Positions 1-64,000 of a stretch of 64,000 nt of DNA are shown here, one piece after another (positions within the stretch are counted from its first letter, which is position 1; the number at the start of each line of letters is the position of its first letter). Location of the stretch: NCBI RefSeq assembly GCF_000010305.1, contig NC_012489.1, forward strand, positions 4,347,646 through 4,411,645, read 5' to 3'. Below the pieces are notes generated by a model. It worked only from the letters and a program-made list of their open reading frames with translations. It searched no databases and had not been told where the DNA came from. Position numbers and translations under genes: made by a program. Source of the DNA: Gemmatimonas aurantiaca T-27 (GTDB taxonomy: Bacteria > Gemmatimonadota > Gemmatimonadetes > Gemmatimonadales > Gemmatimonadaceae).

Positions 1-566
1 CAGGGCAGTTCGTTGCGGGATCTCCCTACATGCGAATCGCAAACTGGGAGCATGTGTACTACACTCCGCTTTTCAATGGCCTAATGGGGGGCGACTACTA
101 TACCGTCGGTGAATACAACGCGGCAGCATTGAACCTGATTGCGGGTCGGCGTGCCGTTCTTGGAAATGCCAATGCTCCTGGAAACATTGGAGCATTTCTG
201 AATGACCTTCCTGCCCAGAATAGATTGAAGATTACGGATGCGGCGGGCGTTCCTATTGCCAGGGCATCAGTGCGCATCTATCAATCCACTCCGAAAGCGA
301 ATGAGTGGTACGGAAAATACTTCGACAACACACCAGATCTGCAATTGAGTACGGACGCGCAGGGGCAGGTGTTGCTTGGCAGAAACCCTTTTGGAGGATC
401 TGGCATTGTCCACACCTACGGTCACAGCAACGGAGTGGTGATCATCCGTGTGGAAGGGCAGGGTCGAGTTGGATACACATTTCTCGAATCAGCTATGTTC
501 AATTTGGAGTACTGGAGAGGCCATACTGCGCTCGGTGAATACATCCTCGCAGTTGTGCTCAGGTAA
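1..566 (+). CDS. C-terminal part of a secreted/extracellular protein (5' end off window)
   Basis: The reading frame is open from the left edge, so this is the end of a longer gene; the first in-window ATG (base 30) is only an internal methionine. About 188 residues are visible. The last ~110 residues look like an Ig-like or carboxypeptidase-regulatory-like beta-sandwich, judged by the pattern ITDAAGVPIARASVRIYQ followed by a DAQGQVLLG turn. The preceding part (EHVYYTPLFNGLMGGDYYTVGEYNAAALN) is not a motif I can name; it could be the end of a hydrolase catalytic domain. Same strand as the metalloprotease lipoprotein 176 bases downstream, with no gene between. Function not assigned. Confidence 0.6.
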   Translation, partial: GQFVAGSPYMRIANWEHVYYTPLFNGLMGGDYYTVGEYNAAALNLIAGRRAVLGNANAPGNIGAFLNDLPAQNRLKITDAAGVPIARASVRIYQSTPKANEWYGKYFDNTPDLQLSTDAQGQVLLGRNPFGGSGIVHTYGHSNGVVIIRVEGQGRVGYTFLESAMFNLEYWRGHTALGEYILAVVLR

Positions 567-742
567 GTCCTTTTGTCTGGAGCGTAAAGAAATGACGGCG
601 GTTGGCGAAGAGGCGGCTCAGCGCAGACATCACTGGATGTGTCCGCCTTTTACAGCGGAGTTTCGAGTAGCATTGCCTCATAGCATTTCTCGTAGCGCTA
701 TCGCGAATCACTGATCCTCAATTTCAGCCGCCACGCCCGCCG

Positions 743-2368
743 ATGCGATCCTTCACGATGGCCCAATTAGTGCGAAACTGGCCCTGGGCACTTCTGGTGT
801 TTTTGATTTCGTGCAGCTCGCCTGACAATCGTTCAACCAATCCCGTGCGCGATCCAGTCGTTCAGGTAACGCTGTCGTCTTCGGCTTCTGAGCTCACCGT
901 TGGGCAGACTGCAATTTTGACAGCTATGATCACTGGTCGCACGGGTCAGGTGCTCTCGGATCGCGCAGTCACGTATCGCTCGGAAACACCGGAAATTGCT
1001 ATGGTCAGTTCGACAGGCACCGTTGCTGCACTCGCGGTCGGAACGGCTAGAATTGTTGCAACGAGTGAGGGTATCAACGGTGGGATTACACTGACGGTCT
1101 CCGCTGCACCAATCGCCAGTATTGTCATCACGCTACCGAACGCCGTGCTCGAGGTCGGTGCGACAGCGCAAGCATTGGCCGCGGTGCGTGATGCAAACGG
1201 TGCGCTGCTTTCCGGTCGACCGATCACATGGCGCAGCAACAATTCATCTGTGGCGTCGATTAGTGCGAGCGGCGCAATCACCGCCCTCGCCATCGGTACC
1301 ACCACGATTGCTGCGACGACAGAAAACGTGACGGGAACCGCCACACTTACTGTGACTGCTGCCACATTGAGTACATTCCGCGTGCGATTTGATCCTCATG
1401 GGCTCATAGTTGGAGACACGCTCGTCCCACTTTGGATTGCGGAGTCTGCCACGACAGGAAATCGATCGAGCTTCGTGCGATTTGAGCTGCTTCGCGGAAA
1501 TTCCGCCGTGAGCGTTGATAGCGTGACAGGTCGTATTGTCGCAATTGCGCCGGGCAGCGGAGTGGTGCGTGCGCGTGTCGATGGCAACACACTTGATGCG
1601 ACGATCGAAGTTTTTCCACCATCGCCAGTACGGTTCGCCATTTTGTGGCAAGGGACGAATCGCCCTTCGACTCGCGTACAGGCTGCCGTTGAGCGCGGTG
1701 TGCGACGTTGGGAGCGTGTGTTCATTGCTCGAATGCATGGGTCAGCGATTCGCCATACGCTTCCTGCGAACAGCTGCGCCAACGATCAGCCCCTTGACAT
1801 CAATACCCAGGATTTCGTTTTCGTCATTCGTACTGGTGCTGTGGTGGCATCGGGCGCATCCGGTAGACCTTGTTCCACATTGAGCAACTCATTGCCATTT
1901 GCAGGCGCCATCATGTACGACGACAATGAATTCACCCGAGAGGTCGGGCTTGATTCTGCCTCTTTGTGGGTCGTAGAAGCGACGGCTGCCCACGAAGCCG
2001 GACATGCGCTTGGAATTGGTGCATTCAAGACAAATGTCCTCTCTGGTGTGCCGATCACGACACCGTTAGCGCCATCACCCAGTGAGGGGGTGAACTTCTT
2101 TTTGGGTGCTGCCGCGCTGAGAGCGTACAAAGCCCTTGGGGCCAATCAGATGACCGCCGCCGTGCCTTTGTCCGGCGGTGGCTTTCATTGGGCAACCCCA
2201 CCATTTTCCGGCGAACTTATGGGCTCGTGGTCAACGCGTGGTTTCGTGCGGATATCCTCAGTTTCAGTGGGAGCATTGATGGACTTCGGCTGGCCAGTCA
2301 GCGTACTGCTCGCTGACCGTTACTCACTTGGACTCAATGCACAAGGTCAAGGTGGCGACCGCCCGTAG
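743..2368 (+). CDS. BIG2-repeat lipoprotein with leishmanolysin-like (M8) metalloprotease domain
   Basis: 541 residues. The N-terminus is a lipoprotein signal (LLVFLISC, Cys near residue 24), placing it on the outer surface or in the periplasm. Two BIG2-type Ig-like repeats follow (about residues 40-120 and 125-205; hallmarks SVASISASGAITALAIGTTT). The C-terminal half has a metzincin-type zinc site: HEAGHALGIG at 417-426, a distal HW at 482-483 (probable third ligand), ELM at 491-493 as the Met-turn, then SVGALMDFGWPV, the ending typical of bacterial leishmanolysin-like proteins. Expected role is extracellular proteolysis; substrate unknown. An alternative start is Met6. The family assignment is from motif order only. 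Confidence 0.8.
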   Translation: MRSFTMAQLVRNWPWALLVFLISCSSPDNRSTNPVRDPVVQVTLSSSASELTVGQTAILTAMITGRTGQVLSDRAVTYRSETPEIAMVSSTGTVAALAVGTARIVATSEGINGGITLTVSAAPIASIVITLPNAVLEVGATAQALAAVRDANGALLSGRPITWRSNNSSVASISASGAITALAIGTTTIAATTENVTGTATLTVTAATLSTFRVRFDPHGLIVGDTLVPLWIAESATTGNRSSFVRFELLRGNSAVSVDSVTGRIVAIAPGSGVVRARVDGNTLDATIEVFPPSPVRFAILWQGTNRPSTRVQAAVERGVRRWERVFIARMHGSAIRHTLPANSCANDQPLDINTQDFVFVIRTGAVVASGASGRPCSTLSNSLPFAGAIMYDDNEFTREVGLDSASLWVVEATAAHEAGHALGIGAFKTNVLSGVPITTPLAPSPSEGVNFFLGAAALRAYKALGANQMTAAVPLSGGGFHWATPPFSGELMGSWSTRGFVRISSVSVGALMDFGWPVSVLLADRYSLGLNAQGQGGDRP

Positions 2369-2400
2369 CACAAAACACAGGCGGCACTGGCGTTGCGGAT

Positions 2401-2815
2401 TCACGATCTGGATCTGGTATGCATATTTGAACGATGCGGCCGTGCCACGATCGCCGCAGCGCGATCGAGTAACCCGTTCAGCTCCACCCGCGAGAGAGAA
2501 CGACCATTGAGTACAACCATCCCGATGCGTTTGTGTGGTCGATGTTCTCGAGCGGATTCGCTTCGAGTAGCATGAGGTCGGCCAACTTGCACGACGAGAT
2601 CGTCTCCAATCTGCATCGCGTCCGAGGAATCGGACCGGATTGACGGTCGCGTTTTGCAAGGTAGCCAACGGGGTCACGCCATCGGACACATTGACAGGGA
2701 CGACCATTCCAGCGACCAAGAGAATGGCTGTACCTGTCCCACAACCCTGTGATCAGCACGTTCCCTTCCGCGTCGATGATTCGGGCACCGCGCGGGATGC
2801 GCTTTCTTACTGCTG
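2401..2815 (-). pseudogene. amidohydrolase (imidazolonepropionase-like) remnant
   Basis: Pieces of one metal-dependent amidohydrolase occur in order on the minus strand but in different frames: RGARIIDAEGNVL...GLWD.YSHS (about 2816-2740; the strand after which the family has HxH), VPVNVSDGVTPLATLQNATV (about 2701-2640), KLADLMLLEANPLENIDH (2588-2530) and VVLNGRSLSRVELNGLLDRA (about 2520-2450). In intact relatives the first two are separated by some 250 residues, so there is a large internal deletion plus frameshifts. No functional product is expected. It is flanked by another broken gene, marking this interval as decaying DNA. Confidence 0.7.
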
Positions 2816-2829
2816 TTGCGCAGACGTGA

Positions 2830-3192
2830 CTAGCCCGAGTGCCGTGGTTGTCCGAAAGGGAGCCAAAATCGATTGAGGTCGCGAACGATGAATTCGCGCA
2901 TACCATACTCCGTATCATGCACGGACTCGATGAGCTCGGCCACCGCCGCAACCCGGGCGTACGCCGCTTCGAGATCCTCGACGTATACGTAGAGGTCCAC
3001 CTCGCGCCGCGCCGCCTAGCTTGGTATGCGGCCGACATTCAACATGAGCTCGCTCGCACCGATGGTGAGGCGCGCCCAGAGCATCTCACCGCCGTCGACA
3101 TGAGCACCATCGAGAGTGAATCCAATCGATTCGTGCCCGCGCGCAGTGGCTGCTACATCGGAGACATGAATCATCGGTACGGCTCGACTCAT
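2830..3192 (-). pseudogene. VOC/glyoxalase-like protein interrupted by an in-frame TAG
   Basis: Read from ATG at 3192 the frame gives MSRAVPMIHVSDVAATARGH, ESIGFTLDGAH, GEMLWARLTIGASELMLNVG, then a TAG at codon 59 (bases 3018-3016), then AARREVDLYVYVEDLEAAYA and HDTEYGMREFIVRDLNRFW to a second TAG at 2832-2830. The 120-codon span, paired beta-alpha-beta-beta-beta modules and the GMREFIVRDLNRFW ending match small vicinal-oxygen-chelate (glyoxalase/bleomycin-resistance-like) proteins. A residue or more may also be missing near codon 19, where the family normally has WYESIGF. The single nonsense codon makes this a broken gene; readthrough has no support. Confidence 0.75.
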
Positions 3193-3243
3193 ATTCAGAA
3201 GCTCCCAATGGCGTTCTGCAACTTGGCTTTCGAACGCAAAAAC

Positions 3244-3810
3244 CTATTTCTTCACCCAACGTTTTGCAAAAAACTCTACTTCAGAGTAGAGATCGGCCGT
3301 CTGAACCTCAACTCTCTTGAATGCGATCCATGCACCATACAGATGCCAAGCACGACGAACTGGCACGCCGTAGTACTCTTTCAGCGGCTCCTCGGTTGCG
3401 GCCTGAAGACGCACGGTGATCCCGAGATGTTCCAAGTGATTCAAGATCATGATCAGTGCTTCCGTCCGCTCACTCGATGCCTTGACGGCCTTCACGAATT
3501 CATTTCTATCTCTTCCATGGGTCTCGCGCCGAAGATCGGCGGCAATGCGCAGCGCACGCACCATGTCAGGCGAATTTGACTTCGACATGAAATCCATGGC
3601 GTGTGAAAGACTTTCCAAACGCGGAAGTTCAAGCCGAACGTATCGGAGGGTTGGTTCATTGCTCGGAATGTTGGTGGTCAGGAATAGCACCTCGAGGTTT
3701 CCGCCTCGGTTCCTCAACAGCTCATTGCGCCAGTTGTTCACGTTGGCGGACCGATCACAAAGATCGTGTTGCCCGCCGGATCGTGCACACTGAAGGTGCG
3801 CGCCCCCCAC
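3244..3810 (-). pseudogene. DUF4760-like ORF, probably 5'-truncated
   Basis: Open for 188 codons, but the first ~24 residues are only an alternative reading of the neighbouring VOC gene's 3' end, so the native start is missing. From about residue 25 the sequence is NNWRNELLRNRGGNLEVLF, with a middle helical part and the ending EVEFFAKRWVKK, resembling DUF4760-type proteins, which are small, often membrane-anchored and of unknown function. If translated at all, it could start at the MDFMSKSN methionine, giving ~118 residues. It adjoins the two broken genes to its left, so I read it as another remnant. The family call is tentative. Confidence 0.4.
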
Positions 3811-4088
3811 GGCTCCTCACGTGGTGGATGCGGAATGGTGACCCGTGCCTGCCACTCTTCGTAGTACCGATCGGCGCTCTCCACCTGGAGTGACACGCAG
3901 GCGTGGCGGCCATGGCCTGCCATCGGCGCGTCGATCGTCACCCACATCGAACCGCGCGCCAGCCCGAGCAGCCCCGTTCGGCCGTCCTCGCTCGCCTCGA
4001 AGCGCACGGTGAAACCGAGCCCGTCGACATAAAACGCGCGGGCCTCCCGCAAATCATCCGCCGGCAGAACCGCAATCGCGAGTTCCAT
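3738..4088 (-). CDS. VOC family (glyoxalase/bleomycin-resistance-like) protein
   Basis: 116 residues starting MELAIAVLPADDLREARAFY and ending FSVHDPAGNTIFVIGPPT, a single VOC module pair of normal length. The upstream ATG at 4175 is less likely because the ATG at 4088 has a strong Shine-Dalgarno (GGGGAGG, 4 bases before). VOC proteins are metal-dependent dioxygenases, isomerases or resistance proteins; DPAGN is the usual turn before the last metal-binding strand. Substrate unknown. Divergent from the signal-peptide protein at 4224. The intact state contrasts with the broken VOC copy 550 bases away; the two share only the fold, not close identity. Confidence 0.8.
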   Translation of the reverse strand: MELAIAVLPADDLREARAFYVDGLGFTVRFEASEDGRTGLLGLARGSMWVTIDAPMAGHGRHACVSLQVESADRYYEEWQARVTIPHPPREEPWGARTFSVHDPAGNTIFVIGPPT

Positions 4089-4223
4089 CACACCTCCCCG
4101 TGATCGACAACCTGTGATCGACAAACTGTGACCGACAACCGTGGTAACACACTTGATCGTTGACACGTCCCGCATGAGCCGCGTAGGATAGGCACCTTCC
4201 TCTCCGGCGGAGTCTTCAAAATC

Positions 4224-4724
4224 GTGCCAGCCACCACCCGCGCCTTCGCGGCCCCCTTCTCCCTGCTGTTGCTGTTGCTTGTGGCGCCCGTCTGTCTCGC
4301 CCAGAGCCCCGATGCCAATATCCGAGCGGTCATCGCGGTTGCCGACTCGGTGCTCGTGGCGCTGTCGAACGGCGACAATGTGACGCTCAAGCGGCTGACG
4401 CTGGACTCGGCCATCGTGGGCACCGTTGGCGTGCGGAATGGCGCCGAGCGGATGGCCATCGGATCATGGGCACCCTACACGTCGCGCACCGGCCCATCGG
4501 ATTTTACGGAACGAGGGTTCGGAGCGACAGCACGTGTTCAGGATCGCGTCGCTCAGGTGTGGGTGCCGTATGATCTGTACGTCGGCAAGACCTGGTCACA
4601 CTGCGGCGTCGATGCGTTCACACTGGTGAAAAGCGATGGTCGGTGGCGGGTCGCGTCACTCATCTATACCATCGAACAGCCACCCGCGTGCAAAAAGCAT
4701 CCGGCCGGACCGCCGCCGCAGTAA
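4224..4724 (+). CDS. secreted SnoaL/NTF2-like (DUF4440-type) protein
   Basis: 166 residues from a GTG start. Residues 1-26 form a Sec signal peptide with a poly-Leu core and a likely cleavage after LAQ. The mature part (AVIAVADSVLVALSNGDNVTL ... GRWRVASLIYTIEQP) has the helix-rich start and the W-R-V/I-x-x-x-x-Y-T final strand of NTF2-like DUF4440 proteins, which form a cone-shaped pocket and often have no assigned substrate. Three cysteines remain after the signal. The gene is monocistronic by position: divergent from VOC and convergent with the signal peptidase. Confidence is good for export and fold, low for any reaction. Confidence 0.65.
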   Translation: MPATTRAFAAPFSLLLLLLVAPVCLAQSPDANIRAVIAVADSVLVALSNGDNVTLKRLTLDSAIVGTVGVRNGAERMAIGSWAPYTSRTGPSDFTERGFGATARVQDRVAQVWVPYDLYVGKTWSHCGVDAFTLVKSDGRWRVASLIYTIEQPPACKKHPAGPPPQ

Positions 4725-4805
4725 CCCCCAGCGACTTCCTTCAGGGGAAATGAGACGCGGGTCCTTTGGGTCTTTCGTTCGTTGGCATGCGAAGAAGGAC
4801 TCTTG

Positions 4806-5699
4806 TCAGGCGCCCACCCCCAGACCGATGCGGGACCACCGGATGATACCGGTGTCGGGGTCACGCGAAAAGTAGATCCAGACCGGGCGACCAACGAGCG
4901 CATCAGTGGCGATGAATCCACGATAGCGGCTGTCGAAGCTGTTCGCTCTATCGTCCCCAAGGACGAAGTACGCGCCGTCCGGTACTACCAAGGGACCCCA
5001 GGTACCGTACGTCGCCTGATAGCCTGCAGCGTCTGTGCGATCACGTAGGTGACCACGCTGCCACTCGAATTGTGGATCGGTCAGGCTGCCACTCCCATCT
5101 TCGGCATGCGCGTAGGGTTCGTGCGCCAGCGTACCGTTCACAATGAACTGGAAATCGCGCATGCTGATGGTGTCGCCCGGCAGCCCGACCACGCGGTGAA
5201 TGTTCCGCTGGCCGCTGGCCTGGTATACGACCAGCTCGCCACGCGTCACCGGATTCGGCGCGCGTGGCGATGAAAGCAGGTAGTCACCCGGCAAGATCGT
5301 CGGCGCCATCGAACCACCGGGAAACCGGTGGGCTTCCACGATGTGGCGCTTCGTGAGACCGAAGATCCAGGGTTGCACGATGAAACCGACACCAAGGCAG
5401 ACCGGCAGCAGGACGTACCACCGTTGCACCCTGCGGCGAGGCTCCGATGTGTCACGCCGAGCGACGCGTGCGGCGTCGAGCACAACCGCGAGGAAACCGG
5501 CAAGCAGCAGGACGATGAGCACGACGCGGAGCGGTGCGGTCGAGGCCACCAACGTCAGGTACACCAGCCCGAAGCCCAACACCTGCAACAATATGAACGC
5601 GGCGATTGCACGCAGCGCCCGTCCGGCATACAGGTGTCCGAGGCCGGGCATCAGGACACTCAGCAGCGCGGCGACCCAACCGTGGGAACGCGACATCAT
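4806..5699 (-). CDS. lepB: type I signal peptidase (S26) with N-terminal membrane domain; general base is His not Lys
   Basis: 298 residues counting from the tandem ATG at 5699/5696. Residues 1-120 carry three to four membrane segments beginning VLMPGLGHLYAGRALRA, an extension seen in some S26 proteins. The catalytic domain has box B GGSMAPTILPGD (Ser130), box D NIHRVVGLPGDTI and box E VLGDDRANSFDSRYRG (248-261). In ordinary bacterial (P-type) enzymes the residue at His168 is the catalytic Lys of the KRVVGLPGD box; here it is His, as in ER-type/SipW signal peptidases, although boxes D and E are otherwise bacterial. It should cleave signal peptides at the outer face of the cytoplasmic membrane if the Ser-His pair works. 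ORF extends 39 codons upstream without support. Confidence 0.85.
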   Translation of the reverse strand: MMSRSHGWVAALLSVLMPGLGHLYAGRALRAIAAFILLQVLGFGLVYLTLVASTAPLRVVLIVLLLAGFLAVVLDAARVARRDTSEPRRRVQRWYVLLPVCLGVGFIVQPWIFGLTKRHIVEAHRFPGGSMAPTILPGDYLLSSPRAPNPVTRGELVVYQASGQRNIHRVVGLPGDTISMRDFQFIVNGTLAHEPYAHAEDGSGSLTDPQFEWQRGHLRDRTDAAGYQATYGTWGPLVVPDGAYFVLGDDRANSFDSRYRGFIATDALVGRPVWIYFSRDPDTGIIRWSRIGLGVGA

Positions 5700-5923
5700 T
5701 CGCCCCCCAGAGCCTGAAACAATCGCATGCACTCCTCGGCGTTCGTGTACAAGAGAAACGCTGTCATGCAGCCGGCGTGAAGGATTCGATTGCCGATCCG
5801 TCCACGTCAGCCACAAGAATCGTAGGCAGATTGCTTAGTTACGGACAGGTCGCACAGATGTGGCGGGAATTGACGACGGTGACTTATTTCGTTCACGGAC
5901 AGAGAAACTCATGACACCAAACC

Positions 5924-6862
5924 TTGGCCGATAGCCACACAAGCCAGTACACCGCAGAGCAGGGTGCCGCTTCGGCGTCCCTCGCCGCTGCCGTTGCCTG
6001 CATCTGCTTCGGCGCTTCCGTCGTCGCCACGCGCTATGTCGTACCCCAAACGACACCAGTGGTGCTGGCCTTCCTGCGATACGTCATCGCCAGTGCGTGC
6101 ATGTTCGCGCTGTTGCGAGGCCGCGCGCTGGTAGCGATGCCAGGGCGCGACCGCGCGCAGATTGCACTGCTCGGCGCGCTCTTTTTTGGGCTCTTCCCCT
6201 GGAGCTTCAGCGCGTCGCTGACGCACCTGCCAGCGGCCACCGTGGCGCTCATCGTCGCTACGAACCCGCTGGTGACACTCGCACTCTCCGTACTACGTGG
6301 CACCGAACGCCTGTCCGCGCGCATGGTCATCGGACAACTGCTCGCGCTCGCCGGCATCGTGCTCGCCATTGATCCCGCGCGTGCGACCGCGGCACAGAGC
6401 ACATCGGGCACCAACTACTGGATCGGTTACGTGCTGGCATTCACCACGGTGATCTGCGGCTCGATTTACAATGTGTGGTCACGACCTTTGCTGCTGCGAT
6501 ATTCATCGGCTTTGGTCACGACATGGGCGATGGTCGCCGGTGTGCTCTTGCTCGCCCCACTGGCACTGCTGCAGGGACTCGGTACACACACGCGCACGAT
6601 TTCGCTCAACGGTTGGTTGGCCGTGCTCTTTCTCGGCACACTGGGCGGCGCCGTGGGATTTGGTCTCTGGAGTTACGCACTGCGTCGATCCACACCTTCA
6701 CGGGTGGCGGTGTTCCTCGCACTCAATCCGATTTCTGCCATCGCACTGGGCGTATTCCTGCTCGGTGAGCCGATCACCATGCGCCTGATTCTGGCGCTCG
6801 TGGCGGTATTGGCCGGCATCAATCTCGCGACACGCATGCCGGTCACATCGACTGAACGCTGA
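5924..6862 (+). CDS. EamA/DMT-family permease
   Basis: 312 residues with about ten hydrophobic segments arranged as two EamA repeats (first from ASLAAAVACICFGASVVATR, second from GYVLAFTTVICGSIYNVWSR). The hallmark LGTLGGAVGFGLWSYALR and the closing GEPITMRLILALVAVLAGI are typical of drug/metabolite exporters in the inner membrane. The start used is TTG (MADSH...); an ATG 13 bases upstream opens only a 7-codon frame, which may couple translation. Substrate cannot be told. Divergent from the signal peptidase with 224 bases between start codons, convergent with the lipid-kinase-like gene. Confidence 0.85.
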   Translation: MADSHTSQYTAEQGAASASLAAAVACICFGASVVATRYVVPQTTPVVLAFLRYVIASACMFALLRGRALVAMPGRDRAQIALLGALFFGLFPWSFSASLTHLPAATVALIVATNPLVTLALSVLRGTERLSARMVIGQLLALAGIVLAIDPARATAAQSTSGTNYWIGYVLAFTTVICGSIYNVWSRPLLLRYSSALVTTWAMVAGVLLLAPLALLQGLGTHTRTISLNGWLAVLFLGTLGGAVGFGLWSYALRRSTPSRVAVFLALNPISAIALGVFLLGEPITMRLILALVAVLAGINLATRMPVTSTER

Positions 6863-6870
6863 ACGGCAGC

Positions 6871-7869
6871 CTACAGATCGCGGGATGCCGACGGTGTCTT
6901 GAGCAGCCACAGCGGCTCTGGCAACACGCGGATCACAATGGGCGCTCGCATCCACGCTACCTCACCGTCGAACGCCACCTTCACCGTGCGTCGGCCAAGA
7001 GCGGAGGCGGGGCGAATCACGAGCTCCTCACAGGGGAAGTGATCGACGCCGTCCGCATCGCCCAACTGCCCCATCGCGCCGCGGAGCATGAGTCCCACCA
7101 TGGCCATGGATCCGATGGGCTTGAGGATCACGGCGGTCAGGTGAGCCGCCTTGTCTTCGGTTGCATCGGCGTCTCCGAGACCGAGCTTTTCGAGCTGCAG
7201 ACGATTGTTGCCGACGAACAGCGTGAGCGTGCGCAGCTCGCGCTGTTTCGCCTCCCACGCCACACGCAGACGCAACGGGGCCTGCGCGCGGAGCAGTGTG
7301 CCAGCGGCCGCGCCCAATGAGATCACACGACTGCGGCCGAACCGGGCCTGCCAGCGCTCGCGATCTTCCAGCAGTTCCGGATACACGCCAAGACTGGCAT
7401 TGACGAGGAAAAGCCGTTCATTGATCGCCGAAGCCTGAACCGGCTCCGGGCGCCCCGCGAGTAGCCAGGGCAACGCGTCGGCGATCTCCGTGGGCGCGCC
7501 ATGTTCGCGCGCGAAGAAGTTGAAGGTGCCCTCGGGAATCACCCCCATCGGGCAACCGGTGGTGTGTGCGAGCTGCGCCACCGTGTTGATCGTGCCGTCG
7601 CCGCCCACCGCCACCACCGCGCAGTGTTCCCGTTGTGCCTGCGCGGTGGCATCGCGTGCGACCCGCTCAAGTTCCCCCGGCCCGGCCAACCAAATGCGCC
7701 CGGTACGACCGGCGGCATCCAGCGCCGACCTGATGGCCTCCTGGGTCGCGTCGGTGTCGGAATTACCTGCCTTGCCGTTGAGGACGAACTGCAACGGCGC
7801 CGCAACATCGAAGGCAGGGCGCTGTGACCCTGACGGCGCCGCCGGCGGGACGGCGTTCGCTTTTGACAT
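6871..7869 (-). CDS. diacylglycerol-kinase-family (YegS/BmrU-like) lipid kinase
   Basis: About 332 residues from ATG 7869, which has AAGG at suitable spacing; a longer ORF upstream lacks family similarity. The catalytic signature AVGGDGTINTVA with PMGVIPEGTFNFFAREHG is the DAGK_cat nucleotide-binding loop, and the C-terminal lobe ends with VAFDGEVAWMRAPIVIRVLP, as in YegS-like kinases. Expected to phosphorylate a membrane lipid alcohol with ATP. GTFNFFAR replaces the commoner GTxNDxAR, so the substrate class may differ. It lies 71 bases downstream of the thi-operon SDR on the same strand and may be co-transcribed. Confidence 0.82.
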   Translation of the reverse strand: MSKANAVPPAAPSGSQRPAFDVAAPLQFVLNGKAGNSDTDATQEAIRSALDAAGRTGRIWLAGPGELERVARDATAQAQREHCAVVAVGGDGTINTVAQLAHTTGCPMGVIPEGTFNFFAREHGAPTEIADALPWLLAGRPEPVQASAINERLFLVNASLGVYPELLEDRERWQARFGRSRVISLGAAAGTLLRAQAPLRLRVAWEAKQRELRTLTLFVGNNRLQLEKLGLGDADATEDKAAHLTAVILKPIGSMAMVGLMLRGAMGQLGDADGVDHFPCEELVIRPASALGRRTVKVAFDGEVAWMRAPIVIRVLPEPLWLLKTPSASRDL

Positions 7870-7939
7870 GTAGCCTTGCGGGTAAGGCGTGGTTGCGGCG
7901 GCGACTCTTGCTGATCGAATCACAAGATCAGCAACCGCG

Positions 7940-8704
7940 TCACCCGAACACCAGTCCCCCATCGACAATCAGATTCTGTCCTGTCACCGCACGTGACCAC
8001 GGGCTGGCGAAGAACAGCACGGCATCTGCCAACTCTGCTGGCGTGGTGACGCGGCGCAGTGGTGTGCCGGCGGCAATGAGATCGAACACCGCATCGGGTG
8101 TGGCCGCACTGGCGTCGGTGGTTCGCAGCAGCCCGCCCGACACCATGTTCACCGTGATGCCCTGCGGCCCCAGCTCGGCCGCGGCCGTGCGCGTGAGCGC
8201 CAGCAGCGCCGACTTGGCGGCGGTGTAGTCGTGGTATGGCACCACAGGGTGCTGCACGAGATTGCTGCCGATCGTGATCACACGACCAAAGCCGGCGGCT
8301 GTCATGTCGGGGATGGCCTGCTGCAGCAGTGTGAGCGCACCCACACAGGCGGTGCGTGTCTGATCGAGCAGGTGATCGGCCGTGAGCGTGGTGAGTGTAT
8401 CACGCGCGTCGCCATTGAACGCGTAGTCAGCGATGGCATTGTGCACGAGCGTGGTGATCGGCCCCATGGTGCGGCGCGCTTCGTCGAACAGCGCGCTCAC
8501 CTGCGCGGCATCCCGTACATCCGCCTGTAACGCGCGAGTTCGTGGACCGAGCTCGGCCGCGAGCGCTTCGGCGCGTTCGCGGCTCGATCGGTAGTTGATG
8601 ATCACCTGTGCGCCTTCGCGAGCGAAGGCCGAGGCAATGGCTGCGCCCAGACCGCGCGCCGCGCCGGAGACGAGAACGACCTGGTCCTGCAATGCGTGCG
8701 ACAT
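7940..8704 (-). CDS. short-chain dehydrogenase/reductase, last member of the TPP-riboswitch operon
   Basis: 254 residues, classical SDR length. The N-terminal Rossmann glycine motif is SGAARGLGAA (about 13-22), the catalytic Ser lies in ITIGSN, and the catalytic Tyr/Lys in YHDYTAAKSA. The C-terminus ENLIVDGG-type ending is GQNLIVDGGLVFG. NAD(P)H-dependent carbonyl reduction is expected (FabG-like); the substrate is unknown. Its ATG follows the thiED stop codon by one base, so it is translated from the thiM-thiED message and should fall under the TPP riboswitch, which hints at a link to thiamine or cofactor metabolism. That link is inferred from position only. Confidence 0.85.
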   Translation of the reverse strand: MSHALQDQVVLVSGAARGLGAAIASAFAREGAQVIINYRSSRERAEALAAELGPRTRALQADVRDAAQVSALFDEARRTMGPITTLVHNAIADYAFNGDARDTLTTLTADHLLDQTRTACVGALTLLQQAIPDMTAAGFGRVITIGSNLVQHPVVPYHDYTAAKSALLALTRTAAAELGPQGITVNMVSGGLLRTTDASAATPDAVFDLIAAGTPLRRVTTPAELADAVLFFASPWSRAVTGQNLIVDGGLVFG

Positions 8705-8705
8705 A

Positions 8706-10175
8706 TCAGCGGTTCCAGAGGTTGTGGAAATGATGCGTGGGGCCGTGGCCGTGGCCGACAGTGAGTCGATGCGCCGAAGCGATGGCGTCGGTTACGTACT
8801 GCTTGGCGGTGCGCACGACCGTGAGCAGGTTGCCTCCGCCTGCGAGGCCGGCTGCAATGGCCGCTGACAGCGTGCAGCCCGTGCCGTGCGTGTTGGCAGT
8901 GGCCACACGCGGCCCGTCGAACCAGTGCACACCGTCGGACGTCACCAGGCAGTCGGGGCTGCGCTCTTCCGTGAGATGGCCACCCTTGAGCAGCACGGCC
9001 TGTGGCCCGAGTGCACGCAACAGCGTGGCCTGCGTTTCCATCTCAGCGCGTGTGGATGCCATCGGCATATTCAGCAGATGGGCTGCTTCGGCCAGGTTGG
9101 GGGTGATCACGGTGGCCAGCGGCAACAATCGTGTGCGCACGGCGTCCACCGCGTCGGGTCGCAACAGCTCCGCACCGCCCTTGGCGATCATCACCGGATC
9201 GAGCACGACGGGCCCGCGCATGCGCTCTTCGAGTACGTCGGCCACGGTAGTGGCGATGTCGGCTGTGGCAATCATGCCGATTTTCACCGCATCGATGCGA
9301 ATGTCATCGAAGAGTGACTCGAGTTGCTGAAGCACAAACACCGGCGGCACGACATGCACTCCGGCAACACCACGGGTGTTCTGCGCCGTGAGTGCCGTAA
9401 GCGCCGCCATGCCATACACGCGCTGTGCGGCAAACGTCTTGAGGTCCGCCTGAATGCCTGCGCCGCCGGATGGATCCGATCCCGCAATGGTGAGCGCGTT
9501 GGGAATGCGCGGGTGTGTCATGTCACGTACCGCTTCATCGATCGCCTGACGCAACGCCAAGGACGCCGCACGAGGATCCGGCTGTCCGCACACCGCCGAC
9601 ACCACAGCAATACCGTCCACGCCGGTGCGCATGACGCGAGTGACATGTTCGAGGTGCATGCCGCCGATGGCGACGGCCGGTAGCGTCGTCGCAGCCCGCG
9701 CGGCCTCGAGCCCCGTGAAACCCAGGGCGGCGGCATGATCCCGCTTGGTGGGTGTGGCCAGCACGGGGCTCATGCCCACATAGTCCACCAGCAGCGGATC
9801 GGCAGCGGCTGCCTGTGCTACCGTTTCACAGGACAATCCGACAATGGCCGAAGGCCCCATGCGCTCGCGTACGATACGTGGCGTGAGGTCTGACTGCCCC
9901 ACATGCACGCCGTGTGCCCCGATGGCGAGGGCCGCGTCGATATCGTCGTTGATGATGAGCGGAACACCCGTTCCGTGCAGGACACGCATCAGGGCTCGGC
10001 CAATCGCAATGCGCTCTTCGGTGGTGGCCGTCTTGTCGCGTAGTTGCACCATGCTGATCCCGCCGGCGATGGCTTCACGCACCGTGTGCAGCAGCCCCGC
10101 TTTCGCACACAACAGCGGATCGGTGACGAGATAGAGACGCAGACACGCGCGCATCGTGTTGGCATCGCGAGTCAT
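8706..10175 (-). CDS. thiED: bifunctional thiamine-phosphate synthase / HMP(-P) kinase (ThiE-ThiD fusion)
   Basis: 489 residues from the ATG that overlaps the thiM stop as ATGA. The N-terminal half (residues 1-210) is ThiE: LRLYLVTD, SMVQLRDK, GVHVGQSDL, VDYVGMSPVLATPTK. The C-terminal half (from about 218) is ThiD: TIAGSDPSGGAGIQADLKTF, VLDPVMIAKGG and the anion-hole GTGCTLSAAIAAGLAGG. ThiD phosphorylates hydroxymethylpyrimidine (phosphate); ThiE joins HMP-PP with hydroxyethylthiazole phosphate to give thiamine phosphate. The domain order is opposite to the plant TH1 fusion. A further 80 in-frame codons upstream lie inside thiM and show no similarity. All key motifs look intact. Confidence 0.95.
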   Translation of the reverse strand: MTRDANTMRACLRLYLVTDPLLCAKAGLLHTVREAIAGGISMVQLRDKTATTEERIAIGRALMRVLHGTGVPLIINDDIDAALAIGAHGVHVGQSDLTPRIVRERMGPSAIVGLSCETVAQAAAADPLLVDYVGMSPVLATPTKRDHAAALGFTGLEAARAATTLPAVAIGGMHLEHVTRVMRTGVDGIAVVSAVCGQPDPRAASLALRQAIDEAVRDMTHPRIPNALTIAGSDPSGGAGIQADLKTFAAQRVYGMAALTALTAQNTRGVAGVHVVPPVFVLQQLESLFDDIRIDAVKIGMIATADIATTVADVLEERMRGPVVLDPVMIAKGGAELLRPDAVDAVRTRLLPLATVITPNLAEAAHLLNMPMASTRAEMETQATLLRALGPQAVLLKGGHLTEERSPDCLVTSDGVHWFDGPRVATANTHGTGCTLSAAIAAGLAGGGNLLTVVRTAKQYVTDAIASAHRLTVGHGHGPTHHFHNLWNR

Positions 10176-11005
10176 GGAGCGTTCCACGACACACGTTCCG
10201 TGCCTGTCAGATCGTCGGGCGTCACCGCCGCCAGGGCATCGAGGAATCGCCAGGCGAAAGAGCCGGGCCCCTCGCTGTGTGCATGTGCACGTGCGCCCGC
10301 TTCCGCGAACAGCGTCAAGGCTGCCACAGTTGCCTCGAGTGGAGCTGTCACCGCCGCGAACGCGCCCATGAGGCAGGTGAGCGAGCAGCCCAGCGCCGTG
10401 ACCTGTGGCATCCACGGCGAACCGCCTGAGACCATCGCCACGCGGGTTCCGTCGGTGACCAGATCCACCGCACCCGTCACGGCCACCACACTGCCGTATT
10501 CGCGAGCCAGCGCGCTGGCTGCCGCGCCGGCCGCCGTCACCGGATCGGCCGCATCCACGCCACGTGCTGCGGTGTTGCCACCGGCCAGCGCCAGAATCTC
10601 CGACGCATTGCCACGCAGAATGGTGGGTCGACGCGAAAGCAGGTCACGGGCCACGGCTGAACGGTACGCCGAGGCATAGTGCGCCACCGGATCGAGCACC
10701 CACGGCGTGCCGACGGCGGTGGCCCCGTCGATGGCCGCCTTCATGCCGTCCACCCATGCGGGCGACAGTGTGCCGATGTTGATGGTGACCGCACGTGCGA
10801 GGCCGGCGAACGCGCCGCTCTCTTCGACCGTGTGGATCATGGCCGGCGCCGCGCCGGCGGCGAGCAGTGTGTTCGCCGCGATCTGCATCGCCACATAGTT
10901 GGTGATGCACTGTGTGAGCGGGGCCGACGCGCGCAGTGCCGCGAGGGCGTCGGCGGGCGAGAGGCGGGGCTGTGTGGGGCCTGAAGCCGAACTCGGAGCG
11001 TCCAT
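10172..11005 (-). CDS. thiM: hydroxyethylthiazole kinase
   Basis: 277 residues, full length for ThiM. Motifs: PLTQCITNYVAMQIAANTLL (N-terminal substrate region), AMIHTVEESGAFA, WVLDPVAHYAS, ILRGNASEILALAG and TGAVDLVTDG, then ALGCSLTCLMGAF near the C-terminus, where ThiM normally has GTGCMLTA; the Gly-Cys-Ser/Leu-Thr stretch still supplies the anion hole. It phosphorylates thiazole alcohol for salvage. The ATG at 11005 has a strong Shine-Dalgarno (GGAGG, 11014-11010). First gene of the operon thiM-thiED-SDR, controlled by the TPP riboswitch just upstream. Confidence 0.93.
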   Translation of the reverse strand: MDAPSSASGPTQPRLSPADALAALRASAPLTQCITNYVAMQIAANTLLAAGAAPAMIHTVEESGAFAGLARAVTINIGTLSPAWVDGMKAAIDGATAVGTPWVLDPVAHYASAYRSAVARDLLSRRPTILRGNASEILALAGGNTAARGVDAADPVTAAGAAASALAREYGSVVAVTGAVDLVTDGTRVAMVSGGSPWMPQVTALGCSLTCLMGAFAAVTAPLEATVAALTLFAEAGARAHAHSEGPGSFAWRFLDALAAVTPDDLTGTERVSWNAP

Positions 11006-11068
11006 GCGTCCTCCAGCCAGCGAGGACGGAACGCGCGCACCCCAAGCTGCTACCGGAGGGTGGCCGCG

Positions 11069-11143
11069 ACTCCCTACGCCAGCATGATCTGGGTCAGGTT
11101 CAAAGGGTGCTTCTCAGCCCCGGCAGTACCGGGACGCCCCTGT
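11069..11143 (-). promoter_or_regulatory. TPP riboswitch (THI element)
   Basis: Read on the minus strand the region begins GGGGCGTCC, contains GGGCTGAGAAGCACCC, then TTTGAACCTGACCCAGATCA, and ends TGCTGGCGTAGGGA, the invariant THI-box segments (CTGAGA, GAACCTGA, GCGTAGGGA) in correct order. It lies about 65 bases upstream of thiM. A CCTCC tract (11059-11055) just 3' of the aptamer can pair with the thiM Shine-Dalgarno GGAGG (11014-11010), and no U-run terminator is visible, so translational control is the likelier mode (inference). Confidence 0.95.
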
Positions 11144-11212
11144 CGTATGCATGGAAATGTAACTCGTCGGCTCGGACCCGGGGGAAGTGGTCGCCGTGTC
11201 ATGCCAGTGGCT

Positions 11213-11920
11213 TCATGCGCCCACCACCGACCACACCGCGTGCGCCGCCGCACGCCACCAGAGTGAATCAAACAGGAACACTTCTGCGCCCTGCTCGGCG
11301 ATCACGACCAGTCCGCCCCATAGCAGAACCGGGTGCACGGCCCCACGCGTGAGACGATCGTGCAGCATGGCCACGAGAATCCACACATCAGCCAAGACAA
11401 ATGCCAGCCAGAACTCGGGATTCGGCACCCATGGCATCCAATGCCGGAAGCGGAACCACGCAGGCCAGATCACTACCAGTGTGGCCAGCAGCATCCAGCG
11501 CGGGTGCGCGTCACGTTGTCGACGTTGCACATAGCCGGCGACCACCAGCAGGACAAACATCAGTCCAGAGGTACAGACACCAAGTATCGAGGAGATCGCG
11601 ACATCACCGAAACCCTGAGATAGCTCGCGGCGCACCTGCACGACACCCGCAGGGATCATGGTGATTGCCACGGCCACTGCCAGCGGAACTCCCAACTGCC
11701 CCACGCGACGGTGCCAGTTCACATGACGCATACGTATCAGCATCGGCTGCAGGGCAAACAACAGCACCCAGGCCATCGCCAATGCACCATGTATATGAAG
11801 GATCGGCGGCGCCTCGAACGTCCCTCCGACCATGGGAACGACGTAGGTGCGTCCGAAACCGACCGCCACTGCCACCAGGGCGACCACCGACATTCCGATG
11901 AAAAGCGGAGAGCGATTCAT
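11213..11920 (-). CDS. multi-spanning membrane protein (DUF2306-like)
   Basis: About 235 residues from ATG 11920; an upstream in-frame GTG (11959) would add 13 residues and neither start has a clear Shine-Dalgarno. Six to seven hydrophobic segments are evident. The pair HIHGALAMAWVLLFALQPML followed by HVNWHRRVGQLG is a pattern of heme-like-spaced histidines found in DUF2306-type integral membrane proteins. Function unknown. It stands alone, pointing away from the thi operon leader on the same strand, and is divergent from the aminotransferase at 12120. Confidence 0.6.
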   Translation of the reverse strand: MNRSPLFIGMSVVALVAVAVGFGRTYVVPMVGGTFEAPPILHIHGALAMAWVLLFALQPMLIRMRHVNWHRRVGQLGVPLAVAVAITMIPAGVVQVRRELSQGFGDVAISSILGVCTSGLMFVLLVVAGYVQRRQRDAHPRWMLLATLVVIWPAWFRFRHWMPWVPNPEFWLAFVLADVWILVAMLHDRLTRGAVHPVLLWGGLVVIAEQGAEVFLFDSLWWRAAAHAVWSVVGA

Positions 11921-12119
11921 ATTGGTTCGCAGGGACAACCTCAGGTCGCCAAATGACACACTATGCTACCTCCCGACGACGGGCACCTGGAAGGGCAAGG
12001 CTCGTCGACATCGCCGCTGTAGAAAAGAGCAATAGCAGGCGCTCAGCGAACATTTGTCTGCCTGACCCATACCGGAAGTTATTGTTTATATGCACCCACC
12101 TTTCACCACAGGCAGCCCC

Positions 12120-13376
12120 ATGCTCACCATCAGTGAGAAGTTCGCCCGACTCGGCACCGATCATGCCCCCGGACAGGAAGTCCGGCAGGACCGCGTGGCA
12201 CAGGACACGGACCTGCGTGGCGATGTGATCGCCGGAACGCCGGTCGACTTTTCTCACGGTGATGTGAACGACGACGCCTTCGCGCCAACGCCCGGTGCGT
12301 TCGAGGAATTTGTCGCGGGTGTGGAGCGCGGCGGCTCGCAGGCATACACGGAGTATCGCGGCGGTGCGGAGTTGCGTGACAGCCTCGGCGAACGCCTCAC
12401 GCACTTCACCGGCAAGCCGGTGTCGGGTGCCGATGAACTGATCATCACGCCCGGCACACAGGGCGCGTTGTTTCTCGCGCTCGGCGCGACGGTGAATACC
12501 GGCGATCGAGTGGCTGTGGTGCGCCCTGACTACTTTGCCAATCGCAAACTGGTGGAGTTTCTGGGCGGCGTGGTCGTTCCGGTGCGCATGGACTACCTCG
12601 CGCACACCGACGGCGCGGGTCTCGACTTGGGCCAACTCGAAGACGCATTCAAGTCGGGTGTGAAGACGTTTCTCTTCTCCAACCCGAACAATCCGGCAGG
12701 CGTAGTCTACACCGCCGCAGAAATTGCGCGCATCGCCGAACTGGCCACCACGTACGGCGCGACGGTGATCGTCGATCAGTTGTATTCGCGCCTGCTGTAC
12801 TCGGGCAGCACGTACACGCATCTGCGCGCGTCCAATATCGACGCGAATCAGGTCGTCACGATCATGGGCCCGTCCAAGACGGAATCATTGAGCGGCTACC
12901 GACTGGGCGTGGCCTTTGGCGCGCCGCACATCATCGATCGCATGGAGAAGCTGCAGGCTATCGTGTCGCTGCGCGCACCGGGATACTCGCAGGCGGTGTT
13001 GCGTACCTGGTTTGCCGAACCCGATGGCTGGCTGCAGGATCGCATCGCCCTGCACCAGGCGCTGCGTGACGAGCTGCTCGGCGTGTTTGCCACCGTGCCG
13101 GAGTTGGTGGTGCGTGCCCCGCAGGCCGGCAGCTATCTCTTCCCCAAGCTGCCGGCGCTGGATGTGTCACTGCACGACTTCGTGCGCGCATTGCGTGTGC
13201 AGGCCGGCGTGACGGTGACACCGGGAACCGAGTTCAGCCCGGAGAGCACCGACAGCATTCGCCTCAATTTCTCACAGAACCACGATGCGGCGGTCCAGGC
13301 GGCCCACCGCATCGCGCAACTGATCGAGCGTTATCGGGCTGATGTAGGTGCCGTGCGCGCTGGGATTGCCCAATGA
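12120..13376 (+). CDS. PLP-dependent aminotransferase class I/II
   Basis: 418 residues from ATG 12120 (a 10-residue longer form from 12090 is possible). Fold-type I features in order: ITPGTQGALFLALG (about 110-123), FSNPNNPAGVVYT (187-199), VDQLYSRLLYSG (218-229; Asp binding the pyridine nitrogen) and the Schiff-base lysine in GPSKTESLSGYRLG (Lys253), plus the C-terminal Arg in DSIRLNFSQ. Reaction is amino-group transfer between an amino acid and a keto acid; specificity cannot be read. Monocistronic by layout. The V-D-Q rather than V-D-E after the Asp and a long N-terminal extension resemble MalY/AspB-like subgroups. Confidence 0.88.
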   Translation: MLTISEKFARLGTDHAPGQEVRQDRVAQDTDLRGDVIAGTPVDFSHGDVNDDAFAPTPGAFEEFVAGVERGGSQAYTEYRGGAELRDSLGERLTHFTGKPVSGADELIITPGTQGALFLALGATVNTGDRVAVVRPDYFANRKLVEFLGGVVVPVRMDYLAHTDGAGLDLGQLEDAFKSGVKTFLFSNPNNPAGVVYTAAEIARIAELATTYGATVIVDQLYSRLLYSGSTYTHLRASNIDANQVVTIMGPSKTESLSGYRLGVAFGAPHIIDRMEKLQAIVSLRAPGYSQAVLRTWFAEPDGWLQDRIALHQALRDELLGVFATVPELVVRAPQAGSYLFPKLPALDVSLHDFVRALRVQAGVTVTPGTEFSPESTDSIRLNFSQNHDAAVQAAHRIAQLIERYRADVGAVRAGIAQ

Positions 13377-13415
13377 GGTGACACGAGTTACGGGCGTTCG
13401 ACCTGTGTTACGACG

Positions 13416-13727
13416 CTATGCCGCCCCGCGCCGTTTCGGACGATGCAGCGCTTCAACGACCGCCGCGGGATTGTGCGCCGCGACTTGCAGGAGCGCGAGG
13501 GCCGGCCCCTCCGGCATGCGCCGGCCCTGCTCCCAGTTGCGAAGTGTGGCCACACTGACACCAATCATCAGTGCAAACTCGGCCTGAGACTGCCCGAGAT
13601 CCGCACGGACCGCTTTGACATCGGTCGGCTTGAACTGCCGAGCGCGCGCGGGCTTCCGTTCACCGCGGCGAATCGCCCCCGCCTGGCGCACGCTCTCCAG
13701 CAATTCGTTGAATGCGTCGGCTTTCAC
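13416..13727 (-). CDS. HigA-type helix-turn-helix antitoxin
   Basis: 103 residues from a GTG start. A C-terminal XRE/HTH domain is clear: VRADLGQSQAEFALMIGVSV, ATLRNWEQGRRMPEGPALAL. Antitoxins of the HigA/NadS type have this length and are encoded just after the toxin. The GTG overlaps the original toxin stop (GTGA), so the two were translationally coupled. It should bind the toxin and repress its own operon through the palindrome at 14049. Looks intact, unlike its partner. Confidence 0.85.
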   Translation of the reverse strand: MKADAFNELLESVRQAGAIRRGERKPARARQFKPTDVKAVRADLGQSQAEFALMIGVSVATLRNWEQGRRMPEGPALALLQVAAHNPAAVVEALHRPKRRGAA

Positions 13728-14040
13728 TTGAACTCCTCACGCACCACTCGGGCCAGTGTGCGTAGCTGTGTTGCGGTGAGATCGCCCTGCTCGTTCTTCG
13801 CGTACAGGTAGAGCATGTAGCACACGCCATCATCGGCCGCCCAGTAGTAGATCGTCCGGACACCGCCGCGCTTGCCGCGACCTTCCGCGCCCCAGCGGAG
13901 TTGCGGAGTCCACCACCACCGGGGATCAACGCGCCCTGCTCAGGACGCAAGTACAGTGCGGTTTGCAGGGCGCGATACTGCTCGTCGTCGAGGTGCCGAC
14001 GGAGGGCCACCGTGAAGATGGGCGTCTCGACGAAGCGCAT
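13724..14040 (-). pseudogene. RelE/HigB-like toxin, frameshifted
   Basis: The first ~47 codons (MRFVETPIFTVALRRHLDDE ... LIPGGGGLR) are a RelE/HigB toxin start. After CGC-AA near 13905 the frame is lost; changing frame restores LRWGAEGRGKRGGVRTIYYW, then YMLYLYAKNEQGDLT and a natural TGA overlapping the antitoxin GTG. One deleted base in the codon after GGLR (normally GGLRKLRW) explains it. RelE-family enzymes cleave ribosome-bound mRNA; the lost half contains the catalytic basic residues, so the product is presumably inactive. Confidence 0.85.
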
Positions 14041-14048
14041 TGGGAAAT

Positions 14049-14065
14049 GTACGCCAATGGCGTAC
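14049..14065. promoter_or_regulatory. palindromic operator upstream of the toxin-antitoxin genes
   Basis: GTACGCC-AAT-GGCGTAC is a perfect 7-base inverted repeat with a 3-base spacer, ending 9 bases before the toxin ATG. Position and symmetry fit an autoregulatory HigA binding site. It also lies 15 bases from the stop of the M14 peptidase gene. Binding is inferred. Confidence 0.65.
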
Positions 14066-14079
14066 CTGCCGCCAGACCT

Positions 14080-15888
14080 TTATCCCGGCGTATTCATCGA
14101 GCGCAGCACCGGGTAGTACTGCGGTCCCGGCGAAACGCCAAGCACCGGGTCGAGGATGTTCCACCACATGAAGCCGTCGTCGGAGCGCGGATCCATGAGC
14201 AAGAACGTCAGTCGCGCGAGCGGCTGCTCCATGCTGATGATGACCGAGCCGGCCGGCAGCGTCTGCTGATTGGCTTCCCAGTTACCGGTCAGCGTGCGCG
14301 CGCGGTGCGTGCCCTGATAGTTCTGTTCGGCCAGCGTGTTGCCGGTGATGCGGAACCGCTCACCAGTGAACGCCATGTCGCGCTCGGTCACCGTGTACTT
14401 GATGCCATGCGCATCGAGACGATCGGCGACACTGGCAATCATGCGCTGCGTGGGCGTGCCACCCGGCGCACCAAAGCCACCCGGACGTGCGCCGCCGCGG
14501 CCACCTGCTGCTCCCGGCGCGCCAGCGGCTTGTGCAGGCGCAGCGGCCGGCGCCGCGGAACCGGCCGGTTCCTGCGACACATTCGGAATCACCCACACAC
14601 GCGGCGCGATACTGGTTTCGGTGGCCACGGCCGTGCCGAAGAACGGCAGCATTTCCGTGGTGCGATTGGTGTTGCCATCGGGGCGCATGCGATACGGACG
14701 ATCGGCCACGTACGGATTGCGCACCGAGTTGGTGGGCGCAAAGACGATCTCGTACGGCTGCGGCGCCTTCACCAACTGCTGTCGCACGGCGAGCTGCTGA
14801 CCCACAATGGATTCTGCATTGGCCGCAGCGACGACTTCACGCACGCGGGTGCTGTTCTTCGACACGAAGTCGAGTGATTCCTCGAGGAACCAGTACGTCT
14901 CGGTGATGCGGGTCTTGAACGACGCGTACGAATAGGCCTCGGTGAGCAGGCCCAGGATATTCCGCACACCATAGTAGGTGGACGTGTAGCGTGGCTTGGC
15001 GAGTTCCGCGTCGGAGCGCCAGGCGCGTTCGGCGCCGGTGCCCGACACACCACCATAGTAGAACCAGTCCGACCCGTGCTTGGCCTTCACCGCCTTGGTG
15101 ATCTGCGGCAGCAACTCATCGCGCAGCAGACTCATTTGCGCCTTCGAGTTGTTGGGGCTCAGCGATGTTTCATACGTCATGTTGAAACCGCTGTTGGAGC
15201 TGCCGTCGGTGGTGTGCAGATCCATCGCCACATGCGGCTGATACTCGGTGAGCAGCCGAGCCATGGAGCGCGCCTCGGCCGTCTCCATCTTGGTGCCATC
15301 GCGATTGAGATCGAGACCCAATGCGTTTTCGCGCGTGCCCATGCCACCCACCGGACCTGCCTGACTGCCACGATTGGCCACGCTCACGCGCTCGTTGCCA
15401 TCGGCGTTGTAGATGGGATTGATGAGCAGCACCGTGTTGCGGAGCCAGGCGTTGCGCTCGCCCTTGGCGATGGAGCGCAGCAACCACAGCAGCGCCTCTT
15501 TGCCTTCCACTTCACCCGCGTGGATGTTGCCCTGGATGTACACGCGGGTCTTGCCGGTGGCGAGCACCTGCGCCGCCGTGGCACCGGGCGCACCAATGAC
15601 CGCGAGTGGCAGCGGCCGTCCCTCGTACGTGTAGCCGTACGTGGTGAGGTGGATCTGTGGATTGGCCGCCGCCATCAGCTTCATGTAGGCGATGACGTCA
15701 TCGTAGCGGCTCGTTTCCGCGTAGTCCGTGCGCTCGGGGCGTGTGAGCGGAAACTTCGCGCTACCGGTCGCGTTGGCACTCGGTGCTGTTTTCGCGGCCT
15801 GCGCCTCCGCAGTGCCGCCGGTCGTCAGCGTGAGTGCAGCAACAGCGAGCGCCGTCCCAGCGCCGCGGACCATGCGTGACGACATCAT
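14080..15888 (-). CDS. secreted M14-family zinc carboxypeptidase
   Basis: 602 residues. Residues 1-30 form a signal peptide ending TAEAQ. The M14 domain holds the zinc site HAGEVEGKE (His123, Glu126) and a third ligand in AMDLH (His225); NPIYNADGNERVS and LDLNRDGTK are the usual substrate-side loops, and TEAYSY supplies a probable catalytic Glu. A Gly/Ala/Pro-rich linker (about 450-480) precedes a C-terminal module ending DPVLGVSPGPQYYPVLRS. It should remove C-terminal residues of peptides or act on peptidoglycan peptides outside the cytoplasm. Its stop is 40 bases from the toxin ATG on the same strand. Confidence 0.88.
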   Translation of the reverse strand: MMSSRMVRGAGTALAVAALTLTTGGTAEAQAAKTAPSANATGSAKFPLTRPERTDYAETSRYDDVIAYMKLMAAANPQIHLTTYGYTYEGRPLPLAVIGAPGATAAQVLATGKTRVYIQGNIHAGEVEGKEALLWLLRSIAKGERNAWLRNTVLLINPIYNADGNERVSVANRGSQAGPVGGMGTRENALGLDLNRDGTKMETAEARSMARLLTEYQPHVAMDLHTTDGSSNSGFNMTYETSLSPNNSKAQMSLLRDELLPQITKAVKAKHGSDWFYYGGVSGTGAERAWRSDAELAKPRYTSTYYGVRNILGLLTEAYSYASFKTRITETYWFLEESLDFVSKNSTRVREVVAAANAESIVGQQLAVRQQLVKAPQPYEIVFAPTNSVRNPYVADRPYRMRPDGNTNRTTEMLPFFGTAVATETSIAPRVWVIPNVSQEPAGSAAPAAAPAQAAGAPGAAGGRGGARPGGFGAPGGTPTQRMIASVADRLDAHGIKYTVTERDMAFTGERFRITGNTLAEQNYQGTHRARTLTGNWEANQQTLPAGSVIISMEQPLARLTFLLMDPRSDDGFMWWNILDPVLGVSPGPQYYPVLRSMNTPG

Positions 15889-15947
15889 CGAACAGCTCCA
15901 AACGGATGGTGTGAGTGTGTCAGTCGTGATGCAGGCATCGCGACCTG

Positions 15948-16439
15948 TTAGTGAACGGTTGTGGCCAGTTCGTGGTGGTCCTGTAATACGCTGAGCGAAC
16001 GCAGCGCCGGCGTGCGCCCCTCTCGACCGCGCAGGACCACGGCAATATTGGTGCGCCCCCTGGTCACGCCAAAAGGTACGCGCAACTCGAGCGTACGGCT
16101 GGCCGAATCGGTGGGCGCGAGGGTGGCCCGTGCCACGACGCTGTCTTCGACGATCAGGTCGAAATGCCGCGTGGAGTCGCGGCTGCCGGCAAAGACGCAG
16201 GCAATGGTGACCTCGGTGTCGTCAAAGGTCGTCAGGGCGTAACGCATCCAGCCATTGGCCTGCCGGAAGGTCGTGTCGTTCTGCACGCCGGCCCAGTCGT
16301 CGTGCCCCGCGTAGCCGTGGGCCAGTTCGCTCTCGGCGTTGCCGGCGATGACCGTGTCCACAACTCGGCGGTCAACGGGTGGTGAGAAGGCGAGGCTCGC
16401 CGAAAGGGCGGTCGCGAGCGCGAGCAGGCGACTCATCAT
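15948..16439 (-). CDS. exported beta-sandwich protein (DUF6805-like)
   Basis: 163 residues from ATG 16439, which overlaps the preceding stop as TGATG; a tandem ATG follows. Residues 1-18 are a signal peptide (MMSRLLALATALSASLAFS). The body, with WMRYALTTFDDTEVTIACVF and RHFDLIVEDSVVARATL, reads as a carbohydrate-binding-like beta-sandwich resembling the DUF6805 module found behind glycoside hydrolases, here standing alone. Translational coupling to the DUF3883 gene upstream is odd because one product is exported and the other is nuclease-like. Function unknown. Confidence 0.6.
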   Translation of the reverse strand: MMSRLLALATALSASLAFSPPVDRRVVDTVIAGNAESELAHGYAGHDDWAGVQNDTTFRQANGWMRYALTTFDDTEVTIACVFAGSRDSTRHFDLIVEDSVVARATLAPTDSASRTLELRVPFGVTRGRTNIAVVLRGREGRTPALRSLSVLQDHHELATTVH

Positions 16440-17290
16440 CAGGCGAGCGTGGCCCGAAACTGTACGGGATCGAGCACACACGACTGCCGAAGTGAGCCTG
16501 GCAAAACGAATACCTTGGGCTCGGTGCGGAACTTGAACAGCCGATACAAGCGATACTGGTGCGGCTGATCGTTGGATACCGCAACTTCCCGCGCCGTCGC
16601 AAAGAAGGGCGTCATGGCACCGAACGTGGTGGTCTTTACCTCGATCAAGCGTTCGGACCCGTCTGGGTCAAACGATGCGATATCGTAGCCGAGTCCATCT
16701 CCCTTCGTCTTCGCCACGTGTTCGATGCGTTCAGCGAGGTGCTTGGCGCCTGCTTCCCAAAGACGTCGATGCTCGATCTCGAGCACGAACCGCTCCCCCG
16801 CTTCGCCCAGTGATGCATTGCGCGCCTCGCGCTCGAGATAGTTGATGCCAAGCCGAGGAGCTGGCACCGGTACGGCGCGCTCGTAGGTACGCCCCGCTCG
16901 CGGTTCACGAACCGGCGGTGGCACGAGAATGTCTTCAAGATCGCGCCATGGCGTTGTCACGGAGGCGACGGCCATCACCGCCGTTTCGGCTGCTGCAACA
17001 ACAGGGGCATCCATCGACAACCGGAGAATGACCTCGGTGCGCAGGCGATCCTGGTAGTTGGCGCGCGGCTTGTAGCCGTCGATGTAGGGGAAGCCTTCCT
17101 CGATCAGGACCGCGCTGATGTTCTGATGCTTGAATTCGATGGCGCCTGCCGAGCGTCCATTCAGCAGTTCCTGCAATCGACGATTGTGCTCGCGCTTGCT
17201 GAACGGCTCGCCGCGCAGCTCATGCCCGAGCATCGCAAAATAGTCCGCCACGATCGCGGCGACTTCAGCCTGGGACCAGTCTTCAGCCAC
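16439..17290 (-). CDS. DUF3883 (PD-(D/E)XK-like) protein
   Basis: 283 residues from a GTG start. The N-terminal ~100 residues (WSQAEVAAIVADYFAML ... ISAVLIEEGFPYIDGYKPR) are helical and common in DUF3883 proteins of restriction and defence neighbourhoods. The C-terminal DUF3883 domain has NASLGEAGERFVLEIE, then GDGLGYDIASFD and RLIEVKTTTFG, i.e. an E...D...ExK arrangement (Asp in YDI, Glu-x-Lys in EVK) of nuclease-like folds. Probably acts on DNA in the cytoplasm. It sits between an orphan HicA and the exported DUF6805-like gene in an accessory stretch. Confidence 0.75.
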   Translation of the reverse strand: MAEDWSQAEVAAIVADYFAMLGHELRGEPFSKREHNRRLQELLNGRSAGAIEFKHQNISAVLIEEGFPYIDGYKPRANYQDRLRTEVILRLSMDAPVVAAAETAVMAVASVTTPWRDLEDILVPPPVREPRAGRTYERAVPVPAPRLGINYLEREARNASLGEAGERFVLEIEHRRLWEAGAKHLAERIEHVAKTKGDGLGYDIASFDPDGSERLIEVKTTTFGAMTPFFATAREVAVSNDQPHQYRLYRLFKFRTEPKVFVLPGSLRQSCVLDPVQFRATLA

Positions 17291-17323
17291 GGATGGAATG
17301 CGGGGCGAGGTAAGCGCGGTCCA

Positions 17324-17509
17324 TCAGGAGTCGTCGTGCCCGTCGCTACGCATCCCGGCAGGTCCGGGCGCAAGCTCGTCGCTCGGATGGCCTGCAACGG
17401 TCACGAGCCTCGCCTTGTCGGAATGCTTGGACTGCTGGTGGCTGCCCCGGGTTCTCACGAGAAACCACCCATCGTCCGTCAACAGCCGAAGCGCATCCCG
17501 TACTCGCAT
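17324..17509 (-). CDS. HicA-like mRNA interferase without a HicB partner
   Basis: 61 residues from the ATG that begins MRVRDALRLLTDDGWFLVRT; upstream in-frame codons show no similarity. The dsRBD-like fold markers RGSHQQSKHSDKARLVTVAG include the catalytic His24 (GSH). After DELAPG the usual TLRSILKQAGL ending is replaced by an unrelated tail, so the last helix may be lost by a small indel. No HicB-like ORF follows; the next start codon, 34 bases on, belongs to the DUF3883 gene. Either an orphan toxin or a degraded one. Confidence 0.6.
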   Translation of the reverse strand: MRVRDALRLLTDDGWFLVRTRGSHQQSKHSDKARLVTVAGHPSDELAPGPAGMRSDGHDDS

Positions 17510-17622
17510 GCCGAAAGATCGGACCGCGAGTCGCCACCGGCAAGCGCGAGGACGCGACCTCTCACCGCGGTGTTGGTCCGCTTGCGTCACTCAAAGGCGT
17601 GGTGCGCGGGAGCGCCTGACCG

Positions 17623-18222
17623 TTAGAGTGCGCCATACGCGGCCGCCAGGGTGAGCATGCGCCCGACGTGCCAAGCAGCGAACACGGCCGGATCGTACGT
17701 CGGCCCAACCCAATCACGGTGCGTCTGCCCCGCTTTGGTACGCGGGCGCGCAAGTGCCGTCACGAGCTCCGCGTAACCGGCAACCCCACCACAGTCCTCC
17801 GGTGGCCCCGCGCGGGCGCCACCCAGTAGCAGCGGCCATCGGGGCTCAGCAGGGTCCGCTGGCGACTCCAAGGCCTGGACTTCGATGACATGGGCCCAGT
17901 CATCGCCGAAATCGTAGCGATACAGGAACCGATCGCCAGCCACGAGGGCGAGATCAGCCAGACGCATCGCCGTGGACTCTCCCTCCGCTCCCTCACCTGG
18001 AGCCTCGAAGCGCCGAGTGCCGATGGTGAACTCGTGCAGATGATAGTCCTGCCAACCGAAGACGAGTTGCAACGTGCGATGCAGTTGCGCCAGCGTGTAC
18101 TCACCGGGCACGCGGAGCGCACGCCAGATCTCCGGGGTTATCGACTCCAGGTGTACGCGGAGCACGAAGTCCGTCGGCGCCGCCGAGGGGATGTGTCCGG
18201 CGACGCGTGCGCGCTTGGCCAT
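17623..18222 (-). CDS. plasmid pRiA4b ORF-3 family protein
   Basis: 199 residues. Diagnostic segments: LRVHLESITPEIWRALRVPG, TLAQLHRTLQLVFGWQDYHL, HEFTIGTRRF, FLYRYDFGDDWAHVIEV and DCGGVAGYAELVTAL, matching the PRiA4_ORF3 family (PF07929), sometimes carried with mobile elements. The molecular role is not established; the WRALRVP and YDFGDDW boxes are the conserved core. Full length. Transcribed toward HicA/DUF3883 on the same strand. Confidence 0.88.
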   Translation of the reverse strand: MAKRARVAGHIPSAAPTDFVLRVHLESITPEIWRALRVPGEYTLAQLHRTLQLVFGWQDYHLHEFTIGTRRFEAPGEGAEGESTAMRLADLALVAGDRFLYRYDFGDDWAHVIEVQALESPADPAEPRWPLLLGGARAGPPEDCGGVAGYAELVTALARPRTKAGQTHRDWVGPTYDPAVFAAWHVGRMLTLAAAYGAL

Positions 18223-18278
18223 GGGAAAATGATTGGGAGGACGCGGTCAGGTCCGCAGGCGCTGAGCGACCACATCGA

Positions 18279-18737
18279 CTACATGGACGCCATCGCCCGG
18301 GCCAGATCGGTCTCCGCCGTGCTGGCGACCACGGCACCGGCCTGCGTCAACACATTGCTCGCCTGCGATGTGCTGGTCGCATCGACCAACGCCACCAGCA
18401 TCGAGGAGTTGTTGGTGAGCCCTTCGCCCATCTGCTTCAACAGGCTGTCAGGAAAACCCAGGTCGAGAAAGTAGGCGGCCAGTGCGCCGCCGGCGGCAAG
18501 CGTGATGGTGCCAACGCCCGGCAGAATGAGCCCGGCAACCGCGCCAATGAGTGCGCTCTTGCCCACCCCCCAATCCTGCGATTCGGTGAACTTCACCTCG
18601 CCGCTGTCGTCGCGGGTGATGACGGCGACGTTCCCCAGCCCAATCGCCGCGGACTTGAGCAGCGCCACGCCGGACTCGGCGCCGCTGAGCGTGTTGAAGC
18701 TGGCGATGAGAATACGACGGGCCGTGGCATCGGACAT
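18279..18737 (-). CDS. DUF1269 family protein
   Basis: 152 residues starting MSDATARRILIASFNTLSGA. DUF1269 features: an N-terminal ferredoxin-like half (SGVALLKSAAIGLGNVAVIT, DDSGEVKFTESQD), then a Gly-rich hydrophobic hairpin (KSALIGAVAGLILPGVGTIT, AAGGALAAYF) and a C-terminal GEGLTNNSSMLVALVD strand. These proteins are membrane-associated with no defined function; the Gly-rich stretch may insert in a membrane. Divergent from the antitoxin-like gene at 18892 with 154 bases between. Confidence 0.75.
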   Translation of the reverse strand: MSDATARRILIASFNTLSGAESGVALLKSAAIGLGNVAVITRDDSGEVKFTESQDWGVGKSALIGAVAGLILPGVGTITLAAGGALAAYFLDLGFPDSLLKQMGEGLTNNSSMLVALVDATSTSQASNVLTQAGAVVASTAETDLARAMASM

Positions 18738-18856
18738 GGTGACTCCAGAAAGGGATTTGGGGTTGGTGGCGCACTCGCACTGATCGGGCATTGGTACACA
18801 CTGGCCATGATGCGGTTCAATCGAAGAATTCCTGACGCGTAAATATCCTTGCAATA

Positions 18857-18885
18857 TTGACTTACGATCATAAGCTGTATATGCT
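18857..18885 (+). promoter_or_regulatory. sigma70-type promoter for the antitoxin/nucleotidyltransferase pair
   Basis: TTGACT (-35, 18857-18862), a 17-base spacer, and TATGCT (-10, 18880-18885) in a locally A/T-rich stretch unlike the surroundings. Start of transcription 6-7 bases after the -10 would fall on or next to the ATG at 18892, implying a leaderless message; no Shine-Dalgarno is visible between. Confidence 0.7.
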
Positions 18886-18891
18886 AAAAAG

Positions 18892-19329
18892 ATGAAAGAA
18901 TCGGTGCGGCGATACCTGGCGGATATCGGGCGGCGCGGCGGACTACGCAGCCGGCGCACCCTTACTCCCGAGCAGGCGCAGGCCATGGTGGCCAGTCGCG
19001 AGGCAAAGCGCGCCGTGCGGGAGTTCGAGCAGTCCACCATTGGCACACCCACCTCGGATCTCCCCGGGGTTGAGATCGTACGCGCGGGGCTGCGTGATCT
19101 CGCGCGTCGGCAGCACTCTATCGATGCGCTGCTCGTGTCCATGGCGGCCCCGCGACTGCGACGGCTTGGCATTCGCGTGGCTGGGGGGATTCCGCACCCT
19201 GAGGACGCACTCTTCGTCTTGCTCGAGCAGCAGCATGGCCGAGCCGCCCACTCGCGCTACAACGCACTCGTGCGTCGCATGGTGAGCTTCTCGCGCGCTG
19301 CGGCCATGATGGGTCGGCAGCATGCGTGA
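18892..19329 (+). CDS. putative antitoxin, partner of the nucleotidyltransferase
   Basis: 145 residues, basic N-terminus: VRRYLADIGRRGGLRSRRTL followed by TPEQAQAMVASREAKRAVRE. The xIGRRGGxxxxxxLTPEQAxAM pattern is common in small proteins encoded upstream of nucleotidyltransferase-fold toxins. The second half (helical, LRRLGIRVAGGIPHPEDALF) is not a domain I can name. It overlaps the next gene by 8 bases, so the pair is co-translated. The role as antitoxin or cognate partner is inferred from arrangement. Confidence 0.6.
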   Translation: MKESVRRYLADIGRRGGLRSRRTLTPEQAQAMVASREAKRAVREFEQSTIGTPTSDLPGVEIVRAGLRDLARRQHSIDALLVSMAAPRLRRLGIRVAGGIPHPEDALFVLLEQQHGRAAHSRYNALVRRMVSFSRAAAMMGRQHA

Positions 19330-19849
19330 GGTCGCTACCAGCGAACGGATTGATCGGTTTCTCGCGGCGCTCGCTCAGGCTGCCACCGTACCAACCACCG
19401 TATACTTGGTCGGCGGGGCCACGGCGGTTCTCACGGGTTGGCGCGAGAGCACGCGTGACATCGATCTCATCATCCGCCCCGAATCCGATTCGCTACTTCG
19501 CGCAATCCCTCGGCTGAAAGATCAGCTCGCGATCAACGTGGAGTTCGCGGCGCCTGACCATTTCATCCCGGTGCCACCGCACTGGGAGGAGCGCAGCCCC
19601 ATCGTGAAACGCATCGGCTTGTTGACCGTGTGCCACTACGATCTTACGGCACAGGCCCTCGCCAAGATCGAACGAAGTCATCTGCGCGACCTCGCCGACG
19701 TGCGGGCCATGCTGAAGGCCGGTCTGGTAACCGTCGAGGGACTGCGGGCCGCATTCACCGAAGCCGAGGCTGATCTCTACCGCTACCCCGCGGTCGATCC
19801 GGAGAGCTATCGTCAGGCGCTTGATGAGGTCATCTCTTCCGCATCCTGA
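19322..19849 (+). CDS. AbiEii/DUF6036-like nucleotidyltransferase
   Basis: 175 residues. The nucleotidyltransferase signature is VYLVGGATAVLTGWREST, then RDIDLIIRP: GG at 31-32 and the metal-binding Asp pair at 46 and 48 (hG-G...DhD). The later segment KIERSHLRDLADVRAML is the usual helix after the NTase core in DUF6036/AbiEii-like proteins. Members transfer nucleotides to RNA, often tRNA, as toxins of type IV-like systems. Second gene of a two-gene unit behind a strong promoter. Substrate and toxicity not shown. Confidence 0.78.
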   Translation: MREVATSERIDRFLAALAQAATVPTTVYLVGGATAVLTGWRESTRDIDLIIRPESDSLLRAIPRLKDQLAINVEFAAPDHFIPVPPHWEERSPIVKRIGLLTVCHYDLTAQALAKIERSHLRDLADVRAMLKAGLVTVEGLRAAFTEAEADLYRYPAVDPESYRQALDEVISSAS

Positions 19850-19882
19850 AGAGACGACACCAGATCCACTGAAGCCGTCCCT

Positions 19883-21877
19883 TCACAACAACGGGATGCC
19901 AAGTGACTGGAGGTATTGCGACGTCTGCTCGTAGTTCTCGGGGCTCAGGGTCGCGTCCGACTTGCGCCCCTTCGGCACGAAGATGGCCATACCCTGCCGC
20001 GCACGCGTGAGCAGCACCCGGTACGCATTGAGCAGGTAGCGCTGTCGATCGGCGTTGTGCACGTTCGTCCACCGATCACCGCGGAAATTGTGATACGACC
20101 AACGACCATTGGTCCGGCGCAGGTCGGCATCCCAGCTCATCATCGTCCAGTCGAGCTCGAGCCCCTGCGTCTGGAATTCGGTCGCGGCATCCTCGAGGTA
20201 GTACGACGAGCGGGTGTCGGCGCGATCGGCGAGAAAGTACTTCACCGGGTCTACATCGACGCGCACATCGATGCAGTAGGCCTTGAGTCGCTGCGCCTGT
20301 GACGATGCCACCAAGCCATACCGCTCGTTGCCGCGCGCCTGTTCGCGCACCCACTTCTTGGCCAAGGTCCGGTCTCGCGTGAGTACCACAGAGTATGTCT
20401 TGAGCACTTCGGTGAGCAGCTCGCGCGCCTTGTCTTCATCAGCGTCCAGTGCGGCCTTCACAAACCCCGATACCTTTTGTGCGCGAAACGAACGCATGGA
20501 TACCGCGAGGTGAAGCGCGTACTGGGTCTCCACGTGGGCATGTGAACCAAGACGCTCGATGCTCTTACCTGCGGCGTATTCCGAGTCGTGCAGCTCAGGG
20601 GAGATGTAGGTATGCCAGTGCGGATACTTGTCACGGACGGCATCCAGCCACGCACCGATGCCCGACTCACCCGTGTGGATCTCCTGACCGCCACCCACCA
20701 GGCACACGATCACCGCCCAGTCTTTGTGACGATCCATATACGAAATGAGGAATTCGGGCTCGGACATACTGAAGTCGGCCACACCCTTCCGCTGTTTCAT
20801 GAACAGGGCCGTCTTCTCGCGACTCCACGCGCGCTGCGACTCGTCGAAAATGGCCACGTGTTCGATAGGTGGCGCTGCGCTGCGCAGACCTTCGTCGCGG
20901 AAATGGTGCACATTCTGAATGAACGGCTTCACCTTGAGGCGTACCACACCTTTGCGTTCTGGCGTATTGCCGAGTGCGCGCTGGCGCTGAATATCATCTT
21001 CAACAAGCGCCTCACGGAGCACGGCCACGAGCGGTCCGTTCCCCGATAAAAACACCGCGTGGGTATCGTCTTGCCCGAGATGCTGCGTGGCGATGTTCAG
21101 CCCTACGAGCGTCTTGCCGGCACCAGGCACGCCAGTGACGAACACGATGGCCTTTTCGCGTTGCGCGCGGCTGCGGGTGATGATCTCCTCAACGCACTGC
21201 GTTGTGACGTGGAGATTGCGAGCGCCGGCATCCGACCGAGCAATGGCCTGCACCGAGTGCTGCGCATACAGCGCCTTGGCGGCCTCGATGATCGTTGGGC
21301 TCGGCCGATAGGGTGCTCTGCCCCACGCGTCGGCATCTACCGGTGCAGATGGTGCGAGCGCGATAGCCGAACGGACCGCATCACCAACCGACGTCGCATT
21401 GGACTTGATGGGCGGGTACACACCATCGGCGTGTGGACGCTGCCAACCAGTATCTGGGGTTGCCCCATTGGTCGCGCAGAGCACAGGGAAGATCGGCAGC
21501 TCTCGGCTCGCCTCGTGAAAGTTCTTGAGATCGAGCGCGTAGTCCCACGCCTGGTTGTAGTCGCCCTTGGCGTACCGATGCTCGCCCACCTTGAACTCGA
21601 TGGGTATCACCGCGGAGTTGGCGACTACCACCCCGTCAATGCGGCTGCCCAGTCGCGGTACGTCAAACTCGAGGAAGAGCGACCCGTCTACACCCGGGAG
21701 CGTCTGCTTGAGCACTCGCACCTGCTCCTTCCAGGCTTCCGTTTGCGCCCCGTCAATTGCGAGACCGCTACCACCGGCGAGGTGCCCGAGCACGGTCGCA
21801 TCGTCAGCCGCAAGGAACTGCGAGATTGGCGATGCGTAGAACGCCGAATGGCGCGCAATGTCATTAGGAGTGGTCAC
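19883..21877 (-). CDS. DUF2075 NTPase with N-terminal nuclease-like domain
   Basis: 664 residues. The N-terminal ~190 residues contain a plausible PD-(D/E)XK site: Glu70 (FLEFDVP), Asp81 in SRIDGVVV and IEFK (Glu94-x-Lys96). The DUF2075 P-loop domain follows: Walker A TGVPGAGKTLVGL (249-256 core), Walker B-like HVAIFDESQRAWS, a late SF1-helicase-like VLLTRARQGMAIFVP near the C-terminus. Such proteins are schlafen/helicase-like ATPases that recur in accessory and defence islands. Likely acts on nucleic acid. A small ORF lies 44 bases upstream on the same strand. Confidence 0.85.
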   Translation of the reverse strand: MTTPNDIARHSAFYASPISQFLAADDATVLGHLAGGSGLAIDGAQTEAWKEQVRVLKQTLPGVDGSLFLEFDVPRLGSRIDGVVVANSAVIPIEFKVGEHRYAKGDYNQAWDYALDLKNFHEASRELPIFPVLCATNGATPDTGWQRPHADGVYPPIKSNATSVGDAVRSAIALAPSAPVDADAWGRAPYRPSPTIIEAAKALYAQHSVQAIARSDAGARNLHVTTQCVEEIITRSRAQREKAIVFVTGVPGAGKTLVGLNIATQHLGQDDTHAVFLSGNGPLVAVLREALVEDDIQRQRALGNTPERKGVVRLKVKPFIQNVHHFRDEGLRSAAPPIEHVAIFDESQRAWSREKTALFMKQRKGVADFSMSEPEFLISYMDRHKDWAVIVCLVGGGQEIHTGESGIGAWLDAVRDKYPHWHTYISPELHDSEYAAGKSIERLGSHAHVETQYALHLAVSMRSFRAQKVSGFVKAALDADEDKARELLTEVLKTYSVVLTRDRTLAKKWVREQARGNERYGLVASSQAQRLKAYCIDVRVDVDPVKYFLADRADTRSSYYLEDAATEFQTQGLELDWTMMSWDADLRRTNGRWSYHNFRGDRWTNVHNADRQRYLLNAYRVLLTRARQGMAIFVPKGRKSDATLSPENYEQTSQYLQSLGIPLL

Positions 21878-21921
21878 CGCCGGAAGCTAGATGCGCCGTG
21901 CGTAGTCCCGCCAGGGGAATG

Positions 21922-22128
21922 CTAGCTCGCGTTGGGCCAGGCTGCTCGGGCCTCCTCCAACGTCTCATACCCGTAGTCGACGAACTGCAGGACGCCCGAA
22001 GCCTCGTTTCGCGTGGCAATGCAGTATAGCATGCGGAGCGGCTTTCCTGACGCGTCGGAAAGTTCGATTCGACTCCGTTCACCCTCGAAACCGTCGACTT
22101 CCACGATGAAGTGTTCGCGTATGTTCAT
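21922..22128 (-). CDS. small hypothetical protein upstream of the DUF2075 gene
   Basis: 68 residues from ATG 22128 (nine further in-frame codons upstream look less natural). Sequence MNIREHFIVEVDGFEGERSR ... YCIATRNEASGVLQFVDYGY ends in an acidic/aromatic helix ETLEEARAAWPNAS. It looks like a compact beta-rich domain with a C-terminal helix; no family recognised. Same strand and close spacing (44 bases) suggest co-transcription with the DUF2075 gene, perhaps as a regulatory partner. Confidence 0.5.
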   Translation of the reverse strand: MNIREHFIVEVDGFEGERSRIELSDASGKPLRMLYCIATRNEASGVLQFVDYGYETLEEARAAWPNAS

Positions 22129-22394
22129 CGATCGAATAGTGAGGTGGGACCACACGGACCGGGGTATGGGGTGCGACTGGCAGCGAGATCGCGAATGCAG
22201 GTCTCGTCCTTTGCCGAGATTCTGGGGCGAGGAACACGCTTGCTATCGCGCTCTGTTCAAAACTGACGACCCTCGCCTCGGTGACCTGCGCGCTGTTGGT
22301 CAAGAGTAGCAACATCCGCTCGCCGTCGTCTCACCAATGTCGCAGTAACCGCTATACAACGGAACGAGGATGTCGCGTAAGTCGGTTGCTAGAG

Positions 22395-23177
22395 TTAAGG
22401 CCGTCGCCAGTGCAAATAGTCTACATCCACCCACCCCCTACGGTCGTCGTCGAAATCGACGAGATAGTACAAAATATGGTCAACGTCGCACTGCCCGAGC
22501 ACCTTCGTGATCATTGGCTCTCCGCGAATGGCATCGGGCCATGCAACCACAGAACTGATTGGATTCCCATCTAGAGGGCCAGCTGCTTTGCGTAGCGCCA
22601 CCTCTCCTCGTCGATCAAAGTCGACTAGCCAGCCGTTGCGCGATACCGAAGTGCAATCTCCGCGCGCTCCTGCCAACCTAACGGTATTCTGAGAAGAGAT
22701 TGTCTCTGCGGAAGCTCGCGCCAATAGTGCGCTATGAGCGGCATCTTCAACGCGCTTTCTGATGCCTGCGAGCCTATTGGAATCCCTAGTGGAGAGCGGA
22801 GGCACAATCTTGTTGAGCTCCATTCTCAGAACGAAACGCAATTCTTCGTCGCCAGGAAGTTCCCTTGCGGTAACCTCTGCCGAATCTAAACGTGCGCGAA
22901 CGGCAACACGATGAACAGTCTCCACTACCGATCCAGAGGCACCATGCGAATCGTAGCGTGAGAGCCACTCATCGGCATCCATCGTAGTGATCCGGTCATT
23001 CGTATCTGGGCGAGCAAAATAGGCTTGGAACCGCGCGCGATCAGCCTCTGCGGCTTTCGCAACCTGCTCCGCAGCCGCTACACGCTCCTCCTCAAGTGTT
23101 CGAGAGCCATCGCAGGCCGATACTGCACCGGCTAGTGTGATTCTCATAGCCAACTTCATGGATCTGCGCATCGACAT
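22395..23177 (-). CDS. putative lipoprotein, unknown function
   Basis: 260 residues. The N-terminus MKLAMRITLAGAVSACDGS is a lipoprotein signal with Cys22 (lipobox VSAC). A charged helix (LEEERVAAAEQVAKAAEADR) follows, then a domain with two Cys (GDCTSVS and GQCDVD) and an SH3-like ending LYYLVDFDDDRRGWVDVDYL. Probably anchored in the membrane facing the periplasm. It is A/T-richer than core genes and lies at the left end of the attC-bearing block, with attC-like site 1 just upstream of its start. No site was found on its 3' side, so its status as a cassette is open. Confidence 0.6.
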   Translation of the reverse strand: MSMRRSMKLAMRITLAGAVSACDGSRTLEEERVAAAEQVAKAAEADRARFQAYFARPDTNDRITTMDADEWLSRYDSHGASGSVVETVHRVAVRARLDSAEVTARELPGDEELRFVLRMELNKIVPPLSTRDSNRLAGIRKRVEDAAHSALLARASAETISSQNTVRLAGARGDCTSVSRNGWLVDFDRRGEVALRKAAGPLDGNPISSVVAWPDAIRGEPMITKVLGQCDVDHILYYLVDFDDDRRGWVDVDYLHWRRP

Positions 23178-23210
23178 CTCATCTTATTTTCCATGGAGGC
23201 CGTTCGTTGC

Positions 23211-23303
23211 ATAGCGACAGAGTTCAGCTGCGGAGACACAAACGGGATTTGTTCCACGAAAGGGACCGTTGCACGTCTTCTTCAGCTGCAATGATCGTTA
23301 GAT
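23211..23303 (-). repeat. attC-like site 1 (degenerate R')
   Basis: On the minus strand it begins ATCTAAC (R'', 23303-23297) and carries inverted arms CAGCTGAAGAAGAC and GTCTCCGCAGCTG around a variable centre, ending GAACTCTGTCGCTAT where intact sites end in GGGCGTTAGRY. Lies 10 bases past the SEC-C gene stop codon. The R' box looks mutated. Confidence 0.6.
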
Positions 23304-23313
23304 GGCAGCACGG

Positions 23314-24435
23314 CTAACACCGCTTCTGGGATACGTTGATGACGTTCCATCTTACGAGCCGCCGGCCATCGTCCTTCAGATAGGATGGATTTAGCGCAAT
23401 GTCTGGCCCAACCCCGTGGTGTAGCCGGTCGACTAGCGCGTCCTTGTCGGTCTGCTGCAATCCGTCCCACCAGTCCGGACGATAGTAGGTGTTTTCAAAC
23501 TCACTCGTTGCATACCGCACCAACGCATGGGGGATGTCGACTACCTCCAAGCGGAGTAGCGAATCGACAAGCTCTGAACTCGCGGCATCGCTGTCAGATC
23601 TCCATGCGAAGACCGCGACGCCGCCTTTCGCCGTCGACGCCAGCGAAAAGCTCATCACCTGCAGCTCGGTTTTGAGATCGCTCAGATCCTGAATCCGCTC
23701 TCCGTCAAACGTGTAGTGCGGCTGCACGAAGCCACTGCACATGAGATCCGGTGGCACATCTAGTTCGACCGCGACATATCGAGCTTCGGCGAAGTCTCTG
23801 GCGAGCAAGTCAGCGTCGAATCTGGACTTATGTCGCCGCAGGTCCCGGAGCGACGTCTCCATGCCGAGCCGCATTAGGAGAACATACTCTTGTAGTCCGA
23901 ACTGTTCCTCAAGCGACCGTCCCTTATCGCCCTGCCGGGCGATCTCTAGCGACTCAAGCTGGCGCTCCTTAGCGTAAAGTTCCAGGCATAGCGGCCGGTA
24001 CGTGAGCAGCAGTGCCTGCTCGTCTGTAGGAACGAGGGCGGTGGCCTCGAGCGGGGCAAATGTCGCGCTATCGTGCTTGGAGCAGAAACCGAAGAACGTT
24101 GACGCCTCATTGATGCCGACCAGCTTCGGCAGCAACCGTCCCTTGTTCAGGTGCAGATCACCTAGATCGGCGGACGTCTGATACACATGTCCCTTGCGGG
24201 CAATCACCGAGAGGTCGGCAGCCCGCCGCACGGTATGAGCGCGGACAATCGGGCCGGAGCAGGCGCTCGGCCCTGCTTCCGGGTGCAAGCAGGTCTTGAA
24301 CCGCTGAAGTCCTTGAACGTCCTTGCGGGCATTCCAGATGGACGGACGCTCCTGCAGCTCCCTCTCAAGGTGGCACTTCTTGTACTTGAGACCAGAATCA
24401 CACCAACACGGCTTGTTACGATCGCGTCCTTTCAT
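23314..24435 (-). CDS. SEC-C zinc-motif protein (cassette gene)
   Basis: 373 residues from MKGRDRNKPCWCDSGLKYKK. The SEC-C motif PCWCDSGLKYKKCH (Cys9, Cys11, Cys20 with His21) binds zinc and is used by SecA and many accessory proteins to contact nucleic acid or protein. A second Cys/His cluster (KTCLHPEAGPSACSGPIVRA, HTV, later FGFCSKHD) could be an HNH-like or zinc-ribbon site. The C-terminal 200 residues are unassigned. Bounded by attC-like sites 1 and 2, so it is interpreted as a single-gene integron cassette. Confidence 0.7.
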   Translation of the reverse strand: MKGRDRNKPCWCDSGLKYKKCHLERELQERPSIWNARKDVQGLQRFKTCLHPEAGPSACSGPIVRAHTVRRAADLSVIARKGHVYQTSADLGDLHLNKGRLLPKLVGINEASTFFGFCSKHDSATFAPLEATALVPTDEQALLLTYRPLCLELYAKERQLESLEIARQGDKGRSLEEQFGLQEYVLLMRLGMETSLRDLRRHKSRFDADLLARDFAEARYVAVELDVPPDLMCSGFVQPHYTFDGERIQDLSDLKTELQVMSFSLASTAKGGVAVFAWRSDSDAASSELVDSLLRLEVVDIPHALVRYATSEFENTYYRPDWWDGLQQTDKDALVDRLHHGVGPDIALNPSYLKDDGRRLVRWNVINVSQKRC

Positions 24436-24453
24436 CGATACAGTGTGTGTGCC

Positions 24454-24564
24454 ATCTAACGCCCAGCGCTCTGTCGCGGGGCAACTACCGCACATCGCGG
24501 TGAGCACGCGTAGCGCGCACGCCGCCTACCGAATCTTCCTCTCTGCAGCACCGGTCCACTAGAT
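24454..24564 (-). repeat. attC-like site 2
   Basis: 111 bases. Minus-strand 3' end AGCGCTGGGCGTTAGAT is a consensus R'-L' boundary (GTTAGAT, 24460-24454); the 5' R'' box is ATCTAGT (24564-24558), a variant of RYYYAAC. The first 20 plus-strand bases after the box (AACGCCCAGCGCTCTG) are identical to site 4, and both sites are 111 bases long. Confidence 0.8.
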
Positions 24565-24574
24565 GGAAGCGAAC

Positions 24575-25096
24575 CTACTTTGGAAGCGCCGCAAGGACCT
24601 TCGAAGCGCTATAGAGCAGGATACCCAAGAGCAGTAAGCGATCTCGCCAATTGTAGGCACGCAGTCCACGTTTCTCCCATCTCTCCCATTCCTTCACGGA
24701 CAACCGACGTCGCTCATCCTCTTGATTTGCCTTCCGACTTGCTTGGCCTAGCGTATATGCTCGCCCGCTCTTGTATTCAATGATATGCTCTTTCTCTCCC
24801 TTGAGCACCATAGCACGAAGATCACCAGCCATACTCGCAGACTCAAGCATCTGATGCGTTACGCCCAGCCCAGTCACGGACGCACGAAGCCTTTCAATCG
24901 CAGCGAGAGACGCAAACGCGAAAACTACCACACTGCTGAGCTCCAATGTTCCTGCGTTGAAACCAAGTGGCTCGACTGGCAACCTCTGACCGATGTACGC
25001 CGTAAGGGCACTGGACGTACCCAGCAGGAAGTAGTCTAGTTTTTCGCTACTCGCACGCCAATGCTCCCACGCCTTTATGGCTCTTTCATCTGACAT
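24575..25096 (-). CDS. small membrane protein, unknown (cassette gene)
   Basis: 173 residues. Three hydrophobic segments: YFLLGTSSALTAYIG (about 22-36), LELSSVVVFAFASLAAIERL (51-70) and DRLLLLGILLYSASKVLAAL (152-171). Between them lies a ~75-residue charged cytoplasmic helix region (GEKEHIIEYKSGRAYTLGQA, ERRRLSVKEWERWEKRG). No family recognised. The arrangement, membrane anchor plus charged coiled segment, recalls small effector or sensor proteins but this is inference. Flanked by attC-like sites 2 and 3. Confidence 0.6.
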   Translation of the reverse strand: MSDERAIKAWEHWRASSEKLDYFLLGTSSALTAYIGQRLPVEPLGFNAGTLELSSVVVFAFASLAAIERLRASVTGLGVTHQMLESASMAGDLRAMVLKGEKEHIIEYKSGRAYTLGQASRKANQEDERRRLSVKEWERWEKRGLRAYNWRDRLLLLGILLYSASKVLAALPK

Positions 25097-25121
25097 GATT
25101 CTTCACTCCAGCTGGAGGGCC

Positions 25122-25218
25122 ATCAAACGCCCGGCTCAGCTGCCAGGCGGCAGAATGGTGCTTTGGCTGTCGGGCATGAACGGTGCGCCGCCTTGTCAGC
25201 TGCAACGCCTCGTTAGAT
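25122..25218 (-). repeat. attC-like site 3
   Basis: 97 bases. Minus strand: ATCTAAC (25218-25212) then GAGGCGTTGCAGCTGACAAG and GCGGC; the far arm is GCCGCCTGGCAGCTGAGCC followed by GGGCGTTTGAT. The arms CAGCTG-x-x-AGGCGGC pair almost perfectly. The R' box is GTTTGAT, one base off consensus. Intervening genes differ completely while the site is shared. Confidence 0.82.
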
Positions 25219-25274
25219 GTCGGGTGCCCCACTCAAATACGGCGATTCCACTCATGTAGATGCTCAACTCTCTA

Positions 25275-25820
25275 TCACTTCACTAGTGTGTACCCCTGAC
25301 GGAAAGGGATCTGATCGCCGCTTGAGAACTCTGGGATAGCTGCGAATAGCATGACGTCGGAGGCAGAACAGCCCTCGCTGTATCCCTCGATTGAAAGCCC
25401 GAGTTGAAGCAGTCGCGCTTCACCTGCAGGAATCACCTCATTCAGAACACGGAGACTGGAGAACCCATCGTTCCTGTACTGTGGAAGGATATTCCGGTCT
25501 CGAAATACCGAATCTGGTGATTCCGTGATTCGAAACAGTTTTACTATTGGCTGAGGGTCGACAACCATGTCGCCTCGGAGCGCCATGAATGGTCCGATTG
25601 CAGAATCGGGCTTCAGCCCGAGGAGCGTAACCGCTCGTCCACCATTGTTCGTAACCACGATCCGATGGTAAGCGAAGTAGCGCCTATGGCCTGTAGACGA
25701 GTCGGATAGCGCGTAGGTGAAAGGCGGATCTGCAATAACTTGAACACGTGGCGAATTGGCATCGCGAGTTTGGAGCAACGCGACAATAGACAGCGCCTCA
25801 GATAGACCAAGGCTCGTCAA
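25275..25820 (-). CDS. hypothetical exported protein (cassette gene)
   Basis: 181 residues from TTG; a TAG lies two codons upstream, so no longer form exists and no ATG offers a better start. The first 17 residues (MTSLGLSEALSIVALLQ) are weakly hydrophobic and could be a poor signal or membrane anchor. The remainder is beta-rich (HRRYFAYHRIVVTNNGGRAV, TLLGLKPDSAIGPFMAL), reminiscent of an Ig-like fold. One Cys. Not recognised. Lies between attC-like site 3 and the IS-split site 4. Confidence 0.55.
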   Translation of the reverse strand: MTSLGLSEALSIVALLQTRDANSPRVQVIADPPFTYALSDSSTGHRRYFAYHRIVVTNNGGRAVTLLGLKPDSAIGPFMALRGDMVVDPQPIVKLFRITESPDSVFRDRNILPQYRNDGFSSLRVLNEVIPAGEARLLQLGLSIEGYSEGCSASDVMLFAAIPEFSSGDQIPFRQGYTLVK

Positions 25821-25891
25821 TTTCTATTGCTTCTGATCGCGCAAAGCTAGCGTTGCACTTTTTGCTTTGGACATACGTGTGGGCAATGATG

Positions 25892-25901
25892 ACACCTAAC
25901 G
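25892..25901 (-). repeat. left fragment of attC-like site 4 (R' box plus target duplication)
   Basis: Plus strand ACACCTAACG: the ACCTAAC box that pairs with GTTAGGT at 27785-27791, cut off from the rest of the site by the IS. AACG at 25898-25901 is one copy of the 4-base duplication. Confidence 0.75.
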
Positions 25902-27684
25902 AGGCTGTAGAAAAAGCCCGATTGAGTGTCCGTGATATGCAACTTGCCATTCAATCGGGCGTACGCCTCTCCAGAGGAATCTGCGCGCACTTTCGTCGTC
26001 CGTCGAGAGGCCATGGCCCGCTACAAGTACATCGACACCCAGCCGAAGCTCATCCCGGTCGACCTGACCGCCCAGCTGCTGCCCGGCACGTTCGAGCATG
26101 CCCTGCACCACCTACTCGACCACGCGATCGATCTCACGCCGTTCGATGCGCGCTATCGCAATGATCTGACCGGCGCGCCGGCCTATCCTCCCGCGATGCT
26201 GCTCCGCGTGGTCTTGTTCGCGTACGCGCGGGGGATCGTGAGCAGCCGTGCCATCGCCCAGGCCTGCCAAGACCACGTCACGTTCATCGCGCTGAGCGGT
26301 GACTCCCGGCCCCACTTCACGACGATTGCCCACTTCATCAGCACGTTGGGCGACCAGATCGCGCCGATCTTCGCGGCCGTCTTGGCGGTGTGCGACCGCC
26401 AGGGCCTCATTGGGCGCGAGATGTTTGCCATCGATGGCGTGAAGCTGCCGAGCAACGCGTCGAAGCAGCGGAGTGGGAGCCGCGCCGACTTCGAACGCCA
26501 GGCCACCAAGATGGAGCGCGCGGCGGAGCAGATGCTCGCGCGGCATCGGGCCGAGGATGCCCGAGACGGGGAGCCGTCGCTGTCCACGAAGGACCAGGCA
26601 CGGCAGGGCCGCCTCGTGCGTGATGCGGCGGAGCTGCGCACATGGCTCGCGCAGCATCCCCACGATCGACGCGGGGCAAAGGGCGCCGTGCGGAAGAGCA
26701 ACCGCACCGACAACGAGAGCCGAAGATGGCGACCAGCAAGGGTGTCATCCAAGGGTATACCGGCGTGGCCACGGTCGATGCGGCGCACCAGATCATCGTG
26801 GACGCACAGGCCCATGGCGTGGGCGCCGAGCAAGAACTGTTGTTGAAAGCCATCTCCGCCACCGCCTCGCTGCGCACGCCTGAGACGCTCATCACGGCCG
26901 ACGCAGGCTACCATAGCGAAGCGAATCTGCGCGCGCTGGCGGAGGCCCAGGTGCCGGCGCTCATTGCGGACGGGAACATGCGGAAGCGCGATGCCCGCTT
27001 TGCCAACCAGGATCGCTATACGACGCTCCTGAATCCCCTTCACGACAAATCGAAACCAGCGCGGAAGCCGCTCGTCGTGTTCGGGCCGGAGGCCTTTCAG
27101 TACGATCCCGTGGCGCGGACGTGCGTGTGCCCCGCTGGGAAGTCGCTGTATCGCAAGGGCGCGCAGAACATCACCCGCGATCACATCGGCGAACACTTTC
27201 GCGGCGCGAAGCGCGACTGCGGCCCCTGTGGGTTACGCGCACAATGCTTGCGCACGCCCAACACGACGCCCGTGCGCAATGTGGCGTTCTTCCGGGGGCG
27301 GGTGAGCACGCAACGTGTGAATCACAGCGCGGTGATGCGCGAGCGCATCGACGCTCCCGCGGGGCGCGCGCGGTATGCACACCGCTTCGCCACGGTCAAA
27401 CCGGTGTTTGCGAATCTGCGCGCGAACAAGCGGCTCGATCGCTTCACGTTGCGCGGCCGCGTGAAAGTCGACACGCAATGGAAGTTGTATTGCCTCGTGC
27501 ACAACATCGAGAAACTGGCGCACGCGGGATACGCGGCGTAGCCCGCCCATAGGCGCAACGGATCGCGAATTGCGGCGATCACCGTCGCCAATCGCGCCCA
27601 ATCTCATCGATCCACTTCGAAATCATGCATCGACGGGTATCGTCGACTCAAGTCACCGTCGAAATCGACTTATCCTACAGCTTC
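25902..27684 (+). mobile_element. IS1182-family insertion sequence inside an attC-like site
   Basis: 1783 bases. Imperfect terminal inverted repeats: left AGGCTGTAGAAAAAGCCCGATT-type end (25902 on) and right end, on the complement, GAAGCTGTAGGATAAGTCG. Flanked by AACG on both sides (25898-25901 and 27685-27688). A stem (CCCGATTGA/TCAATCGGG) lies just inside the left end. Removing the element and one AACG rejoins a full 111-base attC-like site, which sets the boundaries. Confidence 0.85.
26013..27541 (+). pseudogene. IS1182-type transposase, frameshifted
   Basis: The first frame begins MARYKYIDTQPKLIPVDL and runs through the DUF772-like N-terminal domain (ALHHLLDHAIDLTPF, PPAMLLRVVLFAYARGIVSS) and the first DDE Asp region MFAIDGVKLPSNASK up to KSNRTDNES. 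The frame then shifts by one base near 26722; the next frame continues KMATSKGVIQGYTGVATVDA, TADAGYHSEANL (second acidic region) and the Cys-rich segment DCGPCGLRAQC to KLAHAGYAA. IS1182 transposases are normally one ORF, and no slippery heptamer is seen, so this looks like a one-base deletion rather than programmed shifting. An inactive copy is likely. Confidence 0.88.
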
Positions 27685-27791
27685 AACGCCCAGCGCTCTG
27701 CTGCGGGGCTCTTCCAACAATGCGGCCGGCGAACACAGTGAGCCAGCCGCCATCCTTCGCACGCCCCGCCGGCATCAGCGGCCCGTTAGGT
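27685..27791 (-). repeat. attC-like site 4, main part
   Basis: Minus strand: ACCTAAC (27791-27785) containing the TAA stop of the HEPN-like gene, then GGGCCGCTGATGCCGGCGGG, a central hairpin (GCGGCTGGC ... GCCGGCCGC), and GCAGCAGAGCGCTGGGCGTT up to the IS. Joined to the 25892 fragment it is 111 bases with perfectly complementary R boxes. Confidence 0.85.
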
Positions 27792-28466
27792 GCCCTCTTC
27801 ATAGCGAAACGCCGGTCCACCTCTAACACGCTGGACTAGATCGCGAGCACTCGAATCAACATCATCGAATGCAGACCTCAGATATTCTGCGGACGGGACA
27901 ATGAATCCGCCATTGAGTTCGATTGTGGGATTGCGGCCTACGATCGCCTCGATTCGCCGCTTCCCATCATCACTGTTTGCACTCACCAGTCCGTTGGCAT
28001 GCGCCAATGCGTTTCTGAGCACGTAAAGATCGTTAATCCTCATCTCACGGATGGGATCCTTGTCAAGCGCGATATCGAGATAGTCAACAAAGTACTTTCT
28101 GGCGCGCGCGACAGCTGACTCTCCCCGAATGTCTCTGTGCTGAAGCGAGAGTTTCCGTTCTGTAGCGATGCTTTCAGCAACGTTTAGGATTGTCGCCTCG
28201 TAGCACCCCCACAGCGCCACCAAAAACGGGCCGCGCAATAGACGCGGGTAGACCCGATCCGCCCGTTCTTCTAAGCCTTGCCAAGCTATTGTGCGCGACT
28301 CTTCATCATCGAGCAGTCCCTCTGCGGACAACTCAGCGAAAGTTCGCGCTTCATCGCTGGTGCGCAACGTGACTAGTTGCGCTTCAAGCCTATCGAGATA
28401 TTCACCCAACGCCCAGAGGTCGTACTCGTTTTCAGAGAACCGCGCATCGTAGGAGAAACGCACCAT
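27786..28466 (-). CDS. HEPN-like protein with Rx4H motif (cassette gene)
   Basis: 226 residues, mostly helical and acidic. The motif YVLRNALAHANG (Arg151, His156) is an Rx4H signature of HEPN ribonucleases of toxin and abortive-infection systems; LLRGPFLVALWGCYEATILN in the middle matches helices of HEPN-like (MAE_28990/RiboL-PSP-type) proteins that also have an RN..AH motif. Expected to bind or cut RNA. Its TAA stop lies inside the R'' box of attC-like site 4, a characteristic of gene cassettes. No antitoxin gene accompanies it. Confidence 0.72.
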   Translation of the reverse strand: MVRFSYDARFSENEYDLWALGEYLDRLEAQLVTLRTSDEARTFAELSAEGLLDDEESRTIAWQGLEERADRVYPRLLRGPFLVALWGCYEATILNVAESIATERKLSLQHRDIRGESAVARARKYFVDYLDIALDKDPIREMRINDLYVLRNALAHANGLVSANSDDGKRRIEAIVGRNPTIELNGGFIVPSAEYLRSAFDDVDSSARDLVQRVRGGPAFRYEEGT

Positions 28467-28495
28467 TTCTCAGGTGTATCGATGTTGGAATTGCC

Positions 28496-28592
28496 ACCTC
28501 ACGCCCGGCGGTCCTATAACAATGCGGCGGGCGAGCGCAGCGAGCCAGCCGCGCTCCTTACTCCACCCCATCGGCACCAAGGTCCGTTAGCC
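28496..28592 (-). repeat. attC-like site 5
   Basis: 97 bases. Minus strand starts GGCTAAC (28592-28586, overlapping the DUF262 stop) and ends CCGCCGGGCGTGAGGT (R' GTGAGGT, one base off consensus). The centre (GCGGCTGGCTCGCTGCGCTC) and flank AATGCGGCSGGCGA are closely similar to site 4. Confidence 0.8.
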
Positions 28593-30248
28593 AACATCAC
28601 CGATCGGTCGAGACCAAATTCGGCAAGCTCGCGCAAAGAGATCCAGTCCACGATTTTGTATACTGCTGGCGTTCCAGATTGATGAAGCGGCGATGGCCTT
28701 GGTTGATTCGAAGTGGCTCTTGTGAAAGAGGAGGACCTTCTTTTCGAACGGCGCATTGGACAACTCGGAGTTGTAGGCGGTCAGTGCAAGATTTCCGATA
28801 GTATCGCGAAATTGCTCATGAACCCTTTCTGCTTCATCTCCAAGATGGTTTCGCCAATGATCGGTGAGAGTTTGTGGCATGATGTGCTCTATGGTCGCCG
28901 CCTCAAATGAAGCGGGTTCCTTGTGAGCATAGTCAGCCTCAAGAGTTTCAAGAACAAGACGGCAACGATCGTTTGATCCTGAATACGCTGGGTAGACCAG
29001 CCATTCATTTCGAAACTCCTCGTCCTTAGGCCAACGACGTCCTGATACACCGTTAGCAAGGTATCGGACTACGAACGGAACGGGGTACTCCTGAGGCAAT
29101 TCTCGAGTCAATCCAAGAAAAATTCGTTTGAGTTGATTCGTGGGGACCCGACAAACCATTCGGCGAATGAAGAATGATTCAAGTGCTGCCAATACTCCGA
29201 GAACATCGCCTGCGCTTATAAGGCCATCTGCCTTTGCACTCAGCAGTCGGAGGAGTAGAGGACTCGCTACACTCATCTCCAGCCTCCGAAGGCGACCGAG
29301 CGCAGTGTCGATCGCAGTATCTGAATACTGCTGAAGTCCGACCATGTAGGAGTAGAGCACAGCGCAGCTGTGCAACTCTTTCAAGCGATCAAGTACATCC
29401 TTGTCAGGGATCTCCGCGAAGCGCCGCTTCAGCACCGCATAGATCTCCGACTTAGAAACCTCCTCTCCCGACATCATGAGGTACTGCCGCATGTACTCGG
29501 TCAGGTATTCGGTCGGAAGGAGGTGCTGCATTGGCACCCAATACTTCGAGTATGCCTCCTCCTGCGCTTGAGCGTGTAGCCTGAGTAGAACGTAGTTTCG
29601 GATAAGATCCGCTTGGGTAAGCGGGGCCCCCTTCGCGTTTAGGCTTTCGAAGATGAGGTAGGGATCATCAGCATCCGAAAGATTGATCGAAACTACAGTA
29701 ATTAGCGAATTTAGTGTTTCAATAAAACGCTCTAGATCGATTGTATTGTCGTCAGAATCCCCTCTCTTTAGGCAATCCCGGAAGAAGTCATATGCTTCGG
29801 TTACACGCGTTCCTGCAATCGGCCTGCCTCGAACCAACGCGAAGAACGCCTCTCGATCAAACTGGGTCGGCAGAATCTTGTAGTAGTCTAGCCCTTCATC
29901 ATCTTCGTTGATCAGCAAACGCGAAAGCTTGCGGAATCTTGCGGAGTCTTCCTCGACAAGTGAACGAATGGCGCAGACGAGCAATGCAACCGTCGTTAGA
30001 CGTTGTTGCCCATCAATTATCAGATGCTTCGAAACGCCCACAGGAACTGACCGCGCTGGCGCTGTAACGATCGCGCCCGTGAAATGAGAAACTGAATCCG
30101 CTGCACCACGCTCATAGCGATCAAGGAGGTCGTCCCAGAACGTTTTCCAGTGATTCTGCTTCCACTCATAGGGGCGCTGAAACAGTGGTACAAGATACTG
30201 CTTGGTCCCATTGAAGAACTCGATAATCTGACACGGTTTTGCATCCAT
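28587..30248 (-). CDS. GmrSD-type DUF262/DUF1524 protein (cassette gene)
   Basis: 553 residues. The N-terminal DUF262 (ParB-like) domain has VPLFQRPYEWKQNHW (21-35) and HLIIDGQQRLTT (75-86), the nucleotide-binding/hydrolysing motif of GmrS. The C-terminal DUF1524 HNH-type nuclease has ATIEHIMPQTLTDHW and GNLALTAYNSELSN (about 450-500), the GmrD signature. Fused GmrSD proteins are type IV restriction enzymes or stand-alone phage-defence effectors that cut modified or foreign DNA using NTP. Both active sites look intact. It is the first cassette of the array by orientation, and its codon usage is visibly A/T-richer than core genes. The TAA stop is inside attC-like site 5. Confidence 0.88.
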   Translation of the reverse strand: MDAKPCQIIEFFNGTKQYLVPLFQRPYEWKQNHWKTFWDDLLDRYERGAADSVSHFTGAIVTAPARSVPVGVSKHLIIDGQQRLTTVALLVCAIRSLVEEDSARFRKLSRLLINEDDEGLDYYKILPTQFDREAFFALVRGRPIAGTRVTEAYDFFRDCLKRGDSDDNTIDLERFIETLNSLITVVSINLSDADDPYLIFESLNAKGAPLTQADLIRNYVLLRLHAQAQEEAYSKYWVPMQHLLPTEYLTEYMRQYLMMSGEEVSKSEIYAVLKRRFAEIPDKDVLDRLKELHSCAVLYSYMVGLQQYSDTAIDTALGRLRRLEMSVASPLLLRLLSAKADGLISAGDVLGVLAALESFFIRRMVCRVPTNQLKRIFLGLTRELPQEYPVPFVVRYLANGVSGRRWPKDEEFRNEWLVYPAYSGSNDRCRLVLETLEADYAHKEPASFEAATIEHIMPQTLTDHWRNHLGDEAERVHEQFRDTIGNLALTAYNSELSNAPFEKKVLLFHKSHFESTKAIAASSIWNASSIQNRGLDLFARACRIWSRPIGDVG

Positions 30249-30500
30249 GAGACCTATTCCAGTAGTGATCGTGAAGCTCTGGTTCGCTGGCTAGCGCGTA
30301 TTGGGCTACACGCAATCACTGCGAGCCAGGCTTTATACTCGCGACTTCCGCAGCATAGGCAATTCGACGGACATGCGTCGAATTGTTCGCAAGTTGTTGT
30401 GCCCGTAGTGATTGCACGCGCTTCGGCAGTAGACGGCGCAGACCTGCTATACAGTAGGTAGCGCAGTGTAAGGTTCTCCCACAAAGAAGATCCCGCAAGC
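30249..30500. other. non-coding stretch with nested inverted repeats
   Basis: Together with the terminator after it this is a 319-base gap with no credible gene. It holds a perfect 9-base inverted repeat AATTCGACG-gacatg-CGTCGAATT (30361-30384) nested inside GCAATCACT (30312-30320) / AGTGATTGC (30407-30415). It occupies the upstream end of the cassette block, where an attI or promoter would be expected, but no GTTRRRY core was found. Confidence 0.6.
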
Positions 30501-30545
30501 AAAAAGGCCGTGGCACCCATTCCCCCGGGTACCACGGCCTTCTCA
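30501..30545 (-). terminator. Rho-independent terminator of the DEAD-box helicase gene
   Basis: Stem AAGGCCGTGG-x-ACCC with loop of about 8 bases, complementary arm GGGT-x-CCACGGCCTT, followed on the minus strand by TTTTT. It lies about 25 bases past the helicase stop. The plus-strand side ends TTCTC, so reverse activity is weaker. Confidence 0.88.
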
Positions 30546-30567
30546 CATCTGACAAGCGCCAGGCGCG

Positions 30568-32352
30568 TTAGCGCCCCATACGATCCCGGCGCACCTGCAC
30601 CTTGAGACCCTTGATCTTGGTCCCGCGCAACGCATTGATCACGTTCTCGGCGATCGTCTCCGGCACTTCCACCGTGCTGAATCCGTCGGCGATCTGAATC
30701 GCACCAATCTGTGAGGCATCAACCCCCGCCTCGTTCGCGATCGCGCCCACCAGGTCGGCAGGACGCATCTTGAGACGACGGCCGGCGCCGATCCACAGGC
30801 GGGCGGCCTGCCAGGTGGGCTCGCGGCGCGGCTTGGCGCTACGCTCGCCCGTCGCGCCACGGCTTTCACGGCCGATCGGCTTGCCACGCAGGTCACGCGC
30901 GCCTTCACGCGATCCGCGCTCACCGCCACGATCACCACGATCACCACGGTCGAACGAACGCTCGCCGCCACGATCAGGACGCGGCGTCACCGCGGGGATC
31001 TCGGCTTCCTCCCCTTCGCTGCGCGCGGCCACCAGCTTCACCGCGGCCGCGGCCACGTCCATGATGTCCAGCTCACCGGCTAGCGATTCCACCAGGCCGC
31101 GCCACGATTCGAGATCCCCCTCGAGCACCGCTTCACGCAACGTCGCACGCACCAGCTCACGACGATGCGCACGCAGATCCGCCACGGTGGGCACCTGCGC
31201 GATCTCGATCTTCTGGCCCGTCTGCCGCTCGATGTTGCGCAGCAAACGGTTCTCTCGCGGCTCGGCGAACGTCACCGCCACACCTTCACGGCCCGCACGT
31301 CCCGTACGGCCGATGCGGTGCACATACGTCTCGGCGTCCACCGGCACGTCGAAGTTCACCACGTGACTCACATGCTTCACGTCGAGACCACGCGCCGCCA
31401 CGTCGGTGGCGATGAGCAGGTCCACCTTCCGCGCACGAAACTTCTGCATCACACGGTCACGCTGATCCTGGCTCAGGCCACCGTGCAGCGCTTCCGCCCG
31501 CAGACCACGCGCGGTGAGCGTCTCACTCAGCTCGTCCACTTCCGTACGCGTCCGGCAGAACACGATCGCACTGGTGGGCTGCTCGATATCCAGCACACGC
31601 GCCAGCGCGGGCATCTTGTGCGCGCGGCTCACCACATACGCCACCTGACGCACACGGGCCGACTCACCCTCTGCCACCACTTCGCGCTCCACCTTCACGT
31701 GCACCGGCTGACGCAGGTGCTTCTGCGCGATCCCACCGATGCGCGGCGGCAGCGTGGCCGAGAAGAGCGCCGTCTGCTTGTTCTCCGGCGTGGCGTCGAG
31801 AATGGCTTCGAGTTCTTCGGCGAAACCCATGTCCAGCATTTCGTCGGCTTCGTCGAGCACCACGGCCGAAAGGCCGTCGAACACCAGCGTGCCGCGCTTG
31901 ATGTGGTCCACCGCGCGGCCCGGCGTGGCGATCACCACGTCCACACCACGGCGCAGGGCCCGCACCTGCAGCTCCATGCTCGCGCCGCCGTACACGGCCA
32001 GCGCCTGCAAGCCCAGCGGCTTGCCATAGCGATGCACGGCTTCCGCCACCTGCATCGCGAGTTCACGCGTCGGTACCAGGATGAGCACACCGGGGCCATT
32101 TCCCGCCCGCCGTCCCTTCTCGGCGATGCGCGTCAGCAGCGGTAGCGAAAACGCCGCCGTCTTGCCGGTACCCGTGGCCGCGAGGGCCAGTACATCCTTT
32201 CCTTCCAGCAGGGGCGGAATGGCTGCCCGCTGTACCGGCGTGGGCTCTTCGTACCCCAGCCCCACCAACGCCTCGGCGATCTTCGGGTGCACCCCAAGTG
32301 CACCAAACCCACTCACCGTCGCCCCGTCCTGCCCAACTTCCCCGTCGCTCAT
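30568..32352 (-). CDS. DEAD-box RNA helicase with DbpA-type RNA-binding domain
   Basis: 594 residues from ATG 32352; the frame is open upstream but without helicase sequence. Q-motif PTPVQ (37-41), Walker A ATGTGKT (59-65), DEAD (167-170), SAT (198-200) and the second RecA domain with RGLDVKHVSHVVNFD and HRIGRTGRAG. A basic Arg/Gly/Asp-rich linker precedes a C-terminal DbpA/CsdA RNA-binding domain (RLWIGAGRRLKMRPADLVGA ... FSTVEVPE). Likely unwinds rRNA during ribosome assembly or structured mRNA in the cold. A ~180-base leader separates it from the divergent SET gene, and a strong terminator follows. Confidence 0.93.
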   Translation of the reverse strand: MSDGEVGQDGATVSGFGALGVHPKIAEALVGLGYEEPTPVQRAAIPPLLEGKDVLALAATGTGKTAAFSLPLLTRIAEKGRRAGNGPGVLILVPTRELAMQVAEAVHRYGKPLGLQALAVYGGASMELQVRALRRGVDVVIATPGRAVDHIKRGTLVFDGLSAVVLDEADEMLDMGFAEELEAILDATPENKQTALFSATLPPRIGGIAQKHLRQPVHVKVEREVVAEGESARVRQVAYVVSRAHKMPALARVLDIEQPTSAIVFCRTRTEVDELSETLTARGLRAEALHGGLSQDQRDRVMQKFRARKVDLLIATDVAARGLDVKHVSHVVNFDVPVDAETYVHRIGRTGRAGREGVAVTFAEPRENRLLRNIERQTGQKIEIAQVPTVADLRAHRRELVRATLREAVLEGDLESWRGLVESLAGELDIMDVAAAAVKLVAARSEGEEAEIPAVTPRPDRGGERSFDRGDRGDRGGERGSREGARDLRGKPIGRESRGATGERSAKPRREPTWQAARLWIGAGRRLKMRPADLVGAIANEAGVDASQIGAIQIADGFSTVEVPETIAENVINALRGTKIKGLKVQVRRDRMGR

Positions 32353-32530
32353 CCCACATCCTGCCCGCGCGCCCCTGATTTCCAGCCGGCGTGTGCTTGG
32401 GCGTATACATGAAAGGGCCGCGATACCATGATTCCGGCGCGACCACCAAAAAGACTCCGAAAGTCCCCAACCTGATAAATATAGACGGTTCGGGTCCCCT
32501 TTTGCGGTTTTTGATACTTCCCACACCCCC

Positions 32531-32995
32531 ATGTCCCAAGAATCCGCCGTTCCGCTCCCTTTTGAGGTGCGCCAGTCGGGCATCCAGGGGTTCGGCGGCT
32601 TTGCCACCCAGGCCATTCCGGCCGGGACGCGCATCATTGAATACGCGGGCGAGCGGCTCACGCCCGCCGAGTCGGAGGCACGCTACCCGGACACGCTGGG
32701 CGAGCGGCACCACACGTTCCTGTTCGCCATCGATGACGAGGTGGTGGTGGACGCGGCCGTGAACGGCAATGAGGCGCGCTTTCTCAATCATTCGTGCGCG
32801 CCCAACTGCGATGCCGTGATTGACGATGGACGGATCTGGATCGAGTCCATCCACGACATCGAAGTGGGCGAAGAACTGGTGTACGACTACGCTTACATCC
32901 TGGAAGAGCGCCACACGCCGGCGGCCAAGAAGCGGTTCCCGTGTTACTGCGGCGCGATCACCTGCCGTGGGACGATTCTGGCCAAGAAACGGTGA
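32531..32995 (+). CDS. SET-domain protein lysine methyltransferase with post-SET zinc site
   Basis: 154 residues, a minimal SET domain. SAM/substrate motifs: QGFGGFATQAIPAGTRIIEY, NHSCAPN (86-92) and the catalytic-tyrosine segment ELVYDYAY (115-122). The post-SET cysteines CYCGAITCRG (Cys138, Cys140, Cys145), with Cys89 of NHSC, complete the zinc cluster typical of eukaryotic-type histone methyltransferases. It should methylate lysine on a protein, perhaps a DNA-binding or ribosomal protein. Divergent from the helicase gene and convergent with the DksA-like gene. Full length for bacterial SET proteins. Confidence 0.92.
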   Translation: MSQESAVPLPFEVRQSGIQGFGGFATQAIPAGTRIIEYAGERLTPAESEARYPDTLGERHHTFLFAIDDEVVVDAAVNGNEARFLNHSCAPNCDAVIDDGRIWIESIHDIEVGEELVYDYAYILEERHTPAAKKRFPCYCGAITCRGTILAKKR

Positions 32996-33010
32996 GACGC
33001 CTCGGCCGCA

Positions 33011-33367
33011 TCACACGGTGGTGCGGGCCCACGGAATGATCTCCAGTCGCGCGAAGGGGATCTCCTCGCCGGTGTTTTCGTCCAACCCGAAGGTGTCCGG
33101 TGAGTTGGTCAGGCGATCGATGGCAAAGTCGATCTCCACCAGTTCGGCCGAGCGACGCGTGGCGATGGACGCCTGCAGCTCTTCGTTGGCGACATCGGTG
33201 CCGAGGTCCGCAGGATGCGTGGGCACCTTGGAGTTGTCACCCGCTTGCGTCTGACTGTCTTCCGCCGCCTCGGGCTCGGTGAACTCGCGCAACTGTTCGA
33301 CCAGGCGTTCGCGCTCTTCGTGCAGACGTGCTTCGATCTTCTGCAACTGCTTCGCAGTCAATGGCAT
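33011..33367 (-). CDS. TraR/DksA-like protein lacking zinc cysteines
   Basis: 118 residues. An N-terminal helical hairpin (AKQLQKIEARLHEERERLVE, later LGTDVANEELQASIATRRSA) is followed by TFGLDENTGEEIPFARLEII, which aligns with the DksA zinc-finger pattern GxCxxCGxxIxxxRLxxxP, but every Cys is replaced (Leu-Asp, Glu-Asn). The ending IPWARTTV also lacks the last Cys. It should still resemble a DksA/CarD-like secondary-channel regulator of RNA polymerase. The coiled-coil tip lacks an obvious DxxDxA. Zinc-independent members exist, so it may be functional. Confidence 0.8.
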   Translation of the reverse strand: MPLTAKQLQKIEARLHEERERLVEQLREFTEPEAAEDSQTQAGDNSKVPTHPADLGTDVANEELQASIATRRSAELVEIDFAIDRLTNSPDTFGLDENTGEEIPFARLEIIPWARTTV

Positions 33368-33390
33368 GATGCCCTCGTAAGGTAGACGTC

Positions 33391-33419
33391 GGGGCGCGCC
33401 TCCTATGGAAACGCGCCCC
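33391..33419 (-). terminator. GC-rich hairpin between dksA-like and OmpA genes
   Basis: GGGGCGCG (33391-33398) pairs with CGCGCCCC (33412-33419) around a 13-base loop. It lies 24 bases upstream of the dksA-like start and about 30 past the OmpA gene stop, on both cases in minus orientation; no U-tract follows, so termination is only probable. Confidence 0.5.
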
Positions 33420-33450
33420 GGTCATACCCCGCGTGCTCACGTTGGAGCCA

Positions 33451-34782
33451 CTACGGCCGGACCAACTCCACGCGACGATTCTGCTGGCGGCCTTCGGGTG
33501 TGGTGTTGGCGGTGGCCGGCACGGTCTGCCCGAGGCCCTTGGCCGTGAGCCGCCCGCCGTCGATGCCGTAGTCTGACACCAGCGCACTGCGCACGGCGTC
33601 CGCGCGACGCTGCGACAACGCGAGGTTGGCCGGCGCGGCACCGACATTGTCGGTGTGTCCCTCGATGATGAGTTGCAGATCGGCATGTTCGGAGAGCATC
33701 GCCGCGATTTCCTTCAGCGTCGGCGTGCTCTCCGGACGGATGACGTCCTTGCCGGTATCGAAGTAGATGCCCTGCGTGGCCACGCGCCCCGATTCACTGA
33801 GCGCGTCGTAGAGCTTGCGTCCACCGCCGGCCAGCCGGACGTTGCGGATGAACATCGGCGCGTCCTCCGTGCCATCGCACCAGAACAGCACGCGATCCGA
33901 GCGCTTGTAGGCAAGATTCGGGACGTTCACCACGCGCTTCTCGTTGACGTAGGACTTGAAGTACGTTCCGTCCACCATCACACGGGCCTCGTAGGGAACA
34001 CCGGCGCCATCCTCCTTGGATTCGACGCGCGCGGGCGAGCCACCATTGCGCTTGTACCCGCCGGTATGGTTGGGGGCAAAGATCAGGTACTGATCTTCAT
34101 CGTCGGCATCGGGATACAGCCAGCATTCACCGGCCGTGCCGAGCATCTCGAACTCGAGTGTCCAGCGGGCCGGCAGCGGGGCGGCCGCCTTCACGGCGAA
34201 CTGATTGCGATTGCCGTTGCCGCGCATCCAGCGGGCGCCGTCGATCTCCACGACTTCCCAGTTGCCGCCAACGGCTTCCAGGCGGCGCGGAAAGTCACCG
34301 ATGACGTCACCCGAAAAGTCGGTGACGACGAGCGGTTTCTCGCCAGGCAGGAAGTCGTAGTTGGCCCACGCACCGGCGGTGGCCACACGGGCCGGACCTG
34401 CCGCTGCAGCAGGGGCAGCAGACGCCGCACCCTGTGCACCCGATGACCTGGTCGACGCAGCACGTTCGGCCTGCTTCTCGATCTCCACATCAGCCGGGAT
34501 GGTCTTGCCGGCTTTGTCGGTGCGCACCACGGTGCGCCCTTCGTCGCGCGCCTTGGAGATGCACTCCGTGTCGGTGACGACGCACTTCACCGCGTTCAGG
34601 CCACCATCGATGGCCTTGTCGACGGCTTCATCGGTCTTGCGATTGAGGGCATCTTCGCCACGCTGTTTGGCGCGATCTGCGGCCCGTTGCTTGAGACGCT
34701 CGCCGATGCTCTGCGCCTCGGTCAATGACGGTGCGGCCGCAACGAGCACGGCAGCCATGAGAGACAACGTTCGAATGTGCAT
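33451..34782 (-). CDS. OmpA-family outer-membrane/peptidoglycan-associated protein
   Basis: 443 residues from ATG 34782. Signal peptide residues 1-23 (MHIRTLSLMAAVLVAAAPSL ... EAQ). A charged helical region (GERLKQRAADRAKQRGEDAL) and an Ala-rich linker precede a beta-sandwich with a lectin/laminin-like look (WTLEFEMLGTAGECWLYPD). The C-terminal OmpA domain has GIYFDTGKDVIRPESTPTLK, LIIEGHTDNVGA, LSQRRADAVRSALV and NRRVELVRP, the peptidoglycan-binding motif set. It probably tethers the outer envelope to peptidoglycan. Single gene; a GC-rich hairpin lies past its stop. Confidence 0.9.
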   Translation of the reverse strand: MHIRTLSLMAAVLVAAAPSLTEAQSIGERLKQRAADRAKQRGEDALNRKTDEAVDKAIDGGLNAVKCVVTDTECISKARDEGRTVVRTDKAGKTIPADVEIEKQAERAASTRSSGAQGAASAAPAAAAGPARVATAGAWANYDFLPGEKPLVVTDFSGDVIGDFPRRLEAVGGNWEVVEIDGARWMRGNGNRNQFAVKAAAPLPARWTLEFEMLGTAGECWLYPDADDEDQYLIFAPNHTGGYKRNGGSPARVESKEDGAGVPYEARVMVDGTYFKSYVNEKRVVNVPNLAYKRSDRVLFWCDGTEDAPMFIRNVRLAGGGRKLYDALSESGRVATQGIYFDTGKDVIRPESTPTLKEIAAMLSEHADLQLIIEGHTDNVGAAPANLALSQRRADAVRSALVSDYGIDGGRLTAKGLGQTVPATANTTPEGRQQNRRVELVRP

Positions 34783-34864
34783 AGGATGGGGGCGGGAATG
34801 GGAGGCAATGAGAGAACATAGCACCTATTCGCCGGCGACGGGCCCTCGCCCCGAGCGGACATCT

Positions 34865-35416
34865 CTATAACGGTCTCATCATCACGTAGTCACGCTGCAC
34901 GTCACGCCCCAATCGGAAACGGTGTGCGCCAGCCTTGAAGAATCCGTACTTCTCGTAGAAACGAATGGCCCGCGGGTTGTGTTCCCACACACCCAGCCAC
35001 ACCACATCGCTGTGCAACGACACGGCGTGCGCCAGCGCTTCGGCCATCATCTGCTGCGCGATGCCACGGCCGTGAAAGGCGTGGTCCACATAGAAACGCT
35101 GGATCTCCAGGGGACGTGTGGCCTGCAACAATCGCTCATCCGTGGATTCGTCCGAGGCGCCATAGGCACCGGCGCGCAGCAACGTGTATCCGGCCAGCAC
35201 ACCTTCACACTCCGCCAGCATACATCGATTCTGCGGATCCTCGAGTTCACCCCGTTGCTGCTCGTGCGTGAAGGCATCGCGCATGTATTCGGCCAGATCG
35301 TCGGGATCATTGTTCGGGCCGAACGTATCGAGAAAGACACGGCGTGCGAAATCGGACCACGCGGGCGCGTCGCTTACGGTGGCCATGCGAATGACCGATG
35401 ATGCGGAATCGCTCAT
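34865..35416 (-). CDS. GNAT family N-acetyltransferase
   Basis: 183 residues. GNAT motif A is LEIQRFYVDHAFHGRGIAQQ (Q/RxxGxG/A-type acetyl-CoA loop H-G-R-G-I-A), followed by motif B VVWLGVWEHNPRAIRFYEKY and GFFKAG. Start MSDSASSVIRMATVSDAPAW is typical. It transfers an acetyl group from acetyl-CoA to an amine; substrate unknown. Downstream of the GT39 gene by 10 bases on the same strand, so probably the last gene of the patatin-sulfite oxidase-GT39 unit. Confidence 0.9.
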   Translation of the reverse strand: MSDSASSVIRMATVSDAPAWSDFARRVFLDTFGPNNDPDDLAEYMRDAFTHEQQRGELEDPQNRCMLAECEGVLAGYTLLRAGAYGASDESTDERLLQATRPLEIQRFYVDHAFHGRGIAQQMMAEALAHAVSLHSDVVWLGVWEHNPRAIRFYEKYGFFKAGAHRFRLGRDVQRDYVMMRPL

Positions 35417-35426
35417 GGCGGAATCA

Positions 35427-36986
35427 TCATGAAGGATTTGCCGGATTGAGCATGGGCCACACCTGTTGCAGGGGTTGCCGCGGCCTGTCGCAACGGATGA
35501 TGGGCACGGACTGTTCTTCAGTCACGCCCCAGGCGGTGCCCACGAGAAGCAGTGCGCGGCACTGCTCGTACAGTTGCTGGTATTCCTGCACGTCACCACC
35601 CAGTGCCAGCAGGATATCACCGGGCTTGTCGCCGGCACCGAAGTACCAGAAACTGCCGGCCGCACTGATCACCGGTGGCAGTCCGTGTGCGGGCCCATAC
35701 AGATCGAGTGCACCGGCGCGGCCATAGTTGCTGGCCACGAGCACGGTCTGCGCACGCTCTTCGGCGGTGAACTTGTTCCACTCATCGGCCACCGCTTGCA
35801 CCTGCTGTGGCCAGCCGAGCATGTCGGCAAAGTCCTGCGGCAACGGGAGCTGTTCGCCGGTGTTGGTCTCGGTGGCATTGGAGACACCCATACGGGCCGC
35901 ATAGGCCGCGGTGGATGCAGGCGAAAGCAACGGCAGCGCGAGTGGTGCACTCAGCACCCCCAACGCCACCATGAGCAACACGCCGCCATAGGTGCTCCAG
36001 CGCTGCACACGCGACGCCAGATGCATGAGCGCGGCACCACCGGCCGCAAACAGGATGGGATACACCGGGGCGCCGTAGTACGCCTTGCCGTGCTGCACGA
36101 TGAGCACAAGCCAGCTCACCAGGCAGGCGATCCCCACGATCTGCCATTGGCGGGCGGCCCGCGCCACCAGCAGCCACACCAGGCCGGTCATGCCCAATAC
36201 AAAGGCCACCGGCCCCACCAACAGCGGTTGCTCGAACAGAAACGACCAACGATTGCGTGCCTCGAGTTGACTGGCCTGCAGGTCACGCATCTGCCAGAGA
36301 ATGGGCCAGTCGAGTTGCCACTGCCCCACCAAAGACGGCAAGCCCAGGAGCAGTGCAATACCCAGCGCCGCCCACGGCCACGGCGTGAGCAGATCGCGGC
36401 GCACGGGCGTGAGCAGCATGCCGGTCACCAATCCAACGCCGATGAACAGGATGCTGTGTTTGGTGAGCAGCCCGAATCCCAACGCGATGCCCACACCGAT
36501 CCACCAGCGGATGTTGCCACTGCGCTGACGTTCGGCAATGGCCAGCAGGGCGAGGGTCCACCACAGCTGATCGAACACCACCGGCTGGAAGAGGATACCC
36601 GCGCGCAGGAACACCGAACCGGTGAGTACGGCGACAGCGGCCAGCAGCGTGGCACGGGCCGAGGCGGTTTCTGTGGCAACGGTTGCCATGGTGAATCGCC
36701 ACGCCGCCACACCGGCGGCGAACACGATCAGACCACTGGTGATGGCGGGGAACAGCCGGATGGACCACAGCGCGTCACCGAACAGGGCGCGCGAGAGGTT
36801 GGCCACACCGGCAATGAATGGCGGGAAGTCCATGCGCCACCACGACAGGTGTGTGCCCATGGACAAGTACAACAGCTCATCGCGATGCACACCGAATGGC
36901 GTGATGAGGTTCACGCCCACGTGCAGCAACACGGCCAGCAGTGCCAGCACCAGCAGCCATCGAGGTGCCTTCATCAGCTGGGACAT
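35427..36986 (-). CDS. GT39-like (ArnT/PMT-type) membrane glycosyltransferase
   Basis: 519 residues with about twelve hydrophobic segments. The first periplasmic loop has FGVHRDELLYLSMGTHLSWW and RMDFPPFIAGVANL, the acidic DE and PPF motifs of ArnT/PMT-type polyprenyl-phosphate-sugar transferases. The C-terminal ~120 residues are a soluble periplasmic domain. Expected to move a sugar from a lipid-phosphate donor to lipid or protein outside the inner membrane. The ATG shares a base with the sulfite-oxidase stop (TAATG), indicating coupling. Confidence 0.85.
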   Translation of the reverse strand: MSQLMKAPRWLLVLALLAVLLHVGVNLITPFGVHRDELLYLSMGTHLSWWRMDFPPFIAGVANLSRALFGDALWSIRLFPAITSGLIVFAAGVAAWRFTMATVATETASARATLLAAVAVLTGSVFLRAGILFQPVVFDQLWWTLALLAIAERQRSGNIRWWIGVGIALGFGLLTKHSILFIGVGLVTGMLLTPVRRDLLTPWPWAALGIALLLGLPSLVGQWQLDWPILWQMRDLQASQLEARNRWSFLFEQPLLVGPVAFVLGMTGLVWLLVARAARQWQIVGIACLVSWLVLIVQHGKAYYGAPVYPILFAAGGAALMHLASRVQRWSTYGGVLLMVALGVLSAPLALPLLSPASTAAYAARMGVSNATETNTGEQLPLPQDFADMLGWPQQVQAVADEWNKFTAEERAQTVLVASNYGRAGALDLYGPAHGLPPVISAAGSFWYFGAGDKPGDILLALGGDVQEYQQLYEQCRALLLVGTAWGVTEEQSVPIIRCDRPRQPLQQVWPMLNPANPS

Positions 36987-38077
36987 TACGACACCACGTG
37001 AATGGTGCAGGCCCGGATGGCGTTGTTGCCGTAGCCCAATCGGTTCCAGATGATCTGCTCGGGCTGTACCGCCCCGGAGGCATCGGTGGCGCGGGTGCGT
37101 AGAGTGACCGCGCGGGTGGCCTCACCAGTCGCTGCGGGTGGCAAGACGAGTGGCAGCAAAAACGGAGTCCACGCGTAGCGCGAGGCGGCTGTCCCGAGCT
37201 CGGCGTCGCGCCACGTCTCACCGCTGCCCGTGTCGATTCCCACTTCCACACGCGTGATGACATCGGTGCCCGACCAGGCCCACCCACGTACCGTCACCTC
37301 GCGCTCGTAGTGACTGCCATGCACCGGTGCCGTGATCATGGACTTCACCCGCGCCGTGGTCACCGGCTCGATGTGTTCACCGGTGTCGTACACGTACCGC
37401 TTTCGCTGGAAGTAGCCCGTGAAGGGTTCCGTGAGCAGTTCGAGCGACGCCAGCCACTTCACGCTGGCCATGCCGTACCATCCCGGCACGATCAGGCGCA
37501 CCGGCGCGCCGTGTGGTTCCGTGAGTGGCGCACCGGCCATATGCGTAGCCACCAGCGTATCGGGGTGCATGGCAACATGCAGTGGCATCGAGCGCTGAAA
37601 GCGCACGTCGGCCGGGTTGCCTTCACCGTTGGCATCACCGCGCGGCCCATGATCGGCGGCGCTGGCCAGCACTTCCACCGCGCCATCACGCACACCGGCA
37701 CGTTCGAGAATCATGCTGAGCGGGACACCCGACCACACGGTGGTGCTCACGGCCCCAAACCCCCAGGGCTCACCCGGCGGCACGGGGTTCATGCCCAAAC
37801 GGCCGTTGCCCGCACACTCCAGGGTCATGACCACCGCATGCTGAGGCATGGCATCGAGGTCGGACACCGGAAACGACAACGGTGCATCCACCGCACCACC
37901 CACCGTGATGCGATGCGTGGCATCGAACACCGGCGTGTCGAAGTTGCTGCGCACATACACGCTGGGTGCTGGCGTGAGCGGCTGCGGCAACTGCGTGGCG
38001 GGCGTTTCCGCGCACAGCGGATGTTCGCGTACGACATGCAAGGCGCCAGTTGTCGGGCCGGTGGCGTTGCTGGTCAT
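36986..38077 (-). CDS. sulfite oxidase family molybdopterin enzyme
   Basis: 363 residues from ATG 38077. The molybdenum-binding Cys is in VMTLECAGNGR (Cys88), with the Moco pocket lines WGFGAVSTTVWSGVPLSMIL and HGAPVRLIVPGWYGMASVKW. The C-terminal half is a Mo-co dimerisation/Ig-like domain (VTVRGWAWSGTDVITRVEVG). No twin-arginine or Sec signal is seen, so it may be cytoplasmic, or the export signal was mis-started. It probably oxidises sulfite or a related reductant; heme domain absent. Two bases separate it from the patatin stop upstream. Confidence 0.9.
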   Translation of the reverse strand: MTSNATGPTTGALHVVREHPLCAETPATQLPQPLTPAPSVYVRSNFDTPVFDATHRITVGGAVDAPLSFPVSDLDAMPQHAVVMTLECAGNGRLGMNPVPPGEPWGFGAVSTTVWSGVPLSMILERAGVRDGAVEVLASAADHGPRGDANGEGNPADVRFQRSMPLHVAMHPDTLVATHMAGAPLTEPHGAPVRLIVPGWYGMASVKWLASLELLTEPFTGYFQRKRYVYDTGEHIEPVTTARVKSMITAPVHGSHYEREVTVRGWAWSGTDVITRVEVGIDTGSGETWRDAELGTAASRYAWTPFLLPLVLPPAATGEATRAVTLRTRATDASGAVQPEQIIWNRLGYGNNAIRACTIHVVS

Positions 38078-38079
38078 GT

Positions 38080-39297
38080 TCAACGCACCGGTGGTTCGGG
38101 ACGACGGTAGGCACTCGGGATGCTGTCCCACGGCGTGGCGCCGGTGGCCTTGGCATACCCGATGGAATCGAGACGCTGCATGAACTTCTGCTCGAACAGC
38201 TTTTGTGCGCCCGGGCTCATTGATTCACTCGACGGCAGCGCAGCCAGCTTGAACTCGAGCTTGAGACCCGGCACACCAGCGCTCACGGCGCGCGAGAGAT
38301 CGGCCAATGCCGACAGCGACGCCGACTGATGCAGGTACAGCAGCAAAAGCGTGGTGCGGTTGCTGATCTGCCGACGACTGGCCGGGGCAATGATGCGCGG
38401 TTCCGGATGTGACCACAGGTTCATGACCACCCAGAGGCGCACGGTCACATCGTTCAGCCCACGCGCCGCCAGCTGGCGACCGAGTTGCTGATAGTCGGCA
38501 AAGGTGAGCGTGGCGAGCACACTCTCCACCACGCCACCGTCGGCATGCACATGACCATCCACCACCACCGGCGGGAAGATGCCGGGAATGGCCGTGGCCG
38601 CGCGCAGCAACATCTGCGAACGCACGAGGCCGGTGCTGTCATTGGCGATCTCGTCTCCCAACGACCAGAGCTGCCCCACACCGAGATCGAAGTCGGTGGT
38701 GGCAAACACCAACTGTCGGTCTTCAGCGAACGCATTCCGCAGCTCGGTGCGGAATCGGCCGTCGATAGCGCTGGCGATGGTGCGTTCGAAGCGCGAGGTG
38801 TTCACCAACCCGCCATTCCGGCGCAGCCAGAACCACCAGTTGAGCGTGGGCGCGATGGTGGTGGCCGCGCGGGCGTACAACGCTGTCACGGTATCGAGCG
38901 AGGCCTTGGTGCCCAGCAACGCATACGGGGCCTGCAGCGCTCCGGTGCTGATGCCCGACACCAGGTCGAACCGCGGCATCGGGTTGTCGGTGCGCGCATG
39001 CCAGCCACGGAGGAACCCGGTGCCAAATGCCCCGTTCTGCCCACCACCCGACAGCAGCAACAGATCGAGGGTCCGATCACCACGACGTTCCGCCCGTCGC
39101 ACGAGGCGCGCGATGATGGAATCCCGCATCACCTGATCGCGTTCGCCCAGCGCCACCGCATCCTGCTGCAGCTTGGCGATGGTCGTGGGCGGACGATGCA
39201 CCACCGCGCAGCCGCTGACAGCCACCGCGAAGGCTGCGGCAGCGATCACATATCGCATCGTATTCGGGAAACGCCGGGTGCGCAGAAAGCGCGGCAT
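38080..39297 (-). CDS. patatin-like phospholipase lipoprotein
   Basis: 405 residues (Met14 at 39258 is an alternative start that gives a cleaner signal peptide). Lipobox AVSGC. The patatin features are an oxyanion loop SGGGQNGAFGTGFLRG, the nucleophile in SGISTGAL (GxSxG) and the catalytic Asp in HADGGVVES. It should hydrolyse lipid esters in the periplasm or outer membrane. First of a coupled run: patatin, sulfite oxidase, GT39, GNAT. The start codon is 15 bases downstream of YaeQ's stop, so YaeQ may also belong. Confidence 0.9.
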   Translation of the reverse strand: MPRFLRTRRFPNTMRYVIAAAAFAVAVSGCAVVHRPPTTIAKLQQDAVALGERDQVMRDSIIARLVRRAERRGDRTLDLLLLSGGGQNGAFGTGFLRGWHARTDNPMPRFDLVSGISTGALQAPYALLGTKASLDTVTALYARAATTIAPTLNWWFWLRRNGGLVNTSRFERTIASAIDGRFRTELRNAFAEDRQLVFATTDFDLGVGQLWSLGDEIANDSTGLVRSQMLLRAATAIPGIFPPVVVDGHVHADGGVVESVLATLTFADYQQLGRQLAARGLNDVTVRLWVVMNLWSHPEPRIIAPASRRQISNRTTLLLLYLHQSASLSALADLSRAVSAGVPGLKLEFKLAALPSSESMSPGAQKLFEQKFMQRLDSIGYAKATGATPWDSIPSAYRRPEPPVR

Positions 39298-39311
39298 TGT
39301 CGTGAGGTGGT

Positions 39312-39857
39312 TCAGGCCGGCACGAGGGACATCGGGGTGACCTGTCCCGTAATGGTCGTGCCATTGTGGTTGATGAACAACGTACCATCAGTGACCGACA
39401 CGTCGAGTGTCATGCGCCGGTCGAGTCGCGCAACGAGCTCGTCGATCAGCTCGCGATCGAACACATGCCCGGCAATCTGGTCGACCTTGTGAATGCGCTC
39501 GCCAGCAATCTGCCTGAGCCACACCGTGGGATCGCGGTGTGTGTACACCGCCACCCGTGGCGCGGCCTTGCTGGCCTTGTGCAGACGCGCCGCATCGGGC
39601 AGCCCAATCTCGATCCACGTGGTGATGGTTCCCGTGAGATCGCGCACGCTGATGGTCGGATCATCCGGGTCCGACACGCCACGCGAGAACCCAATGCCCT
39701 CGGCGTACTCGAGACAGTACGCCAACAGACGCGCCACGAAATACTCGGGCGATTCCGAGGGGTGCATGGCCATCCGGAAATCGAGCGACTCGTACACACC
39801 GCGATCGACGTGAGCGAGCTCGATGCGCAGCGAATACATGGTGGAGGTTAAGGCCAT
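39312..39857 (-). CDS. yaeQ: YaeQ family protein
   Basis: 181 residues, normal for YaeQ. Start MALTSTMYSLRIELAHVDRG, family motifs FRMAMHPSESPEYFVARLLA and YCLEYAEGIGFSRGVSDPDD, PTIWLRQI-like DPTVWLRQIAGERIHKVDQI. YaeQ has a PD-(D/E)XK nuclease-like fold (the acidic/Lys site probably includes SDPDD ... WIEIG). Function is unsettled. The Shine-Dalgarno (TTAACCTCCAC-type complement GGAGG) is on the downstream side and not decisive. It lies after the palindromic repeat that follows ilvE. Confidence 0.9.
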   Translation of the reverse strand: MALTSTMYSLRIELAHVDRGVYESLDFRMAMHPSESPEYFVARLLAYCLEYAEGIGFSRGVSDPDDPTISVRDLTGTITTWIEIGLPDAARLHKASKAAPRVAVYTHRDPTVWLRQIAGERIHKVDQIAGHVFDRELIDELVARLDRRMTLDVSVTDGTLFINHNGTTITGQVTPMSLVPA

Positions 39858-39881
39858 AAATATGGAAGTGGTTCTATATCA

Positions 39882-39966
39882 AGAGGAAACAGGGGGAGAG
39901 TTGGAGAGTTCGCAGGGAGCAGGACCTGCCTCCTGTAATCTCTCCAACTTTCCCCCTGTTCCCTCT
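39882..39966. repeat. palindromic intergenic repeat, copy A
   Basis: 85 bases: arms AGAGGAAACAGGGGGAGAGT plus TGGAGAG and the complement CTCTCCAACTTTCCCCCTGT with TCCCTCT, around a GCAGGGAGCAGG/CCTGCCTCCTG inner stem. Lies past the ilvE stop. Copy B is at 47120. Probably a terminator-like or REP-type element. Confidence 0.85.
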
Positions 39967-39991
39967 AGAGATCAGACGCTTAGTCCTTGCG

Positions 39992-40918
39992 TCACTTGCA
40001 GTGTGTCAGCCACCCGTGACGATCTTCGACCGTCCCCTTCGCGATTCCCAGGTACTGCTGCTGCAACTGCTTCGTGATCGGACCCACCTTGCCAGCGCCG
40101 ATCTGGATCTTGTCGATGCTGCGCACCGGCGTGAGCTCGGCGGCCGTGCCGGTGAAGAACACTTCATCGGCCATGTACAGCATCTCGCGCGGGATATGGA
40201 ATTCCTTGGTCGGAATGCCGAGGTCCTGGGCGATCTGGATGATCGAGGCGCGCGTGATGCCGCCGAGGATGGAGCCATCGAGCGGGCCGGTGAGCAGCGT
40301 GCCGTTGGACACCACGAACACGTTCTGACCCGAGCCTTCACCCACCATGCCGCTGGGTGAGAGTGCGATGCCTTCGGCGTAGCCGTTGGCAAGCGCCTCC
40401 ATCTTGATGAGCTGACCGCTGAGGTAGTTGCCGGCGATCTTGGCCATCGCGGGGATGGTGTTCGGCTGCACACGCTGCCAACTGGACACGCAGGCATCCA
40501 CACCAGCGTCGAGGGCTTCGTCGCCGAGGTACGCGCCCCAGGGCCAGCAGGGGAGGTACACCTCGATGGGCGAACCGATCGGCACCATGCCGGCCGTGCC
40601 GTACCCACGCACGACCATGGGGCGGATGTAACACGACTCGACGTTGTTGCGCACCACCAGTTCACGTGACGCGGCGATGAGTTCGTCGATCGTGTACTTC
40701 ACATCCATGCGATAGATCTTGCAGGAGTGGAGCAGACGCTCGAGGTGCTCACGCAGGCGGAAGATCGCCGGACCTTTGGGCGTGTTGTAACAGCGGACGC
40801 CCTCGAAGGCGGACGACCCGAACTGCACGGAATGGCTCAGCACGTGAATCGTGGCGTCGGCCCAGGGTACAAACTGGCCGTCGCGCCAAATCCACTGCGT
40901 CTCGGAGATGCGGCTCAT
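39992..40918 (-). CDS. ilvE: branched-chain amino acid aminotransferase
   Basis: 308 residues, standard for IlvE. Fold-type IV motifs: HVLSHSVQFGSSAFEGVRCY, SCYIRPMVVRGYG, the PLP-lysine segment AKIAGNYLSGQLIKMEA and GMVGEGSGQNVFVVSNGTLL with GSILGGITRASIIQIAQDLG. It catalyses the last transamination for Leu, Ile and Val with glutamate. Ends with EDRHGWLTHCK. A palindromic repeat follows the stop. Monocistronic by spacing. Confidence 0.95.
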   Translation of the reverse strand: MSRISETQWIWRDGQFVPWADATIHVLSHSVQFGSSAFEGVRCYNTPKGPAIFRLREHLERLLHSCKIYRMDVKYTIDELIAASRELVVRNNVESCYIRPMVVRGYGTAGMVPIGSPIEVYLPCWPWGAYLGDEALDAGVDACVSSWQRVQPNTIPAMAKIAGNYLSGQLIKMEALANGYAEGIALSPSGMVGEGSGQNVFVVSNGTLLTGPLDGSILGGITRASIIQIAQDLGIPTKEFHIPREMLYMADEVFFTGTAAELTPVRSIDKIQIGAGKVGPITKQLQQQYLGIAKGTVEDRHGWLTHCK

Positions 40919-40960
40919 GTGCGTGGCTGCAGGAGAAGCGTGCGAAAAAACCTCGTGCGA

Positions 40961-41749
40961 TCAGAGCAGCGACTTCACGGCGCCGCCATCCACCAAGATG
41001 GCCTGCCCAGTCACGAACCCTGCTCGCGCAGAACAGAGGAAAGCTATCACAGCTCCAAGCTCATCGGGGCGTCCGAGACGACCCACCGGCGTTTCGGATT
41101 CCCAGCCGGCAAATACCGACTCACGGCTTTGCCCTGTGCGTGACGACGTGGCAGCGGCGAGCGAGTCGAGACGTTCGGTGGCCGTGAAGCCGGGTAACAC
41201 CGAATTCACCGTCACGCCATCCTTGGCCACTTCGTCGGCCAGTGTGCGCAGATAGCCGGTTACGGCGGCACGCAAACTGTTGCTCAGCACCAGCGACGCC
41301 TGCGGACGTTTCACGGCCAGTGACGTGATTGCCACGACCCGTCCCCATCCACGTTCCCGCATGCCCGGGACAAAGGCCCGCGTGAGCTCCACCACGCTGC
41401 GCAACAGCAGCTCGGTGGCCTTCTGCCAGGCGGCCCAATCCTGGCCCATGGCGGGTCCGGTCTGCGGCCCGCCGGTGTTGCAGATCAGGATGTCGACGCG
41501 GCCGAAACGGGCCTTGGTGGTGTCGACCACTTTCGTGATACCGGCTTCGGTGGCCAGGTCGGCTTCGATGGCCAGCACCGGTACGCCCAGTGCCTCGAGC
41601 TTGGCGGTGGCCGCCGTGAGGGCCTCCGCGTCGCGTGCGCAGATGACCACGGTGCAGCCTTCGCGCGCAAACTCTTCGGCCGCCGCATAGGCGATACCGC
41701 GACTGCCGCCGCACACCAACGCGATCTTGCCTTTCAGTCCGAGATCCAT
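40961..41749 (-). CDS. SDR family oxidoreductase
   Basis: 262 residues from ATG 41749, which overlaps the cupin stop as TGATG. Rossmann motif CGGSRGIAYA (TGxxxGIG variant), NTGGPQTG in place of the usual NNAG, Ser in ITSLAV, and the catalytic Tyr/Lys region VLSNSLRAAVTGYLRTLADE, where the normal YxxxK is replaced: no Tyr is present at the expected place (SNSLRAA). C-terminus GQAILVDGGAVKSLL is typical. The NTGGP variant and absent Tyr are features of the 7-alpha-HSDH/YxxxK-divergent group of SDRs; catalysis may differ. Coupled to the cupin. Confidence 0.8.
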   Translation of the reverse strand: MDLGLKGKIALVCGGSRGIAYAAAEEFAREGCTVVICARDAEALTAATAKLEALGVPVLAIEADLATEAGITKVVDTTKARFGRVDILICNTGGPQTGPAMGQDWAAWQKATELLLRSVVELTRAFVPGMRERGWGRVVAITSLAVKRPQASLVLSNSLRAAVTGYLRTLADEVAKDGVTVNSVLPGFTATERLDSLAAATSSRTGQSRESVFAGWESETPVGRLGRPDELGAVIAFLCSARAGFVTGQAILVDGGAVKSLL

Positions 41750-42132
41750 CACTTGTCTCCGCGAAGGTAGCTGTCGTCCTTGTCGATCCAGTCCTGACGC
41801 GGCGGATTGAAGATGTCCACGTCGAGTGTGTCGGCCATGGCGATGGCGCGATGACGCACCATGCTCGGGATCACCAGCACTTCACCGCCGCGTACGTCCA
41901 CATACGTGTCGCCCGGGTTGTCGGCATGTTCACCGATCCAGAAGCGCAGCCAGCCGGAGACGATATACGTGAACTGCTCGTTGTGATGATCGTGCGCCGG
42001 CACGACCGCGCCTTCCTTGAGATACACGTGCGCGAGCATCTGCGACTTCGTGTAAATGAGGCGACGCCCGATGTGCGACGACATCTCTTCGACTTCGATA
42101 TCGTCCCAGGCGATCTTGCGAACTTCGGTCAT
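41749..42132 (-). CDS. cupin-domain protein
   Basis: 127 residues from ATG 42132 with Shine-Dalgarno GAGG. Cupin motif 1 is VVPAHDHHNEQFTYIVSGWL (metal ligands His-x-His and Glu), motif 2 is EVLVIPSMVRHRAIAM (final His). A single small beta-barrel that can bind a metal. Likely an isomerase/dioxygenase-like or sensing cupin; its co-translation with the SDR suggests a shared substrate. No reaction can be assigned. Confidence 0.85.
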   Translation of the reverse strand: MTEVRKIAWDDIEVEEMSSHIGRRLIYTKSQMLAHVYLKEGAVVPAHDHHNEQFTYIVSGWLRFWIGEHADNPGDTYVDVRGGEVLVIPSMVRHRAIAMADTLDVDIFNPPRQDWIDKDDSYLRGDK

Positions 42133-42210
42133 GCCATCCTCGGTTGTACTGGCGATTGACGGACGAAAGCCGCCACGCCGTCCGAGCTCCACAGCGAGAA
42201 CTTCGAGCGG

Positions 42211-42846
42211 TCACTCAGCGACGTACACGGCCTGTTGCGGATACTGCGGAGCCTTGAGTTCCTGCACGATCCACTCGGCGAGCGATGTGCGGGAGATGCT
42301 GCTCAGCAAGCCAACGGTACGATCGGGGCCGGCCTTCACGGGAACGGGCCGGCTGCCATCGGTGAGGCGCGGCGGCTTGATGACGGTCCAGCCATCGAGA
42401 TGGCTGCTGCGCACGAGACGCTCCTGTTCATCACGATCTTCCATGATGCCCTCGGCAGCCATGTAGCGTACCCCACGCGCCAGCAGACGCATGCCGAGCG
42501 ACAGGCCCACCTGGGATTCACCAATCATGGCACCGGTCACGACCAGCAGCCGTGACTGATCGAGCGTCTTCATGGTGTCGATGATGACCCTGGTGGCGTT
42601 CGCACAGAACGGCACGCGGGCGTCCTTCTTGTGCCCCAGAAACACCACCGCCGCTTCGGCACCCCGCAACACTTCGCGCACCGCCGTCGGATCGTTCAGC
42701 GAACCCACGACCACGGTGCTTTCCTGCGGGACCTGTTCGGAGGGCTTGGCACGATAGTGCAGCCGCAGTGCGAACTCGGCCTCGGTGGCCTGGTGGATGA
42801 AGGCCTGGCCCAGACGACCGGACGCCCCGAAGACGGCAATGCTCAT
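42211..42846 (-). CDS. NAD(P)-binding (NmrA/atypical SDR) protein
   Basis: 211 residues. Rossmann motif AVFGASGRLGQAFI (GASGxxG), GSLNDPTAVREVLRGAEAAV for the second strand, LLVVTGAMIGES, and DGWTVIKPPRLTDG in the substrate half; the ending SISRTSLAEWIVQELK is the usual pattern of NAD(P)H-binding flavin-reductase-like atypical SDRs. It lacks the YxxxK of classical SDRs. Upstream of the cupin-SDR pair with a 78-base gap, same strand, so possibly one unit. Confidence 0.85.
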   Translation of the reverse strand: MSIAVFGASGRLGQAFIHQATEAEFALRLHYRAKPSEQVPQESTVVVGSLNDPTAVREVLRGAEAAVVFLGHKKDARVPFCANATRVIIDTMKTLDQSRLLVVTGAMIGESQVGLSLGMRLLARGVRYMAAEGIMEDRDEQERLVRSSHLDGWTVIKPPRLTDGSRPVPVKAGPDRTVGLLSSISRTSLAEWIVQELKAPQYPQQAVYVAE

Positions 42847-43048
42847 CCTCCAAACCTCTCAGTGGTCGATTCGTCATCACAAACGAACGTCGACGCCCAC
42901 ACGGCGCGCGGGGAAACCTGTTGTGGTTCGCGCGTCCGGCAAGCAAGATCACGGGGAATGAGCGGCATGCTCCAACTTGCACCCGGGATTCGGGAAAGGG
43001 GAGCATCCCACCTCCGCTCTGTGTCGCGTCCCCAAGCTCCGTCCCGCC

Positions 43049-44734
43049 ATGACGCCTTCCGCATCCCGCGTTCCTTCCGATATCGAGATCGCCCAGTCAG
43101 CCACCATGCGCCCCATTCGCGATGTGGCCATGGATCTTGGACTCGGTGCCGATGACATCGATCCGTATGGCCGCTACAAGGCCAAGCTGCCGATGTCGGT
43201 CACCTCGGCACCACCCCGTGGACGTCTCGTGCTGGTCACGGCGATCAGCCCCACGCCGGCTGGTGAGGGCAAGAGCACGGTGAGCGTGGGATTGTCGCAG
43301 GCATTCCGACGGCTGGGACACAACGCGATCCTGTGCATGCGCGAGCCAAGCCTGGGGCCGGTGTTCGGTGTGAAAGGCGGCGCGGCGGGTGGCGGCTATT
43401 CGCAGGTCCTGCCGATGGACGACATCAACCTGCATTTCACCGGCGACTTTCACGCCATCTCCAGCACGCATGCGCTGCTCGCGGCGATGCTGGACAATCA
43501 TCTCTATCACGGCAATGCACTGGGACTCGATCCCAAACGCATCTCCTGGCCGCGCACCATCGACATGAATGACCGCGCGCTGCGTCAGGCCATCATTGGT
43601 GTGGGCGCGGGCAATGGCATGATGCGCGAAGAGCGCTGGGTGATCATTCCGGCCAGCGAGATCATGGCCATCGTGGCGCTGGCATCGGACGCTGAAGACC
43701 TCGAACGTCGACTCGGCAACATCGTGGTGGGCACCACCGGTGGGAAAGACAAACGTCCGGTACGCGCGCGCGATCTCAATGCCACCGGTGCGATGACGTT
43801 GCTGCTGAAGGACGCACTGCGGCCCAATCTCGTGCAGACGCTGGAAGGTGGTCCGGCCATTCTGCACTGCGGACCGTTCGGCAATATCGCGCACGGGTGC
43901 AATTCACTGGTGGCCACTCGGGCCGGACTCGCGCTCGGTGATATCGTGGTGACCGAAGCGGGCTTTGGCAGCGATCTTGGCGCCGAGAAGTTCTTCGATA
44001 TCAAATGCCGCTTTGGTGGGCTCAATCCGGAAGCGGCGGTGCTGGTGACCACCGTGCGTTCGCTCAAGATGCAGGGCGGGCTGCCGAAAAACGCGCTGGA
44101 TGTGGAAGACCTTGGTGCACTCGAACGCGGGCTACCACACGTGGCACATCATGTGCGCAATGTGCAGCAGTTCGGAGTGCCGGTCGTGGTGGCACTCAAT
44201 CGCCGACTCAGCGATACCGATGCCGAGTTGCAGATGGTGGCCGACTATGTTGCCACTCTCGGCGTGCGTGTGGCTTTGGCCAATGTGTGGGCCGAAGGTG
44301 GTGCCGGTGGCGAAGAGCTGGCCCGCGAAGTGCTGGCCGAGTTGGCGGAAGGCACGGCGGCATTTCGTCCGTTGTATGACACTGCACGGCCTATTCGCGA
44401 GAAGATCACGACAGTGGCGCAACGGGTGTATGGCGCCGATGGCGTGGACTTTTCGGCCGCAGCCGAGAAATCGATCGACTGGCTGGAAGCCAATGGGATG
44501 GCCGATACTCCGGTGTGTATGGCCAAGACCCAGTATTCACTCACCGATGACCCTTCGCGGCTTGGTGTGCCGACCGGATTCCGCGTCACGGTGAACGAAG
44601 TCTACGGCTCGTCGGGAGCAGGCTTCGTGGTCGCGAAATGCGGCGACATCATGACCATGCCCGGCCTGGCCAAAGTACCCGCTGCCGAAGGCATGCGACT
44701 GCGCCCCGACGGTACGATCGAAGGCCTGTCCTAA
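43049..44734 (+). CDS. fhs: formate-tetrahydrofolate ligase
   Basis: 561 residues from ATG 43049, matching the family's usual length. ATP-binding SPTPAGEGKSTVSVGL (about 68-83), REPSLGPVFGVKGGAAGGGY, DINLHFTGDFHAISSTHALL, EAGFGSDLGAEKFFDIKCR and the C-terminal EVYGSSGAGFVVAKCGDIMT and MPGLAKVPAAEG. It makes 10-formyl-THF from formate, ATP and THF for one-carbon metabolism. The upstream in-frame ATG (42977) has no similarity support. Divergent from the NAD-binding gene. Confidence 0.95.
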   Translation: MTPSASRVPSDIEIAQSATMRPIRDVAMDLGLGADDIDPYGRYKAKLPMSVTSAPPRGRLVLVTAISPTPAGEGKSTVSVGLSQAFRRLGHNAILCMREPSLGPVFGVKGGAAGGGYSQVLPMDDINLHFTGDFHAISSTHALLAAMLDNHLYHGNALGLDPKRISWPRTIDMNDRALRQAIIGVGAGNGMMREERWVIIPASEIMAIVALASDAEDLERRLGNIVVGTTGGKDKRPVRARDLNATGAMTLLLKDALRPNLVQTLEGGPAILHCGPFGNIAHGCNSLVATRAGLALGDIVVTEAGFGSDLGAEKFFDIKCRFGGLNPEAAVLVTTVRSLKMQGGLPKNALDVEDLGALERGLPHVAHHVRNVQQFGVPVVVALNRRLSDTDAELQMVADYVATLGVRVALANVWAEGGAGGEELAREVLAELAEGTAAFRPLYDTARPIREKITTVAQRVYGADGVDFSAAAEKSIDWLEANGMADTPVCMAKTQYSLTDDPSRLGVPTGFRVTVNEVYGSSGAGFVVAKCGDIMTMPGLAKVPAAEGMRLRPDGTIEGLS

Positions 44735-44925
44735 ACCCGCTGTCTGTCTGCCGCATAACAAGCCCAAAGCCAGCTCCAACCCAGCACCCAAGACCTACAG
44801 CTTAGTACCCGCCTCCTATGACCACTGACCTCACCGCAGTTCTTCGGGACTACGGCAAACAGACGTCACAGGTCTTAGGGAGCTTGGTATTGGGTGATAT
44901 GTGGTAGGTGTTAGGTTGGACTGAC

Positions 44926-45555
44926 TTAGGGAGTGCTTTCGGTGAGATGAAACACCGCGGATCCTCGCATGAGGTTTTGGATGGCGGTGGTGAGTAGTGG
45001 GTATTGGGAGCGGGGCAGACGAACGGTGAATTGGGCGTCGGTTTCGAATTGTTGTTCGAGAAGCTCGGCATCAACCGTTGGCAACAACTGCTGTACTGCT
45101 CCGATCTGGCCGTAGCCCACGGCAAAGGTCACCGTCACCGTGTCGACCCGTTCCACCGTGGCAAGCGTTGCCAGAGCTTCCTGCACGGCGCCACCGTACG
45201 CCTTCACCAGGCCACCGGTGCCGAGCTTGATCCCGCCATAGTACCGCGTGACGACGGCGGCGATTTCGCCGATTCCGCAGTGTGACAACACGGTGAGCAT
45301 TGGTCGGCCGGCGGTGCCGTGTGGTTCACCGTCATCGCTCATGCCGATGCGATCGGTGCTGCCGGGAGTTCCCACGACATAGGCCCAGCAATTGTGCGTG
45401 GCGTCAGGGAATTCGGCATTCATTTCCTTGATGAACGCCTGCGCATCTTCGGTGGTGCGCACCCGTTCAATGGTGCACAAAAACCGACTGCGATCGATCA
45501 CTTGTTCGATCCGGTGCCGAGTGGCCGGCACCGGATATCGCGCGCTGTCAGTCAC
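44926..45555 (-). CDS. yigZ: YigZ/IMPACT family protein
   Basis: 209 residues, full YigZ length. Motifs: IDRSRFLCTIERVRTTEDAQ, FPDATHNCWAYVVG, MSDDGEPHGTAGRPMLTVLS and VVTRYYGGIKLGTGGLVKAY define the UPF0029/IMPACT domain; the C-terminal DUF1949 ferredoxin-like part has FAVGYGQIGAVQQLLPTVDA. Function in bacteria is unproven; the eukaryotic homologue IMPACT restrains Gcn2. About 190 bases between it and fhs hold no gene. Confidence 0.92.
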   Translation of the reverse strand: MTDSARYPVPATRHRIEQVIDRSRFLCTIERVRTTEDAQAFIKEMNAEFPDATHNCWAYVVGTPGSTDRIGMSDDGEPHGTAGRPMLTVLSHCGIGEIAAVVTRYYGGIKLGTGGLVKAYGGAVQEALATLATVERVDTVTVTFAVGYGQIGAVQQLLPTVDAELLEQQFETDAQFTVRLPRSQYPLLTTAIQNLMRGSAVFHLTESTP

Positions 45556-45580
45556 GCCGCGTCACTGCCTCACGGACGTA

Positions 45581-47071
<1,491 letters not shown>

Positions 47072-47119
47072 GGTCATTCCCGAAATATAGAGACTACGGG
47101 GCGGAAAAGACCGATTTCC

Positions 47120-47195
47120 AGAGGAAACAGGGGGAGAGTTGGAGAGTGTGCGGGAAGCAGTCCTGCCTCCTGCGCACTCTCCAACTCTCCCCCTG
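47120..47195. repeat. palindromic intergenic repeat, copy B
   Basis: Arms AGAGGAAACAGGGGGAGAGT plus TGGAGAGTG and CACTCTCCAACTCTCCCCC, with an inner GCGGGAAGCAG/CTGCCTCCTGCGC stem. Same sequence family as copy A, and again just past the 3' end of a minus-strand gene (the ABC exporter). Confidence 0.85.
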
Positions 47196-47221
47196 ATCAC
47201 TTTTGATATAAACCCCGTTTT

Positions 47222-49030
47222 TCAACCCGTGGCCGCGATCTCCTCGCCCGGATTGATGAACTGATCCAGCTCCATCTGATACTGCCGGCTGTACAGATCC
47301 CTGTACCGCCCACCCAATGCCAGCAGCTCCGCATGGGTACCGCGCTCCACGATCTGCCCCTTCTCCAGCACCAGGATCTGATTCGCGCTGGTGATGGTCG
47401 ACAGCCGGTGCGCGATCACAAAAGTGGTGCGGCCCGCGCGCAGACGACGCAACCCTTCCTGAATCAGGTGTTCGCTTTCGGAGTCGAGGCTCAAGGTCGC
47501 TTCGTCGAGGATGAGCACCCGCGGATCGGCGAGGATGGCGCGGGCGATGGCCACACGCTGACGCTGTCCGCCGGAGAGCTTCACGCCGCGCTCACCCACG
47601 ATCGTCTCGTAACCCTGCGGGAATCCGAGAATGAACTCGTGCGCGTTGGCGATCTGTGCCACACGCATGATCTCTTCGTCGGTGGCGCTGGGTTTGGTGA
47701 AAGCGATGTTCTCCTTCACGGTGCCGTCGAACAGGAAATTGTCCTGCATGACCACGCCAAGGTGGTGACGGTACTCGCGGAGGCGCAGGTCGCTGACTGG
47801 TGTACCGTCGACCAGGATGCGCCCCTGCTGCGGCTGCGCGAAGGCCATGATGAGCGAGATCATGGTGCTTTTGCCACTGCCACTCGATCCCACGAGCGCC
47901 GTGGTGGTGCCGGCCGGCGCGTCGAACGTCACATCATGCAACACGGGCACACCGGGTTCGTACTCGAACGACACCTGATCGAACTTCACATGTCCCACGA
48001 CGGTGGGCACGGACTGCTTGCGTTCGTCTTCCTGGTCTTCGGTGGCCATGTCGCGCAATTCGCGAATGCGATCCAGGCCGGCAAAGGCTTCGGTGATCTG
48101 CGTACCGATGCTTGCCACCTGCACCAGCGGTGCGGTGACCATGGCGATGAAAAACACGAATGTCAGCAGGCTGCCCAGTGTCATGGCTCCGGTGATGACA
48201 TCGCGGCCACCCACATACATCGCGATCACACCGATGACACCGACCACCGCAAATCCCAGGGTCCCGGTGAGTGAAGTACCGGTGATGGTCTTGGCGATGT
48301 TCGCGAACAGACGCTGCACACCTTTGCCAAACACGGCGCGCTCGCGTTCTTCGGCCGTGTACACCTTCACCAGACGAATACCACCCAGCGTTTCGGTGAG
48401 GCGGCCGGTCACTTCGGCGGTGATGACACTGCGTTCGCGGAAGATCGGGCGCAGACGCTTGAAGGCGACGCTCATGCCGGCACCGAAGATGGCCAGGAAC
48501 ACCACCGTCACCAGGGTGAGGCGCCAGTTGAGGTGGATGAGCACGCCGAGGGCCGCGATGGCGCTCAGAATGCCACCGGTGAGCTGAATGAGCCCCGTCC
48601 CGATGAGATTCCGGATGCCTTCAGGGTCATTCATGACGCGGGACACCAGCACGCCGCTCTTGGTGCTGTCGAAATAGCGCACCGGGAGGCGGATCAGGTG
48701 CCCCTGCACGTCTTCACGGAGGCGGGCGATGGCCTGCTGGGCGGCCACGCTGACCACCTGGGAAAGCGCATATCCGGTGACGGACTGCACAATCGTCGCT
48801 GCGAAACCCGCCAGCGCGATGATGCCGAGCAGGCGGATGTCCTTGTTGGGGATGACATCGTCGAGCACAAATTTCGTGGAATACGGCAGCACGAAACCGG
48901 ATGCACGGCTGATGATCATGAGCACCAGTCCGATACCAACCGAACGCCGGTGCTCCCACATGAGGGCGCGCACTTCACTCCAGGCGCGTTTGCTGTCGTA
49001 CTTCGGCTTGCCTTTGGCAGGAGGATTCAT
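47222..49030 (-). CDS. MsbA-like ABC exporter (fused permease and ATPase)
   Basis: 602 residues from ATG 49030. Residues 1-310 hold six membrane segments and the type-I exporter fold (IARLREDVQGHLIRLPVRYF, SGVLVSRVMNDPEGIRNLIG). The ATPase has Walker A LVGSSGSGKSTMISLIMA, Q-loop GVVMQDNFLFDGTVKENIAF, signature VKLSGGQRQRVAIARAIL and Walker B VLILDEATLSLDSES with His-loop VIAHRLSTI. As a homodimer it likely exports lipid, LPS-core or drug. Substrate not evident. Single gene. Confidence 0.93.
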   Translation of the reverse strand: MNPPAKGKPKYDSKRAWSEVRALMWEHRRSVGIGLVLMIISRASGFVLPYSTKFVLDDVIPNKDIRLLGIIALAGFAATIVQSVTGYALSQVVSVAAQQAIARLREDVQGHLIRLPVRYFDSTKSGVLVSRVMNDPEGIRNLIGTGLIQLTGGILSAIAALGVLIHLNWRLTLVTVVFLAIFGAGMSVAFKRLRPIFRERSVITAEVTGRLTETLGGIRLVKVYTAEERERAVFGKGVQRLFANIAKTITGTSLTGTLGFAVVGVIGVIAMYVGGRDVITGAMTLGSLLTFVFFIAMVTAPLVQVASIGTQITEAFAGLDRIRELRDMATEDQEDERKQSVPTVVGHVKFDQVSFEYEPGVPVLHDVTFDAPAGTTTALVGSSGSGKSTMISLIMAFAQPQQGRILVDGTPVSDLRLREYRHHLGVVMQDNFLFDGTVKENIAFTKPSATDEEIMRVAQIANAHEFILGFPQGYETIVGERGVKLSGGQRQRVAIARAILADPRVLILDEATLSLDSESEHLIQEGLRRLRAGRTTFVIAHRLSTITSANQILVLEKGQIVERGTHAELLALGGRYRDLYSRQYQMELDQFINPGEEIAATG

Positions 49031-49153
49031 GCCCGGCAATCTACTGTGGGGGGCTTGCGGCAGCCTGAACGACCATCACCGAGCTGTTGTGTCGGGCATG
49101 GTGACGGCGCAGAGGGTGCAGTATCTTTCACTACTCAGCCCTAACCGAGTCCC

Positions 49154-50122
49154 ATGCACCTCCCCGATTCAGAAATTCTGGCCAAGGTTGAAGTCCTGGC
49201 CGACCTCGAGAAGGACGTGGAACAGCTCATGGAAGCGCATGAAGCCAAGCGCATCCTGTGGTTCCCTTCCGAGATCCTGGCGCCAGAACCGGATACCGAC
49301 CCTGATCTGCACGTGAAGGGGCTGCGCGAGCGCGCCCGCGGCATCAGCATGCCGTCACGCGTGGCGATCTGCCTCAATACGCTCACCGAAGAAGGCCTGC
49401 CGCACTTCCACCGCCTGCTGGCCACCTACCTGGGCGGCGATACGTTCTGGGCGAAGTGGAACAACCTGTGGACGGCCGAAGAAGACCGGCACGGCGCGAT
49501 TCTGCACGACTACACCCGCGACAGCCAGTTGCTCGACAATCCGACGTTCGAGCGCATGCAGTTCGAATACCTGAAAGCCGGTTTCGAGCCGTCGTGGGAC
49601 AAGGATCCGTACCGTGTGTTCGTGTACACGTCGCTGCAGGAGCGGGCGACGCAGGTCAGCCATGCCAACACGGGCAAACTGGCCGGCGAGTACGAGCCGC
49701 TCATCGGCACGGTGTTGTCGAACGTGGCGAAGGAAGAGGCGCGTCACTACGTCTTCTATCGCGAGATATTCAAGCGCGTGCTCGATCGGGATCCCAACCG
49801 GGCGCTCGAATCGGCGGCACTGATCATGCCGAGCATCGACATGCCGGGCATCAACATGCCGCACTTCCGCGATATGGCCGATGTCATTCGCCGGGCCGGT
49901 ATCTACGGGCCGCGTGAGTACATCAAGATCGTGGAAGATCTCATCAAGTTCTGGACGATCGACAAGATCGACGGACTCAATGAGGCGGGCCGCAAGGCGC
50001 AGGAGAAGATCATGTCCATCAATGCCCGCCTCGAGCGGGTGGCCGACATGATGGAAACGCGCAGTCGCGCCAAGACCTTCCAGTTCCAGGTGGCGTTCGC
50101 CCGCGAATTCGCGATGGATTGA
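49154..50122 (+). CDS. acyl-ACP desaturase (soluble diiron)
   Basis: 322 residues, ferritin-like helices. Diiron ligands: EEDRH (109-113) and EEARH (194-198), with Glu79 and Glu163 as partners (ExxH patterns of fatty-acid desaturase type 2). FWAKWNNLWTAEEDRHGAIL and SLQERATQVSHANTGKLAGE are strongly desaturase-like. It inserts a cis double bond in acyl-ACP using O2 and ferredoxin. Its stop is 3 bases before the kinase ATG, so lipid desaturation and the membrane kinase are probably one operon. Confidence 0.92.
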   Translation: MHLPDSEILAKVEVLADLEKDVEQLMEAHEAKRILWFPSEILAPEPDTDPDLHVKGLRERARGISMPSRVAICLNTLTEEGLPHFHRLLATYLGGDTFWAKWNNLWTAEEDRHGAILHDYTRDSQLLDNPTFERMQFEYLKAGFEPSWDKDPYRVFVYTSLQERATQVSHANTGKLAGEYEPLIGTVLSNVAKEEARHYVFYREIFKRVLDRDPNRALESAALIMPSIDMPGINMPHFRDMADVIRRAGIYGPREYIKIVEDLIKFWTIDKIDGLNEAGRKAQEKIMSINARLERVADMMETRSRAKTFQFQVAFAREFAMD

Positions 50123-50125
50123 TCG

Positions 50126-51772
50126 ATGGCTGCTGATACGATCGCCGACCTGCGTGCAGCCCTCGGCGATCGTTTCGCCATCGAACGTTTGCTTGGACAG
50201 GGTGGAATGGGCGCGGTGTACCTCGCCCGGGATCGCCAGCTCGATCGGCCGGTGGCACTCAAGGTGCTGCCGGCCGAATTTTCTTCGCAGCACGATTTGC
50301 GCGAGCGTTTCCTGCGGGAGACGCGCACCACGGCCGGGTTCTCGCACCCGAACATCGTGCCGGTGTTCAGCATCGAGGAACATGACTCGCTGCTGGCCTA
50401 CGCCATGGGGTATGTGGAAGGCGAAAGCCTCGCCGAACTCGTGGGGCGCAACGGCCCGCTGCCGGTGCGTGATGTCGTGCGGGTGCTGCAGGACATCGGC
50501 TACGCGCTGGCGTATGCGCATGGGCGTGGTGTGGTGCACCGCGACATCAAGCCCGACAACATCATGATCGAGCGTGCCACCGGCCGTGCGATGCTGATGG
50601 ACTTTGGCATCTCGCGTTCGGTGAATCCGGTGCCGGTGCCGGCCACGCGCACCAATCTCACGCGTGTCGGTGAGGTGGTGGGCACGCCGGAGTACATGAG
50701 TCCTGAGCAGGCGTCGGGCGATCATCTCGATGGCCGCAGTGATCTCTATTCGCTGGGACTGGTGGCGTGGTTTGCCTTGACGGGCCGGCCGGCGGTGGCG
50801 GGTGCGAGCACGCAGAAGGTGCTGGTGAAGCAGCTCACCGAGGCGATTCCGCCCATCGCCACGATGCGTGCGGACACGCCGCCGCAGTTGGCGGAGGTGG
50901 TGGACCGGTGCGTGCGGAAAGCTCCCGAGGAGCGATTCGCCAACGCCGAGTCGTTGGTGGAAGCGCTCGATGTGACGTCACTGCGCGGTGTGGAGATTCC
51001 GCTGCCGGTGCGACTGTTGGCGCAGGGGCTTCATCAGGTTTCGATCGTGGTGCTGTTCGAGCTGCTCCTGTTGCCGTTGATGTACTACTTCCTGTCGAAG
51101 CAGGGGATGGGTGATCTCGATGCGATTCTCCCGATCGTACTGCTGGTGGCGATCATCTGGGGGCGTCTCGCGCAGGTGGTGCAGCAGTTGCGTGGCGTGG
51201 TGCTGCGCGGGTTTTCGGTGGAAGCCATTCAGACAGGATTCCGCGGGCTTCGTGCCGAACGGGACGCAGAGCGGGCGCAGTTGCGAGCCAACCCAACGAT
51301 CGTGACCCGTCGGCGACGGCAGATGATCGTGCTGGTGTGCGCATTCCTCGCGTCGTTTGCATTGCAACAATGGGTAGTCCGCACGATGCGCACCGAGCTC
51401 ACACCGGGATGGTATGGCGTGTCGGGTCCGGGCGTGATCATCCTGTTTGCGGCCTACGTGATGCGCGGTGTTTCTATTGTAGGACTGATGCGCTCTCCGC
51501 TGCGAGCAAGTGTGGGCGAGCGGTTTTACGACTGGGTCTGGGCTGGTTGGCCTGGGCGCGTGGTGATGCAAATGTTTTCGGCCGGTGTGCTGCCGCAACC
51601 TGCAACATTCAGCACACCGAACTCACAGTCGGCTGCGCCGGCTGTTTCGATTCCGCCCGCCGTGCCGACGCCACGCACACCAGTGCGCGCTCAGGAAGCG
51701 CTGTCGTTGGAGCAGCGTGTCGCGGCGCTCGAGGCGTGGCGGAAGGATCGGGAACAGCGGGGGGAACACTGA
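50126..51772 (+). CDS. Ser/Thr protein kinase with C-terminal membrane domain
   Basis: 548 residues. Kinase domain 15-285: GQGGMGAVYLARD (24-36), Lys46, VVHRDIKPDN (137-144), DFGISR (159-164), GTPEYMSPEQASG and DLYSLGLVAWFALTG. Four membrane segments follow (SIVVLFELLLLPLMYYFLS, ILPIVLLVAIIWGRLAQVV, IVLVCAFLASFALQQWVV, IILFAAYVMRGVSIVGL). No extracellular sensor domain, so the membrane part itself may sense lipid state, plausible given the desaturase upstream. Its last codons and stop lie inside the long inverted repeat. Confidence 0.93.
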   Translation: MAADTIADLRAALGDRFAIERLLGQGGMGAVYLARDRQLDRPVALKVLPAEFSSQHDLRERFLRETRTTAGFSHPNIVPVFSIEEHDSLLAYAMGYVEGESLAELVGRNGPLPVRDVVRVLQDIGYALAYAHGRGVVHRDIKPDNIMIERATGRAMLMDFGISRSVNPVPVPATRTNLTRVGEVVGTPEYMSPEQASGDHLDGRSDLYSLGLVAWFALTGRPAVAGASTQKVLVKQLTEAIPPIATMRADTPPQLAEVVDRCVRKAPEERFANAESLVEALDVTSLRGVEIPLPVRLLAQGLHQVSIVVLFELLLLPLMYYFLSKQGMGDLDAILPIVLLVAIIWGRLAQVVQQLRGVVLRGFSVEAIQTGFRGLRAERDAERAQLRANPTIVTRRRRQMIVLVCAFLASFALQQWVVRTMRTELTPGWYGVSGPGVIILFAAYVMRGVSIVGLMRSPLRASVGERFYDWVWAGWPGRVVMQMFSAGVLPQPATFSTPNSQSAAPAVSIPPAVPTPRTPVRAQEALSLEQRVAALEAWRKDREQRGEH

Positions 51773-51931
51773 TGACGCAGAAACAGCACGGAGAAACACA
51801 GATACAACTTTTCTTTTTTGAACAGCATGTCAGCCATCAGCTTGAGCTGAGGACTTTCACGGAATCAACAAAAAAAGCAGTTGTAGTATCTGTGCTGTTC
51901 TGTGCTGTTTCTGCGTCATCAGTGTTCCCCC
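51760..51931. repeat. long inverted repeat between convergent genes
   Basis: The left arm (51760-51789) and right arm (51902-51931) are perfectly complementary over 30 bases; similarity continues inward with mismatches through CACAGATAC and TACAACT for about 60 bases, around a ~50-base loop. It spans the kinase stop codon and ends 9 bases before the ppc stop, so it is probably a bidirectional terminator or a MITE-like insertion. Confidence 0.85.
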
Positions 51932-51940
51932 CGCTGTTCC

Positions 51941-54742
51941 TCACCCTGAATTGCGCAACCCCGCAGCAATGCCGTTGATCGTGATGTGAATGCCGCGCCG
52001 CATGAGATCATCGGGCGCGGTCCCGGAGGCGACGTGCTCACGATGGCGCTGCAGCAGGGCGATCTGCAGGTGATTGAGCGGATCCATGTACGGGAACCGG
52101 TTGGCCATGGAGCGCACGAGCAGCGGGTTGTCGGCCAGCAGTTGGTCCTGTCCGGTGATCTGCCGCAATGCGTCGCGCGTGCGATGCCATTCGGCTTCGA
52201 TGGCCGCGAAGATGGTACGACGCAGCGTTTCGTCCTGCACCAGCTCTGAGTAGCGCGACGCCACCCGCAGGTCGCTCTTGGCCAACACCATGTCCACGTT
52301 GGACAGCAGTGTGCGGAAGAATGGCCAGTGCTGCGCCATGCGCTGCAATACGGGTAGTCCATCGGGCTGCTCTACGAGCCATGCCGTCACCGCACTGCCG
52401 AAGCCGTACCATCCGGGCAGCATGCAACGGCACTGCGCCCAGGCAAACACCCAGGGAATGGCGCGCAGATCTTCGATGCGATCGGACGGTTTCCGACTCG
52501 CTGGTCGACTGCCGATGTTGAGTGTGGCGATTTCGGCCAGCGGTGTACTCTCGCGAAAGTACTGCGCGAATCCGGGCGTTTCGTACACCAGCGCACGATA
52601 CGCCGCATAAGCGTGCGCGGAGAGGCGCTCCATGACCGGACGGAATGCCGTCACCTGATCAGCACCGCTTTCATGGTCGGTGAGTGTGGCCTCCAGTGTG
52701 GCCGCCACCAGCAACTCGAGATTGCGGCGTCCCACATCGGGCGTGGCGTATTTGGAGGCAATGACCTCGCCTTGTTCGGTGAGGCGAATCTGACCGGTCA
52801 CCGCCCCTGCGGGCTGTGCCAGGATGGCGTCGTAGCTGGGTCCACCACCGCGTCCCACACTGCCACCCCGACCATGAAAGAACCGCAACTGCACCCCGGC
52901 GTCCCCGAACGCCTGCATCAGCGCAGTCTGCGCCTGATACAGCTCCCAGCCACTGGTGAGAAAGCCACCATCCTTGTTGCTGTCGGAATACCCCAGCATC
53001 ACTTCCTGCACGTCACCGCGGGTACGCAGGAGTGCGCGATACACTGGCAGCGCGAGCGCCGCACGCATCGTGTCACCAGCACGCCGCAGGTCGGCAATGG
53101 TTTCGAACAATGGCACGATATCGAGGCCCAGCGTGGCCTGCTGACCACCCGTGGCGAGCCCTGCTTCCTTCAGCATCAGTGCCACTTCCAGCAAGTCCGA
53201 TACACCATCACACTTGGAGATCACGTAGTGCGGCAACGCACTCGCGCCATAACGCTGCCGCAGGCGGGCGGCCGTGAAGACGATCGCCAGCTCACCGGCC
53301 ACTTCTTCGCTGTAACGCAGATGCGGAGAATGCAGCGGACGCGTGCCCTCGAGCTCGCGGGCCAGCAACGCCACCCGTTGCGATTCGTCGAGCGCCGCAT
53401 AATTGTCGCACACCCCAGCCTGCGCGAACAGCTCCGTGACCACACGTTCGTGCACATCGGCGTTCTGCCGCAGATCGAGTGGTGCGAGATGGAAGCCGAA
53501 TCCCTGCACCGCCATCAGCAACCGACGCAGCCGTCCGGCGGCGAGCAGACCCACACCCGTGGTCGTGAGTGCATCGCGGATGATGACGAGGTCATCGTAC
53601 AGCGCATCGGCGGAGGCATACGGCTCACCGCTGCCCAGTGCCGCGCGCACCGGTGGTGGCAGTTCGAGCCCACTCATGGTGGACGCGACCCGCGCGTAGA
53701 TGCCGCTCAGTGCGCGACGATACGGTTCGTCGAGACGCTGCGCGCTGGTATCGGGTGAGCGTGCGGCCAGGGCTTCCAGTGCCGGCGTCACCGCATGCAA
53801 GGTGCGTGACAGCGACAATTGCTGTCCGAGTGCGTGAATCTCCTGCAGATAAAAATCGAATGTCGCCGACGCCTGCAGGCGCAGTGTCTCGTGCAACACA
53901 TCGGCCGTGACAAACGGATTGCCATCACGATCGCCGCCGATCCAACTGCCGGGTTGTAGAAAAGGCGTCAGTTGCCAGGTGCTGCCGGGGAACTGCGCTG
54001 ATAGCAAATCCTCGAGATTTGCATGCAGGCGCGGCACCTCGGTGAAGAACGTGCTGCGAAAATACGCGATGCCGTTCTTCACTTCGTCCACGACCCGCAG
54101 GCGCTCGCCGCGTACGATGCGCGTGTGCCAGAGCGTGAGCACGAGGCGCGTGAGCAGGGCATCACTTTCCGTGCGCTCTTCTCCCGTGAGCACCATGCGA
54201 TCGCGCTGCTCGAGCAGCGTGGCAATCTGCTGCATGACGGTGAGCGTACTCTGTCGCTGTACCTCGGTGGGGTGTGCCGTGAGCACCGGTGAGACGAGCG
54301 CACTGCGAAAGAAGGCCGTCAGACGCTCCTGTGCGAGGCCGTCGTTGCCGATCGCTTGACGGACCATCTCGAGGGCAAACTCCAGCGTGCCTTCGCGCGG
54401 CCGAGAGCCCATGACTTCGTGGGCGCGTCGCCGGCGGCCGCGGTGGGTGTCCTCGGCGATGTTGGCCAACTGCAGGAAGTACGAAAACGCACGCACCACG
54501 CTGAGCATCGTGTCGGGCGGCAGTGGATCCAGCAGGACATGCAGCGCCTCCCGGTCCTCGGCCCGACCTTCCCGGGCGAACCGGATGGCCGCGCGCCGAG
54601 TGTCCTCCACGAGCTGGAAGACATCAGCCCCTTCCTGCTCACGGACCGCGTCACCCAGCAGGCGGCCCAGGAGGCGGATATCGTCGCGGAGGGGACGGTC
54701 CTTCTCGTCCCTCGCTGGAGGTGGGTCGAGGATGTCGGTCAT
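51941..54742 (-). CDS. ppc: phosphoenolpyruvate carboxylase
   Basis: 933 residues, full length. Motifs: VLTAHPTEVQRQS (catalytic His157), QPGSWIGGDRDGNPFVTADV, VMLGYSDSNKDGGFLTS (about 570), LRFFHGRGGSVGRGGGPSYD (about 610) and the tail-end GIAAGLRNSG, the conserved inhibitor-binding C-terminus. It fixes bicarbonate on PEP to give oxaloacetate for the TCA cycle. ATG at 54742 with no closer alternative. Stands alone, convergent with the kinase through the long inverted repeat. Confidence 0.96.
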   Translation of the reverse strand: MTDILDPPPARDEKDRPLRDDIRLLGRLLGDAVREQEGADVFQLVEDTRRAAIRFAREGRAEDREALHVLLDPLPPDTMLSVVRAFSYFLQLANIAEDTHRGRRRRAHEVMGSRPREGTLEFALEMVRQAIGNDGLAQERLTAFFRSALVSPVLTAHPTEVQRQSTLTVMQQIATLLEQRDRMVLTGEERTESDALLTRLVLTLWHTRIVRGERLRVVDEVKNGIAYFRSTFFTEVPRLHANLEDLLSAQFPGSTWQLTPFLQPGSWIGGDRDGNPFVTADVLHETLRLQASATFDFYLQEIHALGQQLSLSRTLHAVTPALEALAARSPDTSAQRLDEPYRRALSGIYARVASTMSGLELPPPVRAALGSGEPYASADALYDDLVIIRDALTTTGVGLLAAGRLRRLLMAVQGFGFHLAPLDLRQNADVHERVVTELFAQAGVCDNYAALDESQRVALLARELEGTRPLHSPHLRYSEEVAGELAIVFTAARLRQRYGASALPHYVISKCDGVSDLLEVALMLKEAGLATGGQQATLGLDIVPLFETIADLRRAGDTMRAALALPVYRALLRTRGDVQEVMLGYSDSNKDGGFLTSGWELYQAQTALMQAFGDAGVQLRFFHGRGGSVGRGGGPSYDAILAQPAGAVTGQIRLTEQGEVIASKYATPDVGRRNLELLVAATLEATLTDHESGADQVTAFRPVMERLSAHAYAAYRALVYETPGFAQYFRESTPLAEIATLNIGSRPASRKPSDRIEDLRAIPWVFAWAQCRCMLPGWYGFGSAVTAWLVEQPDGLPVLQRMAQHWPFFRTLLSNVDMVLAKSDLRVASRYSELVQDETLRRTIFAAIEAEWHRTRDALRQITGQDQLLADNPLLVRSMANRFPYMDPLNHLQIALLQRHREHVASGTAPDDLMRRGIHITINGIAAGLRNSG

Positions 54743-54795
54743 GACGGAACCTTCGCCCGTGGGAGGCCTGGGTCAACGGAAAGATCGTTGAACCG

Positions 54796-55860
54796 CTACC
54801 CCCCCACCCCTTTCCTCACCACATCCGGGAAATCGCCGAACATCCCGTCCACCCCAAGCCGCACAAACTCCTGCACCTCGGCCAGCGGATCCCCGCCATA
54901 GCGCTTGCCCAGAAACACCGACTCCGACCGCAGTGTCCACACATGCACCTTGAGCCCCGCCGCATGGGCATCGCCTATCAGCGACGTGGGGACACTGGCC
55001 GAATCCCCGCCCACGATCATGCGCGTGTTGACCCCGATGGCATCGGCAAAGGTGCGGATCTCGCGCAGCCCCTCCGGCGTGACCCACTGCGCGCCCGTGC
55101 GCCGGTCATAGGGCACCTGGCCACTCGACAGTAGCAACACCAGCCGCACCCGCGTCTCCGGCCGGAGCGCCCGCAGGTTGCCCACCTCGAAGCTCTGGAT
55201 GAACACCGGCGCATCGGCGCGATCGAGACCACGGGCCCGTAAGCTGCGGAGCAACGCCGGCTCGAGCGGCAGGCCAATGCTCCGGAAGTACGTGGGGTGT
55301 TTGGTCTCCGGATACACGCCCACCACCCGCCCACGCGCCTTCGACAGGGAATCGGCGAGTGCCAGCACCTCATCGAAGGTGGGAATGGCAAACTGTCCGT
55401 CGAAATCGTGCGAGCGAAACGCCAACCGTTCGCGGGCCCGCAGTGTCCGAAGCTCGGCGATCGTGAAGTCTTCGGTGAACCAGCCGCTGACCGTGTCCCC
55501 ATCGATGACCTTGCGGGTCTTTCGCGACGGATAGCGCTCGGCCACGTCGGTGGTACCACCGATCTCATTCTCATGACGGGCCACGAGCACACCATCACGG
55601 GTGCTCACGAGATCGGGCTCGATGTAGTCGGCCCCCATCTCCACGGCCAGCGTATAGGCGGCAATGGTATGCTCGGGCCGATGTCCGCTGGCGCCGCGGT
55701 GGGCGATGACCAGGGGACGGGCGGCGGGCATCACGGCGCCGCTCGGGGCCGAAGCGCCGCCCCGACATGCGGGCAGGGTCAGCAACACGCCCGTCCCGAG
55801 GAGGGACATGGCGAGCAGACGGGTGACCCGTCGAACGAATGGACGATGGCAGGGTGTCAT
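54796..55860 (-). CDS. glycerophosphodiester phosphodiesterase, lipoprotein
   Basis: 354 residues from ATG 55860; the upstream frame continuation overlaps the kinase and is not similar. Lipoprotein signal ending LLTLPAC. GDPD motifs: LVIAHRGASGHRPEHTIAAY (catalytic His of HRG), GADYIEPDLVSTRDGVLVAR and HENEIGGTTDVAERYP, plus VKVHVWTLRSESV-like KVHVWTLRSE near the C-terminus. Hydrolyses glycerophosphodiesters to glycerol-3-phosphate and an alcohol in the periplasm. Shares a 34-base gap with the divergent kinase start. Confidence 0.9.
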   Translation of the reverse strand: MTPCHRPFVRRVTRLLAMSLLGTGVLLTLPACRGGASAPSGAVMPAARPLVIAHRGASGHRPEHTIAAYTLAVEMGADYIEPDLVSTRDGVLVARHENEIGGTTDVAERYPSRKTRKVIDGDTVSGWFTEDFTIAELRTLRARERLAFRSHDFDGQFAIPTFDEVLALADSLSKARGRVVGVYPETKHPTYFRSIGLPLEPALLRSLRARGLDRADAPVFIQSFEVGNLRALRPETRVRLVLLLSSGQVPYDRRTGAQWVTPEGLREIRTFADAIGVNTRMIVGGDSASVPTSLIGDAHAAGLKVHVWTLRSESVFLGKRYGGDPLAEVQEFVRLGVDGMFGDFPDVVRKGVGG

Positions 55861-55894
55861 GGAGTTTCGTCGATCTTCGCCCCAACTTACCGCT

Positions 55895-58800
55895 ATGAGC
55901 GACCCGTCATCCCAGGACATCGAGTCACGGCTTCGTACCGCCCTTGCCGGGCAGTACCGTGTGGAAGGCTTGCTGGGACAGGGCGGTATGGGGGCTGTGT
56001 TCCGCGCCCATGACGAGGCGCTCGACAGACCCGTCGCCATCAAGGTGGTCTCGCCCGATATGGCGGCCAGCGCGGAGCTGCGCCAGCGGTTCGTCATGGA
56101 GTCGCGCACGGTGGCCCGCCTGCGGCATCCGAATATCGTGGCCGTGTACGCCGCCGGTGAGGTGGACGGACTGCTGTACTTCGTGATGGAGTTCGTGCCG
56201 GGCGAGAGTCTGCGCGACCGGCTCACACGGGAGCACAAGCTGTCGGAGCACGACGCCGCCCCGATCCTGCGTGACATGGGGCTCGCGCTCGACTACGCGC
56301 ACGCCGCCGGTGTGGTGCATCGCGACGTGAAGCCCGAGAATGTGCTGCTCGATCGCGAAACGGGCCGCGCCATGCTCACCGACTTCGGCGTCGCGCGCGC
56401 GTTGCAGAGCAATGTGCAGCTCACCGGCGCCGGCTTTGTTTTGGGATCGCCGCGCTACATGAGCCCTGAGCAGGCCGGTGGCGAACCCTCCATCGATGGC
56501 CGCAGCGACCTCTACTCGCTGGGTCTCATTGCCGTGGAGATGATCACGGGCACGCCGGCGGTGGAAGCCACCACGGCGGCGACGGTACTCATCAAACACC
56601 TCACCGAGCAGGTCCCGTCGTTGGCCGTATCGGCCCCCGGCACATCGGAGACGGTGTCGCAGGCCGTAGATCTGCTGCTGCGCAAGGATCCCAACGAGCG
56701 CTGGGCGCGCGGACGGGATTTTGCTGCAGCAGTGATGGGGGAGCCGATTCCCGGAACGACACCCGCGCCAGGTGCCTTGTCGCGTACCACGGCAAATGCC
56801 CGCGCTTCACGGGCCGCGAAGACAATGCGCACGTGGATTGGCGCCGGCGTGGGCACCCTCGCGGCCGTGGCGGCGGGCGTCTTCTTCCTTGGCAATCGTG
56901 GCAGCAGCAGCGACAAGGAGTGGATCGTCGCGCCCTTCGAAGTGCAGAGCCCCGATCGCTCGCTCGACTGGTTGCGCGAGGGTGGGCTCAACATGCTCAC
57001 CATCTCGTTGGCGCAGTGGAAAGATCTGCACGTCGTCGAATACGAACGCACGCTGGATCTGCTGCGCGATGAGAAGCTGGAAGACGCACGCCGCGTGGGA
57101 CTCGAAGACGCCCAGCGTCTCGCGCGCCGTGGCGGCGCCGGCCGGGTCGTGCTCGGTCAGCTCACGCTGGCCGGTGACTCGGTGATTGCCACGGCCAATC
57201 TGTACGATGTGCGTTCGGGCAAGGTCACCGATCGTGCACGTGCGGCCGCGCTACGTACCGCCGACCCACGCGGTCTGTTCGAGCAACTGGCCGGTGAATT
57301 GCTGGATCTGGTGGGCGGTCCGCGTTTGTCGCTCGATCTGGCGCAGCAAACCACCACATCGGTGGAAGCCTATCGCCTGTACCTGACCGGGTTGCGTGCA
57401 CTCAATTCGTGGCGACTCGCACAAGCCGACTCGATGTTCTCGCAGGCCATCGAGCTCGACTCCACGTTTGCGCTGGCGTACTACCGTCGTTCATTGGGTC
57501 AGGGATGGCGCGGTCGGATGGACAGCTCGATGCTGTTCGATGTGGATCACGCCGTGCAATACGCCTCGCGGCTGCCGTCGCGCCAGCAGGAGATCGTACG
57601 CGGACAGGCGGAGCTCACGCGCGGCTTTGTGAACATGGCCACCGGCGATCCGGTTGCGTCACGCGCTTCGTTCCTGCAGTCGCGTGATCGTTTTGCGAAG
57701 CTGGTGGTGATCGATTCGCTGGACGCCGAAGCCTGGTATGCGCTGGCCGATGCCGACTATCACCTGGTCTGGAGCACCAGCTACGGTCGCAACGCCGACA
57801 GCGCATCCAAGTACCTGAATGAATCGATGCGGGCATTTCAGCGCACGATTCGTCTCGACTCCACGTTCCACCTGGCCTACCAGCACCTCGTGGATCTGTA
57901 TGAACGGGCCGCCGTGCCGCGCTCGTTCATTCTGGTGAACGATTCCATCAAGGCCGGTGGGTCTGAAGCCAACGAACGTCGCGTGGGCACTCCCGAACGC
58001 ATCGCGACGCTGCGCACGGCGGCCAGTGCCCGGGCTCGTGAGGCAGCGTTGGGTTGGATCGCTGCCGACCCCGACGCATCACAGGCCCGCCTCTCGCTGG
58101 CCACCAATCTCGAAGCAGCGGGCATGGCGGACAGCGCGGTCAAAGTGCTGCAGGCCACCATGGCACGGTCCTCCACCAACTCGGCCGCCGTGCCGTGGCG
58201 CATTCTCCGCATCCGGGCGCGACAACTGCAACCCGGCATCGGTCGGGCCTACGCAGATCTCCTTGGTCGCACACCGGTGGATTCGTTTGCGGCGATGGGT
58301 CTGCTTGAGCGCTATTCAGCCCTGACCGACGCGATGTCCGCCGCGGGACTCTCCGGACGCCTCTCGCTATTGCCCACGGCGGCCGATCTGCTCACCAACA
58401 CCACGGTGATGCTGCCGGCCGTGGCGCAGACGCCCACGCGGGTCATCGCACAGTGGTTCGCCTTGGCCGTGCGCGGCGGAGCGGGTGTGCCACTGACCAC
58501 GGCAGAAAAGGCCCAGTTCGACGAAGTCACCAGCATCCTGAGCAAGCTCCCGCCGGAGCGCCGTGACCGCGTGAGCGCGTATCTCATGTACCTCGGCACG
58601 CGCGACTCCACGTACGCCAAGATCGCACTCAAGACCGTGGCCGATCAGGGCGATACGGTGGGCTATCCCGAGTTGGTGGCCTTGCTGTCGTTGCAGCGCG
58701 GCGACAAGGCGACCGCTGAGCGTCTCGCGCGGAGCTTCCCGTTGCCTGATTCGCTGCGCAAGTCGGTGATCGGCACGACTGGCATGCGCATGGTCTCGCG

Positions 58801-59101
58801 GGCGCTGGTGCTTTCGGAACTGGGCAACACACGTAGGGCGGTGGAAACGCTGGAAGCTATTGATCCCGTGCGTTTCCAACGCAGCGATGCGCTCGACATC
58901 ACCTGGGCGGTGTATGTCCGTCAGTTCATGTTGCGCGGCCAGTTGTATGAAAAGCTCGACGAGCGAGCCAAGGCCCTTGCCTCGTACGAGCGCTTTCTGA
59001 CACTGTGGCAGGAGGCTGAAGAGCCGCTGCAGCCACAGCTCCGGGAAGCCCGGGAAGCCGTGGCGCGCCTGCGCGATGCCGCAGTCACCCGCCCCGGCTG
59101 A
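55895..59101 (+). CDS. Ser/Thr protein kinase with TPR-like sensor region
   Basis: 1068 residues from ATG 55895. Kinase domain 20-280: GQGGMGAVFRAHD (28-40), Lys50, VVHRDVKPENVLL (141-153), DFGVARAL (163-170), GSPRYMSPEQAGG. One membrane segment (about 310-332, GVGTLAAVAAGVFFLG) puts the rest outside. Residues 345-510 form a TolB-like/adenylate-cyclase-linked domain (VAPFEVQSPDRSLDWLREGG), then helical TPR-like repeats to the end (ALNSWRLAQADSMFSQAIEL, ALASYERFLTLWQEAEEP). It should sense an extracytoplasmic cue and phosphorylate cytoplasmic targets. Followed at 26 bases by an ankyrin gene. Confidence 0.93.
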   Translation: MSDPSSQDIESRLRTALAGQYRVEGLLGQGGMGAVFRAHDEALDRPVAIKVVSPDMAASAELRQRFVMESRTVARLRHPNIVAVYAAGEVDGLLYFVMEFVPGESLRDRLTREHKLSEHDAAPILRDMGLALDYAHAAGVVHRDVKPENVLLDRETGRAMLTDFGVARALQSNVQLTGAGFVLGSPRYMSPEQAGGEPSIDGRSDLYSLGLIAVEMITGTPAVEATTAATVLIKHLTEQVPSLAVSAPGTSETVSQAVDLLLRKDPNERWARGRDFAAAVMGEPIPGTTPAPGALSRTTANARASRAAKTMRTWIGAGVGTLAAVAAGVFFLGNRGSSSDKEWIVAPFEVQSPDRSLDWLREGGLNMLTISLAQWKDLHVVEYERTLDLLRDEKLEDARRVGLEDAQRLARRGGAGRVVLGQLTLAGDSVIATANLYDVRSGKVTDRARAAALRTADPRGLFEQLAGELLDLVGGPRLSLDLAQQTTTSVEAYRLYLTGLRALNSWRLAQADSMFSQAIELDSTFALAYYRRSLGQGWRGRMDSSMLFDVDHAVQYASRLPSRQQEIVRGQAELTRGFVNMATGDPVASRASFLQSRDRFAKLVVIDSLDAEAWYALADADYHLVWSTSYGRNADSASKYLNESMRAFQRTIRLDSTFHLAYQHLVDLYERAAVPRSFILVNDSIKAGGSEANERRVGTPERIATLRTAASARAREAALGWIAADPDASQARLSLATNLEAAGMADSAVKVLQATMARSSTNSAAVPWRILRIRARQLQPGIGRAYADLLGRTPVDSFAAMGLLERYSALTDAMSAAGLSGRLSLLPTAADLLTNTTVMLPAVAQTPTRVIAQWFALAVRGGAGVPLTTAEKAQFDEVTSILSKLPPERRDRVSAYLMYLGTRDSTYAKIALKTVADQGDTVGYPELVALLSLQRGDKATAERLARSFPLPDSLRKSVIGTTGMRMVSRALVLSELGNTRRAVETLEAIDPVRFQRSDALDITWAVYVRQFMLRGQLYEKLDERAKALASYERFLTLWQEAEEPLQPQLREAREAVARLRDAAVTRPG

Positions 59102-59126
59102 TCATCACTTTGTTCCGGACGGTTGC

Positions 59127-59801
59127 ATGGTCCCCACTGCCCCTGAAGCACTGTTGACCGCCATCCGTGGCCGTGATCGCGCCACGATCGAACGGATGTT
59201 GCGGGATGATCCGGCGCTGTCCACGCAGCGTGCGGCCGGTGGCGAGTCGCTGGTGTTGCACGCCTGTTATCTCGGTGCCGCCGAACTCGCCCCGCTGTTG
59301 CTGCACGGGCGTAAGCCCGATGCTCCGGAGTCTGCCGCGCTGGGTGATGTGACGGCGTTGCGCTCCGCCATCGAAAATGACGATGATGCCCGTGTACGTC
59401 GCAGCAGTGATGGCTGGTCGCCACTGCATCTCGCGGCATTCTTCGGTCAGGTCGATGCCGTGGCACTACTCATCGATCACGGTGCACCATTGGATGCGCT
59501 GAGCACCAACGCCACCCGCAATACACCGCTGCATGCGGCGTTGGCCGGTGCCACCAATGCCACCATTGTGCGGCGGCTGGTGTTTGCCGGCGCCGATGTG
59601 GGCGCACGCGGCGCGCACGGCATCACCCCGTTGCATCTCGCGGCGTCGCGTGGCGATCAGGCGTTGTGCGACCTGCTCATCACGCGGGGCGCCGATGCAC
59701 ACGCGAAGATGGAAGACGGTAGCACACCCGCCATGTTGGCGATTGCCCGGGGCTTCCACGAGGTGGGCGAGAAGCTGGCCGCCATCGGCACAGACAGTTG
59801 A
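59127..59801 (+). CDS. ankyrin-repeat protein
   Basis: 224 residues from ATG 59127 (an earlier frame start overlaps the kinase gene and adds no ankyrin sequence). About five to six ankyrin repeats, e.g. DGWSPLHLAAFFGQVDAVAL, NTPLHAALAGATNATIVRRL, HGITPLHLAASRGDQALCDL and a weaker STPAMLAIARGFHEVGEKLA. No signal peptide. Ankyrin repeats mediate protein binding; it may be a partner or substrate of the kinase just upstream, by context only. Confidence 0.88.
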   Translation: MVPTAPEALLTAIRGRDRATIERMLRDDPALSTQRAAGGESLVLHACYLGAAELAPLLLHGRKPDAPESAALGDVTALRSAIENDDDARVRRSSDGWSPLHLAAFFGQVDAVALLIDHGAPLDALSTNATRNTPLHAALAGATNATIVRRLVFAGADVGARGAHGITPLHLAASRGDQALCDLLITRGADAHAKMEDGSTPAMLAIARGFHEVGEKLAAIGTDS

Positions 59802-59949
59802 GGCCGTTACCGGCGCATTGAGCCTATGTAGCCGTTGGTGCGTCGCATCACCAACTGGCCGGATCTTCGTGATATGGCGCGGGTCGTACTCAAGCGGCGG
59901 CGAAAGCCGCGGTAGTTCGCTTTGAGATCCCTCCAGCCAGGAGCATTCC

Positions 59950-60312
59950 ATGAACACACGCCAGATACTCGGAACGTTGGCCGTGCTTGCTGTAACGGCC
60001 GCTTGCGGTAATACGGCCGATGGAGCGAAGCAGGACGCGGAGAATGCAGCGGACAAGACCGCTGAGTTGGCCGCGGATGCGGGCACCAAGGTAGAAGGCG
60101 CCCTCGAGACGGGTCAGGTGAAAACCGCGCTCACCACCGACACACGTATCGACGCCAGTGACATCAACGTCGATACCAATGAAGACACCAAGACGGTGAC
60201 ACTGCGCGGCACCGTGCCCACGGAAGAGCAGAAGAAGCTCGCCGAGGAAGTCGCCACCGCGAAGGCGGTGGGTTACAAGGTGACCAACGATCTCACGATC
60301 AAGCCGAAGTAA
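59950..60312 (+). CDS. BON-domain lipoprotein
   Basis: 120 residues with Shine-Dalgarno AGGAG. Lipobox AVTAAC (Cys19). A helical Ala/Lys/Asp spacer (DAENAADKTAELAADAGTKV) then a BON domain: VKTALTTDTRIDASDINVDT, NEDTKTVTLRGTVPTEEQKK and TNDLTIKP. BON domains bind phospholipid or the cell surface; such lipoproteins (OsmY-like) are stress-related. Alone between the ankyrin gene and the convergent RND gene. Confidence 0.9.
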   Translation: MNTRQILGTLAVLAVTAACGNTADGAKQDAENAADKTAELAADAGTKVEGALETGQVKTALTTDTRIDASDINVDTNEDTKTVTLRGTVPTEEQKKLAEEVATAKAVGYKVTNDLTIKPK

Positions 60313-60328
60313 CCCAGATCGCAGCCGA

Positions 60329-60347
60329 GCGCACGTCAGGCGTGCGC
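60329..60347. terminator. hairpin spanning the RND stop codon
   Basis: GCGCACG / CGTGCGC with a 5-base loop, between the convergent BON and RND genes. Short and without U-runs; a possible shared terminator. Confidence 0.4.
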
Positions 60348-63300
60348 CGGCGACACGGAGGCCGGACCGACCAGCATCGGTTCGGCCTCCGTTGTCGTTT
60401 CGACGTCCAGTGCGGGCGCCAGCAACTTGTACAGCACGGGGGTCACCAGACGCGCGATGAGCGTGCTGGATACGAGTCCGCCGATGATCACCCAGGCGAG
60501 CGGCGAATACAGCCCCGACCCCTGCACCGCGAGTGGCAACAGCCCACCGATGGCCGTGAACGTGGTGAGTACGATGGGCAGGAAGCGGATCTCGCCGGCA
60601 CGACGAATGGCCTCGTCGAGTGGCACCCCTTCCCGCCGCAACTGATCGGTGAAGTCCACCAGCAGAATGCTCGTCTTGATCTCGATGCCCACCAGCGCCA
60701 CAAATCCGATCATCGCCGTGAAGCTCAGGGTGTAGCCGCTGAAGAGCAGCGCGACAATACCACCAACGACACCCAGTGGAATCACCGACGCCACCACCAA
60801 GGTGGTGCGGAAGTCGCGGAATTCGAGCACAAGAATGGCCAGGATGGCAAACACCGCCACAATGATGGCGCTGCCGATGCCACCAAAGCTTTCCTCTCGA
60901 CTTTCGATTTCGCCGGCCGGATGCAACGTGTACCCGGCAGGCAAAGCGATGGAGTCGAGGCGCGCGATCACGGTGCGTGTGACGGCGTCGGTATTGAATC
61001 CCGATCGCACGTAACTGGTCACGGTCACACTGCGCTGGCGGTCCTTGTGATCGATGGTGGTGGGCGAGGCTTCGAAGCGGGTGGTCGCCAACTGCGACAG
61101 CGGCACCATGGCCCCCGTCACACTGCTCACGAAGATGCGTTCGAGCGCTTCGGGTGCCGGCCGGCCCTGATGGGCAATGCGCACCATGAGCGGATACTCT
61201 TCGCCATTGTCGGCGCGGATTTTTCCGGCTTCGAGTCCGGCAATACCCAGGCGCAGGGTGCGTTCCACTTCCGCACTGGGTACGCCCAACAAGCCGGCCT
61301 TCTGCTTGTCCACCACGAGCTGCAGATCGGAGCGACGCAGACGCACGGGATTGTTCACATACTGCGTACCGGCGGTGCTGGCCAACACCGCTTCGTACTG
61401 TGCGGCGATGTGTTGCAACGTATCGAGGTCGGTGCCTTCTACACGCATGGCGATGGGCGCGTCGATAGGCGGGCCGTTCTCGAACTCCTTGAGTTCGATA
61501 CGGGCTCCGGGATACAACGCCAGCTTCTCGCGCAACGAATCGAGCACCACGGGCGTGCGCACGTTGTCGTATTCGTTGAGCAACACCAGCATCTGCGCGC
61601 GATTGGGCGCCTCGGCACGCTGGAACACGTTGTAGTACACGGCCGGGTTGTCCTTGCCCACATTGGCCAGCACCGCCCGCGTGGACGGATGTGCACCGAT
61701 CACGCCTTCGGCATATCGCACCGCCCGATTGGTTTCCGCCAGCGACGTGCCATCGGGTGTGGCAATGTCTACGTGGTACTGTGGTGTGCCGGCCTTGGGA
61801 AAGAGCGAGAAGCCCACGGCTGGCACCAGCGCCACCGCACCAACGATGAGCAGCGCCGACACGGCGAGCGTGACGTAGGGTCTGGCCATCGCGCGTCCCA
61901 GGAGCGGCGCATAGGTGCGATGGATGGCGCGGTCGAGCCATTGCAGTGCACGATTGCCATGCTCCGATTCCGTGCGTGGCATCAAGCGACTGGCCAGCCA
62001 TGGAATGATGGTGAGCGAGACGAACAAGCTGGCCAACACCGCGTACACCACTGCGATCGGCAATGACCGGATATACTTGCCGGCAAGCCCCGGCAGGAAC
62101 AGCAGCGGCAGGAAGGCAAAGATGAGCGTTCCGGTGGCGCCCACCACGGCCACACCAATCTGCTTGGTGGCTTCGATCGCAGCAGCCGTGCGCGAATAGC
62201 CTTGCCGCAGAAAACGTGAGATGTTCTCCACCACCACGATGGAGTCATCCACCAGCAACCCCAGCGCGATCACAAAACCCACGATCGAGAGCTGATTGAT
62301 GGAGAAGCCAGTGGCATAGAGCATCGTGACGGCCATTGCGAGCGACAGCGGAATGGAGATCATCACGATGATCGACGCCCGTGTACCCAGGGGCAGCAAT
62401 GTGATGAGCACCAGCAGAATGGCGATCACAAAGTCTTCACCCAGACGGGCCAGTCTCCGGTCGACATTCTCCGACTGATCGAAACCACGGGCCAATGTGA
62501 CGCTCTTGGGCAGCGTGGGTTCGAATTCATCGAGCACCTGCCAGACGGCCTGTTTGACGCTGGAAACGTTTTGTCCTTTTTGTACGGCCACGGTCACCCA
62601 CATGGCACGTTCCCCGTTCCAGCGACCCATGTGCACCGGATCACCGTCACCCCACGATACCGTGGCCACGTCCTGCACCCGCACCATGGCTCCATTGGCG
62701 CCGGCAATCACGGTGCGTTCCACATCGGCCGCGGTGCGATACCGCCCGGTGGTAGCCACGTTGTAGCGCCGCGTGCCCACGTCCACTGATCCGCCGGGGA
62801 TCTGCGTGTTGTCACTGCCCAGCGCATTGAGCACCTGCGACGGCGTGATACCCAGTCGAGCCAGACGACCAAGATCGAGCGTCACCTGCATTTCACGCGG
62901 CGGTGCGGCCCAGCGTTTGGCGTGTTTGACACCGGGCACTTGCTCGAGCGCATCCTCGAGGCGCTTGGCGATATCGTCCACCTGTGTGAACGGTGCTGAC
63001 GGTGCGACCAGTGCCACCTGAAACACGGTCAGATCGGAATTCTCGTTGCGCTGGATATCCAGGCGATTGAGGGCCGCCGGCAGGGTGGGACGCAGAGCAT
63101 TCACCTCGCGTACGACCTGATCGTATTTGCGTTCGGCGTCCACATCGGGATCGAACTCCACGCGCACCACCGACAGACCATCGGAGCTGGTGCTTTCCAG
63201 CTTGATGACATCGGTGAGTGTCTTGAGCTGCTTCTCCACCGGATCGGTGACGAGTTGTTCCATGTCTTCCGGCGATGCACCCGGATAGACGGCCACCACG

Positions 63301-63449
63301 GTGAAGATGGGAACAGGGAAATCCGGATCTTCGGCGCGCGGGATGGCCATCCAGCTCGACACCCCAAGTGCGGCGAACATCAGGAACAGCAGCACCGTGA
63401 ACTGCCACCGCTTCACGGCAAATTCGGCGAGAGCGCTGAGGGGGTTCAC
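60336..63449 (-). CDS. RND efflux pump inner-membrane subunit (AcrB/HAE1-like)
   Basis: 1037 residues, full-size RND transporter. The start is GTG, overlapping the adaptor stop (GTGA). TM1 FTVLLFLMFAALGVSSWMAI, the periplasmic porter start IPRAEDPDFPVPIFTVVAVY, GASPEDMEQLVTDPVEK, TM4 region VGFVIALGLLVDDSIVVVEN with the proton-relay Asp pair (LLVDDSIVV), TM10 region ISLFALVGIEIKTSILLVDF-like GFVALVGIEIKTSILLVDFT. It exports drugs, lipids or metabolites with the adaptor encoded upstream. Substrate class not evident. Confidence 0.93.
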   Translation of the reverse strand: MNPLSALAEFAVKRWQFTVLLFLMFAALGVSSWMAIPRAEDPDFPVPIFTVVAVYPGASPEDMEQLVTDPVEKQLKTLTDVIKLESTSSDGLSVVRVEFDPDVDAERKYDQVVREVNALRPTLPAALNRLDIQRNENSDLTVFQVALVAPSAPFTQVDDIAKRLEDALEQVPGVKHAKRWAAPPREMQVTLDLGRLARLGITPSQVLNALGSDNTQIPGGSVDVGTRRYNVATTGRYRTAADVERTVIAGANGAMVRVQDVATVSWGDGDPVHMGRWNGERAMWVTVAVQKGQNVSSVKQAVWQVLDEFEPTLPKSVTLARGFDQSENVDRRLARLGEDFVIAILLVLITLLPLGTRASIIVMISIPLSLAMAVTMLYATGFSINQLSIVGFVIALGLLVDDSIVVVENISRFLRQGYSRTAAAIEATKQIGVAVVGATGTLIFAFLPLLFLPGLAGKYIRSLPIAVVYAVLASLFVSLTIIPWLASRLMPRTESEHGNRALQWLDRAIHRTYAPLLGRAMARPYVTLAVSALLIVGAVALVPAVGFSLFPKAGTPQYHVDIATPDGTSLAETNRAVRYAEGVIGAHPSTRAVLANVGKDNPAVYYNVFQRAEAPNRAQMLVLLNEYDNVRTPVVLDSLREKLALYPGARIELKEFENGPPIDAPIAMRVEGTDLDTLQHIAAQYEAVLASTAGTQYVNNPVRLRRSDLQLVVDKQKAGLLGVPSAEVERTLRLGIAGLEAGKIRADNGEEYPLMVRIAHQGRPAPEALERIFVSSVTGAMVPLSQLATTRFEASPTTIDHKDRQRSVTVTSYVRSGFNTDAVTRTVIARLDSIALPAGYTLHPAGEIESREESFGGIGSAIIVAVFAILAILVLEFRDFRTTLVVASVIPLGVVGGIVALLFSGYTLSFTAMIGFVALVGIEIKTSILLVDFTDQLRREGVPLDEAIRRAGEIRFLPIVLTTFTAIGGLLPLAVQGSGLYSPLAWVIIGGLVSSTLIARLVTPVLYKLLAPALDVETTTEAEPMLVGPASVSPAHA

Positions 63450-64000
63450 GGTGTGCTCCCCGCAGTGTTGTTCTTCTCCCGGCGCGAGGTCGCAGAGGCA
63501 GCCGGTGACGCCGAGTCGAGTGTCGCCTGGGTAATGATACGAACGCGTGCGCCATGGGCCACGTACGGTGCGCCCCGCGTGATCACGCGAGCCTCGGCAT
63601 CGAGTCCGTCCACGGTGGCGTGGTCGCCCTGCAACTGCACGACACGCACCCGTACGGCCTGCGCGATGGGTTCACCCGCAGTGGACACGGTGAACACGGT
63701 CGCCGAGTCGCGGTCGGCTTCGATGAGAGCATCCACCGGAATGGCGTGTCGTGTGGCGCTGGTGTTTGCGTCCGCCGAGCGAGTGGGTTGGACCTGCACC
63801 GTGAGTTGTCCCACGAGACCATTGGGCAGTGCCTCGGCACCACTCAGCGACACTTCCACCGTGAAGGTGCCGGTGCGTGCGTCGGCGGCGCGTCCGAGCA
63901 ACACCACGTTGCCCGTAAACGTACGCTCCGGGATGGCGTCGAAGTGCACCGTTGCCTTGTCACCGGTGCGCACGCGCAATGCATCACGATCCGTGAGTCC
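63446..64000 (-). CDS. RND periplasmic adaptor (HlyD/MFP family), 5' end off window
   Basis: The frame is open to the right edge (codons before the first in-frame TTG are LTDRDA). The visible ~184 residues are the C-terminal half: VRTGDKATVHFDAIPERTFT, NVVLLGRAADARTGTFTVEV, NGLVGQLTVQVQP and the membrane-proximal domain VPVDALIEADRDSATVFTVS, AVRVRVVQLQGDHATVDGLD. This is the beta-barrel and MP domain of an RND adaptor. It overlaps the pump start by 4 bases, so the two are co-translated. Confidence 0.9.
   Translation of the reverse strand, partial: GLTDRDALRVRTGDKATVHFDAIPERTFTGNVVLLGRAADARTGTFTVEVSLSGAEALPNGLVGQLTVQVQPTRSADANTSATRHAIPVDALIEADRDSATVFTVSTAGEPIAQAVRVRVVQLQGDHATVDGLDAEARVITRGAPYVAHGARVRIITQATLDSASPAASATSRREKNNTAGSTP

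What the first reader, a model, noticed from the sequence alone, without database searches (positions are those of the whole stretch)
4806..5699. Bacterial-type signal peptidase with His in place of catalytic Lys
Boxes B, D and E are P-type (SMAP, VVGLPGD, GDDRANSFDSR) but NIHRVVG has His168 where P-type enzymes carry the general-base Lys. His is normal only in ER-type/SipW enzymes. Either a convergent Ser-His dyad or an inactive or specialised copy.
Basis: partly seen in the sequence, partly recalled or inferred. Interest (0 to 1): 0.55.

Follow-up and report, generated by a model that had tools for sequence, protein, structure and literature searches.

The report
Signal peptidase lookalike lacking catalytic lysine
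A bacterium carries, beside two normal-looking signal peptidase genes, a third membrane-anchored copy whose catalytic lysine is replaced by histidine; every relative of this copy found in its phylum has also lost part of the active site in some way, so it is most likely a retired enzyme kept for another, non-cutting job.

Summary
It has one Lys in all (K117), none in the peptidase domain. The genome holds two further S26 genes, both with Ser and Lys.

The His is not an isolated oddity. The gene belongs to a rare architecture: a three-helix membrane domain fused to an S26 domain. In 395 phylum genomes 12 such proteins were found and none has an intact dyad: Ser/His (window), Ser/Met, Thr/Lys x3, Ala/Lys x4, Ala/Gln x2, Gly/Gln. 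In other phyla 9 of 32 fused proteins are broken too, against 0 of 108 unfused S26 rows read. Thirteen box columns stay invariant in all 12, and broken pairs have dN/dS 0.29-0.49, so the proteins are kept, under looser constraint. The model superposes on E. coli LepB.

Best reading: a pseudo-signal-peptidase with a non-proteolytic, probably peptide-binding role, like streptococcal SipA in principle but of another architecture and lineage. A working Ser-His dyad is not excluded for this one protein. The function is inferred, not shown.

The parts
4806..5699 (-). gene of the fused S26 protein (297 aa, P0001); the frame stays open upstream to a TTG at 5816
5343..5699 (-). N-terminal membrane domain, residues 1-119, with PGLGHLYAG (18-26) and three long predicted helices (28-51, 55-82, 91-119)
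   Evidence: AlphaFold2 model; hydropathy; DUF6677 at 23.3 bits, just under its cut-off of 24.3
4815..5342 (-). S26 (signal peptidase I) domain, residues 120-295
   Evidence: PF10502 E 5.8e-31; TIGR02227 107.3 bits; LepB 3s04_B Z 17.1, rmsd 2.5 over 158 residues
5310..5312 (-). Ser130 (TCG), nucleophile column of box B, kept
5196..5198 (-). His168 (CAC) in the general-base Lys column of box D
4926..4958 (-). box E, GDDRANSFDSR, residues 248-258; Asp250 stands where the other 11 members have Asn
5349..5351 (-). Lys117, the only Lys of the protein, outside the active-site boxes

Best explanation
The window gene encodes a pseudo-signal-peptidase: an S26 domain tied to the inner membrane by an added three-helix domain, which has lost signal-peptide cleavage. 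Shown: predicted fold, architecture, a broken dyad in all 12 phylum proteins found, retention of 13 box columns in all 12, purifying selection on related broken pairs, and two S26 genes with Ser and Lys in the same genome that can do the housekeeping work. Inferred: that it faces outward, that it does not cut, that its peptide cleft still binds signal peptides or pre-protein segments, and that it acts as a binding factor (holdase, competitor or regulator of LepB or of some exported substrates), as SipA does in pilus assembly. His168 is then one of several residues that filled the Lys site (Met and Gln in its likely nearest relatives) once the base was no longer needed.
For: Dyad table: 0 of 12 phylum members intact; 9 of 32 fused proteins elsewhere broken; 0 of 41 and 0 of 67 unfused rows broken (the two sets may overlap in a few species). 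Of the 27 residues of P0001 whose columns are at least 93% one letter in 48 unfused rows, the Ser column is kept in 2 and the Lys column in 7 of 12 members, while G138, D139, R169, G175, D176, T177, P240, G248, D249, R251, D256, R258 and G261 are kept in 12 of 12. NG86 dN/dS of 7 broken pairs 0.29-0.49, bootstrap upper bounds 0.40-0.66; 4 intact fused pairs 0.10-0.18; 7 unfused pairs 0.08-0.30. Dyad state changes at least 8 times on the full-length tree and 13 on the S26-only tree. Two further S26 genes with Ser and Lys in the same genome; of 11 genomes with a fused gene searched by handle, 10 have at least one more S26 match (dyads of these not read there). Precedent: SipA, Asp48/Gly85 at the dyad sites, needed for pilus polymerisation (PMC4049620, passages read).
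Against: This member keeps Ser130 and has a residue that can act as a base, in a local context (IHRV) that resembles the ER-type; it is the one member for which activity cannot be argued away from sequence. Seven of the 12 members keep the Lys, and three have Thr, which could in principle act as nucleophile. Outside the phylum 23 of 32 fused proteins are intact, so the architecture as such does not mean loss, and a test on independent pairs of the tree was too small to link fusion with loss. Other conserved columns have moved too (V143 2 of 12, K145 3, F159 3, G270 6). Selection is looser on average than on LepB, though the ranges touch (unfused pairs up to 0.30). No conserved neighbour points to a substrate or pathway. 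dN/dS was measured on other members; no close relative of P0001 itself was found. No expression or binding evidence.
Confidence: 0.66

Rival explanations
1. It is an active peptidase with a Ser130-His168 dyad, convergent on the ER-type and SipW enzymes, perhaps for a special substrate set.
For: Ser and His both present; the stretch of residues 128-171 matches human SEC11A (7p2p) in the PDB sequence search at E 0.0099, ahead of three Gram-positive P-type chains, in a span that would pair the two dyad residues (inferred from the ranges; the alignment was not printed); box E is kept; ER-type enzymes use His in place of Lys (PMC2913515 and PMC10269814, passages read).
Against: No relative shares it: 1 of 12 members has His, and the other 14 pattern sites read are not S26. 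Its group in the full-length tree (84/87) and the N-domain tree (90/83) has Met or Gln at the site, though the S26-only tree puts it with the Thr/Lys proteins instead (95/91). TIGR02228 is far under its cut-off.
Confidence: 0.13
2. It is a duplicate in decay: a LepB copy that lost its dyad and is drifting to loss, with no present function.
For: Patchy: 12 of 395 genomes; none of the 23 other genomes of the same genus in that search has a match above the level of ordinary LepB, and no synteny was seen in the four congener loci read. dN/dS of broken pairs is on average two to three times that of intact ones. L012/L041 has a stop in the profile match.
Against: No stop inside the match in 11 of 12; all 7 broken pairs have dN/dS clearly under 1; 13 box columns are invariant; the broken state is found in several phyla in long-diverged proteins.
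Confidence: 0.14
3. Only the membrane domain matters; the S26 domain is a folded but functionless passenger.
For: The N-terminal domain is the part that marks the family, and a small stand-alone protein of like sequence lies next to the fused gene in Marinomonas (L077 5666-5923).
Against: dN/dS of the S26 half against the N-terminal half in the 7 broken pairs: 0.38 vs 0.32, 0.45 vs 0.50, 0.43 vs 0.45, 0.23 vs 0.40, 0.37 vs 0.74, 0.38 vs 0.48, 0.25 vs 0.42, so the S26 half is held at least about as tightly.
Confidence: 0.07

Closest known systems
Bacterial type I signal peptidase (LepB, S26, TIGR02227)
   Same: fold, boxes B to E, profile scores, superposition on 3s04_B; the S26 parts of the 12 members and 27 unfused phylum S26 rows together form one group (100/95)
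   Different: Lys replaced by His; a different N-terminal membrane domain of about 119 residues
SipA / LepA of Streptococcus pyogenes (4n31, 4k8w)
   Same: S26 fold without the Ser-Lys dyad; Z 14.7 over 137 residues, behind E. coli LepB and tied with SpsB (14.2)
   Different: SipA has Asp/Gly at the dyad and a role in sortase pili (PMC4049620); here Ser is kept, the membrane domain is different and the lineage is Gemmatimonadota
ER-type / SipW signal peptidases (TIGR02228, SEC11)
   Same: Ser and His at the two active-site columns
   Different: profile score is P-type; cut-off of TIGR02228 not reached
Fused membrane-domain S26 proteins of Pseudomonas, Geobacterales, Marinomonas, Phycisphaerae and others (L075-L100, L155-L178)
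   Same: architecture and PGLGxxY-like motif; 9 of 32 broken
   Different: S26 parts of different origin: one clade of all fused S26 domains is rejected (p-AU 8.9e-5); 23 of 32 keep Ser-Lys

Membership tests
P-type signal peptidase I | family profile (PF10502, TIGR02227) over curated cut-off | tested here: met
   108.1 against 22.9 bits; 107.3 against 47
P-type signal peptidase I | nucleophilic Ser in box B | tested here: met
   Ser130
P-type signal peptidase I | general-base Lys in box D | tested here: not met
   His168; no Lys anywhere in the S26 domain
P-type signal peptidase I | cleaves signal peptides | not testable with these tools
   needs an assay
ER-type / SipW signal peptidase | Ser and His at the dyad columns | tested here: met
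   Ser130, His168
ER-type / SipW signal peptidase | ER/archaeal family profile (TIGR02228) over curated cut-off | tested here: not met
   23.3 bits against 51.85
SipA-type signal peptidase-like proteins | S26 fold lacking the Ser-Lys pair | tested here: met
   model on 4n31_A Z 14.7; Lys absent
SipA-type signal peptidase-like proteins | encoded with sortase and pilins | tested here: inconclusive
   no such gene recognised by eye in the first 20 kb of the window; no family scan of the neighbours was made
DUF6677 (N-terminal domain) | profile over gathering score | tested here: inconclusive
   23.3 against 24.3 bits for residues 1-112

The most novel reading that the evidence does not exclude
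Fusion of a three-helix membrane domain to signal peptidase has produced, in several phyla and probably more than once, a class of pseudo-signal-peptidases that bind signal peptides or exported segments without cutting them and so act as holding or gating factors at the Sec exit; the window protein is a member whose Lys site was refilled by His.
Probability: 0.33. Interest if true: 0.7.

Novelty: new variant of a known kind. Interest (0 to 1): 0.46.

Why it matters
The one pseudo-signal-peptidase with a tested role that these searches turned up is streptococcal SipA, whose authors mention further dyad-less S26 proteins in Gram-positive genomes (PMC4049620, passages). A recurring, membrane-anchored form in Gemmatimonadota and other phyla, with the active site broken in several ways while the rest of the fold is held, would mean that the signal-peptidase cleft has a use beyond cutting, and it gives a ready comparative set for finding that use. 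It also shows that a curated model for signal peptidase I (TIGR02227) is passed at 107 bits by a protein without the catalytic pair.

Tried and rejected
A miscalled base: rejected, two changes are needed and the residue sits in a single-contig assembly. Another Lys as base: rejected, there is none in the domain. A conserved operon giving the function: looked for around the window gene and 11 phylum members, 13 named fused loci and four congener loci that hold the EamA neighbour. Only close relatives share neighbours; the one other overlap is that an EamA-type gene, next to the window gene, has family matches about 5 kb from the fused gene in L065 and L066, which in so large a family I count as weak. 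A crude home-made gene caller was used, which in GC-rich loci calls some wrong strands, and in 5 of the 12 loci it did not flag the target gene itself, so a missed operon is possible. An association test of fusion with broken dyad had too few independent pairs (5 on starred branches, median p 0.25, none against), so that link rests on counts. A first scan of genome contigs with P0001 alone found nothing. Trees disagree on the place of P0001. One origin of all fused S26 domains is rejected (p-AU 8.9e-5); one origin of the 12 phylum S26 domains is weakly rejected (p-AU 0.022); one origin of 11 of the 12 N-terminal domains is not rejected (p-AU 0.168), so separate fusions, or replacement of S26 parts by local LepB sequence, both remain open. 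Paper searches, of which I saw listings and abstract beginnings, showed no report of this architecture or of a P-type enzyme with His: (badly chosen terms); the library lacks most subscription journals. Fused against unfused was judged by eye from the N-terminal motif; L085 is a doubtful case, counted as fused. Rows dropped: L159 (not fused) from trees; L093, L094, L115 (near copies of L089) from the count of 32; L012 and L085 from the N-domain tree. L012/L041 is broken at its end and perhaps at its start, and is counted among the 12.

Full report
Observation. The stretch 4806-5699 is coding on the minus strand. The 297-aa product matches Peptidase_S26 (E 5.8e-31) and the bacterial signal peptidase I equivalog TIGR02227 (107.3 bits, cut-off 47). 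Box D reads NIHRVVGLPGD. The His is residue 168, codon CAC, and the protein has a single Lys, K117, outside the boxes. The genome is one contig of 4,636,964 bases; that length is the one I recall for Gemmatimonas aurantiaca T-27.

Other copies. A search of the own genome with PF10502 gives three genes: the window's and two more. Both have the Ser and the Lys (SGSM...LVKRLVAVAGD; SRSM...FVKRLVGMPGD). The housekeeping function is thus covered in principle.

The relatives. In 249 phylum genomes every genome has a match, but among the matches listed only nine proteins, the window's included, align along the membrane domain too. With a profile of these nine, 395 genomes give 12 full-length matches at 314-431 bits, and then a gap to 224 bits and below. 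Dyads, Ser column/Lys column: window S/H; L005 S/M; L006-L008 T/K; L009-L012 A/K; L042 and L044 A/Q; L043 G/Q. None of the 12 is S/K. All 41 unfused S26 rows read are S/K; these were the best-scoring rows, not a random draw. Twenty-three other genomes of the same genus were and none has a match above the level of ordinary LepB. A DNA pattern for the His version of box D hit 16 of 395 phylum genomes; of 15 sites read only the window's lies in an S26 protein.

Beyond the phylum. Of 84 S26 rows read in them, 17 were fused (one of these, L074, is L009 again) and 67 unfused; all 67 are S/K, although the box-D pattern used admitted His and Gln besides Lys (other residues it would have missed). Fused proteins occur in Pseudomonas (S/K), a Geobacteraceae MAG (A/K), Marinomonas polaris (P/Q), a Granulosicoccaceae MAG (S/G), a Phycisphaeraceae MAG (V/M) and others. 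Sampling around four of these genomes gave full-length matches, at the E-value limits set, in 4 of 194, 9 of 214, 5 of 274 and 5 of 150 genomes, the centre genomes included. Counting distinct fused proteins outside the phylum (three near copies left out), 9 of 32 are broken: S/G, P/Q, A/K, V/M, S/A, A/S, N/Q and S/E twice. Of 11 genomes with a fused gene searched by handle, 10 hold at least one further S26 match.

Is the rest kept? Of the 27 residues of P0001 in columns that are at least 93% one letter in 48 unfused rows, the Ser column agrees in 2 of 12 and the Lys column in 7 of 12 members, while 13 columns agree in 12 of 12; Ser254, which I equate from memory with Ser278 of E. coli, needed there for optimal activity (PMC2913515, passage), agrees in 10 of 12, with Thr in two. 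A few other columns have also moved (V143 2 of 12, K145 3, F159 3, G270 6), so the dyad is not the only change; and the window protein alone has Asp at 250 where the other 11 have Asn. NG86 dN/dS with codon bootstrap: seven broken pairs 0.29-0.49, four intact fused pairs 0.10-0.18, seven unfused pairs 0.08-0.30. Pairs share members, the ranges touch, and the method is crude for GC-rich genes. The reading is purifying selection, on average looser than on intact copies.

History. On the full-length tree the dyad state needs at least 8 changes, on the S26-only tree 13 (Ser 11, Lys 8). The S26 parts of the 12 fall among the phylum's own LepB (joint group 100/95), and one clade of all fused S26 domains is rejected (p-AU 8.9e-5). 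The N-terminal domains of 11 of the 12 could be one clade (p-AU 0.168). Either the same kind of membrane domain was joined to LepB more than once, or S26 parts were replaced by local LepB sequence. The window protein groups with L005 and L042-L044, all without Lys, in the full-length (84/87) and N-domain (90/83) trees, but with the Thr/Lys proteins in the S26-only tree (95/91).

Structure. AlphaFold2 on a 56-row alignment of the window protein and named loci gives mean pLDDT 86: two short and three long helices, then the S26 fold. The S26 part superposes on E. coli LepB (3s04_B Z 17.1, rmsd 2.5 over 158) and on SipA (4n31_A Z 14.7, rmsd 3.5 over 137). The N-terminal domain was not tested for its own fold; by sequence it is just under the DUF6677 cut-off.

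Mechanism. The most likely reading is a pseudo-enzyme: held in the membrane, cleft kept, catalysis lost. The nearest precedent is SipA, which lacks the dyad and is needed for pilus polymerisation (PMC4049620, passages; also PMC12984324, passages). The binding role is inference.

Verdict. Seen among its relatives it is one of many ways in which a fused, accessory branch of signal peptidase has lost its active site.

Noticed in passing
window 8706-10415 (-): One open frame holds a thiamine-phosphate synthase-like part followed by a phosphomethylpyrimidine kinase-like part (apparent ThiE-ThiD fusion), next to a ThiM-like gene at 10172-11005; named by eye from the translation.
   Followed up: no
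window 743-2368 (+): Putative exported protein with Ig-like (BIG2-type) repeats and an AAHEAGHALGIG metalloprotease motif; named by eye.
   Followed up: no
window 5924-6862 (+): EamA-type permease (named by eye) divergent from the S26 gene; matches in 18 of the 29 other same-genus genomes, but in the four loci read no other window neighbour lies beside it.
   Followed up: partly
L077 5666-5923 (+): In Marinomonas polaris a small stand-alone membrane protein (IPGLGQLVQG) resembling the fused N-terminal domain lies directly before the fused S26 gene.
   Followed up: no
L041 (same gene as L012): The fused gene of G238 has a TAG inside the profile match and seems out of frame at the start: decayed or an assembly fault.
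   Followed up: no
L175 and L177, box D: Two Phycisphaerae-class fused proteins carry Glu at the Lys column with Ser kept, at dN/dS 0.32.
   Followed up: partly
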